A stretch of DNA of 64,000 bases from NCBI RefSeq assembly GCF_005503555.1, contig NZ_SCNG01000001.1, positions 496,001-560,000 of the forward strand, given 5' to 3'. The translations under genes and the position numbers were made by a program. This document shows positions 1 through 64,000 of this stretch, piece after piece. The notes beneath the pieces were generated by a model. The model had not been told where the DNA came from. It saw nothing but the letters and a program-made list of their open reading frames with translations, and searched no databases. Origin of the DNA: Rudaea sp. 3F27F6. Its GTDB lineage: Bacteria > Pseudomonadota > Gammaproteobacteria > Xanthomonadales > Rhodanobacteraceae. The first letter of the stretch is position 1; the number at the start of each line of letters is the position of its first letter.

Positions 1-19
1 CGCATGTTATCGTCGGCCG

Positions 20-1918
20 ATGAACGTTTTTCCCCGCCTATTCTTGCCCGTCGTTGCCGCCGCGCTGGTTCTCGGCGCGTGCAGCCACAACCCGCCGCCC
101 AAGGAGCGCCCGATGGAGATCAGTTTTCCGCTCGGCACGATTCGCGAAACCGCCCATCGCGGCAGCGACGATCTGCTCAGCGCCGGCCTCGGCCTCGCGG
201 GGTTGCGTGCGACGCCCGCTGCGTTCGCCGATCCCGCGGCACCGAATCCGGTCGAACTGCGCCGGCGCGCGATCCAGACTGCGTGGCTCGGCATCGCCGA
301 CCTCGGCGCGCTCGGCGGGTTCGGCACGGTCTACGGCGCCGTGCCGAACGTGCCGGGCCGCGAATTCCAGGCGTTCGCGCATGCGCTCGGCGCGACTCAG
401 CCACATCGCGTGCTCGCGCAGATTCCGGACTCGTTCGACACGAAGACACGCTGCCTGATCGTCACCGCTTCGTCGGGCTCGCGCGGCATCTACGGCAGCA
501 TCGCGTTTGCCGGCGCGTGGGGCCTGCCCAAAGGTTGCGCGGTCGCCTACACCGACAAGGGCGCCGGTTCGGGCTATTTCGACACCGCGTCGAACACCGG
601 CGTCGCGCTCGACGGCACGCGCGCCGAGCGCGGCAAGACCGAACTCGAATTCGCCCCGAGCGGCTACGCCAGCGATGCGGGTGTAGCGGTCAAGCACGCG
701 CATTCGACCGACAACCCCGAGGCGCATTGGGGCGCACATGTGATGCAGGCGGCGCAGTTCGGCCTCGCGATGCTCGACCGCGCGTTCCCCGACGCGGCGC
801 CGTTCACACCGCACAACACCAAGATCATTGCGGTCGGACTGTCGAACGGCGGCGGCGCAGTGCTGCAAGCAGCGGGCATCGACGACGCGGGATGGCTGGC
901 CGGCGTCGTCGCCGTCGAGCCGAACGTCTATGCGCCGCATGTCGACGCGAAGAAGAAAGATTATTCGGTGAAGACCGAGGTCAAGGGCAATAACGCGCGT
1001 GCGCTCTACGACTATGCAAGCGAGGCCGCCCTGCTCGCGCCGTGCGCGCTGCTCGACGCGCATTTCAGCGACGTCGTCGCAACCTTGGCCAAGCTGCCGG
1101 GGAATACGATTGCAAGCTGGTCGACGCGCTGCGCGACGCTGCACAGCGCCGGCGTGATCAAGGCCGGCGATGCCAAGGCGCAGTCCGCGGAAGCGCTTGC
1201 GCGCATGCGCGCCGATGGCTGGGAAGACGGCGCGCTCGCCACGGCGGCGAGCATCACCGCCTACGACATGTGGCGAGCGTTCGGCGTCACCTATGCGAGC
1301 ACCTACACGCGCAGCGGCGTCGGCTCGATGCCGTGCGGCTTCCGCTTCGACGCGATTGGGGCCGACCGCAAGCCGCGCGCAGCGACGCCGGCCGAGCGCG
1401 CCGCATGGTGGAGCGACGCGAGCGGCATTCCGCCGGGCAACGGCGTCTTCGTCAGCGAATCCGCGCCGGGACAAGGCCCGGACCCGAGCTGGAAAGGCAT
1501 TTCCTGCCTGCGCGAGCTGTGGACCGGGAAGAGCGACGCGGCAACGCGCCTGCATGAGTCGGTGCAGGCCACCCAGGTGCGGCTGCCGCGCAAGGATCTA
1601 CCGATCTTCCTCGTCCACGGCGCCGAGGACGGTCTGATCCCGGCCATGTTCACCTCGGACGCTTATGTCGCCTGGCTGCGCGCGAACAAGCAGGACGCGA
1701 GTTACTGGCGCGTGCCGCATGCGCAACACTTCGATGCCTTCCTCGCCTGGCCCGGCTTCGGCGATCGCTACGTGCCGATGTTGCCCTACGCTTACGCGGC
1801 GCTCGACCGCGTGTATGCGCATGCGATCGAAGGCAAGCCGCTCGTCGCGGGCGAAGCGCCGGCAGCGGCACCGCGCGGACCCGGCGCGCTCGAAGCGAAG
1901 CACATCGCTTTGCCTTAG
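20..1918 (+). CDS. D-(-)-3-hydroxybutyrate oligomer hydrolase, lipoprotein
   Basis: The 632-residue protein matches the 3HB-oligomer hydrolase family, which cleaves dimers and oligomers of 3-hydroxybutyrate released from PHB into monomers. The N-terminus is a lipoprotein signal with a lipobox ending LVLGAC (Cys21), so the mature enzyme should be membrane-anchored on the periplasmic or outer side. Characteristic stretches are visible around TASSGSRGIYGS (about 149-160) and YTDKGAGSGYFD (about 177-188). The nucleophile elbow is GLSNGGG (Ser275), and a late HGAEDGLIP plus PHAQHFDAF supply candidate acid and His residues. The ATG at 20 directly precedes the lipoprotein signal, so the gene looks complete despite lying at the window edge. 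Esterase and short-chain transport genes follow. The family call is from memory of motifs, not from a search. Confidence 0.87.
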   Translation: MNVFPRLFLPVVAAALVLGACSHNPPPKERPMEISFPLGTIRETAHRGSDDLLSAGLGLAGLRATPAAFADPAAPNPVELRRRAIQTAWLGIADLGALGGFGTVYGAVPNVPGREFQAFAHALGATQPHRVLAQIPDSFDTKTRCLIVTASSGSRGIYGSIAFAGAWGLPKGCAVAYTDKGAGSGYFDTASNTGVALDGTRAERGKTELEFAPSGYASDAGVAVKHAHSTDNPEAHWGAHVMQAAQFGLAMLDRAFPDAAPFTPHNTKIIAVGLSNGGGAVLQAAGIDDAGWLAGVVAVEPNVYAPHVDAKKKDYSVKTEVKGNNARALYDYASEAALLAPCALLDAHFSDVVATLAKLPGNTIASWSTRCATLHSAGVIKAGDAKAQSAEALARMRADGWEDGALATAASITAYDMWRAFGVTYASTYTRSGVGSMPCGFRFDAIGADRKPRAATPAERAAWWSDASGIPPGNGVFVSESAPGQGPDPSWKGISCLRELWTGKSDAATRLHESVQATQVRLPRKDLPIFLVHGAEDGLIPAMFTSDAYVAWLRANKQDASYWRVPHAQHFDAFLAWPGFGDRYVPMLPYAYAALDRVYAHAIEGKPLVAGEAPAAAPRGPGALEAKHIALP

Positions 1919-2226
1919 AGGACGTACGGCCTGGGTGATTTGGCTGGTCTGCCCCCCAAAGGCGACCTCAAACACCCATTTGAAAACTGTATTTGAAATC
2001 TGCGACACTGCCGCCGCTGTTTTGCAATGCCCGCATTTGCGGTTGATCGGCACGGAGAACCTTGCCACCAGGCAGAATTCCGGATCGCGCGGCAGTAAAC
2101 GCCCAACACGAATGAAATTCGCTACACCGGATTGCTGCAGGCAAGTCGGAAGCGGTGCCACCCCAGTGATCGTCGAGACACGGGATGCGTCTTGGCGGTC
2201 TCTCATAAGTTATTGGAGGGATACCC
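1919..2226. other. Intergenic region with direct repeat
   Basis: No credible gene is visible in these 308 bases. The octamer ATTTGAAA occurs twice in direct orientation (1978-1985 and 1991-1998, 13-base period), a plausible activator or repressor site for the following esterase gene. A purine-rich GGAGGG ribosome binding site (2216-2221) lies just before the GTG at 2227. No terminator hairpin for the upstream gene was recognised. Confidence 0.35.
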
Positions 2227-3627
2227 GTGTTGCGAAATCTACATAAGCGTCTTTGCGCGGTCGCCTTGCTCGGCCTGCTCGCCCCCGCCGCGCATGCGGA
2301 ACTCGGCGACTACAGTGTCTGGCAGACCGCCTGGAATCTCGTCTCGCCGCCGTCCCCGGACAATCGGGTGACCGCCGCACAAAGCGGCGCGGCGCAATAT
2401 CCGCTGCTCGACAATCCGTCCGGATTCAACGACGGGTTTTCCGCAGGCAAGTACGGCGTCTGGCAGACCATCACCATGTCGCCCGACAGCGACTCGACCT
2501 GCAGCGACGGTTCGCCCTACAAGTTCTTCGTCAACCGCGCGCCGAACACCAGCAATATGCTGATCTATTTCGAGCCGGGCGGCGCCTGCTGGGACTACGA
2601 GTCGTGCACGAACCCGAGCGGGAGCATCCTCGGCGCGCGCAATCCGCACGGCATTCCCGACAACTACATGAGCCTGCTCAATCCGGGCGCCTCGCTGGTC
2701 ACGCCGTTCGTGACCCGGGTCAGCCCGTTCGAGCAGATCAAGACGCAGAACTGGAACATCGTCTACGTTCCGTACTGCACGGGCGACGTGTTCGGCGGCG
2801 ACAAGGTGGCCGTCTACACCGGCCCGAATGCCGGCGACCCGACCAACGTGTTCTATCACAACGGTGTGCGCAACACGCGCTCGGTCGTCGCCTGGCTGAA
2901 GAATCATCTGCAGCGTCCAGCGCAGTTGTTCATCACCGGCAGCAGCGCCGGCGGCGTCGGCAGTCTGGTCAACTACTATCCGTTCCGCCGCGACATGGCG
3001 CCGGACAAGGCGTTCCTGATCGACGACTCGGGTCCGCTCATGGACGCACCGGCCGGTGGCGATCCGACCGTGCATCCGTCGATCCCGCTGCATACGCAGA
3101 TCCGCACGGCCTGGAACGTCGCCGCGCCGATCGCCTATCTCGCCGCGGAACTGACCGCGCTCGATCCGAATAATTTCGGCACGATCTACGCTGCGCTGTC
3201 GCAGAAGCTGCCGAACGACCGCATGGGCTTGACCCATTTCTGGCAGGACGCGATCTTCTCGGACTACTCCTACGGCCGCTTCTTCGCAGACATCATCAAC
3301 GCCCCCGACGCGACGACGCGCAGTCAGCGCATCAATGCGCGCTGGACGGCCGACACCACGGATCTGCGCAACACGCTCGCCGGCCTGAGCAATTTCGGCG
3401 GCTACTTCCCGCAGTACCGCGCGCTCAACAAGAGCCACTGCACCGAGATCGTCGATTTCAAGAACGGCGACATCCAGGAGCGCAACCTGCAACTGCGCGA
3501 CTTCATCAACAGCGTCCTCGATGGCAGCGGTCCGATCCTGCAGGCTTCGGAAGCCAGCCCGGCCGCGGACTATGCGAAACCGTTCAACCTGCTCTACTGG
3601 ACGGTCGACCAGATTCTCGGCGACTGA
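2227..3627 (+). CDS. Secreted pectinacetylesterase/Notum-family hydrolase
   Basis: The 466-residue protein has a Sec signal peptide (MLRNLHKRLC..., cleavage after AHA near residue 24). It shows hallmarks of the pectinacetylesterase/Notum carboxylesterase family: YFEPGGACWDYESC (oxyanion region with Cys pairs) and the nucleophile elbow TGSSAGGVGS with Ser240. A DDSGP stretch follows, as is common in this group. The GTG start is supported by a GGAGGG Shine-Dalgarno about six bases upstream. The substrate is not readable. Bacterial members act on acetyl or other short acyl esters, and the neighbouring 3HB-oligomer hydrolase and AtoE-like permease suggest short-chain ester catabolism; that is an inference from context. 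Family assignment is fairly secure, specificity unknown. Confidence 0.75.
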   Translation: MLRNLHKRLCAVALLGLLAPAAHAELGDYSVWQTAWNLVSPPSPDNRVTAAQSGAAQYPLLDNPSGFNDGFSAGKYGVWQTITMSPDSDSTCSDGSPYKFFVNRAPNTSNMLIYFEPGGACWDYESCTNPSGSILGARNPHGIPDNYMSLLNPGASLVTPFVTRVSPFEQIKTQNWNIVYVPYCTGDVFGGDKVAVYTGPNAGDPTNVFYHNGVRNTRSVVAWLKNHLQRPAQLFITGSSAGGVGSLVNYYPFRRDMAPDKAFLIDDSGPLMDAPAGGDPTVHPSIPLHTQIRTAWNVAAPIAYLAAELTALDPNNFGTIYAALSQKLPNDRMGLTHFWQDAIFSDYSYGRFFADIINAPDATTRSQRINARWTADTTDLRNTLAGLSNFGGYFPQYRALNKSHCTEIVDFKNGDIQERNLQLRDFINSVLDGSGPILQASEASPAADYAKPFNLLYWTVDQILGD

Positions 3628-3635
3628 CCTGTATC

Positions 3636-3667
3636 GCGGCGGAGGAGACGTTCTGCTCCTTCGCCGC
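3636..3667 (+). terminator. Possible terminator hairpin after the esterase gene
   Basis: A 12-base arm at 3636-3647 pairs with 3656-3667 with one mismatch around an 8-base loop. It lies between the esterase stop and the next start at 3679. The following bases are only moderately T-rich, so it could instead be a processing or attenuating hairpin. Confidence 0.4.
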
Positions 3668-3678
3668 ATTCTCTGCTT

Positions 3679-4353
3679 ATGCCAAACCGCAACTCATCAT
3701 TCCGCTGGCTGATCCCCGCCCTGCTCGTGCTCGGCGCGATCGGTGCTTATTGGTGGCTGCGTCAGCCGGCCCCGACCGCGCGGACCGCGGCCGCGGCAGG
3801 CGCGCCATCCGCCACCGCCGCTGTACCTGCGCGCCAGTCTCCTGCGGCGACTTCGTCGTCCGCAGCTTCCGCCGCATCGCCACCGCCGCTCGATATGAGC
3901 GACCCGAATATCCAAGCCTGGCAGGCGCAACAGGATTTCAAGAATCGCATCACCGCCTTTTTCAACGAAGCGAAAACCTTCCCCGCAGTCCGGCGACGCA
4001 GCGAAGCGGCCGAGTTGACCGAACAGGTCAAAACCTATGAAAGCGAAAAGCGCCTTACCGCGGCCGAAGCCATGATGCTGCGCGTCGAATTGATCCGCGC
4101 GAGTGTCGATGACGAGCAAGAACAGACGCGGCAGATCCAGGCTTTGAACGACCAGTATCGGCAGGCGTACGACCAGTCGCAGGCTCAGGCCATGTCCGAT
4201 CCGCGCATGCAGGACTACAAGCAGCGTGAGCGCGAAATCGTGCAGCGGGTCATGGGCATGACCCAGTTCCCCGGCGGCATGGACCGCGACGCGTATCTGC
4301 GCCAGCAATTGCAGCAGGCGCGCATGCAGGTTTTCTCTCAGTCTTCACCCTGA
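3679..4353 (+). CDS. Membrane-anchored helical protein, possible lipase-chaperone-like accessory factor
   Basis: This 224-residue protein has one N-terminal transmembrane segment (about residues 9-25, LIPALLVLGAIGAYWW), an Ala/Pro/Ser-rich linker (about 30-70), and then a charged Gln-rich helical domain (about 75-220). That architecture recalls the lipase/phospholipase secretion chaperones (Lif family, PlcR-type accessory proteins), which are anchored in the inner membrane and fold a secreted hydrolase in the periplasm. The family signature RxxFDY is not present and no lipase lies adjacent, so the resemblance is architectural only. It is co-oriented 51 bases after the secreted esterase, a possible client. 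Treat it as hypothetical with a suggested role. Confidence 0.45.
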   Translation: MPNRNSSFRWLIPALLVLGAIGAYWWLRQPAPTARTAAAAGAPSATAAVPARQSPAATSSSAASAASPPPLDMSDPNIQAWQAQQDFKNRITAFFNEAKTFPAVRRRSEAAELTEQVKTYESEKRLTAAEAMMLRVELIRASVDDEQEQTRQIQALNDQYRQAYDQSQAQAMSDPRMQDYKQREREIVQRVMGMTQFPGGMDRDAYLRQQLQQARMQVFSQSSP

Positions 4354-4437
4354 CACTTTCCTCTCGGCGCGCGCAGGACATCTGCGCGAAACCGCCGCTG
4401 CGCTACACTCGCGCGAGTTGCCGCAGCGGGAAAACCG

Positions 4438-5865
4438 ATGAGCGTAGCCACGAACGACTCTTCCATCCTGTCGCGCGGCGCGCTGCGCCTGTCGGGCTGG
4501 GCCGAACGCTGGTTTCCCGACGCGTACATCTTCGCCGCGCTCGGCGTCGTCATCGTCGCGCTGGCCGCACTCGCGATCGGCGCGGAACCGCAGGCGACCG
4601 CGGTCGCGTTCGGCGACGGCTTCTGGAGCCTGATCCCATTCACCATGCAGATGACCTTCGTGGTCATCGGCGGCTACGTCGTCGCCACGGCGCCGCCGGT
4701 CGCGCGCCTGATCGACGCGCTCGCGCGCCTGCCGCGCACGGGCCGCGGCGCGGTCGCCTATGTTGCCGTCGTCAGCATGCTCGCCTCCCTGCTCAACTGG
4801 GGCTTCAGCCTGGTCTTCGGCAGCCTGCTCGTACGTGCGATCGCGCGGCGCGAAAGTCTTGCGATGGACTATCGCGCCGCGGGGGCGGCCGCTTATCTCG
4901 GCCTCGGCGCAACCTGGGCGATGGGCTTGTCGTCGTCCGCGGCACAGTTGCAGGCGACGCCGGCCAGCATCCCGAAGACGTTGCTCCCGGTGACCGGCGT
5001 AATCCCGTTCACCGAGACGATCTTCCTCTGGCAGTCGATCGCGCTGACCGCGATCCTGATCGTCGTCTCGGCACTGATCGCCTGGCTGTCGGCGCCGGGC
5101 GCCGGTGCGGCGCAAACCGCGGCGCAGTTCGTCGACCTAAAGGCGGACAACAGCGCGGAAAACGCTGATGCGAAGGGACACAAACCGGGCGAATGGCTCG
5201 AACGCACGCCGCTGCTGACCATCCTGCTCGTCCTGCTCGCGCTCGGCTGGGTCTGGCACGAGTTCGCCGGCAAAGGCGCGATGACCGCGGTGTCGAATCT
5301 CAACACCTACAACTTCCTCTTCATCATGGCCGGTCTGCTGCTGCACTGGCGGCCGCGCAGTTTTCTCGACGCGGTCAAGCGCGCCGTGCCGAGTACGACC
5401 GGCGTGCTGATCCAGTTTCCGCTCTACGGCGGCATCGCGACGATACTGACCCAGGCCAAGGGCGCGGACGGCCAGACCGTCGCCGAGAAACTTGCGCACG
5501 TATTCGTGCAGCTCGCTTCGCACGACACCTACGCAATCGTGATCGGCGCCTACTCGGCGATTCTCGGCTTCTTCGTGCCGTCGGGCGGCGGCAAGTGGGT
5601 GATCGAAGCGCCCTACGTGATGCAGGCCGCGAACGATCTGCAATATCACCTCGGCTGGGCCGTGCAGATCTACAACGCCGCTGAGGCATTGCCGAACCTG
5701 ATCAATCCGTTCTGGATGCTGCCCCTGCTCGGCGTGCTCGGCCTGAAGGCGCGCGACATTGTCGGCTTCACCTTCCTTCAGTTGCTGATCCACGCCCCGC
5801 TCGTGCTGTTCCTGCTCTGGGCCTTCGGGCAGACGCTGGGCTACCACGCGCCGGTCATGCCCTGA
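4438..5865 (+). CDS. atoE: Short-chain fatty acid transporter, AtoE family
   Basis: The 475-residue polytopic inner-membrane protein matches the AtoE/short-chain fatty acid transporter family, which takes up acetoacetate, butyrate and related acids. Recognisable are the N-terminal WAERWFPDAYIFA motif, the segment LNWGFSLVFGSLLVRA, and the late FFVPSGGGKWVIEAPYV and NPFWMLPLLGVLGL, with about twelve hydrophobic helices throughout. Length is typical (about 440-475). It closes a plus-strand group with a 3HB-oligomer hydrolase and an esterase. Import of released hydroxybutyrate or acetoacetate would fit, though no acetoacetate CoA-transferase genes are nearby. A hairpin at 5898-5937 separates it from the converging metB. 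Confidence 0.88.
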   Translation: MSVATNDSSILSRGALRLSGWAERWFPDAYIFAALGVVIVALAALAIGAEPQATAVAFGDGFWSLIPFTMQMTFVVIGGYVVATAPPVARLIDALARLPRTGRGAVAYVAVVSMLASLLNWGFSLVFGSLLVRAIARRESLAMDYRAAGAAAYLGLGATWAMGLSSSAAQLQATPASIPKTLLPVTGVIPFTETIFLWQSIALTAILIVVSALIAWLSAPGAGAAQTAAQFVDLKADNSAENADAKGHKPGEWLERTPLLTILLVLLALGWVWHEFAGKGAMTAVSNLNTYNFLFIMAGLLLHWRPRSFLDAVKRAVPSTTGVLIQFPLYGGIATILTQAKGADGQTVAEKLAHVFVQLASHDTYAIVIGAYSAILGFFVPSGGGKWVIEAPYVMQAANDLQYHLGWAVQIYNAAEALPNLINPFWMLPLLGVLGLKARDIVGFTFLQLLIHAPLVLFLLWAFGQTLGYHAPVMP

Positions 5866-5897
5866 GCCGCACGGCGGACCGGAAATCGTCACGCATA

Positions 5898-5937
5898 CGA
5901 AAACGCTCCATCGGGCGAACCCCCGATGGAGCGTTGA
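5898..5937 (-). terminator. Intrinsic terminator for metXB (probably bidirectional)
   Basis: A perfect 14-base inverted repeat (5902-5915 with 5922-5935, six-base loop) lies between the converging atoE and metB genes. Read on the minus strand, the stem is followed by TTTTCGT, the expected U-tract for terminating metXB. Confidence 0.8.
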
Positions 5938-5962
5938 TCAAACCGCAAACGATTGCTGAGTC

Positions 5963-7171
5963 TTAGCGCGCGTTGGCGACCGCGCGCGGCTCGACGAATG
6001 CCGCAGCGCGGTCGAGCGCTTCGGCGATGTCCGCGCTCAGATCTTCGACCGCTTCGATGCCGACCGACAGGCGTAGCAGGCCGTCGCCGAGACCGGCGAC
6101 GCGGCGCGCTTCGGCATCCATCGCCGCGTGCGTCATCGTCGCCGGGTGCGCGATCAGGCTCTCGACGCCGCCGAGCGATTCGGCCAGGGTGAACGACTGC
6201 AGGCCGTTGACGAAGGCCTCGACCGCGGGCACGCCGCCGACGAGGTCGAAACTCAGCATCGCGCCGAAACCGCGCTGCTGGCGCGCGGCGAGCGCGTGCT
6301 GCGGATGCGTGGCGAGACCTGGAAAGTAGACCCTCTCCACGGCAGGATGCGCATCGAGCTGCTCGACGATCGCCGCCGCGTTCTCCTGGTGCGCGCGCAG
6401 GCGCGGCTGCAGGGTGCGTAGGCCGCGCAGGGTCAGATAACTGTCGAACGCGCCGCCCGACACGCCGAGGCAGTTGCACCACCAGGCGAGCTGCTCGCCG
6501 ACTGCGGCGTCCTTCCACACGACCGCGCCGCCGACCACGTCGGAGTGACCGTTGAGATACTTCGTCGTCGAATGCACGACGATGTCGGCACCGAGCGAGA
6601 TCGGCTGCTGCAACGCCGGCGACAGGAACGTGTTGTCGACGACGACGAGCGCGCCGATCTCGTGGGCGAGGCGCGACACCGCGGCGATGTCGACGATGCG
6701 CAGCAGCGGATTGCTCGGCGTTTCGATCCAGACGATCTTCGGCTTGCAGGCGAGCGCCGCAGCGAGCGCGACGGTGTCGTTGAAATCGACGATCGAGCAG
6801 CGGTACAGGCCGCGCTTGGCCTGGTTGACGAACAAGCGATAGCTGCCGCCGTAGCAGTCGTGCGGTACGACGATCAAGTCGTCCGGGCCGAGCTGCGACG
6901 TGACCAGCGTGATCGCGGCCATGCCGGTCGCGGTGACGACCGCGCCCGCGCCGCCTTCGAGTTCGGCCAGGGCGCCGGCAAGCACGTCGCGGGTCGGGTT
7001 GCCCGAGCGCGAGTAGTCGTAGGCGCGCTTCTTGCCGAAGCCTTCAAAGCTGTAGTTCGTCGACAGATACAGCGGCGGCATCACCGCGCCATGCGCGATG
7101 TCCTGATCGACGCCGGCGCGGGCGGCGATCGTGGCGGCTTGGCGAGCGGTTTTCTGGGCGACGAAACTCAC
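5963..7171 (-). CDS. metB: Cystathionine gamma-synthase / O-succinyl(acetyl)homoserine lyase family
   Basis: This 402-residue PLP enzyme of the Cys/Met metabolism family joins an O-acylhomoserine to cysteine (transsulfuration) or possibly to sulfide. Family motifs are the YDYSRSGNPTRD block (about 51-62), the TGMAAI turn, WIETPSNPLLRIVDI (about 148-162), VVVDNTFLSP, and the PLP lysine in VHSTTKYLNGHSD (Lys204). The C-terminal SLGGVESLIAHPATMTHA matches the gamma-synthase branch. It starts 18 bases after metX ends, so the two form one transcription unit. Both are expected to be under the riboswitch and met boxes upstream of metX. Distinguishing gamma-synthase from O-succinylhomoserine sulfhydrylase needs a phylogeny. 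Confidence 0.9.
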   Translation of the reverse strand: MSFVAQKTARQAATIAARAGVDQDIAHGAVMPPLYLSTNYSFEGFGKKRAYDYSRSGNPTRDVLAGALAELEGGAGAVVTATGMAAITLVTSQLGPDDLIVVPHDCYGGSYRLFVNQAKRGLYRCSIVDFNDTVALAAALACKPKIVWIETPSNPLLRIVDIAAVSRLAHEIGALVVVDNTFLSPALQQPISLGADIVVHSTTKYLNGHSDVVGGAVVWKDAAVGEQLAWWCNCLGVSGGAFDSYLTLRGLRTLQPRLRAHQENAAAIVEQLDAHPAVERVYFPGLATHPQHALAARQQRGFGAMLSFDLVGGVPAVEAFVNGLQSFTLAESLGGVESLIAHPATMTHAAMDAEARRVAGLGDGLLRLSVGIEAVEDLSADIAEALDRAAAFVEPRAVANAR

Positions 7172-7189
7172 GGCATATTCTCCAGCTTG

Positions 7190-8230
7190 TTATGCGATCA
7201 AACAGGTTTCGAACAGGCGGCTGACGCTCGCTTCCTCCTTGAGAAAGGCGTCGTGGCCGTAGTTCGAGGAAATTTCAACGAGATTGCACGGGCCGCCTGC
7301 GCGCGAGCGGTACTCGTGCACGAGCGACAGCGGTACAGTCAGATCCTCGCGCACCGCGAACAGCGTGGTCGGCACGCGCACCGCGGCCGGATCGACGACG
7401 TGCGCATCGAGCGAGCGGCCGAGGCAGCGGTACGCGTCGGCGTCGAAGCGGCGCACGAACTTGCGGCCGTGATGCTCGACCCAACCGACCACGCCATCGG
7501 CGTGCGCATCGAGCGGCGCCTCACCGCCGAAGCGCTGTTCGACGCCCTCGGCCGTGCGGTAGCCGAGCACGGCGAGCGAACGCGCGAGCGCAAGCGCTTC
7601 GGCCGTATCGCTGCCGAGATCGAGGATGGCGCGCTGCACGTGGCGTAGAGCGAGGCCGAACTGCGCCGCCTTGTGCGCCGCGCTGAGCAGAACCAGATGG
7701 CGCAGGCGGTCGCCGAGCAGCGCCGCGAGTTGCTGGGCGACGTTGCCGCCGTACGAGGCGCCGACAACGAGATGTACGCGGCGCACGCCAAGCCGGTTGA
7801 GCAGCAGCAACAGGGCGCGTGCCTGGTCGCCCGTGGATATCGCGGGGAATTCGGCCGCGCCGCCGGCCTTCGGTCCGGTCGAGGCGTCGCAGCCGCCGAG
7901 CCAGTCGATGCCGAGCACACGATAGCGCTCGATATCGAGCGTCTTGCCGGCGCCGCACTGCGACTCCCACCAGCCGCGGCCATCCTGCGCCACGGCGCGG
8001 CGATGCGCGGAAATACCGCCGAGGACGACGATCAGCGGCGCATCGGCCGGGCCGACGCACTGCCAGGCGAGCTTGGCTTCGTTGAGGGATGCGCCCGATT
8101 CGAGGACGAAGGGCTGCGGCAGCGCGAGTTCACCGTCGAGCCACTGCACGGCCGGTACGGCGGCGATGGCCGCTGCCTGGGCGTGGGGATGACGTTGCGG
8201 TTCGGCGCTCATTTCGGTCTCGTCTTTCAT
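7190..8230 (-). CDS. metX: Homoserine O-acyltransferase (MetX-type alpha/beta hydrolase)
   Basis: The protein catalyses the committed acylation of homoserine in methionine synthesis; the short length (346 residues) is that of the variant MetX group often annotated as succinyltransferase. Catalytic elements are VVGASYGGNVA (nucleophile Ser159), VREDLTVP (Asp296) and SSNYGHDAFLKE (His326). Start choice: the longest reading frame begins at 8353, but that ATG lies inside the SAM riboswitch aptamer, so translation must begin after 8273. The ATG at 8230 (weak GGGTCAGG upstream) or the in-frame ATG at 8212 are both possible. metB follows after 18 bases. Expression should fall when SAM is high through the riboswitch and, if MetJ exists in this genome, through the upstream met boxes. 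Confidence 0.88.
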   Translation of the reverse strand: MKDETEMSAEPQRHPHAQAAAIAAVPAVQWLDGELALPQPFVLESGASLNEAKLAWQCVGPADAPLIVVLGGISAHRRAVAQDGRGWWESQCGAGKTLDIERYRVLGIDWLGGCDASTGPKAGGAAEFPAISTGDQARALLLLLNRLGVRRVHLVVGASYGGNVAQQLAALLGDRLRHLVLLSAAHKAAQFGLALRHVQRAILDLGSDTAEALALARSLAVLGYRTAEGVEQRFGGEAPLDAHADGVVGWVEHHGRKFVRRFDADAYRCLGRSLDAHVVDPAAVRVPTTLFAVREDLTVPLSLVHEYRSRAGGPCNLVEISSNYGHDAFLKEEASVSRLFETCLIA

Positions 8231-8248
8231 TACCTGACCCAACGAGAC
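8217..8248 (-). promoter_or_regulatory. Possible expression-platform hairpin around the metX start
   Basis: On the minus strand GTCTCGT (8242-8248) can pair with ACGAGAC (8217-8223). The loop then contains the ATG at 8230, and the 3' arm lies just upstream of the ATG at 8212. No U-tract follows, so the riboswitch may act on translation initiation rather than by termination. This is a hand-folded inference. Confidence 0.4.
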
Positions 8249-8272
8249 GACACGCCGACTGCCAACGTTCGC

Positions 8273-8421
8273 CTCATCTTCACGGGGTTCACCGCAGCCG
8301 TTCGGGCTGCGGACCTCGCAGGAATTGGCACCAATGGCAGGATCGTTCCGCATGTCGCGGTCGGATTCTGCAACGGTTGCCCCGGCTTCGCTGGGCCTGT
8401 CCCTCAGCCGGTCTTGATGAG
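8273..8421 (-). promoter_or_regulatory. SAM-I (S-box) riboswitch upstream of metX
   Basis: The minus-strand sequence from 8421 to 8273 matches the S-box consensus closely. The 5' P1 strand CTCATCAAGA is followed by the conserved GAGGGACAGGCCC and GAAGCCGGGGCAACC core, then GGTGCCAATTCCTGC, a hairpin-forming GCAGCCCGAACGGCTGC, and GATGAG (8273-8278), which closes P1 with the initial CTCATC. About 149 nt is a normal size for this class. SAM binding should repress metX and metB. The aptamer starts about 10 bases after the -10 element, placing it at the 5' end of the leader. Confidence 0.96.
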
Positions 8422-8431
8422 TACGGGGCGT

Positions 8432-8460
8432 ATGCTACGGAGGCAATTTTTGGATGTCAA
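8432..8460 (-). promoter_or_regulatory. Sigma-70-type promoter of metXB
   Basis: On the minus strand a perfect -35 TTGACA (8455-8460) is followed after exactly 17 bases by a -10 TAGCAT (8432-8437). The predicted start is near 8425, immediately before the riboswitch P1 stem. The -35 overlaps the most downstream met box. Confidence 0.8.
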
Positions 8461-8483
8461 GACGTTTAGACGTTTGGACGTCT
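8452..8483 (-). promoter_or_regulatory. Four contiguous met boxes (MetJ-type operator)
   Basis: Reading the minus strand, 8483 to 8452 divides into four adjacent octamers: AGACGTCC, AAACGTCT, AAACGTCT and TGACATCC. The known MetJ met-box consensus is AGACGTCT, repeated in tandem without spacing. Matches are 7, 7, 7 and 5 of 8. The array covers the -35, as expected of a repressor operator. No metJ gene lies in the window. Confidence 0.82.
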
Positions 8484-8551
8484 AAATTCGACATTTCGAC
8501 GACTCAGTCCGCGGCCATCCTTCCGGCGGCCGGGAATTGAGCGAAAGAAGG

Positions 8552-9448
8552 CTATTTCCTGCGCTGGCTGGCGACGAAGATGCCGAGCAGCGACAGGCCG
8601 AGGCCGATCCAGTCGGTCGGCGCAGTCGGCCGCGCGAACAGGATCACATCGAGGATGAAGGAAAGCCCCGGCTGCAGCAGCAGAAGCAGGCCGACGAGTG
8701 ACGCCGGCAGCACGGGCATCGCCTGCGAGATCAATACCCAGCCGAGCACTTGGCCGAAAAAGGCCAGCGCGAGCAGCGCCGTCCACGACCGCGCGTCGGG
8801 AATCGCAAAGCTCTGGCCTTCGGCCACGACGGCAACGGCAAGCATGACGGCGCAGATCACGGTCACGCCGCACAAGGCCAGTTGCGGCGTCAGCGCGGGC
8901 CGGCGCAGTTGCGCACGGCGCTGGGTCAACATGTAGACCGCGTAGGCGATCCCGGTCAACACGCCGAGGATGACGCCGGTGCGGTAGTCCGCGCTCAGAT
9001 TGGCCCAGCCCTGCCCGACGATCAGCCACAGGCCGAGGATGGCCAAAGCCAGACCCAGCGCGAAACGCCAGCCGAGCTTCTCGCGATAGAAGACGACGCC
9101 GGCCAGCGCCATCACGAAGACCTGAAAATTGCCGATCAGGGTCGCAAGTCCGGGGCCGATGTAGTGGATGCTCCGGTGCCACATGATCAGATCGACCGCG
9201 AACGCCGCTGCGGGTACGGCCAACCACAGTGCGTCGCGCCAGCCGAAGCCGCGCCAGCCGCCGCGCACGGCGAGCAGCACGGCGAGCATCACGCCGCCGA
9301 ACGCAAGCCGGTAGAACGCCGACACAGTCGGCGCGACGTGGGCGTAGCGCACGAAGATGCTCGTCGTCGAAATTAGCGCAGCGCCCGCAAGCATTTTCAG
9401 GAAGGCGCTGCGATAAGCCGCAGTACCTTCCGCGACGGCAGCGTTCAC
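8552..9448 (-). CDS. EamA-family (DMT superfamily) exporter
   Basis: The protein has 298 residues with about ten hydrophobic helices in two tandem EamA repeats, the fold of drug/metabolite and amino-acid exporters. It begins MNAAVAEG... if the GTG at 9448 is used. That codon overlaps the stop of the upstream glutathione S-transferase gene in a GTGA arrangement, so the pair is translationally coupled. An in-frame extension reaching 9682 exists but is Arg-rich, overlaps the transferase and looks like out-of-frame translation. Typical elements are the N-terminal STTSIFVRYAHVAPTVSAFY stretch, the GPGLATLIGNFQVF helix and the C-terminal WIGLGLSLLGIFVAS. Substrate unknown. Confidence 0.85.
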   Translation of the reverse strand: MNAAVAEGTAAYRSAFLKMLAGAALISTTSIFVRYAHVAPTVSAFYRLAFGGVMLAVLLAVRGGWRGFGWRDALWLAVPAAAFAVDLIMWHRSIHYIGPGLATLIGNFQVFVMALAGVVFYREKLGWRFALGLALAILGLWLIVGQGWANLSADYRTGVILGVLTGIAYAVYMLTQRRAQLRRPALTPQLALCGVTVICAVMLAVAVVAEGQSFAIPDARSWTALLALAFFGQVLGWVLISQAMPVLPASLVGLLLLLQPGLSFILDVILFARPTAPTDWIGLGLSLLGIFVASQRRK

Positions 9449-10107
9449 GGCGTGGTTTTCTCGTGCTCGACCGCGATTTCCTCGGTGGCCGCCTCGGCCA
9501 GCCACTCGCGCAGCGCCGGCAGCGCGAACAAGGTATCGATGTAGGCACGTTCGACCGCGCCGACATCGACCGAGTAGCTCAGGAAACGCAGCGCCACCGG
9601 GGCGTACATCGCATCGGCGATCGAAAACGCGCCGAACAGGAACGGTCCGTGCGCTGCATGCTTCTCGCGCGCTTCGCTCCACAGCTTGCAGATGCGCGCG
9701 ATGTCCTTGGCCGTATCCGCGGCGATCGCCGGCGCCGGTCCCTGCCGGCGCGTGTTCATCGGCATATTCGTGCGCAGCGCGACGAAGCCCGAGTGCATTT
9801 CCGCGCTGATCGCGCGCGCCGAGCCGCGCGCGGCGCGAGCGGCCGGCCAGCCGCGGCCGTCGAGAAAATAGTCGTTCGCATACTCGCAGATCGCCAGCGA
9901 GTCCCAGACGTGCACGTCGCCGTCGATCAGCACCGGCACGCGGCCGGCCGGCGAGTAGTCGCCAATGCGCGCATAGAACTCCGGCGTGTCGAGCGGCAGC
10001 TTGACTTCATCGAAGGCGACGCCGAACTGGCGCAGCACCAGCCACGGCCGCAGCGACCACGACGAATAGTTCTTGTTGCCGATGACGAGGGTCGGTTGTG
10101 CGCTCAT
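9445..10107 (-). CDS. Glutathione S-transferase family protein
   Basis: The 220-residue protein has the two-domain GST layout. The N-terminal thioredoxin-like domain (about 1-80) contains GNKNYSSWSLRPW with the likely catalytic Ser/Tyr region, then SPAGRVPVLIDGD, which holds the cis-proline Val-Pro, and WDSLAICEYAND, the glutathione gamma-Glu binding Asp/Ser pair. An all-alpha domain follows. It may conjugate glutathione to electrophiles or act in isomerisation; the substrate cannot be read. Its stop codon overlaps the GTG of the EamA exporter, suggesting a small detoxify-and-export unit, which is an inference. Confidence 0.88.
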   Translation of the reverse strand: MSAQPTLVIGNKNYSSWSLRPWLVLRQFGVAFDEVKLPLDTPEFYARIGDYSPAGRVPVLIDGDVHVWDSLAICEYANDYFLDGRGWPAARAARGSARAISAEMHSGFVALRTNMPMNTRRQGPAPAIAADTAKDIARICKLWSEAREKHAAHGPFLFGAFSIADAMYAPVALRFLSYSVDVGAVERAYIDTLFALPALREWLAEAATEEIAVEHEKTTP

Positions 10108-10322
10108 GTGAGGGTATCGGGCGAGGGGGCGAAGGATTCCATCACACCGACATGGCGCAATGAAGTGCCGCTTTCAAACAAAATCCGTCATCGAAGCGGC
10201 GCGAGACAAGAGAATTTGCGCGTCGCCCGAGCGCGGCAACTCAAGCGCATGTTCAAGTACTCGAGATTCCGGCCATTGCCTGCGCGCAAATTGTCGAGCG
10301 TCACCGCTGCGCGCACGGATTT

Positions 10323-10589
10323 TCAAACCGGATCGGCCGCCCAATCGTCGTTGTAGCTCGGATCCGCGCGCCGCTCGGCCAGCGCCGCGTCGATGCGTTC
10401 GGCGATCACGCGCGCCTGCGGCCATTCGGACTCGGCGACCATCACGTTGACCAGTCCCGACACCGGCAGCTCGCCCGCGGCCCCGGTCAGATAGTGTCCG
10501 CCGACGAAGGCGCCGATGCCCTCGTCGGCAAGCGCGTTCTTGACGAGGTTCGCGTCGATGATGTTTTCGGCCCGGTAGACGATTTTCAT
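10323..10589 (-). CDS. DUF2007 domain protein
   Basis: This 88-residue protein matches the small DUF2007 family, sometimes labelled putative signal transducing protein. It shows the family pattern IVYRAENIIDANLVKNAL, then GIGAFVGGHYLTGAAGELP and VNVMVAESEWPQARVI. The fold resembles a ferredoxin-like alpha/beta sandwich, and no biochemical role is established. It is divergent from glnS with about 120 bases between the two starts. The final DDWAADPV tail is acidic, as is common in this family. Confidence 0.82.
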   Translation of the reverse strand: MKIVYRAENIIDANLVKNALADEGIGAFVGGHYLTGAAGELPVSGLVNVMVAESEWPQARVIAERIDAALAERRADPSYNDDWAADPV

Positions 10590-10713
10590 GACACCCGCAC
10601 GCTAGCGCATTCGCGCGCCGCAGGCAAAGCCTGTCGAATTCCTGCGCCGGACCGGTATACTCCAGTGCCCTGCCCGAAGAACGGCCGCAGAGCCGCGTTC
10701 ATCCAGCGAATCC

Positions 10714-12441
10714 ATGAGCAGCAATCCCCCGATCGTCAATAATTTCATCCGCCAGATCATCAACGGCGACCAGGAAAGCGGCAAGCACGGCGGCCGCGTC
10801 GTCACGCGTTTCCCGCCCGAGCCGAACGGTTATCTGCATCTCGGCCACGCCAAGTCGATCTGCCTCAACTTCGGCGTCGCCGGCGACTACGCAGGCGTCT
10901 GCCATCTGCGCCTCGACGACACCAATCCGACGCGCGAAGACCCCGAATTCGTCGAGGCGATCAAGAACGACGTGCACTGGCTCGGTTTCGAGTGGGATGC
11001 GCTGCGCCACGCTTCGGATTATTTCGAGGTCATCTATCTCTGCGCGCTCAAGCTGATCCGCGACGGCAAAGCCTTCGTCTGCGATCTCTCGGCCGACCAG
11101 GTGCGCGAGTACCGCGGCACCCTGACCGAGCCGGGCCGCAACTCACCGTACCGCGAACGCAGCGTTGAAGAGAACCTCGACTTGTTCCAGCGCATGCGCG
11201 CGGGCGAGTTCCCCGACGGCGCCAAGACCCTGCGCGCGAAGATCGACATGGCCTCGGGCAACATCAACCTGCGCGACCCGGCGCTGTACCGCATCCGCAA
11301 GACCACGCATCAGAACACCGGCGACGCGTGGCCGATCTATCCCATGTACGACTACGCCCACTGCATCTCGGACGCGGTCGAAGGCATCACACATTCGCTG
11401 TGCACGCTCGAATTCGAGGACCATCGCCCGCTCTACGACTGGTGCCTCGCGCAGATCGATCTGCCGAATCATCCCGAACTCGTAAAGCCGCTCGTCGATG
11501 CGGGCCTGCATATGCCGGTCAGCACGCCGCAGCAGATCGAATTCGCGCGCGGCAATATCGACTACCTCGTCACGAGCAAGCGCAAGCTGGCCGCGATGGT
11601 CGAAGACGGCATTGTCGACGGCTGGGACGATCCGCGCCTGCCGACCCTGGCCGGCGCACGCCGCCGCGGCTATCCGGCAGCGGCGATCCGCGCGTTCTGG
11701 GAGCGCGCGGGTGTGTCGAAGCAGAATTCGACGATCGAATATTCCGTGCTCGAAGCCTGCGTGCGCGAAGAACTCGACGCTTCCGCGCCGCGCCGCCTCG
11801 CCGTGATCGATCCGCTCAAGCTCGTCATCACCAATCTGGCCGACGACCACACCGAGACGCTGACCTTCCCGAACCATCCGAAGAACGAGACGTTCGGCAC
11901 GCGTGCCGTACCGTTCTCACGCGAGCTGTGGATCGAGCGCGAAGACTTCCTTGAAGAGCCGGTCAAAGGTTTCCACCGCCTTGTGCCGGGCGGCGAAGTG
12001 CGCCTGCGCGGCGTCGGCATCGTCAAGTGCGAGGAAGTGAAAAAGGATGCGAGTGGAAAAGTAGCCGAAGTGCACTGCACGCTCGACGCCACCTCGCGCA
12101 CGGGCCAGAGCGGCGCCGAGCGCAAGGTCAAGGGCACGATCCATTGGGTCAGTGCGCGCCACGCCGTCGAAGCCGAAGTGCGCCTGTACGAGCGCCTGTT
12201 CACCGCGGCCGATCCGGACGACGACAGCGACGGCAAAACCTATCGCGACCATCTCAATCCGAATTCGCGCCGCTCCGTCGTCGGCTGGCTCGAAGCCTCG
12301 CTGGCCGATGCGAAGCCCGCGGACGCATTCCAGTTCGAGCGCCTCGGCTACTTCGTCGCCGACAGCCGCGACCACACGCCGCAAAAGCCGGTGCTCAACC
12401 GCATCGTGACCTTGCGCGACTCGTTCGCCAAGGCAAAGTGA
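10714..12441 (+). CDS. glnS: Glutaminyl-tRNA synthetase
   Basis: This 575-residue class I aminoacyl-tRNA synthetase charges tRNA-Gln directly in the cytoplasm. The HIGH-type motif is in PPEPNGYLHLGHAKSI (about 32-47), followed by RLDDTNPTRED, the GlnRS/GluRS substrate block. The KMSKS-type loop is VTSKRKL near residue 290. The C-terminal half carries the two beta-barrel anticodon-binding domains (IHWVSARHAVEAEVRLYERL, ending RDSFAKAK). Length is close to E. coli GlnRS (554). Direct GlnRS presence is typical of gamma- and betaproteobacteria. A hairpin directly follows the stop codon. Confidence 0.97.
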   Translation: MSSNPPIVNNFIRQIINGDQESGKHGGRVVTRFPPEPNGYLHLGHAKSICLNFGVAGDYAGVCHLRLDDTNPTREDPEFVEAIKNDVHWLGFEWDALRHASDYFEVIYLCALKLIRDGKAFVCDLSADQVREYRGTLTEPGRNSPYRERSVEENLDLFQRMRAGEFPDGAKTLRAKIDMASGNINLRDPALYRIRKTTHQNTGDAWPIYPMYDYAHCISDAVEGITHSLCTLEFEDHRPLYDWCLAQIDLPNHPELVKPLVDAGLHMPVSTPQQIEFARGNIDYLVTSKRKLAAMVEDGIVDGWDDPRLPTLAGARRRGYPAAAIRAFWERAGVSKQNSTIEYSVLEACVREELDASAPRRLAVIDPLKLVITNLADDHTETLTFPNHPKNETFGTRAVPFSRELWIEREDFLEEPVKGFHRLVPGGEVRLRGVGIVKCEEVKKDASGKVAEVHCTLDATSRTGQSGAERKVKGTIHWVSARHAVEAEVRLYERLFTAADPDDDSDGKTYRDHLNPNSRRSVVGWLEASLADAKPADAFQFERLGYFVADSRDHTPQKPVLNRIVTLRDSFAKAK

Positions 12442-12468
12442 TCGACGCCGGCAAAGCCGGCGCCGATC
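12440..12468 (+). terminator. Hairpin after glnS
   Basis: The sequence from the stop codon onward forms a 13-base-arm hairpin with one mismatch and an AAA loop around a GCCGGC core. No T-run follows, so it may protect the 3' end or help a factor-dependent stop. Confidence 0.45.
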
Positions 12469-12541
12469 AAAGCAATCCAAGTCGTCTGCTGTTGCCGGCA
12501 GACGCAGTCGCTAACAAGAGGGAATTCCCCGATGCTCCGGC

Positions 12542-13495
12542 TCAACCGGCCGATCTCATCGCGGCTTGTTCAACTGCGGCATCGGTCGCCCGCGACTCCG
12601 TGACGCTCGAACTCCCCTCGATGCCGTCGATCCACTCGCGCAGTTCTTCGCCGATTCGCGCCGCGTGGTCTTCCTGCAGATAGTGAAAGCCGGGGCCCAA
12701 TTGCACCGTACGGATATTGCGCTGGGTCGCCGCGAACTGCTGTGCAAAAGCGGGCGACACCACGGCGCCGGGATCGCCGACGAATAACAGCTTCGGGAAG
12801 GTCGAAGTCTTCAGGGCCGCGTGCGCGTCGGTCAGCCAATGGTGCACGTCCGCCGGCTGCCCCTCGATCGGCAATTCGTTCGCCAGACGCCAGATCGGCT
12901 TGCGCGATTCTTCGGTAGGGAACGGCGCGCGGTAGGCGGCGATTTCCTCGTCGGACAAGGTCCGCTGGATCGAACCCGGCAGCACGCGATCGAGGAACAG
13001 GTTGTCGCGCTGGATCAGTTGTTCGCCGATGCCCGGCGTGCGGAATTTCTGGAAAGTCGCGCGCGCCTGCGGGTTCTGGTGAAAGTCGTCCCAGCGCTCG
13101 AACGGCCGGATGAATTCCATAAAGGCCAAGCCCTTCACGCGCTGCGGAAACCGCGCCGCGAAATGGAATGCGAGCGCCGTGCCCCAATCCTGCGCGATGA
13201 GGTAAAAGCGATCCAATCCGAGCGCGTCGATGAAACCGTCGAGGTAGCGCACATGATCGGCGAAGCGGTAATCGATATCCGGCTTGCCCGACTGCCCGTA
13301 GCCGATCAGATCGGGCGCAATGGCCCGGTGCGTGCCGGCGACCGCGGGCATGATGTTGCGCCAGATATAAGACGACGTCGGATTTCCATGCAGGAAGAGC
13401 ACGGCCGGAGCGTTTTCCGGCCCGTCCTGGCAATAGCTCATGGTCGAACCGAGAACGGGCACGCGCGGCAGAGCAGACATTGCGTATTGAGACAT
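12542..13495 (-). CDS. Haloalkane dehalogenase (HLD-II type alpha/beta hydrolase)
   Basis: The 317-residue protein resembles DhaA/LinB-type haloalkane dehalogenases, which hydrolyse carbon-halogen bonds to an alcohol and halide. Key residues are all present: FLHGNPTSSYIWRN with the halide-binding Asn38, AQDWGTALAF with nucleophile Asp103 and halide-stabilising Trp104, FMEFIRPFERWDDF with catalytic Glu127 (the HLD-II position), and GPGFHYLQEDH with His271. A second ATG at residue 6 (MSALPRV) is an alternative start. The gene is divergent from a LysR regulator with a palindrome between them, so it may be substrate-induced. True substrates may be non-halogenated; the family includes luciferase-like members. 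Confidence 0.87.
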   Translation of the reverse strand: MSQYAMSALPRVPVLGSTMSYCQDGPENAPAVLFLHGNPTSSYIWRNIMPAVAGTHRAIAPDLIGYGQSGKPDIDYRFADHVRYLDGFIDALGLDRFYLIAQDWGTALAFHFAARFPQRVKGLAFMEFIRPFERWDDFHQNPQARATFQKFRTPGIGEQLIQRDNLFLDRVLPGSIQRTLSDEEIAAYRAPFPTEESRKPIWRLANELPIEGQPADVHHWLTDAHAALKTSTFPKLLFVGDPGAVVSPAFAQQFAATQRNIRTVQLGPGFHYLQEDHAARIGEELREWIDGIEGSSSVTESRATDAAVEQAAMRSAG

Positions 13496-13542
13496 GGCAC
13501 GAGACTCCCTCTGGTGGATTCGGACTGACGAGTGCGAACCAT

Positions 13543-13562
13543 CCTAATTACGAGTCATTAGG
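13543..13562. promoter_or_regulatory. LysR-type palindromic operator between dehalogenase and lysR genes
   Basis: CCTAATTACGAGTCATTAGG is a 20-base palindrome with a single mismatched pair, containing the T-N11-A style core typical of LysR-type binding sites. It lies midway in the 117-base divergent region. GATAAT (13564-13569) next to it could be the -10 of the lysR gene, allowing autorepression. Confidence 0.65.
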
Positions 13563-13612
13563 TTGATAATACCGCCATGAAGTGAAAGACAATTTCCCAA
13601 GAGTGAACAATC

Positions 13613-14548
13613 ATGGACCGCATGACCGCTTTGCTCGTATTCCGCACGGTCGTTTCCCTCGGCAGCTTCACCGCGGCCGCAAAGCAACTTCGGCTGTCCC
13701 CTGCTGCGGTCAGCAAGAACATCGGCGAACTCGAAGCGCATCTGCGCGCAAGGCTGCTCAACCGGACGACGCGGCGACTGAGCCTGACCGAAGCCGGTAC
13801 GCACTATTACGAACGCATCTCGCGCGTCCTCGACGATCTCGATGAGGCCGACGGTTCCGTCGGCGAATTGCAACAACGGCCGACCGGGCACCTGCGTGTC
13901 AGCGCACCGATCACGCTGACCCTGCTGACCATTTCCCAGTCGGTGCCGCGCTTCCTCGAACGCCACCCCGGCATCTCGCTCGATCTTCGACTGGACGACC
14001 GCCGCGTCGACCTGATCCGCGACGGTTACGACTGCGCCCTGCGCGGCAGCGACAAGTTGGAAGATTCACGGCTCGTCGCGCGCAAGCTGATGGTACTCAA
14101 ACATGTGCTGTGCGCTTCGCCGGCGTATTTCCGGCGCTTCGGTACGCCCGAGAATCCGGCCGATCTTCTCCAACACACTTGTGTGCAGTTCACCCTGTCG
14201 GACCATTCCGCGGTCTGGGCGTTTCGCAAACACGGCGAAACCGTGTCGATACCGGTCGACGCCCGCTACAAGGTCTCTTCGAGCCTCGCCGTGCGCGACG
14301 CACTGCTCGCCGGATTCGGCTTGAGTCTGATTCCCGAACTCTATGTCCGTCGACAGTTGGCCGAAGGCGCACTCGTACCGGTACTCGCCGATTGGCAAGG
14401 CGACGAAACCGCCATCTATGCGGTCTATCCCTCGCGACACTTTTTGCCGGCAAAGATAAAAGTGTTCCTCAACTTCCTCGTGGCGGAACTCGGCGAGGGT
14501 GAACCGGAAGCGTCGCCGGCAACGGCGTTCGCCGCGTTGCCCGCCTGA
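13613..14548 (+). CDS. LysR-family transcriptional regulator
   Basis: The 311-residue regulator starts MDRMTALLVFRTVVSLGSF and has the LysR winged helix-turn-helix in residues about 5-65, including TAAAKQLRLSPAAVSKNIG and LLNRTTRRLSLTEAG. The substrate-binding domain (about 90-295) contains RLDDRRVDLIRDGYDCALR, the pattern common in the large LysR group that often regulates adjacent oxidoreductases or hydrolases. It is divergent from the haloalkane dehalogenase gene. The short C-terminal tail (EGEPEASPATAFAALPA) is low-complexity. The ligand is unknown; the neighbour's substrate is the natural guess. Confidence 0.93.
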   Translation: MDRMTALLVFRTVVSLGSFTAAAKQLRLSPAAVSKNIGELEAHLRARLLNRTTRRLSLTEAGTHYYERISRVLDDLDEADGSVGELQQRPTGHLRVSAPITLTLLTISQSVPRFLERHPGISLDLRLDDRRVDLIRDGYDCALRGSDKLEDSRLVARKLMVLKHVLCASPAYFRRFGTPENPADLLQHTCVQFTLSDHSAVWAFRKHGETVSIPVDARYKVSSSLAVRDALLAGFGLSLIPELYVRRQLAEGALVPVLADWQGDETAIYAVYPSRHFLPAKIKVFLNFLVAELGEGEPEASPATAFAALPA

Positions 14549-14603
14549 AGGCGGCTGCGCTCCGCGGTCGAACCGTCGCGCTGTCTCGGCGCCGACAATA
14601 ATC

Positions 14604-14636
14604 CGAGAAAAACACTCGCAGCGCCGAAGCGCTGCG
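14604..14636 (-). terminator. Intrinsic terminator of the Ig-like protein gene
   Basis: A perfect 8-base stem (14617-14624 with 14629-14636) closes a CGAA loop (TTCG on the minus strand, a very stable tetraloop). On the minus strand it is followed by AGTGTTTTTCTC. It lies between converging lysR and the Ig-protein gene and may serve both. Confidence 0.8.
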
Positions 14637-14653
14637 GGCGCTTTCCCCTGAAT

Positions 14654-17600
14654 CTACCGGATCGTCGCTGTCGCTCGCCGCCAAGCCGCCGCAAGCAGGA
14701 CGAGCGCAAGCAAGACCAGCATCCAGACCGACACAGCCGGCGCCGGTACCACCGCCGCGGGCGCTGCGCCGACGGTCTGTGTCAACGTCGCGCTGGCCGC
14801 TGCCGTTCGCGCATCGCCCGAGTAGGCGGCGACGATCGTATGGCTGCCCACTACCAGTGCGGAGGTCGTGTAGCTCGTCGTGCCCATTGCGTCGAGCGTC
14901 AACGTGGCGAGAGTGCTGCCGTTGTCGCTTAGTACGACTGTGCCGGTTGGTGCGACATTCGCCGCGGCGAGAGTCGCGGCTGTCGCTCCAGAAGTGGATT
15001 GCGCCGCGACCGTTACGGTGAACGTGACGGCACCGCCCAGCGTGGCGGGATTGGCCGAACTCGTCAGCGTGACCGTGCTGCGCAGCGTGCCGACGCCGAG
15101 CGGTGCCGTCGCATTGCTGGTATCGAAGTTCACATCGCCGGCATACGTTGCACTCAGATGCAGGTTGCCGGATGCGACCGGCGTCAGCGAGCAGCCCGTC
15201 GCCGGCAACGCGATCGTGCACGTCGCGCCGGCACCGTCATCGATAGTGACCTCACCGCTTGGAGTACCGGCGCCCGGAGCGACGACGCCGAGGCTGATCG
15301 TCACGTTCGCCGATTGTCCCAACGTGATTGCCGCCGGCGCGGAGAGCGCCAGCGTTGTCGCGGCTTTGTTCACCGTCTGCGTCGTCGCCAGCGACTGCGA
15401 GGCGAGATTGTTGGCGTCGCCGCCATAGCTTGCCGTGATCGCGTGCGCGCCCGCGGCCAGCCCGTTCGCAGCACAGGTCGCCGCCGCGTTGCCGCTGCCG
15501 GCAACCAGCGCGACCTGGCTGCACAACACCGTCGCACCGTCGCGGAATGTGACGCTGCCGGTCGGCATTGCCCCGCCGGCCGCCGGTGTAACCGTCGCAG
15601 ACAACGTGACGCTTTGTCCGAATACGCTCGGATTGACGGAACTCGTCAGCGTCGTTCCCGCGGTGGCGGCATTGACCGTCAAGCTGGCGGTTGCCGTGCT
15701 TGCGGCGAAATTCGTAGTAGCCGTATAGACGGCCGAAATCGAATGCACGCCGGTCGGCGCTTTCGGCGTCAGCGCGCAACTGCCGCTGCCGTTCGACAAC
15801 GTCGCCGTACAAGTCACGCTACCGTCGCTGATCGCGACCGTGCCGCCCGGCGTACCGGCACCGGGCGCTTGCGCGGCCACCGTCACTTGCACGGCGACGC
15901 CGGCGCCGAGCGTGATCGGCGCGAGCGGCGAGATCGTCGTCGTCGTCGCGGCGGCATGCACGGTCTGGCCGCCGGCCAGGGTTGCCGTCGCCGGCTGGTT
16001 GTTGTCGTCGCCGGAATAACTCGCGCTGATCGCATGATTGCCGACGGCGAGAGCCGACACCGCGCAGGTCGTGATGCCACCGCCCACGGTCACGGCGACC
16101 TGGTTACACAGCACAGTCGTGCCGTCACGGAACGTAATGCTGCCGGTGGGCATCGCGCCGCCGACTACGGATTTCACCGCCGCAGACAGCGTGACGTTTT
16201 GTCCGAACGCGCTCGGGTTGGCGGAGCTGGTCAGAGTCATCGCTGCCGTTGCCGCATTGACGGTCAAGCTGGTCGTTCCGCTGCTCATGGCGAAATTCGC
16301 AGTAGCCGTATAGACGGCCGAAATCGAATGTACGCCGGCCGGCGCTTTCGGCGTCAGCGTGCAACTGCCGCTGCCGTTCGACAACGTGGCCGTGCAAGTC
16401 ACGCCGCCGTCGCTGACCACGACCGTACCGCTCGGCGTGCCAGCACCGGGCGCCTGCGCGGCCACCGTCACCTGCACGGCAACGCCGGTGCCGAGCGTGA
16501 TCGGCGCGAGCGGCGTGATCGTCGTCGTCGTCGCGGCGGCCTGCACGGTCTGGCCGCCGGCCAGGGTCGCCGTTGCCGGCTGGTTGTTGGCGTCGCCGGA
16601 ATAACTCGCGCTGATCGGATGATTGCCGACGGCGAGAGCCGGCGCAGCGCAGGTCACGCTCGCGCTTGCCGCGCCCGGGAGCAGCGCCGTCGGCGGACAC
16701 AGCGGCGCAGCGCCGTCGAGGAAGGTCACCGTGCCGCCTGGAGGCACTCCGCCGTTTGCCGGCGTGACCGTAGCGGTGAACACCACGTTCTCGCCGAACG
16801 CCGACGGATTCACCGAGGAAGCCAACGACATTCCACTCGGTGCAGCCGCCACCGTCAGGCTGCCGCTGGCGCTGCTGCCGGTGAAATTCGCACTCGCTAC
16901 GGAATCGGGCGTGTACGTCGCGGTCAGGGCCTTGGCTCCCGCACTGCTTGGCGTTAGCGAGCACGCCATCGCTGGCAGCACGATCGTGCAAGTGTCGCCT
17001 GGACCGCTGCCGCCATCGCTGACCGCGATCGTTCCGCTCAGCGTACCCGCGCCGGGCGCGACGACGGCGACCGCAGCACTGACAATGACCGAGTTGCCGA
17101 GCGTGATCGGTGCGGGCGCGGTCAACGTCACTGCCGTCGCCGCCTGATCCACGGTTTGCGTCAACGGCGCGTTCGCGCTGCTCGCTCCGACGGTATTGGC
17201 ATCGCCCGAATACGTTGCGACGAGCGAATGCGTGCCGACGGAAAGCGCGCTCGTCTGGCAGTTGGCGATACCAGTACTCAGCGCGACCGCGGCGCAGCCC
17301 GCGATCGGCGTGCCGTCCGCTTCGCTGAAGTCGACGCTGCCGGTCGGCGGCGGGCCCAGCGCGGACACCTTCGCTGTCAAGGTGATGGCCTGGCCGAAGA
17401 CAGCCGGTTCGTCGCTCGACGCGAGGGAGATCGTGCTGGCAGCCTGGCTCACGATCAGGCTGCCGCTCGCGCTGCTACCGCTGAAGTTCGCAGCAGCAGC
17501 CGCATCGGGCGCAAAAGACGCGTTCAGCGTCAGCGTGCCGACGCTGCTCGGCGTCAGGCTGCATTGCGTCGCCGGCAGGACGATCGTACAAGTGTCGTGC

Positions 17601-20107
17601 GGCGCGCTGCCGCCGTCGCTGATCGTGATCGTTCCCGTAAGCGTGCCCGCACCGGGCGCAACGACCGCGACTGTCGCGCTGACGCTGATCGAATTGCCGA
17701 GCGCGGTCGCGCCCGGCGGCGTCAACGTCACCGCGGTCGACGCTTTGATCACGGCCTGCGACAGCGGCGACGCGGCGTTGCTCGATGCGGGCGTAGCGGC
17801 ATCGCCCGAGTATGCCGCCACGAGCGCATGAGGGCCGGTGGACAGGCTCGCGGTCTGACATACCGCAATGCCGCCGCTCGCCATCGCGATGGCACCGCAG
17901 CCCGTCAGCGCCGTGCCGCCTTCACTGAAGCTCACGGTGCCGCCTGCGTTCGGATTGCTCGTGGTGACGACGGCAGTCAGCGTCACGCTCTGGCCGAACA
18001 CGGCCGGATTCACGCTCGAACCGAGCACGACGCTGCTGGTTGCCGGATTGACGGTCAATGCGGCCGTCGCGCTGCTACCGCTGATATTCGCGCTCGATCC
18101 GCTGTCGGGTACATAGGTCGCCGTCAGCGTGGCGTTTGCCGGGGTGCCCGGAGTCAGGGTGCAATGGTCGGCCGGCAGCGCGATCGTGCAGGAATCCCCT
18201 GGGCTCGCACCGCCGTCGCTGATCGTGATGCTGCCCGTCGGCGTGCCCGCACCGGGCGCTTTGACGGCGACGGTCGCGGTGACATCGACCGATTGACCGA
18301 AAACGATCGGCGCCGGCGCGGTCAGCGTCGTCGTCGTCTGCGCCTTGGCGACGGATTGATTGAGCGCGGGAGTGCTCGATCCCGTCGTATTGATGTCTCC
18401 CGAATAGACGGCGGCAATCGTGTGTGTGCCGGCGATAAGGGCGGTCGTCGCGCAGTTTGCGCTGCCGCCGACAAGCGGCTGCACCGGGCAGAGCGGCGCC
18501 GGGGAGCCGTCCGCGGTGAAGGTGATCGTACCGGCAGCACCCGCGTTCGCCGAGATCACGACAGCGCTGAAGGTCACCGCCTGGCCGAACACCGAAGAAG
18601 CCAAGCTCGACGTCAGGCCGAGCGCGCTCGATGCCTGACCGACCGTCAGCGTCTGTGTGGCCGGCGGCGCGGACGAATAATCGGCGTTGCCAGCCTGGTT
18701 CGCGGTCACCACACAGGGACCGACGCTCAGGCCGCTCACCGCACCATTGGCAGCGACCGAGCAGGCCGTGCTCGTCGTGCTGAAGACGACGGGATTGCCC
18801 GACGCGCCTCCGCTCGCGCTGACCGTACCCGATCCGCCGACCGCGATGCCCGGCGCGGCGCCGAACACGATCGTTTGTGGCGCCTGATTTACCGTCAGCG
18901 TGGTGGCACCGCTCGTGGCGCTGTTCGCGAAGTGAATCGTATCTGTGCTGACGAACGCTGCCGATAGCGCCTTGGCACCGGCGCCGCTGATCGGGATCGC
19001 ACAGGCGCTCGCGCCGGGCAGCGATATCGTGCAACTCGTGCCGTCGGTCGTGTTGCTGACGGTGACCGTACCGCCACTCGGTGCGGTTTGGTCGCTGCCG
19101 CGCACGACGCTGACGCTGACCGTCGCTGTCGCGCCGGGGGCGAAGGTCAGCGGATTCGGATTGATCGCGCTGATCGCCGTCGCCGTCGCATTGCTCAGTG
19201 TCATAAACGTGAATGGCCCGGCGAGCGCCGAGGAGTTGCCGAAAGTGTCGTTGGCGACAAAGTACACATCGTACGAGGTCGCCGGAACGAATCCGCTCAG
19301 AGGAAACGCGGTGGCGGCGCCTGCGCTCAAAAAATCGAAGGCGGAGGCAATCACGTTCACCGTGTTAGTCCCGCTCGTGTAGCTGCCGGCTCCGCCGGCC
19401 TTGGCGACGCTGATCACCTGCGCCGTGGTCGGTGCCGCGCTGCCCGTCGGTACCGCGATGACGAAACCGGCACCGGCCGCATTGCTGGTCGCGTTGAACG
19501 TGGCGTTGGTATAGCCGATCGGCGCGACGGAGGTCGCGCTCACGATCGGCGGCGGATGCAGCGTATCGAACGACTGGCCGCCGCGCACGAGCAGCGCATA
19601 GGCGTTGTTGCTGATCTGCAGCGGCGTGAAACTGCCGTCATAGGTGAAGATGACGAACGCGGAGATGACGCCGGCCTGCGCCGCGGGGTAAGTGGTGGAA
19701 CTCCAGAAATACGTCGTCGGCGACGGTGCACCGATCAGGCCATTGGCAAAAACCGCCGGCGCAGTCGCTGACCGGGTGATGTCGACGAGCGATTCCAGCT
19801 CTTTGATGTTCGGCAGGCGCCAGTCGTTGTGGCCGCGGTAGTTGCAGCCGCTCGCCGTGCTGGCCGCCGTCAACGCGCTCTGCCAGTTGCGCGGCGCCGC
19901 GCCGGTGCCGCCGCAACTGGTGAAGGGAGCGTGGTCCCAGGTCAGGCCGGTGACGCCATCGCTGATCGTGCCGTCGCCGTTGTCGACGAAGGCGGCGCTT
20001 GCCGGCGCGCTAACGCACAACAACACGGCGAGAATGGCCGCTGTGCGCAAACAACGCGCGCCGCGGCTGAGAGTGTTCGACGCGATCGCTGCGATCGATG
20101 AGCGCAT
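14654..20107 (-). CDS. Giant exported protein: DUF1566 + many Ig-like domains + sorting-type C-terminus
   Basis: The protein has about 1,817 residues. The start at 20107 is chosen because AAGGA stands seven bases upstream and a Sec signal follows at once (cleavage near SAPASA); an in-frame extension to 20230 lacks these. After the signal, a DUF1566 domain (FVDNGDGTISDGVTGLTWD ... HNDWRLPNIKELESLVDI) occupies about residues 35-165. It is followed by a long array of bacterial Ig-like repeats with the recurring patterns VFGQSVTLSA, GTVSFSEGG, HALVAAYSGD and PLTQTV. The C-terminus has a Pro-rich VPAPAVSVW, a hydrophobic helix and basic WRRATATIR, like IPTL/PEP-type exported-protein sorting tails. 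It is probably a cell-surface adhesin or matrix protein; function unproven. It lies 35 bases after the RCC1-repeat gene. Confidence 0.8.
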   Translation of the reverse strand: MRSSIAAIASNTLSRGARCLRTAAILAVLLCVSAPASAAFVDNGDGTISDGVTGLTWDHAPFTSCGGTGAAPRNWQSALTAASTASGCNYRGHNDWRLPNIKELESLVDITRSATAPAVFANGLIGAPSPTTYFWSSTTYPAAQAGVISAFVIFTYDGSFTPLQISNNAYALLVRGGQSFDTLHPPPIVSATSVAPIGYTNATFNATSNAAGAGFVIAVPTGSAAPTTAQVISVAKAGGAGSYTSGTNTVNVIASAFDFLSAGAATAFPLSGFVPATSYDVYFVANDTFGNSSALAGPFTFMTLSNATATAISAINPNPLTFAPGATATVSVSVVRGSDQTAPSGGTVTVSNTTDGTSCTISLPGASACAIPISGAGAKALSAAFVSTDTIHFANSATSGATTLTVNQAPQTIVFGAAPGIAVGGSGTVSASGGASGNPVVFSTTSTACSVAANGAVSGLSVGPCVVTANQAGNADYSSAPPATQTLTVGQASSALGLTSSLASSVFGQAVTFSAVVISANAGAAGTITFTADGSPAPLCPVQPLVGGSANCATTALIAGTHTIAAVYSGDINTTGSSTPALNQSVAKAQTTTTLTAPAPIVFGQSVDVTATVAVKAPGAGTPTGSITISDGGASPGDSCTIALPADHCTLTPGTPANATLTATYVPDSGSSANISGSSATAALTVNPATSSVVLGSSVNPAVFGQSVTLTAVVTTSNPNAGGTVSFSEGGTALTGCGAIAMASGGIAVCQTASLSTGPHALVAAYSGDAATPASSNAASPLSQAVIKASTAVTLTPPGATALGNSISVSATVAVVAPGAGTLTGTITISDGGSAPHDTCTIVLPATQCSLTPSSVGTLTLNASFAPDAAAAANFSGSSASGSLIVSQAASTISLASSDEPAVFGQAITLTAKVSALGPPPTGSVDFSEADGTPIAGCAAVALSTGIANCQTSALSVGTHSLVATYSGDANTVGASSANAPLTQTVDQAATAVTLTAPAPITLGNSVIVSAAVAVVAPGAGTLSGTIAVSDGGSGPGDTCTIVLPAMACSLTPSSAGAKALTATYTPDSVASANFTGSSASGSLTVAAAPSGMSLASSVNPSAFGENVVFTATVTPANGGVPPGGTVTFLDGAAPLCPPTALLPGAASASVTCAAPALAVGNHPISASYSGDANNQPATATLAGGQTVQAAATTTTITPLAPITLGTGVAVQVTVAAQAPGAGTPSGTVVVSDGGVTCTATLSNGSGSCTLTPKAPAGVHSISAVYTATANFAMSSGTTSLTVNAATAAMTLTSSANPSAFGQNVTLSAAVKSVVGGAMPTGSITFRDGTTVLCNQVAVTVGGGITTCAVSALAVGNHAISASYSGDDNNQPATATLAGGQTVHAAATTTTISPLAPITLGAGVAVQVTVAAQAPGAGTPGGTVAISDGSVTCTATLSNGSGSCALTPKAPTGVHSISAVYTATTNFAASTATASLTVNAATAGTTLTSSVNPSVFGQSVTLSATVTPAAGGAMPTGSVTFRDGATVLCSQVALVAGSGNAAATCAANGLAAGAHAITASYGGDANNLASQSLATTQTVNKAATTLALSAPAAITLGQSANVTISLGVVAPGAGTPSGEVTIDDGAGATCTIALPATGCSLTPVASGNLHLSATYAGDVNFDTSNATAPLGVGTLRSTVTLTSSANPATLGGAVTFTVTVAAQSTSGATAATLAAANVAPTGTVVLSDNGSTLATLTLDAMGTTSYTTSALVVGSHTIVAAYSGDARTAAASATLTQTVGAAPAAVVPAPAVSVWMLVLLALVLLAAAWRRATATIR
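15440..16640 (-). repeat. Two ~585-base tandem units inside the Ig-like gene
   Basis: Stretches near 15963 and 16548 are nearly identical with a spacing of 585 bases (195 codons), and the similarity runs for most of the unit on both sides. Each unit encodes two Ig-like domains, one carrying FRDG, the other GAGTP. Boundaries are approximate. It looks like recent in-frame duplication. Confidence 0.65.
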
Positions 20108-20142
20108 GACAAATCCTTCGATGTGAATTTCGCAGGGACGGC

Positions 20143-23100
20143 TCAGGGCGAGCCGTGCACGACGCGGACGCGCGAACCCGAGCGCACGTCGCCGAACGTG
20201 GCGTGTCCCAGGCCGAAGTCGACCATCCACGCGGACGGCCCGGCGTTGGGGATGAATTGCGGTGGTGGCAGGTAGGTGTCGGCGCTCCAGAAATAGAAAC
20301 CGCCGGTGCCGGGGAAATAATTCGTGTCGATCAACGGGCCGGTGGCCGCGCCGTAGTTGACGATCGAGAGCAGTTCGCGCCGCGTCGGCAGGCGCCAGCC
20401 CGAGTTATAACCGCACAGCGAGTTGGCATTGGCGAGAGCGACGTCGTTTGTCGTACTCGTGCTGTCGGCGGCCCGCGACCATAATTCGTTGTTGTTGATG
20501 TAAAGCGCCCAGACCAGGCCGGTGATGTTGTCCTTGGTGCAGGTCCAATCGGTCGCGGCCAGTCCGGTATAGCCACTTGCGTTGGCATTGCCGGCGCAAT
20601 TCTTCGTGCCGTTCTGACAGATCTTGGTGAGATCGAAACCGTTCGCGCCGCCGCCGGTCTTTGCAAGTGCGCCGGCAATAGCCGCCGCATCGCGGCCGAA
20701 GCGCGCGTCCTGGCGCGGATAGGTGCCGCTGTCGCCGAAGATCGCCGTCGTGCAGGCGACGAGCACCGGGTTCATCGCTGCGCCGCTGTCACACAGCGTT
20801 TGTCCTGTGTCGTTGAGTGCGATCGATGTGCCGGGTGCCTGCACGGTTACCATGATGGACGGTGAGTTGTTCGATCCGGTCGTGCTCGCGTCGCCCGAGT
20901 AGGTCGCCGTGATCGAATGCGAACCCAACGCAAGGTTGGCTGCGGTGCAGGTTGCCCGCAGGGTCGATGCCGTTACCGCGACCGCACCGCAGCCGGGCAG
21001 CGTCGTACCACCGTCGGTGAAGCTCAGCGTACCGCCGGCAGCGGCGTTCTGCGTCGTGATCGTCGCCGTCAACGTCGTACTCTGCCCTTGCAGAATCGAA
21101 GCCGGAGCAGCGACCAGCGCGACCGAACTCGTCGCCTGCTGCACCGTCAGCGTGAAGGTCTGGGTGGCATCTGGCGTGATGCCGTTGCGCGCGAGGATTT
21201 GCACGGTGTAGCTGCCCACACTGCCCGCGCCCGGTGCGCCGGACAGTGAGGCCGTACCGTTGTTGTTGTCGACGAGCCGCATGCCGTTCGGCAGCGTCCC
21301 GCTCGCGAGCGCGAAGCTCGGCGTCGGTGTGCCGCTCGCGCTGACGGAGAAGCTGCCGGACTGGCCGATCTTGAGCGTCGTTGCATTCGCGCTCGTGAAC
21401 GCCGGCGCGTTGCCGATAAGTTCGGACAGCGTGCCGCTCGTCGCCGCGCCGTTGTTCGCATCGCCGGCGAAGTACGCGCTGATCGCGTGCGTGCCGGACG
21501 CGAGCGTACTCGTCGAACACACCGCCTGCGAGCCGCTGACCGGCACGGTGCACAGCAGGGTGCCCCCGCTGCAGGCCGCATTGGTGGTCGTCGCATCGGC
21601 GCAGAAGCTGACGTTGCCGCTCGGACTCACTGCATTGGCCAAGGTCACGGTGAAGGTCACACTCGCACCGGATGCGCTGGGGTTGCTCGAGGTCGCCAAG
21701 GTCAGCGCCGGCGCGGCAGGTTGCACCGTCAGCGTGAAGGCCTGCGTCGCGTCCGGCGTGACGCCATTGTGTGCGAGGATTTGTATGGTGTAAGTGCCCA
21801 TGCTGCCAGCGGCCGGCGTGCCGGAGAGCGAGGCCGTGCCGTTGCCGTTGTCGACGAATTGGGTTCCGTTCGGCAGCGTGCCGCCCGAGAACGTGAAGGT
21901 CGGCGTCGGTGTGCCGCTCGCGCTGACAGAGAAGCTGCCGGACTGGCCGACCTTGAACGTCGCTGCATTCGCGCTCGTGAACGCCGGCGGGTTGCCGATG
22001 AACTCGGATAGCGTGCCGCTCGTCGCCGCGCTGTTGTTCGCATCGCCGGCGAAATACGCGCTGATCGTGTGCGTGCCGGCCGCGAGCGTGTTCGTCGAAC
22101 ACGCCGCCTGCGAGCCGCTGACCGGCACCGTGCACAGCAGGGTGCCGCCGCTGCAGGTCGCATTGGTGGTCGTCGCATCGGCGCAGAAGCTGACGTTACC
22201 GCTCGGACTTGCCGCGTTGGCCAAGGTCACGGTGAAGGTCACGCTCGCACCGACCGCGCTCGGGTTGTTCGACGTCGCCAAGGTCAGCGCCGGTGTGGCG
22301 GACGTTATCGGGATCAGGCGCAACTGCTGCGGCGCGTCGGCCCAACTCGTGCCCGTATCGATGAAGCCGTTTCGGGTTGCACGCACGCCGCACAGCCCGG
22401 GCTTGAGGCCGGTCACTCCGCCTCGGTATTGGTCGGTCACCGTACACGTGTCCGGGGTCCACGAATCGAGCGTGGCAACGCTGCCGTTGCTGACCGGGAT
22501 CGACAGCGTCGTGCCCGCTGCGGCGGCAAGAGACGACGGCGCGGTAAGGCTCAGCGAAACACCCGCGAGCACCGTGTACGGCGCTTTTGCCCCGTTGAAC
22601 CCAGTGCCCCAGCACTGCACACCGCCGACACTCGTCAGCGCGCATGTGGCGCTATCGCCGCCGACCGCTGCCACGACACCGCTGGCGAGATTCGTCACCG
22701 CCAACGGTGTGGAGGTGTCCTTGGTCGAGCCGAGGCCGAGCTGGCCGTTCAAGTTGCGGCCCCAGCACTGCATCGCTCCCGACGTCAGTACCGCGCAGGA
22801 GTGGTAGCCGCCCGACGCAATGGAGGCGACGCTGCCTGCGAGACTGATAACCCCCACAGCGGTGGAAACCGGCGTGGGGGTCGCCGAACCGCTGCCGAGT
22901 TCGCCGAAAGTGTTGGAACCCCAGCACTGCACTGCGCCCGAAGCCAGCAAGGCGCAGGTGTGATCGGAGCCTGCCGCGATCGCAACGGCAGGGCCGGAGA
23001 GAGTGGTCGTGACCGGCGTGTACGAGTCGGCATTCGCACCGTTGCCGAGCTGGCCGAGGAGGTTCCAGCCCCAACATTGCACACTGCCTGACGCAGTCAA

Positions 23101-24849
23101 CGCGCATTCGTGCCGCGATCCCGCTGTGATCGCGACCACGCCGCTGCCGAGCCCCGCAACGCCGACCGGCGTCAACGAGTTCGTATTCGTGCCATTGCCG
23201 AGCTGGCCGAACACGCCCGAGCCCCAGCATTGCACGCCGCCGCCCGTCGTCAAGGCGCAGGTGTGCGCGTTGCCCGGCGTAATCGCCGCGACGCCGCTGC
23301 CGAGATTAGTGACCGCCACCGGCACCGGAGAATCCGCGGTGGCACCGTTGCCGAGCTGGCCCGAGTTGTTCAGGCCCCAGCACAGCGCGCCGCCTGTGTT
23401 CGTCAGCGCGCAGGTGTGAGAACTCTCACTGCCGGCCGCAATCGCGGCAACGCCGACGGCAAGGTTGGTCACCGGTGCCGGCCACAACGAGGCCGAAGTC
23501 GAGTTGTTGCCGAGCTGGCCGTGGTTGTTCTGCCCCCAGCAGCGCACGCCGCCGGCATTGGTCAGCCCGCAAGTGTGGACATAGCCCGTGACGATCGTGC
23601 TTGTGGGTTGGGTGTAGGTGCTGCCGTTGACAACGATGTTGCTTGTGGCGACGGCGACGGCGGTGGCAAGACCGGGAACCGCAACCGGCGTGAGTGAACT
23701 CGTTGTCGTCCCGTTGCCGAGTTGGCCGGAACTGTTGTATCCCCAGCACACCACACCGCCGAAGGTGTCCAACTGGCAGGAGTGTCCGGAACCCATCGTC
23801 ACCGCCATGGCGCCCCCGGGCAGCGCCTTCGCGACGACCGGCGCCGGCGAGTTCGCGGTCGAGTTGTTGCCGAGCTGACCGTAGACGTTCCAGCCCCAGC
23901 ACTGCATGACACCTAAGCCGAGCAGCGCACAGGTTTGATACTTGCCTGCCACGACCTTCACCACGCCGGTGGCAAGACGCGTCACCGCCCCCGGCGTGGA
24001 CGAGCTTGTGGTCGTGCCGTTGCCGAGCTGACCGTAGACGTTGTAGCCCCAACACTGAATTCCACCCGCCGTCATCAGCGCGCAGGTATGGCGATAACCC
24101 ATAGCAAGGTCGGCTACCCCGCTGGCGAGGTTCGTCACCGCCACCGGCGTCCTGGAATCTGTGGTCGACCCGTTGCCGAGTTGGCCGTTGCTGTTCGCAC
24201 CCCAACACTGCACACCACCGGCGCTGGTCAGCACGCAGGTGTGGTAGCCACCCGTATAGATGCCGACCACGTCGCTCGGAAGATTCGTCACCGCCACCGG
24301 CGTCGACGAGTCGGTGGTAGAACCGTTGCCGAGCTGGCCGTTGCCGTTCGCGCCCCAGCATTGCACGCCGCCCGAGGTCATCAGCGCGCAACTGTGCGCC
24401 TCGCCCACCGCGATCGCGGCGACACCGCTGGCGAGATTCGTCACCGCGACCGGTGTCGACGCGTTCGCAGTCGTGCCGTTGCCGAGTTGACCGTTACCGT
24501 TCGCCCCCCAACATTGCACGCCGCCCGAAGTCATCAGCGCACAGTTGTAACTGTTGCCCGCGACGATCGCCAAGACGCCGCCGGCAAGATTCGTCGCCGT
24601 CACCGGCGCCGCGGAATCCGTGGTCGAGCTGTTGCCGAGCTGGCCGAAGGCATTGCTGCCCCAGCAAAGCACGCTGCCGCCCGTGGTCAGCGCACAGGTA
24701 TGGTCGGTGCCTGCGGCGACCGTCGTCGCGCGCCAATCGAGCTGGCTCGGCGCGCCCTGGCTCCACGCGGCCGGCGCGACGAACACGGCCGACAGCAGAC
24801 ACAGCATTGCGGCGCATCGCACAGCAACGGAACGATTCCGCACGCTCAT
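20143..24849 (-). CDS. Giant exported RCC1-repeat protein with Ig-like domains and C-terminal DUF1566
   Basis: The protein has 1,568 residues with a Sec signal (MSVRNRSVAVRCAAML..., cleavage near APAAWSQ). Residues about 45-780 carry 13 full and one partial RCC1-type repeat, each with the pattern C-A-L-x-x-x-G-G-x-x-C-W-G followed by GQLGNG. Fourteen units would make two seven-bladed propellers, with a regular Cys pair per blade that could form disulfides outside the cytoplasm. Then come Ig/cadherin-like modules including FTSANAATFKVGQSGSF, two of them a 194-residue tandem duplication. A C-terminal DUF1566 domain (DNITGLVWALYINNNELWS ... GWRLPTRRELLSIVNYG) ends the protein without a sorting tail. 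It precedes and probably shares a transcript with the DUF1566/Ig protein. It is likely a surface or secreted binding protein; ligand unknown. Confidence 0.8.
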   Translation of the reverse strand: MSVRNRSVAVRCAAMLCLLSAVFVAPAAWSQGAPSQLDWRATTVAAGTDHTCALTTGGSVLCWGSNAFGQLGNSSTTDSAAPVTATNLAGGVLAIVAGNSYNCALMTSGGVQCWGANGNGQLGNGTTANASTPVAVTNLASGVAAIAVGEAHSCALMTSGGVQCWGANGNGQLGNGSTTDSSTPVAVTNLPSDVVGIYTGGYHTCVLTSAGGVQCWGANSNGQLGNGSTTDSRTPVAVTNLASGVADLAMGYRHTCALMTAGGIQCWGYNVYGQLGNGTTTSSSTPGAVTRLATGVVKVVAGKYQTCALLGLGVMQCWGWNVYGQLGNNSTANSPAPVVAKALPGGAMAVTMGSGHSCQLDTFGGVVCWGYNSSGQLGNGTTTSSLTPVAVPGLATAVAVATSNIVVNGSTYTQPTSTIVTGYVHTCGLTNAGGVRCWGQNNHGQLGNNSTSASLWPAPVTNLAVGVAAIAAGSESSHTCALTNTGGALCWGLNNSGQLGNGATADSPVPVAVTNLGSGVAAITPGNAHTCALTTGGGVQCWGSGVFGQLGNGTNTNSLTPVGVAGLGSGVVAITAGSRHECALTASGSVQCWGWNLLGQLGNGANADSYTPVTTTLSGPAVAIAAGSDHTCALLASGAVQCWGSNTFGELGSGSATPTPVSTAVGVISLAGSVASIASGGYHSCAVLTSGAMQCWGRNLNGQLGLGSTKDTSTPLAVTNLASGVVAAVGGDSATCALTSVGGVQCWGTGFNGAKAPYTVLAGVSLSLTAPSSLAAAAGTTLSIPVSNGSVATLDSWTPDTCTVTDQYRGGVTGLKPGLCGVRATRNGFIDTGTSWADAPQQLRLIPITSATPALTLATSNNPSAVGASVTFTVTLANAASPSGNVSFCADATTTNATCSGGTLLCTVPVSGSQAACSTNTLAAGTHTISAYFAGDANNSAATSGTLSEFIGNPPAFTSANAATFKVGQSGSFSVSASGTPTPTFTFSGGTLPNGTQFVDNGNGTASLSGTPAAGSMGTYTIQILAHNGVTPDATQAFTLTVQPAAPALTLATSSNPSASGASVTFTVTLANAVSPSGNVSFCADATTTNAACSGGTLLCTVPVSGSQAVCSTSTLASGTHAISAYFAGDANNGAATSGTLSELIGNAPAFTSANATTLKIGQSGSFSVSASGTPTPSFALASGTLPNGMRLVDNNNGTASLSGAPGAGSVGSYTVQILARNGITPDATQTFTLTVQQATSSVALVAAPASILQGQSTTLTATITTQNAAAGGTLSFTDGGTTLPGCGAVAVTASTLRATCTAANLALGSHSITATYSGDASTTGSNNSPSIMVTVQAPGTSIALNDTGQTLCDSGAAMNPVLVACTTAIFGDSGTYPRQDARFGRDAAAIAGALAKTGGGANGFDLTKICQNGTKNCAGNANASGYTGLAATDWTCTKDNITGLVWALYINNNELWSRAADSTSTTNDVALANANSLCGYNSGWRLPTRRELLSIVNYGAATGPLIDTNYFPGTGGFYFWSADTYLPPPQFIPNAGPSAWMVDFGLGHATFGDVRSGSRVRVVHGSP
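21140..22303 (-). repeat. 582-base in-frame tandem duplication in the RCC1/Ig gene
   Basis: Two consecutive units with a period of 582 bases (194 codons) are very similar; the anchor TGCACCGTCAGCGTGAAG occurs at 21140 and 21722. Each encodes the pair of modules beginning LTLATS.NPSA and FTSANA. This points to domain-number change by recombination. Confidence 0.75.
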
Positions 24850-25136
24850 GGACTTTCCCCTGATTTATCGGCATGCACCGCCCCTTCCCGAGGAAGGACG
24901 ATGCGGAGGGGAGATTGGCGGAGCGCGGCGCGCAGCCACATCCCCAGAATTGGGGATTTTTGTGTGGGCGAATTCTTCGGGCGAAATGCCTGGCGTTGCG
25001 AGAAGCCGGGCAAACGTTATCGCGAATATCGGTTATCTTCGCGCCGACTACCAAGGCGCAGGATCGGTATCAGGCTTCTGCAGAAGCCGAGATCCGAGCG
25101 AATCGTGGAGCTGAAAATGAGCGGCTAGTCGCCGAT

Positions 25137-25210
25137 TGGAGCGGGTGATGGGAATCGAACCCACGTTAGCAGCTTGGGAAGCTGCAGTTCTACCATTGAA
25201 CTACACCCGC
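25137..25210 (-). tRNA. tRNA-Gly(CCC)
   Basis: The minus strand from 25210 reads as a full cloverleaf: acceptor GCGGGTG pairs with CACCCGC, the D-arm contains AGTTCAATGGTAGAACT, the anticodon stem GCAGC/GCTGC encloses loop TTCCCAA (anticodon CCC), and the T-arm has GGGTTCGATTCCC. Discriminator T and an encoded CCA end at 25137. It stands alone between the RCC1 gene promoter region and the flavoprotein gene. Confidence 0.97.
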
Positions 25211-25289
25211 GTTCCGAAGAATCTTCGGCAAGCCCGCAGATTATCGGGCTTGCCGTGACGAACGCAAGACGCGGCCGAGCGCTGGTGCT

Positions 25290-26741
25290 TCAGGCGACAG
25301 CCGAAGCGAGCGAGCTGATGCGTGGCCGATTCGCGCGCGCCGGCGCGGATGCCGCCGCCTGCCGCAGTTCGCCCGGCATGTCGCGCGCGATCGCCTTCGC
25401 GAGCGAACGGATTTCCGGCAGGCCGCTGCATTCCCAGATCGAGCCACGCAGCAGGGTGCCGAGGCAGCGCAGGCCGTGGGCCGGCGTGCCGTCGGCGCGC
25501 AGCAGGCGGCCTTCGGCATCGGTGGCGAGGCCGAGGTCGAGTTCGTCGGGATGGGCAATGCCTTCGCTCTCCATCTGACGGATCAGCGGATGATCGGTGG
25601 CCTTGACCGAGATGTTGAAACCGGTCGCCTGGATGACGAGATCGGCGGCGAAGCTGCGCACGCCCTCGGCGCCGCGCGGCTGCACGCGCACTTCGAGCTG
25701 ACCGCGCTCGCTTGCATGGGTGTCGATCGAGCGGATGTGTGCGGCGAGAACCTTGAGCCGCCCCTGGGTGCGCAGGCGCGCGAGTTCGTTGGTCGTCTGC
25801 TGCGGCAGGCGGTGGCGCGCGGATTCCCAGAGCCAGCGCAGATGGCGCAGGAAGCGCGCGCGCTCGTGCGCGTCGAGCATGCGCCACAGATTCTGCGTTT
25901 CGGAGCGCAGGCCGTCGACGACGGAACGCCATTCGACGTCCTCGTCCTGTATTGCCGCGCGGATTTCGCGCAGCCAATGCGCGACATTCGGCTTCGCGCG
26001 CAGCGCTTCGATCAGGGAAGCCTGCTGTTCGTACGGCTGGCCCGGCGCGGCGTTGTGGCTGCGCGGCAGGCGCCCATGCCGCGAAATCGCGGTGAGCTGC
26101 GCGTTCGGCCACAGACGCGCCGCGCTCTGCAGCGCATCGACCGCGGTCAGGCCAGTGCCGAGCACGACGACGCGTTCGGGCGCCTTGCGCGGCAGCGGCC
26201 AGTGCCAAGGGTCGGCCGTGTAAGCGTGGCTGGCGCGCGCGGACTCGCTGACCTCGGCCAGCGCCACCGAAGGCAGCGCGCCGATCGCGAGCACGACGCC
26301 GTCGGCGACGAGTTCCTCGCCGTCGGCCGTGCGCACGCTGTAACCGTTTGCATCGTCGCCGCGCACGCTCGCGGCATCGACCGACAGCACGCGCATGGCG
26401 AGGCCGCGTTCGCGCGCACCGGTGATCTCGCGGGCGAGCACGGCTTCGAGGTAATCGCCGTACCAGGCACGCGGGACGAAATCGAGGCCTTTGACCGGCC
26501 AGCCCTGGGTCTGCGCATAGGCGATGAACGCGCCGGCGTCGTCGGCAAACAAGCCCATGTTCGCGGCGCGAACGTTGAGCAGGTGGTGTTCGGCCGTGGT
26601 CGAGTAGGCCACGCCGCGCCCGGGCGCCTGGCGGCCGACCAGCCAGGTAAGGTCGAAGTCGCCGGGTTGGCCGCGGCGCAGGAATTCGCCGACGACGGCG
26701 GAGCCAGCGGCTCCTCCGCCGATCACGATAAGTCGCTGCAT
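25290..26741 (-). CDS. FAD/NAD(P)-binding oxidoreductase-like protein
   Basis: The 483-residue protein has the N-terminal dinucleotide-binding motif IVIGGGAAGSAVVGEFLRR (residues about 5-23) and the family block RGVAYSTTAEHHLLNVRAANM, typical of the FAD-NAD(P)-binding (NAD_binding_9) group. A second nucleotide-binding stretch VVVLGTGLTAVDAL lies near 200, and QATGFNIS near 360 is the usual ATG motif. The reaction is unknown; relatives are often annotated as hydroxyacylglutathione hydrolase-like or FAD-dependent proteins without assay. It is divergent from cysJ, with 326 bases between the starts. Another ATG lies upstream, but translation from it gives Arg-rich sequence in a different frame. 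Confidence 0.82.
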   Translation of the reverse strand: MQRLIVIGGGAAGSAVVGEFLRRGQPGDFDLTWLVGRQAPGRGVAYSTTAEHHLLNVRAANMGLFADDAGAFIAYAQTQGWPVKGLDFVPRAWYGDYLEAVLAREITGARERGLAMRVLSVDAASVRGDDANGYSVRTADGEELVADGVVLAIGALPSVALAEVSESARASHAYTADPWHWPLPRKAPERVVVLGTGLTAVDALQSAARLWPNAQLTAISRHGRLPRSHNAAPGQPYEQQASLIEALRAKPNVAHWLREIRAAIQDEDVEWRSVVDGLRSETQNLWRMLDAHERARFLRHLRWLWESARHRLPQQTTNELARLRTQGRLKVLAAHIRSIDTHASERGQLEVRVQPRGAEGVRSFAADLVIQATGFNISVKATDHPLIRQMESEGIAHPDELDLGLATDAEGRLLRADGTPAHGLRCLGTLLRGSIWECSGLPEIRSLAKAIARDMPGELRQAAASAPARANRPRISSLASAVA

Positions 26742-27067
26742 GTTGTCTATTCGGGAGCCGCATCGATGCGGCGATAACTGAATGGAAGCACAACGTTCGT
26801 TAGGACTTCGCTAAATCGACATGCCCTCGGGTGATGTGGATATATGTCCCGCGGCGCTGCGACGCAGCATTGCAGGCCGCATCACGCTTCGCTTGCAGCG
26901 GCCGATTGTCAACCGTCCGCCGCACTTATCACCGCAAGCAATAACCGCAGCGCATGACCCTATAACTAAAGGTACGTTCTGGCCTCCTCCGGCGAGGACT
27001 AGGATCGGCCGATATCTCGTCTTCCATTAGACGTATAGCCGTCCAAACCAGCCAAGCGAGCGCCGAC
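26742..27067. other. Divergent intergenic region between flavoprotein gene and cysJIH
   Basis: No gene is seen here. TATAAC (26961-26966) could be a -10 for the cys operon, but a matching -35 was not convincing. A met-box-like pair sits at 27029-27044. A CysB site might be expected in this region but its consensus is too loose to call by eye. Confidence 0.35.
27029..27044 (+). promoter_or_regulatory. Two met-box-like octamers ahead of cysJ
   Basis: AGACGTAT followed directly by AGCCGTCC matches the tandem met-box consensus AGACGTCT at 13 of 16 positions and ends 23 bases before the cysJ GTG. It resembles the stronger four-box array upstream of metX. It could be a MetJ-type operator or chance. 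Confidence 0.45.
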
Positions 27068-28930
27068 GTGTCAGCCCAACCGAACCGTATCCTGTCGCCG
27101 TTCTCCGAGGACAAGCTCGCCCTGCTGGCGCGCTTGACCGAAGGGCTCGACGCCGATTCGCTGTACTGGCTGTCCGGCTACGTCGCCGGAGTCGCCGCCT
27201 CGTCGCGGCATGTGCCGCTGACGGCTTCGGTCGCCAGCCACGTCGCCGTGCCGCTGCAGACCGCCGTAGCCCCAGCCGCCGAAGCCGCGCCGTCGACACG
27301 GCTGACCATCGTCTACGGCAGCCAGACCGGCAACGCCAAACGCGAGGCCGAAAAGCTCGCCCGCGAGGCCGAGGGCGCCGGGCTCAACGTGCGCCTGGTG
27401 CGCGCCGACGCCTATGCGACCAAGGAACTCGCCGCAGAGCGCCTGCTCTACGTCGTGATCTCGACCCAGGGCGACGGCGATCCGCCCGACGACGCGCGCG
27501 GCTTCGTCGAATTCCTCTCCGGCAAGCGCGCGCCGAAGCTGCCGCAGCTCAAGTTCGCCGTGCTCGGCCTCGGCGATTCGAGCTATCCGCAGTTCTGCTC
27601 GATCGGCGTCAAGATCGACACGCGTCTCGCCGAACTCGGAGCGACGCGGCTGTTCGAGCGCGGCGAAGCCGATCTCGATATCGCCAGCGTCGCCGCGCCG
27701 TGGTCGAAGCAGGCGCTCGAACAGGCGCGCGATCTGCTCAAGGCCGATGCGCCCACCGGCCCGCGCGCTGCGACCGTCACGCCGTTGCGCAGCACCGTGC
27801 AGGCACACGTCCCCGCGTGGACGCGCGAGAAGCCCTATGCCGCCGCGGTGCTCGCCAATCAGCGCATCAGCGCGCGCAACGGCAGCAAGGACATCCGCCA
27901 CATCGAACTCTCGCTCGAAGGCTCGGGCCTCGCCTATCAGCCGGGCGATGCGCTCGGCGTGCACGCGACCAATCCACTCGCACTCGTCGACGCCGTACTC
28001 GCTGCGCTGCGCTTCGACGGCGACAAGGCCGTCGCGCTGCAAGGCGAATCGCATTCGCTGCGCGAGTGGCTCCTGCGCAAGCGCGAAATCACGACACTAT
28101 CGCGACCGTTCCTCGTCGAGCATGCGAAGCGCGCGAAGAACGAAGCGCTCGACCGCGCCCTGTCGCCCGACGGCAAGGACGCACTGCGCGAACTGCTCGC
28201 GGACTATCAGCTCATCGACGTGCTGCGTACTTTCCCGGCCGCATGGTCGGCCGATGAGTTCGTGGCCGCGCTGCGTCCGCTTGCGCCACGCATGTATTCG
28301 ATCGCATCGAGCCAGAAGGCCGTCGGCGAGGAAGTCCACCTCACCGTCGCGGTGCTCGACTATGAAAAGTTCGGGACCCGGCACGTCGGCGCCGCGTCAC
28401 AATTCCTGGCTACCCTCCCGGAAGACGCCGGCGTGCCGGTCTTTATCGAAGAGAACGAACGCTTCCGCCTGCCCGCGGACGCGTCGCGCGATGTGATCAT
28501 GATCGGCCCCGGTACGGGCATCGCGCCGTTCCGCGGCTTTATCCAGGAACGCGCCGAAACCGGCGCCGCGGGACGCAATTGGCTGTTCTTCGGCAATCCG
28601 CATTTCCGCACCGACTTTCTCTATCAAGTCGAATGGCAGAAGGCGCTCAAGGACGGCACCCTGCATAAACTCGATCTGGCGTTCTCGCGCGACCAGTCCG
28701 AGAAAGTCTACGTCCAACACAATCTGCGCCGCCGCGGCAAGGAGCTGTACGACTGGCTCGCCAACGGCGCCCACGTCTATGTCTGCGGCGACGCGACACG
28801 CATGGCCGCCGACGTCGACGCCGCGCTGCGCGACATCGTCATCGAGCATGGCGGCAAGTCCGACGAAGACGCGCGCGATTTCCTCAACCAGCTTGCCGCC
28901 GAGCGCCGCTACGCGCGCGACGTTTACTGA
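27068..28930 (+). CDS. cysJ: Sulfite reductase (NADPH) flavoprotein alpha subunit
   Basis: This 620-residue diflavin reductase passes electrons from NADPH via FAD and FMN to the CysI hemoprotein for reduction of sulfite to sulfide. The flavodoxin-like FMN domain (about 77-215) shows VYGSQTGNA and [12 protein letters not shown]. The FAD domain has RMYSIASSQ, and the NADPH domain has [17 protein letters not shown] and [14 protein letters not shown]. The protein ends in ERRYARDVY, with the terminal aromatic residue characteristic of the family. The start is GTG at 27068. cysI follows with a single base between the stop and the ATG, so they are co-translated. Confidence 0.97.
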
Positions 28931-28931
28931 T

Positions 28932-30677
28932 ATGTCCACGACTGCACCCGCTCCCATTCTCTCCGCTGTCGAAGGCATCAAGACGCGCAGCCGGCGCCTG
29001 CGCGGCACGCTCGTCGAAAGCCTTGCCAACGACGTCACCGGCGCGATCGCCGACGACGATACCCAGCTCATCAAGTTCCACGGCAGCTATCAGCAGGACG
29101 ACCGCGATCTGCGCGAAGAACGCCGCGCGGCCAAGCTCGAACCCGACTACAGCTTCATGATCCGCACGCGCCTGCCGGGCGGCGTGGTGACGCCGGAACA
29201 GTGGCTCAAGCTCGACGCGATCGCGGAGCGTTACGCCAACGGCACGCTGCGCCTCACCACGCGCCAGGCTTTCCAGTTCCACGGCGTGATCAAGCGCGAA
29301 CTCAAGCCGACGCTGCAGGCGATCAACGCCGCGCTGATCGACACGGTCGCGGCCTGCGGCGACGTCAATCGCAACGTGATGGTCGCAGCGAATCCGCTCG
29401 AATCGGCGCTGCACGCGCGGGTCTACGACGACGCGGCCAAGCTGTCGGAATTTCTCAAGCCGAAGACGCGCGCCTACTACGAAATCTGGCTCGACGAAGA
29501 AAAGGTCGCGGGCTCGGGCGAGGAGTACGAGCCGATCTATGGACCGGTCTACCTGCCACGCAAATTCAAGATCGCCTTCGCCGTGCCGCCGGTCAACGAC
29601 GTCGATGTGTTCGCCAACGACCTCGGCTTCATCGCCGTCGTCGAAAACAATCAACTGCTCGGTTACAACGTCACGGTCGGCGGCGGCCTCGGCGCGACGC
29701 ACGGCGAGGCGGCGACCTACCCGCGCCTCGCCGACGTGCTCGGCTTTGTCGCCGCAGATCGCGTCAACGCGATCGCCGAAGCGGTGGTGACGGCGCAGCG
29801 CGACTTCGGCGGCCGCGCCGACCGCAAGCACGCGCGCCTCAAGTACACGATCGACGACCGCGGCCTCGACTGGTTCAAGGCCGAAGTCGAACGCCGCTTC
29901 GGCGCGCCGCTGCGCCCGGCGCGGCCGTTCCACTTCGAACACAACGGCGATCGTTTCGGCTGGGTCGAGTCCGCCGACGGCCGCGCCCATCTGACCCTGC
30001 GCATCGAAGCGGGCCGGGTCGCCGATCGCGGCGAACACACTCATCTGAGCGCGCTGCGCAAAATTGCGCAGATCCACGCGCAGAAAAATTCCGGCCTGAG
30101 CTTCCGCCTGACGCCGAACCAGAATCTGCTGATCGCCAACGTGCCCGCCGCGGACCGCGCCGAAATCGACGCGATCGTCGCCGAGCATCGTCTCGATCTC
30201 TACCGCACGGCGAGCAAGGTGCGCCTCAACGCGCTCGCTTGCGTCGCCCTGCCGACCTGCGCGCTCGCGATGGCCGAAGCCGAACGCTACCTGCCCGACT
30301 TCACCGGTCTGGTCGAAGCGCTGCTCGACAAGCACGGCCTCGGCGAGACGAATATCCACCTGCGCCTTTCCGGCTGCCCGAACGGCTGCTCGCGTCCCTA
30401 CCTCGGCGAGATCGCCCTGGTCGGCAAAGCGCCGGGCCGCTACAACCTTATGCTCGGCGCCGACGCGCGCGGCCAACGCCTCAACCGCCTGCACCGCGAG
30501 AACGTCGACGAAGCGCAGATCCTCGCGACCTTGGACGAGTTGTTCGCGCGCTATGCCGCCGAACGTGCGGACGGCGAAGCGTTCGGCGATTTCCTCGTGC
30601 GCGCGGACGTGCTCGCAGAAGCGCCGTACAAGACCATCCCGGTCACCCTGCTTGCGGCGTCGTCGGTTGCGGCCTAG
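28932..30677 (+). CDS. cysI: Sulfite reductase (NADPH) hemoprotein beta subunit
   Basis: This 581-residue cytoplasmic enzyme reduces sulfite to sulfide by six electrons using siroheme coupled to a 4Fe-4S cluster. Cluster ligands are visible in [16 protein letters not shown] and [12 protein letters not shown] near the C-terminus. The N-terminal [18 protein letters not shown] and the nitrite/sulfite reductase repeat QNLLIANVP are typical. A longer in-frame extension back to 28779 lies inside cysJ and is not coding. Its neighbours cysJ and cysH complete the assimilatory branch. No cysG-type siroheme gene is in the window. Confidence 0.97.
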
Positions 30678-30852
30678 GTCGAAGCACCCGCTCATGCCGC
30701 CCCGTTCAATCCATGCCTGCGCCGTCGCTCACGACGCTTCGACTCGGCAAAGCGCACTCCCCGGCCGTAGTGCCGCGGCGCCGCGCCGGACCAAGCCGCG
30801 TCCGCAGAATCCAAGCAACAACACCAATAAACACAGCGCCGGAGAGCGCGTC

Positions 30853-31572
30853 ATGCACCTTCCCGATATCCAAAGCGTCGCCAAAGACCAGACCGGACTG
30901 GCCGAACTCAACGCCTGGCTCGAAAGCTGCAACGCACACCAGCGGGTAAGCTGGGCGCTGGAAAACCTGCCCGGCGAGCATGTGCTTTCGTCGAGCTTCG
31001 GCGCACAGTCCGCGGTGTTATTGCATCTGATCACGCGCGAACGCGCCGACATTCCGGTCGTGCTGATCGACACCGGCTATCTGTTCCCGGAAACCTATCG
31101 CTTCGCCGACCAGCTCACCGAGAAACTGTCGCTCAACCTCAAGGTGTACCGGCCGAAGCTCGGCATCGCCTGGATGGAAGCGCGCCACGGCAAGCTCTGG
31201 GAGAACGGCGTCAACGGCATCTCCGAGTACAACGCGCTGCGCAAGGTCGAACCGATGCGCCGCGCGCTCAGCGAACTCGGCGCGAAGACCTGGATCGCCG
31301 GGCTGCGGCGCGCGCAGTCGACGACGCGGCGCAACTCGAACGTGCTCGAAGTGCGCGACGGCCGCTGGAAACTGCATCCGCTGATCGACTGGAGCGATCG
31401 CGACATCTGGCAGTACATGCAGCAGAACGCTCTGCCCTATCACCCGCTCTGGGAACAGGGTTACGTCTCGATCGGCGACGTGCACACCACGCAAGCGCTC
31501 GGCGACGGCATGCGCGAGGAAGACACGCGCTTCTTCGGGCTAAAGCGCGAGTGCGGGCTGCACTTCGACTGA
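30853..31572 (+). CDS. cysH: Phosphoadenosine phosphosulfate reductase
   Basis: This 239-residue enzyme reduces PAPS to sulfite with thioredoxin or glutaredoxin. The P-loop-like segment [15 protein letters not shown] (about 46-60) and [14 protein letters not shown] are present. The catalytic Cys is in the C-terminal KRECGLHFD (Cys234). The extra CC and CXXC cluster cysteines of APS reductases are absent, so this is the PAPS type, which requires CysC activity elsewhere. The ATG at 30853 has GGAGAG about eight bases upstream. A 175-base gap after cysI without a visible gene may hold a processing site. Confidence 0.95.
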
Positions 31573-31671
31573 TCTTCCTAGGCATCCACAATCCAACGCG
31601 ATCTGCGCCGCGGCACGGAGCGGAATGCGCCGCAGTGAGCTTTGCGCACAGTCAATAAAGCACTGCTTGCG

Positions 31672-33117
31672 CTATTGCCGCCAGACAAACGTCGCGACAC
31701 TGTACGCCGGCATTTCATAAACGAATGATCGAGCGTCGGCACGCACGGCAATGTGCTGCGCGGAGGCCGATGAGTTTGCCGCGATCATGACGAGCGAACC
31801 GTCGTCCGCGTTACGGAACACGACGTTGTCGACCTCGTTGCCTGTCTCACTCGACTCGACGCGCTGCGCGCCGCGCCGCACGAAGCGGCTCGCGTGGGCG
31901 AGTGCGACGTAGTCGACCGTGCGCACGTAGGTGCCGGTCTTCGAGTCGATGGTGACGAGTCCACGGCAGTCGCTGCAGCCGCCCGCATGCGGACCGTGGT
32001 TTTCGTCGAGCGCCAGATTCCACAACAGCACGCCGCGCGACCATCCGCGCGTCGAACCGATGACGAGCCGGCGCACGATCGTCAGCAGCGCATCGTCCTT
32101 CATCGGCTTCCACTCGCCGCCCGAGCATTCGGTCAGATACTCATCTTTGTCCGGGTGCGCGTCGTGCACGGCGGTCTGCGCGCGCACCGCACCCGCGTAG
32201 CAATGCCAGGCGACGCCCGCGACATAGCGGCGCGCAACCGGATCAGCGAGCACGGCCAGCGGCTCCTCGGGCCGGTCCCAGTTGTGGTCCCAATCGAAAA
32301 TCTTCGTCGCCGGCGCGCGCCGCGCGAGCAGCGGACCGAGATGTTCGCCGATCAGTTTCGCGCGCGCGGACGCATCGAGCTTCATGCCGGGATAGTCGTC
32401 CGGCGCAAAGCCCGGTTCGTTCTGCACGGTCAGCGCGAAGATCGGCACGCCTTCCGCCGCGTAGGCCTCGACGTAGCGCAGCAGATATTCGGCAAACGGC
32501 GCATAGGCATCGGCGCGCAGGGTTCCGCCGATCATGCTGCCGGTGGTTTTCATCCAGCCCGGCGCACTCCAAGGCGAAGCCATCACCTGCAGCTTTGGAT
32601 TGACCGCCAGCGCCGCGCGCACGACCGGCAGCACGTCTTGCCGGTTCGGCTCGATGGAAAAATGCGCGAGCTGCGGATCGCGCTGACCCGGCGGCATGTC
32701 GTCGAAGCTGTAGTGATAGCGCGAAAAATCCGACGCGCCAATCGTCAGGCGGGTGAAGCTCAATCCGATGCCGTCGCCTGCGCGACCGAACAGATCCTGC
32801 AACAGGGCTTCGCGCTGTACGCGGCTCATGCGCTGCTCGATCAGCCAAGCCGAGGCATCGGTGATCGCCGCGCCGAAACCGACGATGTCCTGATAGCGCC
32901 GCGTCACGTCGATCTCGATATTCGCATCAACGCTCTTCTTGGCGGCGAAGGCAAGATCGCTTTCGCGCGTGAGCTGTTTGCTTGCGTCGGCGGTGCTGAG
33001 CCAGACCTGCACCGCTTTCGCAGGTGCACTTGCTGACCGCGCCGCCTTGTCGGAAACGCTTGCACAGCCGGCCAGCGCAAAAGTCGAAAGGGCAAGCAGG
33101 CAGCGCATGAATTTCAT
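31672..33117 (-). CDS. GH30-family glycoside hydrolase, lipoprotein
   Basis: The 481-residue protein belongs to the GH30 (glucosylceramidase / beta-1,6-glucanase) family of retaining beta-glycosidases. It begins MKFMRCLLALSTFALAGC with lipobox Cys18; the longer frame to 33255 precedes this signal and is rejected. Family features are IVGFGAAITDASAWL (about 78-92), SPWSAPGWMKTTGSM (about 181-195), the acid/base Glu234 in LTVQNEPGF and the nucleophile Glu330 in YLTECSGGEW. The C-terminal beta-sandwich ends YSVATFVWRQ. It is divergent from the TonB receptor, and a LacI-type palindrome lies 18 bases upstream of its start. Substrate is inferred, not shown; GH30 members in such loci often act on beta-1,6-glucan. 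Confidence 0.9.
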   Translation of the reverse strand: MKFMRCLLALSTFALAGCASVSDKAARSASAPAKAVQVWLSTADASKQLTRESDLAFAAKKSVDANIEIDVTRRYQDIVGFGAAITDASAWLIEQRMSRVQREALLQDLFGRAGDGIGLSFTRLTIGASDFSRYHYSFDDMPPGQRDPQLAHFSIEPNRQDVLPVVRAALAVNPKLQVMASPWSAPGWMKTTGSMIGGTLRADAYAPFAEYLLRYVEAYAAEGVPIFALTVQNEPGFAPDDYPGMKLDASARAKLIGEHLGPLLARRAPATKIFDWDHNWDRPEEPLAVLADPVARRYVAGVAWHCYAGAVRAQTAVHDAHPDKDEYLTECSGGEWKPMKDDALLTIVRRLVIGSTRGWSRGVLLWNLALDENHGPHAGGCSDCRGLVTIDSKTGTYVRTVDYVALAHASRFVRRGAQRVESSETGNEVDNVVFRNADDGSLVMIAANSSASAQHIAVRADARSFVYEMPAYSVATFVWRQ

Positions 33118-33134
33118 CGATCGATCTCGGATTG

Positions 33135-33148
33135 TGGAAGCGTTCCCA
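33135..33148. promoter_or_regulatory. LacI-type operator near the GH30 lipoprotein gene
   Basis: TGGAAGCGTTCCCA is an imperfect palindrome centred on CG with TGG/CCA ends, the typical LacI/GalR family half-site arrangement. It lies 18 bases upstream of the minus-strand GH30 start, where binding would block initiation. Confidence 0.6.
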
Positions 33149-33293
33149 TTCGTGCCGCCGAAATATAGCAAAAGTTCCACTCGTGCCGACTGCAGGCGCG
33201 AGCCCGAATGATCGGCCCTGAACACGATGAGTATGGGCGATTTGTTGCGCCGCACAGTGACGCAAGGAATTTACTCGGGCATATTTCGCGGCG

Positions 33294-33315
33294 AAATTGG
33301 TAACGTTTCCAATTT
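33294..33315. promoter_or_regulatory. LacI-type operator upstream of the TonB receptor gene
   Basis: This 22-base palindrome runs from AAATTGG through a central AACGTT to CCAATTT and matches its own reverse complement at 20 of 22 positions. The TGGTAACGTT core is classic for LacI/GalR family sugar repressors. It is about 100 bases upstream of the receptor start; the lacI-family gene is in the same locus. Confidence 0.75.
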
Positions 33316-33414
33316 CATGCCGTTGCGGCATGGGAGAACGCAAGGGGTTGCGCCGCCGCGCAAAGCGGAGGGCAACGTGGGACTAGACACAACAAGAACT
33401 AGAGGGTGATTACG

Positions 33415-36400
33415 ATGAATCATTCCAACACGTGCCGCGCCGCGTTGGCGCGCGCTGGCATTTTGCGTAGACATCCGCTCGCTTTGGCCTGCGCCACGGT
33501 GCTGATGTCGACGACGATTCATGCTGCGGACGGCGCGCCCGCGCTCGATCCTCAGACGGCACCAACGCAAGCGACGGCGAATGCAGCGGAGAAGAAGACC
33601 GGAACCGACGCCGATTCGACTCTCGGCACGATCACGGTGACCGGCATCAAAGCTAGTCTGCAGACTGCGATGAAGATCAAGCAGAACTCCGATGCTATCG
33701 TTGAAGCAATTTCGGCCGAAGACATCGGCAAGCTGCCCGACGTGAGCATCGCCGAGAGCCTGGCACGCCTGCCCGGCGTGACCACGCAACGTCTCGACGG
33801 GCATGCAAATCTGATCTCGATTCGTGGCCTCGCGCCCGACTTTGTCGGCACCACCCTCAACGGCCGCGAACAGGCCACAGTCGGCGAAAACCGAGGCGTC
33901 GAATTCGATCAATATCCTTCCGAACTGATCAGCGGCGCCGTCGTATACAAGACGCCGGAAGCCAGCTTGATCGGCCAGGGCCTTTCCGGAACGGTCGATC
34001 TGCATACGCTGCGTCCGCTGGATTTCAAGGATCGCAAGTTCGCATTCAATCTCCGCGGCGAGCACAACACCAACGGCGATTTGAATCCGGGCGCCGATGT
34101 CGGCAACAACGGACATCGCATCAGCGCCTCGTACATCGACCAGTTTTTCGACCATACCGTCGGCTTGGCGATCGGTTTTGCTCAGTTGGATTCGCCGATT
34201 CAGTCGAAGAACTACAAGGCGTGGTGGTTCGCCGCGCCCAACGGCGACTATCCCGGCAGTCTTGCCCATTGGGGCGCGGATCCGACTAAGGGCGTTCCGG
34301 ACAATGTTCTTGTGCAGCAAGGCATGGAGTTGCGCGCCAAGTCGGAAAGTCAGCTGCGCAACGGCATCATGGGTGTGCTCGAATGGGCGCCGAGCGACAG
34401 CTACCACGGCATGCTCGATATCTACTACTCGAAATTCAAACAGGAGGCGCATACCAACGGTCTGCAGTGGTCGAGCAGCGCCTGGGACGGTATCGAATTC
34501 TCCAACATCAAGACCGGACCGGGCATCACTCCTTATCTAGGCAACTCGCTCGTCACCAGCGGCACGATGAATGGCCTCGCCCCGATCGACCAGAACGAGT
34601 ACAACAAAGAGCGCGACTATCTGTTCTCGGTCGGCTGGAACAATCGTTTCCAATTTGCCGACCAATGGTCGGCGATGGTGGATCTTTCGTACTCGCGCGC
34701 GACCAACAAAATTCAGGACGCCTATCTCTTCTCCGGTGTGGCCAGCGGCCTGACCAGCGCACAGTTCAACATATTGAACGGGCCGGGCTTTCCGACTTTC
34801 ACCCTTCCCGTCGACTTGACCAACCCGGCGAACTTCCGCCTGGTCGACGCCGCCGGATACAGCCGCGGCAGTTCGGGCGGATACACCTATGACGGCCGCG
34901 AAGAATTCGACAAGCAGAAGGATACGATCAAGGCGTTCCGAGCCGAGGTATCGCATCCGCTCGGCTGGATATTCTCGAGCATGGATCTGGGAGTCAATTA
35001 CTCCGAGCGCCGCAAGGACAAACAGGCCGACGTCTATTACGCCTATTTGATGGGCAACGGCTGCAGCACGGCATACAGTAGTTCCGCACCCGACTTCAAC
35101 GCATCGTGCAAGAACCTTCCGTATGTCCCGACCTTTGCCGTCCCCCTGGGCTCCGGCCTCGCCCGCGGAATAACCAACCTGAGCTTCGGCGGTATTCCGG
35201 GCATTCTCAACTACGATGTTCTGGGCGCCCTCGCCAGCCAGTACTACATTCTTCCGGTCAACGGCACCAACGACTTGAACCGCAACTATTCGGTTACGGA
35301 AAAAGTCCCGGTCGCCTACGCCAAGTTCAACATCAGTACCGAACTCGCGGGCATTCCGATACGCGGCAATGTCGGCGTGCAGTTCGTGCATACCGACCAA
35401 TCGTCGTCGGCGCTTCAGATCAATGATCACGCGGTGGTCGGCACGATTTCAGGCTCGACGACCTACAACAACGTGTTGCCCAGTCTCAACCTCGCTGCCG
35501 ACCTGGACGAAGGGCAGGTGCTGCGCTTCGCACTCGCCAAAGAAATGGCCCGCGGCCGCATCGACGACGAAAAGATCGCCAGCTCCGCGTATGTTGCGCC
35601 GGTGGGATCCGGCCCTTGCCCCGTCGCGATCAAGCCGGGCGAACCCTGCAACGTCTGGTCGGGCAGCGGCGGCAATATTTTCCTCAAGCCCTATGTCGCC
35701 GTAGGTACCGATCTGTCGTACGAGAAGTATTTCGGCGAGATAAGCTATTTCGCGGTCGGCGTATTCAACAAGAATCTGCTGAACTACATCTACCAGTCCG
35801 TCGATCCGAATTACGACTTCTCGAAGTACACCAACACCAGCAGCCTTACTCCGGTCTCGCAGTTCGGCACCTACACTACTTCGCGCAACGGCACCGGCGG
35901 AATGATGCAGGGTGTCGAGATCAGCGCGCAGCTCGAAGGCCAGTTGATTCATCCCGTCCTCGACGGATTTGGCATCAAAGCCGGCTTCGCCTACGTCAAA
36001 AGCAAACTTCCAACTACATCTTTCAGCAAGGTGTCCAATGCAGGCGGTTTCGATCCGCCGACGACACTGCCCGGCTTGTCGACGAAGAGCAGCGACGTCG
36101 GAGTTTTCTACGAGAAGAACGGCTGGTCGTTCCGGCTCGATCAAAACTATCGCTCGGATTACACCGGAGAGATCACCGCCGCGTTCGGTCAGCTCGGCTA
36201 CACCAAAATCCGCGCGCATACGCAAACCGACTTCCAGGCGGGCTACGAATTCACGTCGGGTCCGGCCAATGGACTTTCCCTGCTATTGCAGGTGGTCAAC
36301 TTGACCAACGCGCCGAGCTTGGTGGACTTGAAGGTTCAGAACAACCCGGACAACATCACCATGTTCGAACCTCAGCGCTACAACGTCACCGGCCGCACGA

Positions 36401-36429
36401 TTCTGTTCGGCCTCAACTACAAGCTGTAG
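33415..36429 (+). CDS. TonB-dependent receptor (outer-membrane carbohydrate/oligosaccharide uptake)
   Basis: The protein has about 1,004 residues with a signal peptide ending near TIHAADGA, an Ala/Thr-rich spacer and a TonB-box-like GTITVTGIKASL. The plug domain (about 70-200) contains ISAEDIGKLPDVSIAESLAR, LPGVTTQR and ISIRGLAPDFVGTTLNGRE, the signature of the large Xanthomonas/Caulobacter TonB receptor subgroup. A beta-barrel fills the rest and ends in aromatic GRTILFGLNYKL. The ATG at 33415 has GAGGG eight bases upstream and is preferred to the GTG at 33406. Its GH30 and GH3 neighbours and LacI operator imply import of beta-glucan oligomers. A strong hairpin follows the stop. Confidence 0.94.
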   Translation: MNHSNTCRAALARAGILRRHPLALACATVLMSTTIHAADGAPALDPQTAPTQATANAAEKKTGTDADSTLGTITVTGIKASLQTAMKIKQNSDAIVEAISAEDIGKLPDVSIAESLARLPGVTTQRLDGHANLISIRGLAPDFVGTTLNGREQATVGENRGVEFDQYPSELISGAVVYKTPEASLIGQGLSGTVDLHTLRPLDFKDRKFAFNLRGEHNTNGDLNPGADVGNNGHRISASYIDQFFDHTVGLAIGFAQLDSPIQSKNYKAWWFAAPNGDYPGSLAHWGADPTKGVPDNVLVQQGMELRAKSESQLRNGIMGVLEWAPSDSYHGMLDIYYSKFKQEAHTNGLQWSSSAWDGIEFSNIKTGPGITPYLGNSLVTSGTMNGLAPIDQNEYNKERDYLFSVGWNNRFQFADQWSAMVDLSYSRATNKIQDAYLFSGVASGLTSAQFNILNGPGFPTFTLPVDLTNPANFRLVDAAGYSRGSSGGYTYDGREEFDKQKDTIKAFRAEVSHPLGWIFSSMDLGVNYSERRKDKQADVYYAYLMGNGCSTAYSSSAPDFNASCKNLPYVPTFAVPLGSGLARGITNLSFGGIPGILNYDVLGALASQYYILPVNGTNDLNRNYSVTEKVPVAYAKFNISTELAGIPIRGNVGVQFVHTDQSSSALQINDHAVVGTISGSTTYNNVLPSLNLAADLDEGQVLRFALAKEMARGRIDDEKIASSAYVAPVGSGPCPVAIKPGEPCNVWSGSGGNIFLKPYVAVGTDLSYEKYFGEISYFAVGVFNKNLLNYIYQSVDPNYDFSKYTNTSSLTPVSQFGTYTTSRNGTGGMMQGVEISAQLEGQLIHPVLDGFGIKAGFAYVKSKLPTTSFSKVSNAGGFDPPTTLPGLSTKSSDVGVFYEKNGWSFRLDQNYRSDYTGEITAAFGQLGYTKIRAHTQTDFQAGYEFTSGPANGLSLLLQVVNLTNAPSLVDLKVQNNPDNITMFEPQRYNVTGRTILFGLNYKL

Positions 36430-36432
36430 CGG

Positions 36433-36463
36433 AAAGCGGCACCGCCACCTGCGGTGCCGCTTT
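36433..36463 (+). terminator. Hairpin terminator after the TonB receptor gene
   Basis: A perfect 12-base stem (36433-36444 with 36452-36463, seven-base loop) begins just after the receptor stop. Arms start with AAA and end with TTT, making it self-contained for both strands. Transcription may be partially reduced here before the downstream GH3 gene. Confidence 0.7.
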
Positions 36464-36510
36464 GCGTCTGCCCCGGTATATTTCCAAGGCACGGATGCGA
36501 AATCACGCGG

Positions 36511-38556
<2,046 letters not shown>

Positions 38557-38572
38557 CGGACGCAAGGACGAC

Positions 38573-39589
38573 GTGGCCACGATCAACGACGTCGCACGCC
38601 TTGCCGGAGTCGGACTCGGCACGGCATCGCGCGTAATCAGCGGCAAGGGTTCGGTCTCGGCGAAGACCGCCGAGCGCGTGCGCGCGGCGATCGAAGAACT
38701 CAAATACCGTCCCTCGCACGCGGCGCGCACGTTGCCGACCGGTGCCTCGCACATGATCGGCGTCTACATCCCGATGCTGAAGGGATCGTTCTATACACCG
38801 ATCCTCAACATCATCCACACCGAGCTGCGCGCGAACGGACAGAACATGGTCGTCGCCTTCGGCAGCGGCAACGGCGACGCGCGCAAGCAGGCGACCGAAG
38901 GGCTCGAATTCCTTATCGAGCGCGGCTGCGACGGCTTCGTCCTGGTCAGCGATGCGCTCGACGAGGACGACGTCGCCGCGATCGACGCGCAGGCGTCGCG
39001 CCTGGTGCTGCTCAATCACTCGCTCAAGGCGATCCATCATCAGTGCTTCTCCGCCGACCATCGCAAAGGCGGCCAGCTCGCCGCGCAGGCCTTGCTTGAA
39101 ATGCGCCACCGGCGCATCGCGGTGATCGCCGGCTTCGCCAACTCGCGCGACAACGTGGCGCGCATCGACGGCTTCATGGACGAACTCGCCGCCGCCGGTA
39201 TCGAAGCCGGCACGGTGCCGGTGATCTACAGCGACTTCTCGCCCGAAGGCGGCTGGAATTCGGCCGCCGCGCTGATCGCGGCGAAGCACAAGTTCACCGC
39301 GCTGTTCTGCGCCAACGACGAAATGGGCATCGGCGCGCTGTCGTACTTCCAGCAGGCCGGCATCGCCGTGCCGGAAAAAATCTCGGTGCTCGGCTACGAC
39401 GACACCGCCACCGCGGAGTACTCCGCGCCGCGCCTGACCTCGGTGCATATCCCGTGGTACGACGTGGCGCTCAACGGCGTGCGCTGGCTGCTCAATCAGT
39501 GCTACGACACGAACAAGCCGGTGCGGCGCAAATTCGCGGCCAGCGTGACTTGGCGAGCGTCGGTCGCGCGGCTGGCCAACGGCAAGTGA
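38573..39589 (+). CDS. LacI/GalR-family transcriptional regulator
   Basis: The 338-residue regulator has the N-terminal LacI helix-turn-helix ATINDVARLAGVGLGTASRV (about 2-21) followed by the hinge and SHAARTLPTG. The periplasmic-binding-protein-like effector domain contains MIGVYIPMLKGSFY, GCDGFVLVSD and the typical ALFCANDEMGIGAL and VLGYDDT. A GTG start at 38573 is preceded by AAGGA. It sits inside the GH30/TonB/GH3 locus and most likely represses it through the palindromes at 33135-33148 and 33294-33315, released by a glucooligosaccharide or glucose. The effector is an inference. Confidence 0.94.
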   Translation: MATINDVARLAGVGLGTASRVISGKGSVSAKTAERVRAAIEELKYRPSHAARTLPTGASHMIGVYIPMLKGSFYTPILNIIHTELRANGQNMVVAFGSGNGDARKQATEGLEFLIERGCDGFVLVSDALDEDDVAAIDAQASRLVLLNHSLKAIHHQCFSADHRKGGQLAAQALLEMRHRRIAVIAGFANSRDNVARIDGFMDELAAAGIEAGTVPVIYSDFSPEGGWNSAAALIAAKHKFTALFCANDEMGIGALSYFQQAGIAVPEKISVLGYDDTATAEYSAPRLTSVHIPWYDVALNGVRWLLNQCYDTNKPVRRKFAASVTWRASVARLANGK

Positions 39590-39610
39590 TACAGAACGGA
39601 CAATCGACTC

Positions 39611-41029
39611 ATGCAGACACGTAGAGAATTTCTTCGCTTCGGCGCCGCGGGCGCACTCGGCCTCGCCCTGCCGCGCGCGTTCGCCAAAGGCGCCGCGGCG
39701 GGCAACTGGTCCCTGGTCGAAACCTCACGCGACGGCGCGCGGCTCACGTCGCGCACGCCCGCCGGCGCCGCGGCGGCGAACGCGCCGACGCTGAGCTGCG
39801 ATCCGTCGCGGCGTCACCAGAAGATCACCGGCTTCGGCGGCGCGCTGACAGAATCGTCCGCCTACGTGCTCAAACAGTTGCCCGAAGCGGCGCGCCTTGA
39901 AGTATTTCGGCGCTACTACGATCCGCACGAAGGCATCGGCTACACGATGGCGCGCACGCACATCGGCTCGTGCGACTTCTCGCTGTCGACTTGGTCGCTC
40001 GCCGAATCGCCGGGCGACTACGAGCTGCTCGACTTCAGCCTCAAGCCGATGCGCCGCTGGCTGATGCCGCTGCTGCACGACGCGCACAAAATCGCCGGCA
40101 CCGAGCGCTTCCGACTCGTCGCCTCGCCGTGGAGCCCGCCCGGCTGGATGAAGAGCAATAACCAGATGGACCGCGGCGGCACCTTGCGCGAAGAGTACGC
40201 GGCGACCTGGGCCAACCACTACGTCAAGTTCGTCAGGGCGATGCGCGACGAGGAAAAGATTCCGGTCTGGGGCCTGACCGTGCAGAACGAACCCGAAGCC
40301 AACCAGAGCTGGGAATCGTGCCTGTACACGCCCGAGCAGGAACGCGACTTCGTGCGCCGGCATCTCGGCCCGACGCTCGCGCGCGAAAATCTCGGCGGCC
40401 TCAAGCTGTACGGCTTCGACCACAATCGCGACACGCTGGAAAGGCGCGCCGACGCGATGCTCGGCGATGCGGAAACGGCCAAGTACATGAGCGGCATGGC
40501 CGTGCACTGGTACGTCAGCGACGACTACGGCGCCGAAGCGCGCGTGCTGAAAAAGTATCCCGACAAGGAAGTGCTGTTCACCGAAGGCTGCGTCGAGGGC
40601 GGCGCCAAGCCCGGCGACTGGGCGGTCGGCGAGCGCTATGCGCGCAATCTGTTCGGCGATCTCAACGCCGGAGTCAGCGGCTGGATCGACTGGAACATCG
40701 CACTCGACCTGCGCGGCGGCCCGAATCACGTCGGCAACTTCTGCGATGCGCCCGTGCTCGTCGACACCAAGGGCGGCAAGGTGCTCTATCAGCCGTCGTT
40801 CTATGCGATCGCGCATTTCTCGCGCTATGTGAAGCCGGGCGCCTACCGCATCGAAGCGGGCGGCGGCCCGCAGGGCTTGCAGTCGAGCGCCTACGTCAAT
40901 CCCGACTCCAGCGTCGCGGTCGTCGCCTTCAATCCGGGCGACGCGGCCATCGACTTCAACCTCGATATCGCCGGGCAGCGGCGCGGCTGCCGCATTCCGG
41001 CGCACGCGATCCAGACCTATCTCGTCTGA
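39611..41029 (+). CDS. GH30-family glycoside hydrolase, Tat-exported
   Basis: This is a 472-residue second GH30 enzyme. Its N-terminus MQTRREFLRFGAAGALGLAL has the twin-arginine pattern, so it should be exported folded by Tat, unlike the Sec/lipoprotein GH30 at 31672. Family motifs are ITGFGGALTESSAYVL (about 72-87), ASPWSPPGWMKSNNQM (about 171-186), the acid/base Glu227 in LTVQNEPEANQSWESC and the nucleophile Glu325 in VLFTEGCVEGG. The QSWESC pattern is shared with the glucosylceramidase/beta-1,6-glucanase branches. It lies 21 bases after the LacI gene in the same unit. Two GH30s with different export routes suggest sequential backbone and oligomer cleavage. Confidence 0.92.
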   Translation: MQTRREFLRFGAAGALGLALPRAFAKGAAAGNWSLVETSRDGARLTSRTPAGAAAANAPTLSCDPSRRHQKITGFGGALTESSAYVLKQLPEAARLEVFRRYYDPHEGIGYTMARTHIGSCDFSLSTWSLAESPGDYELLDFSLKPMRRWLMPLLHDAHKIAGTERFRLVASPWSPPGWMKSNNQMDRGGTLREEYAATWANHYVKFVRAMRDEEKIPVWGLTVQNEPEANQSWESCLYTPEQERDFVRRHLGPTLARENLGGLKLYGFDHNRDTLERRADAMLGDAETAKYMSGMAVHWYVSDDYGAEARVLKKYPDKEVLFTEGCVEGGAKPGDWAVGERYARNLFGDLNAGVSGWIDWNIALDLRGGPNHVGNFCDAPVLVDTKGGKVLYQPSFYAIAHFSRYVKPGAYRIEAGGGPQGLQSSAYVNPDSSVAVVAFNPGDAAIDFNLDIAGQRRGCRIPAHAIQTYLV

Positions 41030-41076
41030 GTCCGGCATCGGCCGCTCGACGGCCGGCGCATCGACTTCATCCGCTG

Positions 41077-41105
41077 CGCGCGCTAACCTGCGCGCGGAGT
41101 TTTTC
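41077..41105 (+). terminator. Probable intrinsic terminator after the second GH30 gene
   Basis: A seven-base GC stem (41077-41083 with 41090-41096, loop TAACCT) is followed by GAGTTTTT. It lies between the GH30 stop and crcB. I looked for a fluoride riboswitch in this leader and did not see its conserved elements. Confidence 0.55.
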
Positions 41106-41119
41106 ATGCGAGCGTATCG

Positions 41120-41506
41120 ATGGCTTGGCTTTCCCTGCTTTCCGTCCTGATCGGCGGCGCTATCGGCAGCGCGCTGCGCTGGATGGTCGGAGTCACGCTC
41201 AATCCGGTGCTGCCGAACCTGCCGCTCGGCACGCTCGCGGTCAACCTGATCGGCGGCTTCGTGATCGGCGCGGCGATCGCCTATTTCGACCATTTCCAGA
41301 GCCTGCCGCCGGAATGGCGGCTGTTCGTCATCACCGGCCTTTGCGGCGGCTTCACCACGTTTTCGGCGTTCTCGGGCGAAACGGTCGGGCTGATGCTGCG
41401 CCAGGAGTACGGCTGGTCGTTCGCGATCGTCGCCGCGCATGTACTCGGCTCGCTCGCGATGACGCTCGCGGGGCTCGCCGTCGTACGCGCGCTGATCAGA
41501 GCTTGA
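41120..41506 (+). CDS. crcB: Fluoride ion channel CrcB/Fluc
   Basis: This 128-residue inner-membrane protein with four helices works as an antiparallel dimer exporting fluoride. Conserved elements are IGGAIGSALRWMVG (about 11-24), GTLAVNLIGGFVIG with the key Asn (about 38-51) and the channel motif GLCGGFTTFSAFSGE (about 74-88), which provides the Phe box and the Na+-site region. Length is typical. It follows a putative terminator at 41077-41105, so it is probably independently expressed. No strong ribosome binding site is evident. Confidence 0.95.
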   Translation: MAWLSLLSVLIGGAIGSALRWMVGVTLNPVLPNLPLGTLAVNLIGGFVIGAAIAYFDHFQSLPPEWRLFVITGLCGGFTTFSAFSGETVGLMLRQEYGWSFAIVAAHVLGSLAMTLAGLAVVRALIRA

Positions 41507-41866
41507 ACGAAGCACACTCTTTCGACTAGCGCAACAAAGAGCAGAAAGAGCTCGAAGAAGGATTGAGACACGGAGAACACGGAAGGCACGGAGAAGAGCT
41601 TGGATACGTTTTTCTCCGCGTTGCGCGTGTTTCAGGCTTTTCGATCTCTATCGATTTTCCAGAAAAACGTCCTTGCACGCACGAGCGAAAGTCGAAGTCT
41701 GGATTCGCGGCTCTTCTTAATGATCTTCGTGGTTCAATCTTCGCGACATCCGCCGCACGATCACGCAAGCGCGCGGCGAGGCAAGTGAAATCTCTTTAAT
41801 TCCGCATCGCTTGATAGGTTCGCCGCCGCGTCCCATCTTTTCGACGACGCAGACGAGGTTCCGCTC
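41507..41866. other. Gene-poor region with a low-complexity repeat
   Basis: No convincing gene lies in these 360 bases between crcB and cfa. It is less GC-rich than its surroundings and holds a three-copy nine-base repeat at 41569-41595. Short frames on both strands translate to Ser/Pro/Cys-rich or Arg-rich sequence without family features. It may be remnant accessory DNA. Confidence 0.4.
41569..41595 (+). repeat. Three tandem 9-base units (CACGGAGAA type)
   Basis: CACGGAGAA, CACGGAAGG and CACGGAGAA stand head to tail. Very similar CACGGAG-rich strings occur in intergenic regions of many bacterial genomes; that comparison is from memory and their role is unknown. Confidence 0.6.
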
Positions 41867-42985
41867 ATGGCTCGAAACAGTGCACGCACTCGCATCGAAT
41901 CCCTGCTCACCGTCGCCGGCTCGCGCATCGACGGCGACGCGCCTACCGATATCCGCGTGCACGACCCGCAGCTCTACGAACGCGTGATCGCACACGGCTC
42001 GCTCGGCTTCGGCGAGGCGTACATGGACGGCTGGTGGGACGCGACCGACCTCGACGGTTTTCTCTACCGCCTGCTCAACGCGCATATCGACGAGCGTGTC
42101 GGCGGCATCGACGACGCGGCTTTGTTCCTGCGCGCCAAGCTGGTCAACATGCAGCGCGGGCGGCGCGCGTACAAGGTCGGCGAACAGCATTACGACCTCG
42201 GCAACGATCTATTCCACGCGATGCTGGGCAAGCGCCTCGTCTACAGTTGCGGTTACTGGAAACAGGCGACCGATCTCGACACCGCGCAGGAAGCCAAACT
42301 CGATCTGGTCTGCCGCAAGCTCGGCCTGAAACCCGGCATGCGCGTACTCGACATCGGCTGCGGTTGGGGCGAAGCGCTCAAGTACGCCGCGCAGAAATTC
42401 GGCGTCAGCGGCGTCGGCATCACCGTCTCCGAGGAACAGGCGCAGTTCGCGCGCGAACTGTGCGCCGGCCTGCCGATCGAGATCCGCGTGCAGGACTACC
42501 GCGAGGTGAACGAGAAATTCGACCGCGTCTGGTCGATCGGCATGTTCGAGCATGTCGGCGTGAAGAACTATCGCGCGTACTTCGAGACCGTGCGCCGCTG
42601 CCTGCCCGATGACGGCCTGACCCTGCTGCACACGATCGGCGGCAACGAGTCGACCAACCACACCGACCCGTGGATCGCTAAGTATATTTTTCCCAATTCG
42701 ATGATCCCGTCCACGGCGCAAATCGCCAAGGCCAGCGAAGGCGACTTCGTCATCGAAGACTGGCACAACTTCGGCCCCGACTACGACCGCACCTTGATGG
42801 CCTGGCGTGCGAACTTCGATGCCGCGTGGTCCTCGTTCGCGGAGAAGTACGGCGAACGCTTCCGCCGCATGTGGCATTTCTACCTCGCCGCGTCGGCGGC
42901 GAACTTTCGCGCGCGCCGGCTGCAGCTTTGGCAGTTCGTCCTGTCGCCACACGGCGTGCCGGGCGGCTACGCCGCGGTGCGCTGA
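41867..42985 (+). CDS. cfa: Cyclopropane-fatty-acyl-phospholipid synthase
   Basis: This 372-residue SAM-dependent enzyme adds a methylene bridge to unsaturated acyl chains of membrane phospholipids, typically on entry to stationary phase or under acid stress. The N-terminal lipid-binding part includes GSLGFGEAYMDGWWD. The SAM site is VLDIGCGWGEALKYAA (about 162-177), and downstream blocks GITVSEEQAQFAREL, WSIGMFEHVGVKNYRAYF and NSMIPSTAQIAKASEG are diagnostic. The C-terminal RMWHFYLAASAANFRARRLQ closes the family pattern. Length is close to E. coli Cfa (382). Confidence 0.96.
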   Translation: MARNSARTRIESLLTVAGSRIDGDAPTDIRVHDPQLYERVIAHGSLGFGEAYMDGWWDATDLDGFLYRLLNAHIDERVGGIDDAALFLRAKLVNMQRGRRAYKVGEQHYDLGNDLFHAMLGKRLVYSCGYWKQATDLDTAQEAKLDLVCRKLGLKPGMRVLDIGCGWGEALKYAAQKFGVSGVGITVSEEQAQFARELCAGLPIEIRVQDYREVNEKFDRVWSIGMFEHVGVKNYRAYFETVRRCLPDDGLTLLHTIGGNESTNHTDPWIAKYIFPNSMIPSTAQIAKASEGDFVIEDWHNFGPDYDRTLMAWRANFDAAWSSFAEKYGERFRRMWHFYLAASAANFRARRLQLWQFVLSPHGVPGGYAAVR

Positions 42986-43040
42986 TACGCGCCGCACGCG
43001 CTTTATTGGCGTTCACGCCACGCGGGGAAATCGCCGCGTT

Positions 43041-43268
43041 CTATTTCGGCGCGAATTCCGCGCAAGCGCTCGTCGCGCGCAGCAGGCGCAGATGCTTCGT
43101 GCACAGGCCGTCGCCATCGCGCACCGAGGCGTAGCCGGAGCTGAGCGAACTCAGCCCGGGAAACTGGCTTTCGATCGTCGCCGCGCCCGAGTCGAAGAAC
43201 GCACAGCGCGCGCAAGCCGCGTGCGGCTGCAGCGCGGGTTCGAGGCGCAGCAGCGACAGTAAGGTCAC
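43041..43268 (-). CDS. Small Cys-rich hypothetical protein coupled to the YeiH-type gene
   Basis: This 75-residue ORF starts at a GTG overlapping the stop of the upstream transporter gene (GTGA). Sequence features are a CARC pair near residues 19-22, FDSGAATIESQFPGLSSLSS, then DGDGLCTKHLRLL and a final Cys in ATSACAEF, giving four Cys suited to a metal or redox site. Composition is balanced, unlike the Arg/Ala-rich shadow frames around it, which argues for real coding. I recognise no family. The overlap suggests translational coupling to the putative sulfate/sulfonate-type exporter. Confidence 0.55.
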   Translation of the reverse strand: MTLLSLLRLEPALQPHAACARCAFFDSGAATIESQFPGLSSLSSGYASVRDGDGLCTKHLRLLRATSACAEFAPK

Positions 43269-44656
43269 GGCTGGCCCAACTGTTGCCAGAAGCCGGCGAA
43301 CACCTGGGTCGAGAGTATGTAGCCGAGCACGAGATTGACCACGACGCCCGCGCTGAACGCGTAGAACGGTTTCGCCCCGGCCGCGGAGAGGTCGCGCAGC
43401 CGCGTGGTCAGCGCGATGCTGAGGAAGCAGAAGGTGAAGGCCCAGGTGCGCAGGCCCTGCAGCGGCGCGACCACTTCGGGCACCAGGGTTTTCTTGTACG
43501 CGGCATAGTCGAGCCCGTGCGCGACCAGGGTCACGATGATCGACGCGGCGAAGAAGCCGAGCACGAATTTCGGAAAGCGCCGCCAGATTTCGCCCGAATC
43601 GGTGCGCGTGGCGATGCCGGTCGATTCCCAGCGCGACGCGGCGACGATCGACAGGACCAGCGCCCAGACGCCGATCCACAAATCGCGCCCAACCACTTTC
43701 ATCAGGGTGAACGCCTGCACCGCCGCATCGCCCGTGCCGGCGATGCCCGGTTGGCCGGCGAACCCGGCGTACGTCTGCGCCGCGGCGAAGCCGGCCGCGT
43801 CGGCGAATTCGGACGTGCCGATCCACGCGCCGGCGACGCCGGTCGGTAATCCGAGTGCCTTGGCCAACAGCGGCAGCACGAAGATCATCACGATCGCCCA
43901 GAGGAACACGATCGTGATCGTCACCGAAACCTGTTCTTTCTTCGCTCCGACCGCGCCGCCGATGGCGATCGCCGCAGAGACGCCGCATACCGCGCCGCCC
44001 GTGCCGAGCACGGCGGCCAGGCGGCGGTCTAGGCCGAGCCGCTTGGCGACGAAGAAGATCGTGCCGAACGTCGCCAGCGAAATGATCGCCGCCTGTACGA
44101 TCGCGACCGGGCCGGCCCAGACGATCAGGGCGAGCGGCACGCCGGCGCCGAGCAGGACAATGCCGGTCTTGATATAGAACTCGACGCGCAGGGCGCTCTT
44201 GAACCAGTCCGGCAGCTCGAACAGGTTCGACACGATCAGGCCGACGACGAGGGCGACGAGCGGCGGTTCGAGGCTGTAGTACGCCGCGCGCTCCCACAAG
44301 CCGACGAAATAAATGAGTGTCGCCACGACGAACAGCACGGCGAAGCCGGGCAGAAACTGCGCAAGGCGCAGGCCGAGGGCGCGTGCAACCGTGCCGAACA
44401 GCACCAGCCAGAGCACGAACAGCGCGAGGTAGCGCGGCAGGTCGCCGCCGAACTGCGCGAGCGCCTGGCCGACGCTGCTCCACTTTTGCGGAGTCACCGC
44501 GATCCACTTGATGCTGCCGCCCAGGGCGAACGCGACGACGGCGGCGATCACCAGAGCCAGGCCGATCCAGATCGCCCACCAATCCTCCTTGGCAAAAAAC
44601 TCGCGCCAGCCCGATGCGGGCAGGGGCGCGGAGACGACAGCGGGATCGGCGGACAT
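43265..44656 (-). CDS. YeiH-type putative sulfate exporter family protein
   Basis: The 463-residue inner-membrane protein has about eleven hydrophobic segments and matches the YeiH/UPF0324 (putative sulfate exporter) family. Hallmarks are LIVSNLFELPDWFKSALRVE, IKTGIVLLGAGVPLALI, the glycine-rich GTGGAVCGVSAAIAIGGAVG (about 220-239), and GAWIGTSEFADAAGFAAAQ. It has an N-terminal extension (EDWWAIWIGLAL) compared with short E. coli YeiH, as seen in some proteobacterial members. The transported ion is not firmly established for the family. A small Cys-rich ORF overlaps its 3' end. Confidence 0.9.
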   Translation of the reverse strand: MSADPAVVSAPLPASGWREFFAKEDWWAIWIGLALVIAAVVAFALGGSIKWIAVTPQKWSSVGQALAQFGGDLPRYLALFVLWLVLFGTVARALGLRLAQFLPGFAVLFVVATLIYFVGLWERAAYYSLEPPLVALVVGLIVSNLFELPDWFKSALRVEFYIKTGIVLLGAGVPLALIVWAGPVAIVQAAIISLATFGTIFFVAKRLGLDRRLAAVLGTGGAVCGVSAAIAIGGAVGAKKEQVSVTITIVFLWAIVMIFVLPLLAKALGLPTGVAGAWIGTSEFADAAGFAAAQTYAGFAGQPGIAGTGDAAVQAFTLMKVVGRDLWIGVWALVLSIVAASRWESTGIATRTDSGEIWRRFPKFVLGFFAASIIVTLVAHGLDYAAYKKTLVPEVVAPLQGLRTWAFTFCFLSIALTTRLRDLSAAGAKPFYAFSAGVVVNLVLGYILSTQVFAGFWQQLGQP

Positions 44657-44775
44657 GAGGGCGATTCTCGGGGACGGAAACCAGCCGAATGCTACGCAAA
44701 CCGCGCAGGCCCGCTATTCGCTCTCGTTATATCGACATACCCGACCCGCGAGGCCGCCGCTCCTCAGGTCAAATG

Positions 44776-44805
44776 ATTGACAAATCAATATTACATTTAT
44801 AAAAT
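44776..44805 (+). promoter_or_regulatory. Promoter and MarR-type palindrome of the efflux operon
   Basis: A perfect -35 TTGACA (44777-44782) is followed after 17 bases by a -10 TAAAAT (44800-44805). ATTGACAAATCAAT (44776-44789) is a short inverted repeat overlapping the -35, suited to autorepression by the downstream MarR protein. The ATG at 44777 lies in the promoter and cannot be the gene start. Confidence 0.75.
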
Positions 44806-44833
44806 ATCAACAAGCATAACAATACTGCCAATC

Positions 44834-45331
44834 ATGTCCTATCCTCCGCACTCTTCGGAACCGCGCATCGCCGCGATTTCGCAACGCCATCCCTCCTTCC
44901 CGTCGAAGGCGGCGCTGCTGTCGCGTCTGCTCCGCGAGGCCTACCACGGCCTGCGCGACGAGATCGGCGCCGCGCTCGCCGAGTGGAACGTGAACTACGC
45001 CGAATACAGCGTGCTCATGATGATGTACGGCAGCGAGCAGCACACCGTACTGCCCTCCCAGCTTGCCGAGGCCAGCGGCGAAAAGGCCGCCAACGTCACG
45101 CGCCTGACCAACGGCCTTGTCGCGCGCGGCTGGATCGAGCGCGCCGCCGCGACCGAAGACCGGCGCCAGGTGCTGCTGACCCTGACGGCCAAGGGCCGCG
45201 CCGCGGTCAAAGCCTTCCTGCCGGCGGTCAGCGCGGCGCTACAACAGCAGACCGCCGACTTCAGCGCGAAGGAAGCCGAGCAATTCGAACTGCTGTTGCG
45301 CAAATTCCTCGCGCGCACCGATCCCCACTGA
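44834..45331 (+). CDS. MarR-family transcriptional regulator
   Basis: This 165-residue winged-helix protein begins MSYPPHSSEPRI; the longer frame from 44777 overlaps the promoter. The family pattern is visible in YSVLMMMYGSEQHTVLPSQL, AANVTRLTNGLVARGWIER (recognition helix) and ATEDRRQVLLTLTAKGRA (wing), with long flanking dimerisation helices. Sequence spacing suits a homodimer that binds the palindrome at 44776-44789 and represses the efflux genes it heads, released by a phenolic or aromatic acid. The ligand is inferred from the pump type. Confidence 0.93.
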   Translation: MSYPPHSSEPRIAAISQRHPSFPSKAALLSRLLREAYHGLRDEIGAALAEWNVNYAEYSVLMMMYGSEQHTVLPSQLAEASGEKAANVTRLTNGLVARGWIERAAATEDRRQVLLTLTAKGRAAVKAFLPAVSAALQQQTADFSAKEAEQFELLLRKFLARTDPH

Positions 45332-45335
45332 CGCC

Positions 45336-47447
45336 ATGTCTCTCGCCGCCGCCATCAAGAACGTGCCGCGCGAGTTCGTCGCCGACGAACTCGGCACCTG
45401 GAAGCACGTCGCGAAATTGCTGATCGCGCTGTATGCGGCGGCATGGCTGGCGATGCTGTTCGAGCTCGAACAGCCGTCCACCTCGATGATCACCGTCACC
45501 CTGCTCATGCATCCGCAAAGCGGCATGGTGCTGGCCAAGAGTTTCTATCGCACCATCGGCACGCTCTGCGGCTGCGTCATGGGCGTGCTGCTGATCGCGC
45601 TGTTCGGCCAGCAGCCGGAAATTTTCCTCGGCTGCCTCGCCGTATGGATCGGCTTCTGCGCGGCGGGCGCGGTGCTGTACCGCAACTTCATGTCGTACGC
45701 CTTCGTCCTCTCCGGCTATACGGCGGCGATCGTGACGATGCCGGTCATCAACGCGCCGACCGCGGTGTTCGATTCCGCGGTCATGCGCCTCAGCGAAGTG
45801 ATGCTCGGCATCGTCGTCTCGGGCGTCGTTGCTGACACGCTCTGGCCCGACCGCCTGCGCGCGAGCCTGCGCGCCACCGCGCGCAATCAGTTCGACAAGC
45901 TCGTCGGCTTTCTGCGCGGCAGCACCCTCGGCGACGTGCCGCGCGCGCAGATGGAAAAGATCAATCTCGATTTCGTGCGCTCGTCGGTCGCGTTCGAGGA
46001 CTTGCGCGCCTCGGCCATCTTCGAAGACCCCGAGGTGCGCGCGCGCAGCCTCGGCATCCGTACCTTGAACCAGCAGTTCATGGACGCGGCGACCACGTTC
46101 CAGTCCCTGCATCATTTCATCAACCGCGTGCTGCGCAGCGGCGACAGCGGCGTCGCCGCCGCGCTGATCTCGCTGTACCAGCCACTCGGCGCCGCGCTCG
46201 CGACCTATTCGGGCCCGGCGCAGGACGACATCGGCGAATTGCGCGCGAATCTGCTCGCCTGCCGCGGCGAGATCGACGAACTCGCCGCCGGCCTGCGCGC
46301 TCGTTTCGCCGGCGAGGCCGCAGTCGAATTCGACGTCGGCAGCGAACTGATCGGCCGCCTGACCGACGAACTCGCACGCTATGCCGGTACCGAGTCGTCG
46401 CTGCGTGAGACGCGCGTCAAGGGCGGCGGCGAGCGCGTGCGGTTCCTTCGCAGCAACGATTACGCCGTCGCCGCGGTCACGTTCCTGCGCACGGCTCTCG
46501 CTCTCGGCGCGGTCTCGTTGTTCTGGATCGAAAGCGCTTGGCCGTCGGGCGCCAATGCCCTGCTGATCGCAGTGATTTTCTGCGCGCTCTATGCCGCCGC
46601 GCCGACGCCGGTCAAACGCATCGCGCAACTCTGGTACGGCTTCGCCCTTGGCTCCGTGGTCGGCCTGGTCTGCCTGTTCGGGCCGCTGCCGCGCAGCGAA
46701 GGCTTTCCGATCCTTATCGCGGCGACTGTCACCCCGCTCCTGTTCGGCGCATGGCTGACCGCGCGTCCCGCGCTCGCCGGCGCCGGCCTCGGCTATTGCG
46801 TCGGCCTGCTCAATACGCTCGCGCTGAGCAACGACATGAGTTTCGATCTGGCCGCCTCGCTCAACGCCGCGCTCGCCGCGCTCATCGGCCTCGCCTTCAC
46901 CGGCCTCGCCTTCGTCGTCGTGCCGAGCCTGACCGGCAGCGCCTGGCAGAGCAAACGCCAGTTGCAGCGCCTGCGCGAACACGTCGCGCTCGCCGCCAAT
47001 GCGCCGCTGCGCGGCTTGTCCGAGCGCCTCGAAAGCGCACAGCACGATCTGCTGCATCAGGCGGCGCCGTATCTGGCCGTGCAGAGCGACGATTCGACGC
47101 GCTTCCTCGCCTGGGCGCTCGCGGTGCAGGAAAGCGCACGCATGCTCGTCGACCTGCGCCTTGAAACGACGGCCGACACTGCGATCGCTCTGCGCCGCGC
47201 GATCGACCGCGTGCTGCGCACGGTCGCGCAGTTGTATCGTCGGCCGAATCGCGCCGCGCTCGAGAACACGCAAGCCGCGCTGACCGATGCGATCGACCTC
47301 GCCGCGGGCGGCGACGATGCGCGTTCGGCCGCATTGCTGCGCCGCTTGCACGCATTGCGCTGGGCGCTGCGCGACGATCTTTCCGTCTTCGCCACTTATC
47401 GCGAAAGCGCGGGTCTAGCCGCGCCGGAGGCCAACCATGCCGCTTGA
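45336..47447 (+). CDS. FUSC-family (AaeB-like) efflux transporter
   Basis: This 703-residue inner-membrane protein belongs to the fusaric-acid-resistance / aromatic carboxylic acid exporter group. It has two hydrophobic bundles (about 30-170 and about 380-520), each followed by a soluble helical domain. Diagnostic are SMITVTLLMHPQSGMVLAKS, RTIGTLCGCVMGVLLIALFG and FVLSGYTAAIVTMP in the first half, and NALLIAVIFCALYAA in the second. It starts four bases after marR ends and overlaps the DUF1656 gene. With the DUF1656 and HlyD-type proteins it should form an AaeXAB-like pump exporting aromatic acids. Confidence 0.92.
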   Translation: MSLAAAIKNVPREFVADELGTWKHVAKLLIALYAAAWLAMLFELEQPSTSMITVTLLMHPQSGMVLAKSFYRTIGTLCGCVMGVLLIALFGQQPEIFLGCLAVWIGFCAAGAVLYRNFMSYAFVLSGYTAAIVTMPVINAPTAVFDSAVMRLSEVMLGIVVSGVVADTLWPDRLRASLRATARNQFDKLVGFLRGSTLGDVPRAQMEKINLDFVRSSVAFEDLRASAIFEDPEVRARSLGIRTLNQQFMDAATTFQSLHHFINRVLRSGDSGVAAALISLYQPLGAALATYSGPAQDDIGELRANLLACRGEIDELAAGLRARFAGEAAVEFDVGSELIGRLTDELARYAGTESSLRETRVKGGGERVRFLRSNDYAVAAVTFLRTALALGAVSLFWIESAWPSGANALLIAVIFCALYAAAPTPVKRIAQLWYGFALGSVVGLVCLFGPLPRSEGFPILIAATVTPLLFGAWLTARPALAGAGLGYCVGLLNTLALSNDMSFDLAASLNAALAALIGLAFTGLAFVVVPSLTGSAWQSKRQLQRLREHVALAANAPLRGLSERLESAQHDLLHQAAPYLAVQSDDSTRFLAWALAVQESARMLVDLRLETTADTAIALRRAIDRVLRTVAQLYRRPNRAALENTQAALTDAIDLAAGGDDARSAALLRRLHALRWALRDDLSVFATYRESAGLAAPEANHAA

Positions 47448-47637
47448 ACTTTCCATCGCCGGCATTTTCGTGCCGGGCATCCTGCCGCTATTCCTGCTCA
47501 GCGCCGCGGCGATCTGGGCGCTCGACTGGATCGGCGGCCGTCTCGGCCTTTATCGCCTGGTCTGGAATCCACCCCTGTTCCGCCTCGCCCTGCTGACCTG
47601 CCTGTTCGGCGCGGCGGGCTCCCTGTTCCTCTACTGA
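47437..47637 (+). CDS. DUF1656 (AaeX-like) small membrane protein
   Basis: The 66-residue protein with two hydrophobic helices (about 12-30 and 47-63) matches the DUF1656/AaeX family (start MPLELSIAGIFVPGILPLF; GLYRLVWNPPLFRLAL in the middle). It overlaps the end of the FUSC gene by 11 bases and has a GGAGG site seven bases before its ATG. AaeX-type proteins accompany AaeA/AaeB pumps but their exact job is unclear. Confidence 0.92.
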   Translation: MPLELSIAGIFVPGILPLFLLSAAAIWALDWIGGRLGLYRLVWNPPLFRLALLTCLFGAAGSLFLY

Positions 47638-47647
47638 AGAGCGTGTC

Positions 47648-48649
47648 ATGAACCGCACTGCCCTGCTTCGCTTCCTCATCACCGCCGTCGTCGTGGTCGC
47701 CGCTTTCCTCGCCGGCCGCGCGCTGTGGAACCAATCGCAGTACGCGCCGTGGACGCGCGACGGCCGCGTGCGCGCCGACGTGGTGCGCATCGCGCCCGAC
47801 GTCTCCGGTCTCGTCACCGACGTCGCCGTGCAGGACAACAAGCTCGTGCATCAGGGCGACGTATTGTTCCGCATCGATCGCGCACGTTTCGAACTCGCGC
47901 TCGCGCAGGCGCGCGCCAATCTCGACGCCGCGGTCGCCAACGCGCGCGCCGCGGGCGCCGGTGTCAGCTCGGCCCAGGCCGCCGCCGCCGCGCGCAACGC
48001 CGAGTACCGCATGCGCGCCGAAGAAGCAGAGCGCCGCCGCCGCATCGGCGACGTGATTTCGCAGGAGATCCGCAGCGACGCCGTCGCCACCGCCGCGTCG
48101 GCGCAGGCGACCCTGCATCAGGCGCAGGCCGCGACCGGCCAGGCCAGCGCCGCTCGCGAGCACGCGGATGCGGCGATCGAACAGGCGCGCGTCGCCGTCG
48201 ACAGAGCGCAACTCGATCTCGATCGCACCGAAGTGCGCGCGCCGGTCGACGGCTACGTCACCAATCTCGAACTGCGCGTCGGCGACTATGCCAGCGCCGG
48301 CACCGCGCGCATGGCTCTCGTCGACAGCCACAGCTACTACGTCTACGGTTATTTCGAAGAAACCAAACTGCCGCAGTTGCGCATCGGCGATCCGGTCGAC
48401 GTGCGCCTGATGGCCGGCAACGTCCTGCTTCCGGGACGCGTGGAAAGCGTCGCGCGCGGGATCACCGATCGCGACAACCCGACAGGCGCCGACCTGCTCG
48501 CCAACGTCAACCCGACCTTCAACTGGGTGCGCCTCGCCCAACGCGTGCCGGTGCGCATCGCGGTCGATCCCGAAAAAATGCCGGCCGGCACGGTGTTGTC
48601 CGCGGGCATGACCGTCACCGTCATCGTGCGGCCCGCGGCGCGGTCCTGA
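47648..48649 (+). CDS. HlyD-family membrane fusion protein (AaeA-like)
   Basis: The 333-residue periplasmic adaptor has an N-terminal membrane anchor (about 8-26), a biotinyl-lipoyl half VRIAPDVSGLVTDVAVQDNK (about 52-71), a coiled-coil hairpin (about 85-195), the second lipoyl half TEVRAPVDGYVTNLELRVGD and a beta-barrel with GRVESVARGITDRDN. It bridges the FUSC inner-membrane transporter to an outer-membrane channel, which is not encoded here. It follows the DUF1656 gene by ten bases. Ends INWVRLAQRVPVRI-like (FNWVRLAQRVPVRI), typical of the AaeA/EmrA type. Confidence 0.93.
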   Translation: MNRTALLRFLITAVVVVAAFLAGRALWNQSQYAPWTRDGRVRADVVRIAPDVSGLVTDVAVQDNKLVHQGDVLFRIDRARFELALAQARANLDAAVANARAAGAGVSSAQAAAAARNAEYRMRAEEAERRRRIGDVISQEIRSDAVATAASAQATLHQAQAATGQASAAREHADAAIEQARVAVDRAQLDLDRTEVRAPVDGYVTNLELRVGDYASAGTARMALVDSHSYYVYGYFEETKLPQLRIGDPVDVRLMAGNVLLPGRVESVARGITDRDNPTGADLLANVNPTFNWVRLAQRVPVRIAVDPEKMPAGTVLSAGMTVTVIVRPAARS

Positions 48650-48749
48650 ATCGCCGCTGCGCGCCGGACGCGCGCAGTCTCGCGCGAAGCGCGCATCCGG
48701 CCGCCGCTTCGCCTAAAATCGCGCTTCGATTCGCGCAATACGGTATTTC

Positions 48750-50990
48750 ATGAATCTGCAAGCCAACTACGAACAACTGCCGCTCAAGGAATTCGCCGAG
48801 CGCTCCTATCTCGACTACTCGATGTACGTGGTCCTCGACCGCGCGCTGCCCTTCGTCGGCGACGGTCTCAAGCCCGTGCAGCGGCGCATCGTCTATGCAA
48901 TGAGCGAACTCGGCCTCGACGCCGCGGCGAAACCGAAGAAGTCGGCGCGCACCGTCGGCGACGTGATCGGCAAATTCCATCCGCACGGCGATTCTGCGTG
49001 CTACGAAGCGATGGTGCTGATGGCGCAGCCATTCTCGTACCGCTATCCGCTGATCGACGGCCAGGGCAACTTCGGTTCGCCCGACGACCCGAAATCGTTC
49101 GCGGCGATGCGCTACACGGAATCGAAACTGACGCCGATCGCCGACCTGCTGCTCGACGAAATCGGCCAGGGCACGGTCGACTTCACGCCGAACTTCGACG
49201 GCACGCTGAAGGAGCCTTCGTGGCTGCCCTCGCGCGTGCCGCATGTGCTGCTCAACGGCTCGACCGGCATCGCTGTCGGCATGGCCACCGACATCCCGCC
49301 GCACAACCTGCGCGAAGTCGTCAATGCCTGCATCCAACTGCTCGACGATCCGGACGCGTCGATCGCCTCGCTGTGCAAGGACATCAAGGGGCCCGACTTC
49401 CCGACCACGGCCGAGATCATCACGCCGAAGAGCGAACTCAAGGCGCTCTACACCACCGGCAACGGCTCGGTGCGTGCGCGTGCGCGCTACGCCGTCGAAG
49501 ACGGCAACGTCGTCGTCAATGCGCTGCCGTACCAGGTTTCCGGCGCGAAGATCATCGCCCAGATCGCCGACCAGATGCGCGCGAAGAAGCTGCCGATGCT
49601 CGAAGATCTGCGCGACGAGTCGGACCACGAGAATCCGGTGCGCCTCGTCCTCATTCCGCGCTCGAACCGCATCGACCTCGACGCGATGATGCAGCACCTG
49701 TTCGCGACGACGGACCTGGAGAAGAGCTACCGCGTCAACCTCAACATGATCGGCCTCGACGGCAAGCCGCAGGTCAAGGATCTGAAGAGAATCCTCAGCG
49801 AGTGGCTGGTGTTCCGCCAGAACACGGTGACGCGGCGCCTGCAGTATCGCCTGGAGAAAGTCGAGCGCCGCCTACACTTGCTCGAAGGCCTGCGCATCGC
49901 CTATCTCAACCTCGACGAAGTCATCCGCATCGTACGCACCGAGGACGAGCCGAAGCCGAAGCTGATCGCGCGCTTCAAGCTCAGCGAGGAACAGGCCGAC
50001 TACATCCTCGAAACCCGGCTGCGCCAACTCGCCCGCCTCGAAGAGATGAAGCTCAACGCCGAACGCGACACGCTCGAAGAAGAGCGCGCGCGCATCTCGG
50101 TACTGCTCAAGTCGCCGGCGAAGCTGAAGACCCTGATCAAGGACGAACTGCAGGCCGACGCCGAGAAGTACGGCGACAAGCGCCGCTCGCCGATCGTCGA
50201 GCGCGAAGCCGCGCAGGCGCTCGACGAATCCGCGCTCGTCGCGAGCGAACCGATCACCGTGATCCTCTCGACCAAGGGCTGGGTGCGCGCGGCGAAAGGC
50301 CACGACATCGACGCCGCCGCGCTGAGCTACCGCGAAGGCGACGCCTTCCATCAGGCGACGAAGGGCAAGACCACGCAACAGGTCGCCTTCATCGACTCGA
50401 ACGGGCGCAGCTATTCGACGCCGGCGCACACGCTGCCGTCCGCACGCGGCAACGGCGAGCCGCTGACTGGCCGCTTCACTCCAGCCGGCGGCGCACGCTT
50501 CGATGCGATCGCGATGGCCGACGCGGCAACCAAGCTCGTACTCGCCTCCGACTTCGGCTACGGCTTCGTCATCAAATTCGACGCCCTGCTCGCGAACAAG
50601 AAGGCCGGCAAGCAGATCATCAACATCGACGACGAAGCACGCGTGCTCGCGCCGGCCTACGTCGCCGACCCCGCGCGCGACCGCATCGCCGTAGCGACCA
50701 ACATGGGCCACTTCCTCATGTTCTCCGTCGCCGAACTGCCCGAACTCGACAACGGCGGCAAGGGCAACAAGCTGATCGAAATCCCCAAGGCCAAACTCGC
50801 CGAGGGCGAACGCCTCGCCGGCATCGCCGTGGTCAGCGAAGGTTCCGGCGAAGTCACCGTCTACGCGGGCCAGCGCAAGCTGATCCTCAAGTGGGCCGAC
50901 CTCGTCGAATACAACGGCAACCGCGCCCAACGCGGCGGCAGCCTGCCGCGCGGGTTTCAGCGCGTGGAGCGCGTGGAGACGACAGGCTGA
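48750..50990 (+). CDS. parC: DNA topoisomerase IV subunit A
   Basis: The 746-residue cleavage-rejoining subunit unlinks daughter chromosomes with ParE. The N-terminal [20 protein letters not shown] distinguishes ParC from GyrA. The quinolone-resistance region [20 protein letters not shown] precedes the active-site Tyr122 in [10 protein letters not shown]. The tower and coiled-coil region includes the [20 protein letters not shown] stretch. The C-terminal domain is a degenerate propeller lacking the GyrA box, as expected. Length matches E. coli ParC (752). A textbook terminator follows at 51017-51046. It follows the efflux operon after 100 bases. Confidence 0.97.
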
Positions 50991-51016
50991 CGCGCGGTTT
51001 CGTTCTTTGAGTGTCG

Positions 51017-51046
51017 CTCCCGCGAATGCGGGAGTTTGGCTTTTTT
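51017..51046 (+). terminator. Intrinsic terminator of parC
   Basis: Seven-base perfect stem CTCCCGC / GCGGGAG with GAAT loop (51017-51034) followed by TTTGGCTTTTTT. Confidence 0.9.
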
Positions 51047-51251
51047 GCTCGTCATCCCCGCGTGCTTTTGGCGGGGATCCAGCGACTTTGCTTTTGTTTT
51101 TGTTGGGTTCAGAGCAAGGGCTTCCACTCGCCCTGCGGGCGAGCGGGTCACTTTCTTGTCTCCAGCGACAAGAAAGTAACCAAAGAAACGCCGCCCCAGA
51201 ACATTGCGCCCTACGCGCATCCTGCGCTCCGGGTCCGCGTCAGCGGCCGGG

Positions 51252-51286
51252 TTCCGCTAATTGCACATCCCTGTGCAATAGCGGAA
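51252..51286 (+). repeat. 15-bp hairpin with one bulge in the element core
   Basis: The arm at 51252-51267 pairs with 51272-51286 with a single bulged A, closing a TCCC loop. Stem ends are TTCCGCT and AGCGGAA. Confidence 0.85.
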
Positions 51287-51308
51287 TCGGCGCGATCCAT
51301 CGCGCCGA
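51287..51308 (+). repeat. 9-bp hairpin directly abutting the previous one
   Basis: TCGGCGCGA pairs perfectly with TCGCGCCGA around a TCCA loop. It starts at the base after the preceding hairpin, giving stacked twin stems with four-base TCC loops. Confidence 0.85.
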
Positions 51309-51348
51309 CCCTCACGGGCCTTCTCGTCCGCTGCCGCCGCAATGTAAT

Positions 51349-51447
51349 GGGGACCCGAGAGCCGGAGCAGCGCGCATCGTGCGCGCCCAAGCAACGGCCG
51401 TCTTCGTAGGTGGCGGCTTTTGATCTGTCTTTTGATCTCGGGTCCCC
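51349..51447 (+). repeat. 12-bp closing stem enclosing a ~75-base domain
   Basis: GGGGACCCGAGA (51349-51360) is perfectly complementary to TCTCGGGTCCCC (51436-51447). The enclosed segment contains its own GCGCGCA/TGCGCGC hairpin and a TTTTGATCTGTCTTTTGATC direct repeat next to the 3' arm. Confidence 0.85.
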
Positions 51448-51746
51448 GTCAGCCGCGGCGAGGGCATGACGGATAAGCCTGAAAGGTCGCGCGCAGGATG
51501 CGCGCGAGTTCACGAATGGACAGGGATGTTCATCGAGCGAACCCCGGCATGACCTCGCGTACCGCCGCAGGCGGCGCGGCTCCCGGGGTGTGTTCTCTTT
51601 GGTTACTTTCTTGTCGCTGCTGACAAGAAAGTGACCCGCTCGCCCGTAGGGCGAGTGGAAGCTCTGCTCCTAAAGCACAAAAGAACCAAAGCAAAGTCAC
51701 TGGATTCCCGCTAGGAGCACGCGGGAATGACAAGCATAGGCAAGAG

Positions 51747-51802
51747 CTGGATTCCTGCTTGACCAGCCCTTCGGCTGTTGAAAGCCGCAGGAATGACGAG
51801 CA
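51747..51802. repeat. REP-like palindrome
   Basis: GAGCTGGATTCCTGC at the left is complementary to GCAGGAATGACGAGC-like sequence at the right, with an inner CAGCCCTTCGGCTG hairpin. It is of the same GATTCC/GGAATGA family as those in the inverted-repeat element next to it. Confidence 0.65.
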
Positions 51803-51930
51803 AAAGAAACAAAGCCCGGCACGTGAATCGTGCCCGATAAGCGAGATAGCCCGCACGAAAACCCCGATCGAAAGAAACACTGCCTCTAGTCGCCCCCGGC
51901 GATAAACAAAAATAACGCTAGAATCGAGTG

Positions 51931-54366
51931 ATGCATACCCTCCTCCGCGTCATCAAACGATTGCTCCTCCTCGTCGTCGTCGTGCTGATCGCCGCGGCGG
52001 CCGGGGCCTATTTCCTCGTCCGCGCCAGCCTGCCGCAGCTCGCCGGTACGGCGCCGACGAATCAGCTCAAACATCCGGTGTCGATAGAACGCGACGCCCT
52101 CGGTATGGCGACGATCAAGGGCGAGAGCCGCGTCGACGTGTCCTGGGGACTTGGCTACGTGCATGCGCAGGAGCGCTACTTCGCCATGGACCTGATGCGC
52201 CGTGTCGCCGCGGGCGAACTCGCCGAACTGGTCGGCGGCAAGGCGCTTCCGCTCGACCGGCAGCGCCGCGCGTTCCGCATGCGCGCGCGCGCCGAGGCGC
52301 TGCTCGCCGCGCTGCCGCCCGACCAGCACGCCGACATCGCCGCGTATCGCGACGGCGTCAACGCCGGGCTCGATGCGCTCGCGTCGCGGCCTTGGGAGTA
52401 CTGGCTGCTCGGCTCGGCGCCGCGGCCGTGGAGCGAGGCCGATTGCATCCTCGTGCTCGATGCGATGTTCTTCGACCTCAATGATTCAGGCAACGCACGC
52501 GAGCTCGCCTATTCGCGCCTGAAGGCCGCGCTGCCCGAAAGCGTGTTCCGTTTTCTGCGCACGACCAGCGGACCGTGGGATGCGCCGCTGCTCGGTGCGG
52601 CGATGCCGCTGCCGGCGTTGCCGGCCGAAGGCGACATCGATCTGCGCAAGGTCGATGCGAAACTGCTGAAGCTGGCCGATGCCGACGTGCGCGCCATCGT
52701 CCCGGCTGCGTTCTCCGCAGCCGTGGAAGAAGAGCCCGAATACCAAGTGCTCGGCAGCAACAATTTCGCCGTCGGCGGCACGCTGACTGCGACTGGCGCG
52801 GCGATGGTCGCGAACGACATGCACCTCGGCCTGCGCGTGCCGAATATCTGGTTCCGCACGCGCCTGCAGTATCCGGATCCGCACCGCGCGGGAGAACGGC
52901 TCGACCTGATCGGCGTCACCCTGCCCGGTCTTCCGTCGCTCGTCGCCGGCAGCAACCGCCATGTGGCATGGGCGTTCACCAACAGCTACGGCGACTGGCT
53001 CGACTGGGTGCGCGTCAATCTCGACCCGGCCGACGACAGCCGCTACCGCACCACGGACGGCTCGCAGCCGATCGCGCGCAACACGGAAATCATCAAGGTG
53101 CACAACGCGCCCGACGAAAAGCTCGACGTGCGCGACACGCAGTGGGGACCGATCCTCGCCAAGGATGCCGACGGCACGCCGCTCGCGCTGGCCTGGACCG
53201 CGCTGCAGCCCGGCGGAGTCAATCTCGAACTGCTCGATCTCGGCGGCGCCGCGACGGTGGACGAGGCGATGGCCGTCGCCAACCGCGCCGGCATGCCGGC
53301 GCAGAATTTCGTCGTCGGCGACGCTGCCGGCGCGGTCGGCTGGACGATCGCCGGGCGCATCCCGCGCCGCGTCGGCGACTGCGATCCGCAGTTGCCGTGC
53401 GACTGGAGCCATGGCGGCGGCTGGGACGGCTGGCGCGATGCCGCCGAGTATCCGCATGTGGTCAATCCGCCTTCGGCGCGCATCGCGACGGCGAATTCGC
53501 GCACGCTGGACTTCGACGACGCCGCGTATGCACGCGTCGGCGATGGCGGCTTCGATCTCGGCGCGCGCCAACAGCAGATTCGCGACGGCCTCGCGGCGAA
53601 GGAGCGCTTCGCCCCGGCCGATTTCCTCGCGGTCCAACTCGACGACCGCGCCCTGTTTCTCGAAACCTGGCACCGGCGTTTGCACGACACGTTGGCCAAG
53701 GCGGATGCGGCCGATCTGACCGAGATGAAGAAATACGCCGACGACTGGAACGGCCGCGCCGATCCGCAATCGGTCGGCTATCGCCTCACGCGCGCGTTCC
53801 GTCTCGAAGTGATCGACACCGTGCTGAGCGGTTTCGCCGCGGCGGTGCGGACGAAGTATCCGGAGTTCAAGTTTCCGCCGCAGTTGCAGAGCGAGCACCA
53901 GGTCGAAGCGATTCTGCAGGGCCGTCCGCCGTACCTGCTGCCGCCCGGCTATGCCGATTGGGACGATCTGCTGCGCCAGTGCGCGCAGCGTGTCGCGGCC
54001 AAGCTCGGCGCGCTGCCCGGCGGCCTCGCCGCGCGCAATTGGGGCGAGGTGACGACAACGCATATCGCCCATCCGCTCAGCGCGGCGGTGCCGCTGCTCG
54101 ACAAGTTGCTCGACATGCCTGCCGAAGCGCTGCCGGGCGACAGCAATATGCCGCGCGTGCAGGGCGCGACGTTCGGCGCGAGCGAGCGTTTCGGCGTGCA
54201 GCCGGGGCACGAGGAAAGCGGCTACTTCCATATGCCCGGCGGGCAGAGCGGCAATCCGCTGTCGCCGTTCTACGGCGCCGGCCACGAAGACTGGGCGCAG
54301 GGCAAGCCCGCGCCGTTCCTGCCCGGCGAGACAAAGTATACTTTGACACTTTCTCCACAGCATTGA
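51931..54366 (+). CDS. Penicillin acylase family (Ntn) hydrolase
   Basis: The 811-residue protein has an N-terminal membrane/signal helix (about 7-31), then penicillin-amidase family blocks: HPVSIERDALGMATIKGES, GLGYVHAQERYFAMDLMRR and the autoprocessing site LGSNNFAVGG, where Ser276 would become the N-terminal nucleophile of the beta chain. ANDMHLGLRVPNIWF and PGLPSLVAGSNRHVAWAFTN are also typical, and the C-terminal part contains HEESGYFHMPGGQSGNPLS. Relatives hydrolyse amides such as beta-lactam side chains or acyl-homoserine lactones; the substrate here is unknown. GTG at 51928 is an alternative start one codon upstream. It stands right after the repeat element. Confidence 0.92.
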   Translation: MHTLLRVIKRLLLLVVVVLIAAAAGAYFLVRASLPQLAGTAPTNQLKHPVSIERDALGMATIKGESRVDVSWGLGYVHAQERYFAMDLMRRVAAGELAELVGGKALPLDRQRRAFRMRARAEALLAALPPDQHADIAAYRDGVNAGLDALASRPWEYWLLGSAPRPWSEADCILVLDAMFFDLNDSGNARELAYSRLKAALPESVFRFLRTTSGPWDAPLLGAAMPLPALPAEGDIDLRKVDAKLLKLADADVRAIVPAAFSAAVEEEPEYQVLGSNNFAVGGTLTATGAAMVANDMHLGLRVPNIWFRTRLQYPDPHRAGERLDLIGVTLPGLPSLVAGSNRHVAWAFTNSYGDWLDWVRVNLDPADDSRYRTTDGSQPIARNTEIIKVHNAPDEKLDVRDTQWGPILAKDADGTPLALAWTALQPGGVNLELLDLGGAATVDEAMAVANRAGMPAQNFVVGDAAGAVGWTIAGRIPRRVGDCDPQLPCDWSHGGGWDGWRDAAEYPHVVNPPSARIATANSRTLDFDDAAYARVGDGGFDLGARQQQIRDGLAAKERFAPADFLAVQLDDRALFLETWHRRLHDTLAKADAADLTEMKKYADDWNGRADPQSVGYRLTRAFRLEVIDTVLSGFAAAVRTKYPEFKFPPQLQSEHQVEAILQGRPPYLLPPGYADWDDLLRQCAQRVAAKLGALPGGLAARNWGEVTTTHIAHPLSAAVPLLDKLLDMPAEALPGDSNMPRVQGATFGASERFGVQPGHEESGYFHMPGGQSGNPLSPFYGAGHEDWAQGKPAPFLPGETKYTLTLSPQH

Positions 54367-54460
54367 CCGGCAGCGGCTCGCCGCATCGAACCCGGTTTTC
54401 CCCCACAAAGCGGACGCGACGACGTACCCGCGCGAAAGCAGCCACAAGGACTCAGCAAAG

Positions 54461-54778
54461 ATGACGACCGAAACGCTCACCCCGGCCAGCGTCGCGACCA
54501 AGGCCAACGTCTACTTCGACGGCAAGTGCGTCTCGCACACGCTGCATTTCGCCGACGGCAGCCGCAAGACCATTGGCGTGATCCTGCCGGCGTCGCTGAC
54601 CTTCACCACGGGTGTGGCCGAAGTCATGGAATGCGTCGGCGGCTCCTGTGAGTACCGGCTGCCCGGCGACGACGCGTGGACGCACTCGGGCATCGGCGAA
54701 AAATTCAGCGTGCCGGCGAACACGGCGTTCGAGATCCGCACGAGCGAGGGTTATCACTACATCTGCCACTTCGGCTGA
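54461..54778 (+). CDS. ppnP: Pyrimidine/purine nucleoside phosphorylase (PpnP)
   Basis: The 105-residue cupin-fold protein matches the PpnP (YaiE/DUF1255) family, which phosphorolyses diverse nucleosides to base and ribose-1-phosphate. The family pattern NVYFDGKCVSHTLHFADGSR, KTIGVILPASLTFTTG, EVMECVGGSCEYRL and NTAFEIRTSEGYHYICHFG runs the full length. It is 94 bases after the acylase gene and faces the converging DUF5694 gene. Length is normal (about 94-105). Confidence 0.95.
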   Translation: MTTETLTPASVATKANVYFDGKCVSHTLHFADGSRKTIGVILPASLTFTTGVAEVMECVGGSCEYRLPGDDAWTHSGIGEKFSVPANTAFEIRTSEGYHYICHFG

Positions 54779-54823
54779 GCGTCCGCGTCACGACTCGAGG
54801 TATATACCGGGGCGAAGCGCAAA

Positions 54824-54858
54824 CCGCGCCGTTTCCGCTTTCGCGGCGGACGGCGCGG
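54824..54858. terminator. Hairpin between converging ppnP and DUF5694 genes
   Basis: CCGCGCCGT (54824-54832) pairs with ACGGCGCGG (54850-54858), enclosing an inner CCGC/GCGG stem. No clear U-tract is seen on either strand, so it is a tentative bidirectional stop. Confidence 0.45.
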
Positions 54859-54873
54859 CTTCATACACCCCCG

Positions 54874-55941
54874 TTACTTGAGTATCTGCTCCGCATCGAC
54901 GATCTCGACGACCTGCATCTGACCGAGGAAATTGTCGAACCACGGCTTGTGCATCGCGCCGACGATCGCCAGCACGCGTGCACCGGGACGATCGCCGAAC
55001 GCGGCGCGCACGTTGGACACCATGCGCAGATTGCGCGTCTCCCAGCCGGCGACGTACAACTGGCCGTAATGCTGCGGCGACGGATCGCGCAACGCTGCGG
55101 CGAAATCGCTCTGCGCCCGCAGGCTCAGGCTGTCCGGCTTGTTGACCAGGCGATACAGGGCCAGCATGTCGCCGCCCTTGCTCAAGGCGTCTTCTTTTTC
55201 GCCCAAGGTTTTGGTCAGCCCCGCTGCGCCGTTCCATGCCTGCTGGATCGCTTTGCCATAGGCCTGCTCGTCGTCGATCGGCAGGTTGTCGCCGGTGTGA
55301 TCGTCGGCCGGATACACGCGCTGCAGGCCAAGTCGCGCCGCGACGCGCGCGGCGATCAGATAATCCTCGTTGTTCTTCGTTTCGAGCTTGCGCAGCGTCG
55401 CCGCGAGCGTCTCGTCCAAGCCGTCGCCGGCGATGCGCTCGGCCGCCGGCAACTGCAGCCACTGCACCACGGCGGAAGCATCATCGCCTGCAGCGAGAAA
55501 CAGCGCAGCGAGATGCCGGCGCTGTGCGGCGGTCGGCTTGGCCGGCCACGCCTTGAGAGTCTTGTCTACTTCGCCGATCGCCGCGGGCATGTCGAGTCCG
55601 GTCGCGACTTTCGCCGCCGACGTGTCGCGGCAGTAATGCTTCACGTCGTCTGCCGAATACAGCGATGTATAGCGCTTCATCCTGTCGCAGCCTTCGCCCG
55701 AGATCGCTTCGATCGTGATGACGTCGGGCTTGTAGGCGACGAGCCGGTCGAGCAGCGGATTCAGCGACTCGGGCTTGAAACCCTTCGGCATCTGCGAAAG
55801 ATGCACGCTGCCGAGCACGAGCACCTGCGTCTTCGGCCCGACAATATCCTTGCTCAAGCCCGACAGATCCACGCCTGCCTGAGCACTGCCGCCTGCGAAC
55901 AGAGCCGCCGCCAATCCAAGTACCGAATACCGCTTGCGCAT
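54874..55941 (-). CDS. DUF5694 exported protein (TraB/GumN-like fold suspected)
   Basis: The 355-residue protein has a Sec signal (MRKRYSVLGLAAALFAGGSAQA). The ATG at 55941 has GGAG six bases upstream and is preferred to the ATG four codons earlier. It matches DUF5694-type proteins: VLVLGSVHLSQMPKGF near the N-terminus, ITIEAISGEGCDRMKRY in the middle and VLAIVGAMHKPWFDNFL near the C-terminus. The two GxxH-type motifs are reminiscent of the TraB/PrgY/GumN group, proposed metal-dependent hydrolases, so a periplasmic hydrolase is possible but unproven. It is monocistronic or the last gene of the minus-strand run. Confidence 0.72.
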   Translation of the reverse strand: MRKRYSVLGLAAALFAGGSAQAGVDLSGLSKDIVGPKTQVLVLGSVHLSQMPKGFKPESLNPLLDRLVAYKPDVITIEAISGEGCDRMKRYTSLYSADDVKHYCRDTSAAKVATGLDMPAAIGEVDKTLKAWPAKPTAAQRRHLAALFLAAGDDASAVVQWLQLPAAERIAGDGLDETLAATLRKLETKNNEDYLIAARVAARLGLQRVYPADDHTGDNLPIDDEQAYGKAIQQAWNGAAGLTKTLGEKEDALSKGGDMLALYRLVNKPDSLSLRAQSDFAAALRDPSPQHYGQLYVAGWETRNLRMVSNVRAAFGDRPGARVLAIVGAMHKPWFDNFLGQMQVVEIVDAEQILK

Positions 55942-56069
55942 TGCTTCTCCCATGACATGAAGGCCCGGCCGTTCGCGCCGGTTCGACTTACGCTGCCGGC
56001 GACGCCGGCAGCAAACGAAGCTAGGATGCGCCGCTCGACGGAAAAGGTTTATTCCTGCCGATATGCGAC

Positions 56070-57200
56070 TCAGGCCAGCAGCCGCCGCGCGATGTCCAGG
56101 TAGAGGTCGGGAAGTTTTTCGATTTCCGCGAGCGCCACGTGCTCGTCGATCTTGTGGATCGACGCGTTGACCGGACCGAGTTCGACGACCTCGGCGCCGA
56201 GCGGCGCGATGAAGCGCCCGTCGGAGGTGCCGCCCGCGGTATTCGTTTCGGCGACGACGCCGCAGACTTCGCGGATTGCGGCACCGGCCGCGGCGCGCAG
56301 TGCGCCGTTGCGGGTCAGAAACGGTTCGCCGGACAAATCCCAGGCGATCTCGAAATCGAGACCGTGTCGGCGCAGGATCGCCTCGCTGCGTTCACGCAGC
56401 GAATCTGCCGTGCTCTCGGTGCAGAAGCGGAAATTGAACGTCACCGCCAGCTCGCCCGGGACGACATTGAGCGCGCCGGTGCCGGCGTGCACGTTGGAGA
56501 TCTGCATCGAGGTCGGCGGAAATTCGTCGTTGCCCTCGTCCCAGCGTGTCGCCGCGAGTTCGGCCAGCGCGGGCGCGGCGAGATGGATCGGATTGCGCAC
56601 CTTATCCGGATAAGCGACGTGACCCTGCACGCCGCGCACCGTCAGGCGCGCGGACAGCGAGCCGCGGCGGCCGACGCGCATGACATCGCCGAGCTGCAGC
56701 GCCGACGACGGCTCGCCGACGACGCAGTAGTCGATGCGCTGAGCGCGGCGGCGGAACTCGTCGGCGACACGACGCACGCCGTCGAGATTGGTCGGCCCTT
56801 CCTCGTCGCTGGTCAGTAACAGCGCGATCGTGCCGCGATGCTGCGGATGCGCCTTGGCGAAGGCTTCGAGCGCGAGTGTCATCGCCGCGACCGACGATTT
56901 CATATCGGCCGCGCCGCGGCCGTACAAGCGCCCTTCGCGCACGGTCGGCTCGAACGGCGGGCTCGACCATTTTTCTACCGGACCGGTCGGCACCACGTCG
57001 GTATGGCCGAGGAACACGAGCACCGGCGCGCCGCTGCCGTGCGTTGCCCAGAGGTTGTCGACTTCTCCGTAGCGCAGCGACTCGATCGCGAAGCCCGCGC
57101 GCGCGAGACGCTCGCCGAGCAGTTTCTGGCAGCCCCGATCGTCGGGCGTGATCGAAGGACGCCGGATCAGGTCGATAGTCAGGTCGAGGATTTCGGACAT
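56070..57200 (-). CDS. dapE: Succinyl-diaminopimelate desuccinylase
   Basis: This 376-residue dinuclear zinc hydrolase releases succinate from N-succinyl-LL-2,6-diaminopimelate in lysine and peptidoglycan-precursor synthesis. Visible residues are FLGHTDVVP (metal His66, Asp68), [10 protein letters not shown] (bridging Asp99) and [12 protein letters not shown] (catalytic Glu133, metal Glu134). Later blocks include [25 protein letters not shown] and [14 protein letters not shown]. Length is normal for DapE (about 375). dapD lies upstream in the same minus-strand run, two genes of other function and a VOC gene between them. It ends before the DUF5694 gene. Confidence 0.96.
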
Positions 57201-57245
57201 GGGATTCCGGGATTCAAAAAGACTGTGCTGCCGTAGGCGCGAAAG

Positions 57246-57605
57246 TTATTTCTTCGCGCCGAACAGACTGGCGAACAACTTGTCGGTAAAGCCGAGGCTG
57301 ACGCCGTCGGCACGCACCACGACCGGGCGGCGCACGAGGGCCGGATATTCCTTGATCAGCAGCAGCCATTCCGGATCGGACTCGGGCGATTTGCGGTTCG
57401 GCGGAAGATTGCGCCAGGTCATGCCGGTGCGGTTGACCAGCTTCTCCCAGCCGCCGACCTGCTTGGCCCAGTCCTTGAGCACGGCCGCGTCCACGCGATG
57501 CTCGCGATAGTCGACGAAGCGATAGTCGATCTTGTGTTTGTCCAGCCACTTGCGCGCCTTGACGCAGGTGCTGCATTTGTCCAATCCGTACAGCGTGGTC
57601 GTCAT
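57246..57605 (-). CDS. ArsC/Spx-like (YffB-type) reductase
   Basis: The 119-residue thioredoxin-fold protein of the ArsC family has LYGLDKCSTCVKARKWL with CxxC (Cys11, Cys14), RFVDYREHRVDAAVL and the C-terminal VRRPVVVRADGVSLGF. It corresponds to the short YffB-type members, often found next to dapE, for which glutathione-dependent reductase activity is suspected but physiological substrates are not settled. It lies 45 bases upstream of dapE in the same orientation, an arrangement that recurs in gammaproteobacteria. Confidence 0.9.
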   Translation of the reverse strand: MTTTLYGLDKCSTCVKARKWLDKHKIDYRFVDYREHRVDAAVLKDWAKQVGGWEKLVNRTGMTWRNLPPNRKSPESDPEWLLLIKEYPALVRRPVVVRADGVSLGFTDKLFASLFGAKK

Positions 57606-57683
57606 CCGTCTCTCCGATGGAAGCAGGCGGCGCGCACGCGCACGCCGCGAATCAGCTTCGCATTCTAAGGGAAGCGGAGGGGC

Positions 57684-59102
57684 TTAAAAGCGGCGCAGGA
57701 AATCGCGCATCGCGCCGCGCAGGTGCGCGCGGCGCATCCACAGAAACGCGAACGCCCCGCCGGTGCTCGACGCGGCATAGAGCGGCCAGGCGACGTGCGC
57801 GGCGCGCAGGCCGGCCGCGCCCGCATAGCGCATACCGACGATCAGCACGAACTGCACGAGCAGGAGTGCGCCGAAGCGGCCGAGAATGCGGTCGAGGCGC
57901 TGTGCCCAATGCGTGCTCTCGGTGAGTTCCGTCTGCAGGCCGAGAATGCGCGTGTCACGGCGCTGCACTTCCGCATCAAGTTCGCCGGCCCAGCGGTTGC
58001 GCTGTGCCACTTCGTCCTGCAGCGCGACGATGACGGCGGATTGCTGCGCGGCTTGCGCATCGAGCGACTGCGCCCAGGCGTTGCCTTGTTCGACCTCGTG
58101 CTGCAAGCCGAGGATCGCCGCATCGCGTTCCGCCACGGCGGCGTTGCGATCGCGCGCCCACGCATTGGAACGTTCGAGTTCGGCATGAAGGCCGGCGAGC
58201 TTGTCCTGCGCGACCGCGTATTCGCCGTCGAGCGCGGCGACGAAATCGACGCGCTCGTCGAATGCGCGGTCGAAGCCGGCCGCGACGGACTGCGACGGCT
58301 CGCATCCGGGCACGTTTTCCTGCAGCGATCGGCTCAGCTCGCGCGCCGCACGCAGCGCGTCCGCGTCGACCCGCGCGGTATCGACGGCGAAATCGGCCGG
58401 CACGTTCGAGCTGTTGATGCGCATGCGCAGCGGTTCGCGGCAGCAGGCTTCGTAGGGCTCGTCGAGAAATTCGCAGACCTCGCGCAAGGTCGCTTCGGGC
58501 CGCTCGACCAGATCGGCGTAGCGCAACCGATGCACGACCTCGCCGCCGAGCGCGCGTTCGGCAGCGACGCAGGCGCCGACGGTCGTGCTCCAGTAGGCAT
58601 AGGCCTGCGCGGCGTCGGCGACCAGGCTCACGCCGCCGATGCGATGGAAGTTCAGCATCGACGCGGCCACGTCGTCGACGTCGCGCACGATATGCAGGAA
58701 TTTCGCCGCCGGAAACAATTTGCGCAAGCCGCAGATATGCAGCGAGTACTCGGGCGTGCCGTCGATCCAGCGCGTCTTCGCGTCCGCTGCGTAGCCCGCC
58801 GGCGATCCGGGACGATGACGGAAGATCAGGTTGTCGATGGCGACGCCGAATTCGGCGATGAAGGCGTCGCGCTCGACGCCGATCGCGGCCAGTTGGGAGC
58901 GCTCACCGCGACGGCTGCCGGCCTTGTGCCGAGCGCCGACGTCGGCAGCGAAATCGCCCATCCAGCCGGACTCTTCGAGCGCCAGTAGGTTCGAGTGCTG
59001 GCCCAGGCACCAGGTCAGAATGCTCGTGCCCGAGCGCGGCGAACCGACGATAAAAATCGGTGCGGGAGCGAAGCGCAGCGGGTGGACGGCCGATCGGTTC
59101 AT
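57684..59102 (-). CDS. Sulfotransferase-family protein with coiled-coil repeats and C-terminal membrane segments
   Basis: The 472-residue protein has an N-terminal sulfotransferase domain (about 14-260) with the 5'-PSB loop FIVGSPRSGTSILTW (Gly20-Ser27), which would bind PAPS. HIVRDVDDVAASMLNFHR, the 3'-phosphate region, follows, along with VERPEATLREVCEFLDEPYE. It then has four consecutive 28-residue heptad repeats (about 305-416) containing NAWA or similar and ILGLQ. Next come a hydrophobic segment (LLLVQFVLIVGMRYAGAAG), a second one near the end and a basic tail (RRAHLRGAMRDFLRRF). It probably modifies an extracellular or envelope glycan or peptide from a membrane-associated coiled-coil assembly; acceptor unknown. 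Confidence 0.8.
   Translation of the reverse strand: MNRSAVHPLRFAPAPIFIVGSPRSGTSILTWCLGQHSNLLALEESGWMGDFAADVGARHKAGSRRGERSQLAAIGVERDAFIAEFGVAIDNLIFRHRPGSPAGYAADAKTRWIDGTPEYSLHICGLRKLFPAAKFLHIVRDVDDVAASMLNFHRIGGVSLVADAAQAYAYWSTTVGACVAAERALGGEVVHRLRYADLVERPEATLREVCEFLDEPYEACCREPLRMRINSSNVPADFAVDTARVDADALRAARELSRSLQENVPGCEPSQSVAAGFDRAFDERVDFVAALDGEYAVAQDKLAGLHAELERSNAWARDRNAAVAERDAAILGLQHEVEQGNAWAQSLDAQAAQQSAVIVALQDEVAQRNRWAGELDAEVQRRDTRILGLQTELTESTHWAQRLDRILGRFGALLLVQFVLIVGMRYAGAAGLRAAHVAWPLYAASSTGGAFAFLWMRRAHLRGAMRDFLRRF
57855..58190 (-). repeat. Four exact 84-base (28-codon) units encoding coiled-coil repeats
   Basis: Codons 305-416 of the sulfotransferase-like gene divide into four units of exactly 28 residues, each beginning L-x-x-E-(L/V), with a Trp-Ala pair at positions 11-12. 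Twenty-eight residues are four heptads, consistent with a continuous coiled coil. Confidence 0.8.
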
Positions 59103-59273
59103 CGTGCGTGGCGGGAGACTCGAAGGTTCTACGGCGAACCCTCAACGCTCCAGCGGCGATTCCGCTGACAGGCAGGTTCGGCAGTTCGACCACTGTCGAT
59201 CGCCAAAGCGCACGAAATGTGAAGGAATCTTGGATTTACATCGCGGTGAGACCTAGGCCGCAATGTGTCCGGG

Positions 59274-59654
59274 TCAGGCGATGAAGTTCAGCTCGACGCC
59301 GTTGCCGGCGGGATCGTCGAAGAAAATCTGACGCTGCCCGCTCGCCGGGACTTCGTCGACCTCGTGCACAATGCCCTGTGCGATCAAGGCCGCGCTCATC
59401 GCCGCAAAATTCTCGCAGGCGAACGCGACGTGGTCGAACGTCGCGACCGCATGGAGCGCACGTGTCTCGTCCGCGCGCGTCTCGGTCAGATGCAGCACAT
59501 CCTTTTCGCCCGCGTAGAGCCAATAGCCGCGGCTGCGGAACGGCGGCCGCGGACCGACGCGCAGGCCAACCGTTGCGCAGTAGAAATCACGCAGCGCTTC
59601 GAGCAGCGGACTCGGCGCGCGCAGGTTGTAGTGATCGAGCCCGAGCGCAGCCAC
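59274..59654 (-). CDS. VOC-family (glyoxalase/dioxygenase-fold) protein
   Basis: The 126-residue protein has the vicinal-oxygen-chelate fold pattern: LGLDHYNLRAPSPLLEALRD with metal-type His8, RGYWLYAGEKDVLHLTE, TFDHVAFACENFAAM with a second His, and FFDDPAGNGVELNFIA ending with the metal-type Glu. Relatives catalyse isomerisation, ring cleavage or drug modification; the substrate cannot be told. It starts three bases after dapD ends, so it is co-transcribed with dapD. Confidence 0.9.
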   Translation of the reverse strand: MAALGLDHYNLRAPSPLLEALRDFYCATVGLRVGPRPPFRSRGYWLYAGEKDVLHLTETRADETRALHAVATFDHVAFACENFAAMSAALIAQGIVHEVDEVPASGQRQIFFDDPAGNGVELNFIA

Positions 59655-59657
59655 GAA

Positions 59658-60485
<828 letters not shown>

Positions 60486-60628
60486 AGAAAACCTCTGGAT
60501 GAGCATCGCGGGCGCAGGCGGCACGCGCATTTGAATCGGGCGCGGCGCCGGAACGCAGGAACCGGAGTTTACTGGGAGTGCAAAAAGATTCCGAGCGGCG
60601 CCGCGCGCAAGCCGCGACGCGCCATCGT

Positions 60629-63358
60629 TCAGACGGAGATGCTGTAGGCCTCCGCGGCCTTGGCCGCAGGCGCGATCTGCGCGGCGAGGCGTTCGGCGAG
60701 CGCGGCGCGCAGCGCTGCGCATTCCGTTGCGCCGAGCATGCGATTGTCGTCGTCGGTGAGTTGAAAGAAATCCTCGACGCGCTCGCCGAACGTGGCGATG
60801 CGCGCATCGTGCACGCGCAGCCGGCGCGCACGGAACACCTGCGCGACCGCGGCGAGCAGGCCCGGACGGTCCGAGCAGACCAGCGCAAGTTGGGTGCGCC
60901 CGCTCTGCGCGTCGTCGCGGAACTCGATGCGCGTCGGAATCTGGAAATGCTTGAGCCGGCTCAGCGGCCGCTGCGCACCGACCGACACCGGATACGGATT
61001 CTGCTTGAGGGTTTCCTCGAGCGTGCGGCGCAGGCGTTCGACCGTGCCCGCATCGAGCACGCGCGAGTTGGCGTCGAGCACAAGGAAATTGTCCATGCCC
61101 ATGCCGCTCTTCGAGGTAACGATGCGCGCGTCGAGCACGGACAGGCGCATGCGCTCGAACACCGCGGTGACCGCGGCGAACAAGCCGTCGCCGTCGGGCG
61201 CATAGACGAACACTTCGCTGCCGCCGCGCGGGCCCTGCGGATCGACGAGGACGAGCGGCGCCTTCGCATGCGAAGCATTGGCGATGCCGGCGGTCTGCCA
61301 GGCGATCAGGCTCGGCTTGAAGCGCAGGAAGGTTTCCTCGGGGAAGTCCGACCAGATGCGCCCGACCGACTGCGCCGACAGGCCGAGTTCGGCGAGCGCC
61401 TGATAGGCCTGCATCTGCGCCTCGCGCACGCGCTCCGCCGCGTGCGGCGGCCGTTCGAGGCCGCCGCGCAGCACGTAGCGCGTGCTCGTGTAGAGGTCGG
61501 CGAGCAGCTTGTCCTTCCACGAATTCCACAACTTCGCGCTGGTGCCGGCGATATCGGCGCAGGTGAGCAGATACAGATAATCGAGGCGTTCGGAATCTTC
61601 GACCGTGCTGGCGAAGCGGTGCACGACGTCGGGATCGTTGATGTCCTGGCGCTGCGCGGTGACGCTCATATGCAAATGCCAGCGCACAAGCCAGGCAACG
61701 AGATCGACGTCGGCCGAGGACAGGCCGAGCACGGCGCAGAATTCGCGCGCGTCCTTCTCGCCGAGTTCGGAGTGATCGCCGCCGCGACCTTTGGCAATGT
61801 CGTGGAACAGCGCGGCGAGGATCAGCAGTTCCGGCTTCGCGAGGCGGCCGAACAGCTCGTGCGCAAGGGCGAACTCGCGGCTCGCCTCGACATCGGCGAA
61901 CTTGGCCACGTTGCGCAGCACGCGCATCGTGTGTTCGTCGACGGTGTAGACGTGGAACAGGTCGTACTGCATGCGCCCGACCACGCGGCCGAACGCCGGC
62001 AGGTATTGCGCGAGCACGCCGTAGCGGTTCATGCGCACGAGCGCGTCGATCGCCGGCGCGCCCTTGCGCAGCAGGCGCGCGAAGGCGGCGTTGACCTCGT
62101 CGTCGAACGCGAGGTCGCGGCCGATCCGCGTCAGCGCCTCGTTGATGCGGCTGACCAGATCGGCGCGCAGTCCTTTCACTTCGGGATGCTCGATCCAGAC
62201 ACGGAACAGGTCGATCAGCGCGGCCGGACGGCGCAGGAATAAATCGGGCGGATCGCAGTCGAGGCGGCCGCCGAGATTGACGAAGTCGAGACTCAGCCGG
62301 CGCGGCTCCGCCGACGCAGAATCTTCGTCGAGCGCCTCCTCGCAGCGCTGCACGAACTGTTCGTTGAGCCGCGCGACGACGATCGCCGCACGAAAGAAAC
62401 TCTGCATGAACTGTTCGACGCCGAGGTTTTGTGCATGCTCGTCGCTGTAGCCGAGGCGCCGCGCCAGCTCGCGCTGATAATCGAACAGCAGGCGCTCTTC
62501 GGGACGGCCCGCGGCGAGATGCAGCGCATAGCGGATGTGCTGCAGGCGCGCGCGTGCCTGGTCGGCCGCGGTCGCTTCGTCGGCCGACAACATGTCGCAT
62601 TCGACCAGCGCGGCGAACGTCGGCGCGGCGAACAGGCGCTGGCCGAACCAGAGGATCAACTGCAGCGCGCGCAGGCCACCCGGACCGTCTTTGAGATTCG
62701 GTTCGAGGTTGTAGGCCGTGTCGTTGAACTTGGCGCGGCGCTGCTCTTCTTCCTTGCGCTTGGCAGCGAAATACTGCGCCGGCGGCCAGATCGTTTCGTC
62801 GCGCATCAACGCGGCGAACTCCACGGCAAGCACAGGCGCGCCGAGAATCTGCCGCGCATCGAGCAGGCTCGTGTAGATCACCGCGTCGCCCGCGGCGAGT
62901 TCGCGGCACTCGACCAGCGTGCGCACGGCGTGGCCCGGCTTGAGGCCGATGTCCCACAGGCAGGTGAAGAACGACTCGACGGCGCGCAACGCGGCCGGCT
63001 CGGGGCACGGCACGGTCAGCACGAGCAGGTCGACGTCGGAATACGGGAACATTTCTTCGCGGCCAAAGCCGCCGACGGCGAACAGGGCCAACGCCTCGCT
63101 TTCGCCGACGCAGGAAGTCCATACATGGGCGACGATGCGCTCGACGGCACGCGAACGCAACCGGATCAGTTCTCCCGTCGCCGCGTCGTAGCGCTCCCTG
63201 TCGATCGCGGCGAACGCCTCGGCGAAACGCCGGTCGGTGTCGCCGAGCAATTGCTTGAGCGACAGGCGCGCCTGCTCGGAGACGCCCGAACGCGGCACGC
63301 TCCTCGGCAGGCGCGGCAGCACGATGGCTAGTTCGGCGGAGTTGCTCGGCGCAGGCAT
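60629..63358 (-). CDS. glnD: [Protein-PII] uridylyltransferase / uridylyl-removing enzyme
   Basis: The 909-residue bifunctional nitrogen sensor modifies PII proteins according to glutamine. Domain order is the nucleotidyltransferase with [20 protein letters not shown] (about 92-111), a helical GlnD/PII-UTase region, the HD hydrolase domain containing [20 protein letters not shown] (HD pair), then two ACT domains near the C-terminus ([17 protein letters not shown] region and [19 protein letters not shown]). It lies between map and dapD, the order common in gammaproteobacteria. The start [15 protein letters not shown] is the first ATG; the length is slightly above E. coli (890). Confidence 0.96.
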
Positions 63359-63525
63359 CGAATCAACGGACCTTTATGGAGAAACCGTTCTCTCGGCGGG
63401 AGAAGGTGCCGGCAGGCGGATAAGGAAAAAACCTTCCGCGTGCACAATACCCTGAAAATTTGTAGCGCCTTTCCTTTATCCGCTCGTTCTGAGCTTCTTC
63501 TCGGCGCGGGAGAAGGAAAGCGGCA
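63359..63525. other. map-glnD spacer with short GC-rich repeats
   Basis: Two similar strings, TCTCGGCGGGAGAAGG near 63391 and TCGGCGCGGGAGAAGG near 63501, lie in this spacer. Each can fold into a CTTCTC/GAGAAG-type hairpin. They resemble dispersed GGGAGA-type repeats. No gene is seen. Confidence 0.4.
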
Positions 63526-64000
63526 TCACGCCGCCTTCGGCCAAGGCGTGAGTATCTCGAAACCGTCGTCGGTGACGGTGACCGTATGCTCCCACTGCGC
63601 CGACAGCGAATGGTCGCGCGTGACCACGGTCCAGCCGTCGGGCAGCAAGCGCGTCTGTGCCTTGCCGGCGTTGACCATCGGCTCGACGGTGAAGGTCATG
63701 CCCTTTTCCAGGCGCAGGCCCTGGCCGCGATGGCCGTAGTGCAGCACCTGCGGGTCCTCGTGGTAGATCTGGCCGATGCCGTGGCCGCAGTATTCGCGCA
63801 CGACCGAGAACCCGGCCGCCTCGACGTGCTTCTGGATCGCATGGCCGATGTCGCCGAGCGTCGCGCCGGGGCGGACCTGGCCGATGCCGAGCATCATCGC
63901 CTCGAAGGTGACCGTGCACAGGCGTTGCGCGCGCACGTCGGGCTTGCCGACGTAGTACATGCGGCTGGTGTCGCCGTGCCAGCCGTCCTTGATCACGGTG
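63526..64000 (-). CDS. map: Methionine aminopeptidase, type I (partial; 5' part outside window)
   Basis: Only the C-terminal ~158 residues are inside the window; the gene enters from beyond position 64000. The segment shows metal and active-site features of type I MetAP: GWHGDTSRMYYVG (metal Asp), EYCGHGIGQIYHEDPQVLHY (metal His), GMTFTVEPMVNAG (metal Glu) and QWEHTVTVTDDGFEILT (metal Glu). It removes initiator Met from new proteins. It is the first gene of the map-glnD-dapD run. Confidence 0.95.
   Translation of the reverse strand, partial: TVIKDGWHGDTSRMYYVGKPDVRAQRLCTVTFEAMMLGIGQVRPGATLGDIGHAIQKHVEAAGFSVVREYCGHGIGQIYHEDPQVLHYGHRGQGLRLEKGMTFTVEPMVNAGKAQTRLLPDGWTVVTRDHSLSAQWEHTVTVTDDGFEILTPWPKAA

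Follow-up and report, generated by a model that had tools for sequence, protein, structure and literature searches.

We consider it probable, judging from the sequence, that two successive controls, both responsive to SAM, govern metXB in this Rudaea genome, with MetJ and SAM acting at initiation and a SAM-bound leader acting at translation. Across the Lysobacterales we lean, with less assurance, towards a wider reading in which the SAM-I leader stays constant at metX and what is exchangeable is the DNA-level operator abutting the -35. This operator would be a SamR-type palindrome in families that lack MetJ and, in the Rhodanobacteraceae, a met-box array recognised by a MetJ that has a histone-like tail, in genomes where a SamR relative is still present. 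Together the two layers would form a selected double SAM lock, of which Rudaea sheds the RNA layer and keeps the protein layer. What is observed directly comprises the sequence elements and their conservation, a metJ gene in the genome, an operator that differs from family to family, and boxes that occur without the riboswitch.

The locus lies in a 64-kb stretch of DNA, the whole of which is referred to here as the window. Its elements are all on the minus strand, where the met boxes come first and are followed by the promoter, the SAM-I aptamer, metX and metB:

8452..8483, minus strand: tandem met-box array, predicted MetJ operator (26/32 letters, the best in the window)
8455..8460, minus strand: -35 hexamer TTGACA, from the promoter scan
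8432..8437, minus strand: -10 hexamer TAGCAT, with a 17-nt spacer from the -35
8271..8423, minus strand: SAM-I (S-box) riboswitch aptamer RF00162, 64.4 bits
8416..8421, minus strand: P1 5' strand CUCAUC, from the RF00162 alignment
8269..8278, minus strand: P1 3' strand GAUGAG and the following GCGA, with a predicted alternative pairing to 8241-8250 (anti-P1)
8241..8250, minus strand: UCGUCUCGUU segment, predicted to partner either the P1 3' strand or the ribosome-binding/start region
8217..8224, minus strand: GACGAGAC, putative weak Shine-Dalgarno (SD) strand before the second ATG
7190..8212, minus strand: metX, homoserine O-acyltransferase, start probably ATG 8212 (MSAEPQ...), with an alternative in-frame ATG at 8230
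5963..7171, minus strand: metB, cystathionine gamma-synthase / O-succinylhomoserine (thiol)-lyase (TIGR02080, 601.6 bits, cut-off 504.55)

In plus-strand reading the four octamers of the array are GGATGTCA (5/8), AGACGTTT (7/8), AGACGTTT again (7/8) and GGACGTCT (7/8). The three good boxes occupy 8460-8483 and the weak one, at 8452-8459, coincides with most of the -35. The score of 26/32 compares with 18 for the next unrelated sites of the window and with four-box maxima of 18-20 in eight 64-kb dinucleotide shuffles. Tandem 8-bp boxes near AGACGTCT are thus found at a promoter, as expected of a MetJ operator, and the array is a predicted operator on this basis. The promoter, TTGACA-17-TAGCAT, retains 10/12 consensus letters and the aptamer starts 8 nt past the -10, which would place its beginning at about the expected transcription start of metXB. 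The initial annotation had described this architecture over 8273-8483, with four octamers at 8452-8483 covering the -35, a 17-base promoter spacing and a SAM-I aptamer about ten bases after the -10. Each of these parts is borne out, with three good boxes and one weak, a measured spacing of 8 nt before the aptamer, and an Rfam match reaching 2 bases further on the 3' side. Just upstream of the promoter, on the same strand, an EamA/DMT-type transporter-like frame occupies 8552-9682 of the window, its identity assigned by eye.

The Rfam covariance search proposed in the initial annotation found RF00162 at 8271-8423 on the minus strand, matching the whole model (1-108 of 108) with 64.4 bits, where the gathering score is 44.4; a search of the genome found this as its sole SAM-I. 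The assignment of ATG 8212 as the metX start follows a comparison with metX genes of Rudaea genomes that lack the riboswitch. The best NCBIfam model for metX is homoserine O-succinyltransferase MetX at 275.5 bits, under its cut-off of 296.

In the mechanism that we propose, MetJ with SAM as corepressor would bind the tandem boxes over the -35 and block RNA polymerase, and those transcripts that escape would begin with the SAM-I aptamer. With SAM bound, P1 would be closed, so that 8241-8250 could pair with the ribosome-binding/start region and translation would fall; without SAM, the P1 3' strand would pair with 8241-8250 instead. MetJ binding, the direction of the RNA switch and the quantitative outcome are what we infer from the sequence.

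Conservation was examined in a sample of 99 genomes, 59 in the family of the window and 40 in others, where family denotes our grouping f1, which is not identical to the Rhodanobacteraceae in which NCBI places Rudaea. RF00162 was found in 72/99 genomes by a search with stricter filters that lose weak matches, and MetJ matches were found in 64/99, 63 of them above the cut-off. Within f1, SAM-I is present in 49/59 genomes and MetJ in 58/59; among the other 40 genomes SAM-I is present in 23 and MetJ in six. The two occur in one genome in 49/59 of f1 and in 0/40 elsewhere. All 75 SAM-I matches were used, 49 loci from f1 and 26 from other families, and the 110 nt before each aptamer were read. The two-box score is 13-16/16 in all 49 f1 loci and 7-10 in the 26 loci elsewhere, and a score of 13 was reached by 0/980 shuffles for the f1 loci and by 0/1,500 over all loci. 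TTGAC is likewise present in 49/49 f1 loci, starting 34-39 nt before the aptamer, with a TAnnnT -10 at 17-18 nt in 44/49. The best two boxes lie 1 nt from TTGAC in 32/49, overlap it by 1 nt in four and are separated from it by 7 or 9 nt in 13. The presence of boxes, TTGAC and fixed geometry in every f1 locus therefore marks a fixed promoter design rather than a local accident, and this design is probably old or early in family f1.

All 49 boxed f1 loci are in genomes with a MetJ match, while the array occurs in 0/26 loci of MetJ-less genomes. The proposal that MetJ and the S-box both read SAM at metXB is supported, as far as sequence carries, by this distribution and by the presence of metJ. 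An explanation in which only the riboswitch matters, the boxes being a relic or bound by another protein, is highly improbable given the strict company of boxes and MetJ, the persistence of boxes where the riboswitch is absent, and the position of the SamR-type pattern of the window's genome, which is found at metF and ahcY and not at metX. It could draw on Xanthomonas campestris, where, according to the available text of PMC6230763, methionine had no effect on the met promoter and nearly all of the control came from the leader. However, strain 8004 is reported there to lack metJ, and hence provides no test of the boxes.

The initial annotation had named a genome without metJ as grounds for giving up MetJ control. 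One metJ is present in the window's genome (G000:C10:271598-271834), with 134.1 bits to Pfam MetJ PF01340 and 137.5 bits to the NCBI MetJ equivalog NF003622 (cut-off 110). We take the VKKITVSIP-type strand of MetJ to be its DNA-reading strand. The stretch VKKVTVSIP of the Rudaea protein aligns to VKKITVSIP of E. coli MetJ (1cma), and family score and conserved strand together place the protein in the MetJ repressor family. Its C-terminus is not of the E. coli type, and a K/A-rich tail stands in that place:

L001:1480-1845, plus strand: metJ of the window's genome with its tail, 27 further f1 loci being alike

The K/A-rich tail is present in 28/28 f1 loci examined, out of 58 f1 genomes with a match, and comprises 35-310 residues with at most two acidic residues in the counted stretch. 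In the other two MetJ-bearing families the MetJ open frames are 80-101 residues. The f1 tail resembles those of histone H1/AlgP type, and a literature search on MetJ with a lysine-rich C-terminal tail found no publication. As regards possible autoregulation of metJ, 14 of 30 loci were readable upstream of the gene and two-box matches scoring 12-16/16 are present in 11/14, and the window genome's own metJ has a two-box score of 11/16, both readings being without shuffle control.

Searched genome-wide with up to 3 mismatches, the two-box pattern gave 19 matches and its reversed control 31. Box counting was rejected as evidence by itself for this reason, and single box sites elsewhere in the genome are weak evidence. 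Surroundings were read for 14 of 18 distinct sites, the other four being on contigs 11-14. Five precede met or cys genes (metX, metE, metK, cysJ, and cysK with a CysB-family gene), two precede other genes (a TonB-type receptor and leuA), and seven lie within frames or have no recognisable gene clearly downstream. Upstream of metE is a second stacked promoter (L109:1501-1714, G000:C8), in which a two-box site (3 mismatches) at the -10 stands ahead of a cobalamin riboswitch (RF00174, 116.3 bits), with metE beyond it. A two-box site (3 mismatches) at 27029-27044 of the window is followed, after about 24 nt, by a plus-strand cysJ-like frame, and a MetJ link to sulfite reduction is possible through this site. 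A further two-box site (L119:1501-1516, G000:C10) lies about 92 nt before a TonB-dependent receptor weakly similar to CirA/BtuB models.

Within Rudaea, metX was found in 13 of 16 genomes, three giving none, and is preceded by the riboswitch in 6/13 and not in 7/13. All six readable riboswitch-less metX genes (G001, G003, G005, G006, G012 and G015) have tandem boxes and a promoter with a short leader. None of the six gave a SAM match at E up to 0.5 in a run where eight other loci match. The seventh genome, G009, has its metX broken over contig ends and falls outside this count. Several of the riboswitch-less genomes are incomplete assemblies, and the boxed G015 (83% complete) gave no MetJ match. 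As the boxes are kept where the riboswitch is absent, they have a function of their own. A tree of MetX groups the six Rudaea with the riboswitch into a single clade (100/98) and places the six without it at the base of this clade in no supported order, a topology that would allow one loss of the riboswitch or several. Loss of SAM-I is the simpler reading because all 43 sampled f1 genomes outside Rudaea carry it. No aptamers of the family score lower than those of Rudaea (62.7-69.5 bits, with 70.4 or more elsewhere in f1), and these low scores, combined with the missing riboswitch in part of the genus, suggest that the RNA layer may be decaying.

How the remaining leaders may work was approached by folding. 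A terminator-type riboswitch was rejected, there being no terminator-like site in 8150-8560. With start sites chosen by rule (metX frame, SD-like letters) rather than by annotation, the mean predicted pairing of SD-like letters is 0.89 against 0.67 in shuffles for 48 of the 49 f1 leaders. These letters are predicted to be fully paired in 30/49 leaders, and the SD stem beats shuffles at 0.05 in 21/48, one of the 49 leaders having no stem. Anti-P1 pairing does so in 5/48, all Rudaea, and a P1/anti-SD switch common to the whole family was rejected on this count. The Rudaea expression platform differs in sequence from the rest of f1, and its UCGUCUCGUU segment is predicted to be able to bind the P1 3' strand over eight to ten base pairs or, alternatively, to pair with the ribosome-binding region. 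Alone, the 79-nt piece that reaches from the P1 3' strand to the start adopts the anti-P1 fold (z -2.56). When both states were forced in the six Rudaea leaders, the anti-P1 helix was formable in 6/6, its energy differing from that of the P1 form by -6.1 to +5.4 kcal/mol, and in 4/6 the SD core was closed while P1 was formed and mostly open in the alternative state. G002 and the window's genome show the same SD pairing in both forced states (3/5), and the start codon of the window's leader is paired in both. A translational switch by the metX leader is likely by analogy with Xanthomonas campestris, where, in the part of PMC7270179 available, the SAM-I riboswitch of the met operon acts mainly on translation.

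These folds bear on whether only MetJ matters, the SAM-I leader in Rudaea being a decaying relic that no longer controls expression. The low aptamer scores, the six boxed metX genes without a riboswitch and the failure of the forced open state to free the SD or start codon in the window's leader would all fit such a relic. We nevertheless judge it unlikely, since the aptamer matches the whole RF00162 model 20 bits over the gathering score, the anti-P1 helix can form within the above energy range in all six riboswitch-bearing Rudaea, and the riboswitch is retained throughout the sampled f1 genomes outside the genus. A somewhat better chance, though still a modest one, is given to a variant that overlaps with serial control by MetJ and leader. 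Here both layers would act, but not as the two SAM thresholds that the initial annotation had thought possible: MetJ would set a slow, regulon-wide tone and the riboswitch would read a second signal too, as with uncharged initiator tRNA in Xanthomonas. The sensing of this tRNA (tRNA-fMet) by the Xanthomonas SAM-I platform, as described in the accessible text of PMC7270179, is consistent with the variant, as are the box sites before other met and cys genes, but the divergence of the Rudaea platform from the rest of f1 argues against it. Our preferred reading for metXB continues to be SAM-responsive control by MetJ at initiation and by the leader at translation.

Outside f1 the same position at the promoter is often occupied by a different operator. 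Among the 26 MetJ-less SAM-I loci, ATC-N18-GAT is the best upstream 24-bp palindrome in 16 (families f2-f6), and in 16/16 its end is offset by -1 or +1 from TTGAC, that is, one base into or before it. Thirteen of the 16 palindromes are equalled by at most 12/200 shuffles. The other three (G061, G062 and G073) are weak, equalled by 41-49/200, so that there the ends and position carry the case. The remaining 10/26 loci (three in f5, four in f8 and one each in f9, f10 and f11) have no ATC-N18-GAT palindrome. With one mismatch allowed, the pattern matched in six of eight genomes searched and its reversed control in none; the two genomes without a match, G070 and G073, carry looser forms at their metX or metB promoters. 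The palindrome also precedes an ArsR-methyltransferase gene in G060, G061, G063 and G092, and in G061 and G092 a metH-like gene is found beside that gene, gene names near palindromes being assigned by eye except for the ArsR-type protein.

L216, L221, L222 and L225, and the SAM-I loci of f2-f6: ATC-N18-GAT palindromes before ArsR-methyltransferase genes or at the SAM-I -35

SamR of the Xanthomonadales is described beside metH genes, with a 24-bp ATC...GAT palindrome, in the portion of PMC4239095 consulted, and the palindromes found here are taken to be of the same kind as its operator. Palindrome sites in f1 are at metF (G021 and the window's genome) and at ahcY (the window's genome). For the window's genome these two 1-mismatch matches are the only ones, and no SamR/SahR operator was found at metX. 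A relative of the SamR protein is nonetheless present in 93/99 genomes, including 57/59 of f1; the regulator thus persists in this family, with its place at metX held by met boxes. Three points weigh slightly against both the serial-control and the Lysobacterales-wide reading and slightly favour the relic: the predicted pairing of the start codon of the window's leader in either forced state, the weakness of three palindromes among the 16, and the missing MetJ match in the boxed genome G015.

The variation amounts to a natural promoter series of one gene, in which boxes with a riboswitch, a palindrome with a riboswitch and boxes without a riboswitch can be set side by side, and it allows a direct approach to the question of why a bacterium should sense one metabolite through a protein and again through an RNA. 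MetJ and SAM-I, which the comparative survey in PMC4239095 keeps in separate lineages as far as its consulted text goes, meet here on one promoter. Those portions report no SAM-I in its genomes, list no MetJ in four Xanthomonadales (Table 1) and place MetJ in six gammaproteobacterial groups, the Xanthomonadales not among them. A literature search, which left most subscription papers outside its reach and in which sources were seen in part, turned up no report that combines MetJ with SAM-I at a single promoter. The initial view that double SAM sensing at one promoter is unusual consequently holds for the literature found but not for family f1, where it is the rule (49/49 SAM-I loci): the design of this soil bacterium is common to its relatives, more widely than the initial annotation knew.

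Among known systems the Xanthomonas campestris met operon is the closest at the RNA level, with a SAM-I riboswitch in the 5'UTR of homoserine acyltransferase and metB genes and the translational control that is proposed here too. It is unlike Rudaea in strain 8004 for its reported lack of metJ and its unresponsive promoter (PMC6230763, in the text available). The introduction of PMC7270179, citing earlier work, disagrees in stating that the E. coli system is conserved in Xanthomonas, and the examined text of neither paper mentions met boxes in X. campestris. E. coli shares the tandem AGACGTCT-like boxes over the promoter and the MetJ core; it differs in giving no SAM-I match in our control set, and the K/A-rich MetJ tail belongs to f1. 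The SamR regulon of Xanthomonadales (PMC4239095, as far as consulted) is alike in that met genes within the same bacterial order carry a repressor operator, a 24-bp palindrome with ATC/GAT ends, but SamR is an ArsR-type regulator and its palindrome abuts the SAM-I -35 in MetJ-less families, where f1 has met boxes. Sensing of one metabolite, or of related ones, by both a protein and a riboswitch at a single operon is also described for Oceanicaulis hom-metXC, with a SAM_alpha riboswitch and SahR (PMC4239095), and for E. coli lysC, with a lysine riboswitch and lysine-sensitive ArgP (PMC12925634). These two involve other regulators and other riboswitch classes, and the examined text of their reports gives no family-wide promoter design. 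Measured against these systems the parts of the Rudaea promoter are known, and MetJ boxes with a SAM-I riboswitch on one promoter are, in the literature as consulted, a new combination.
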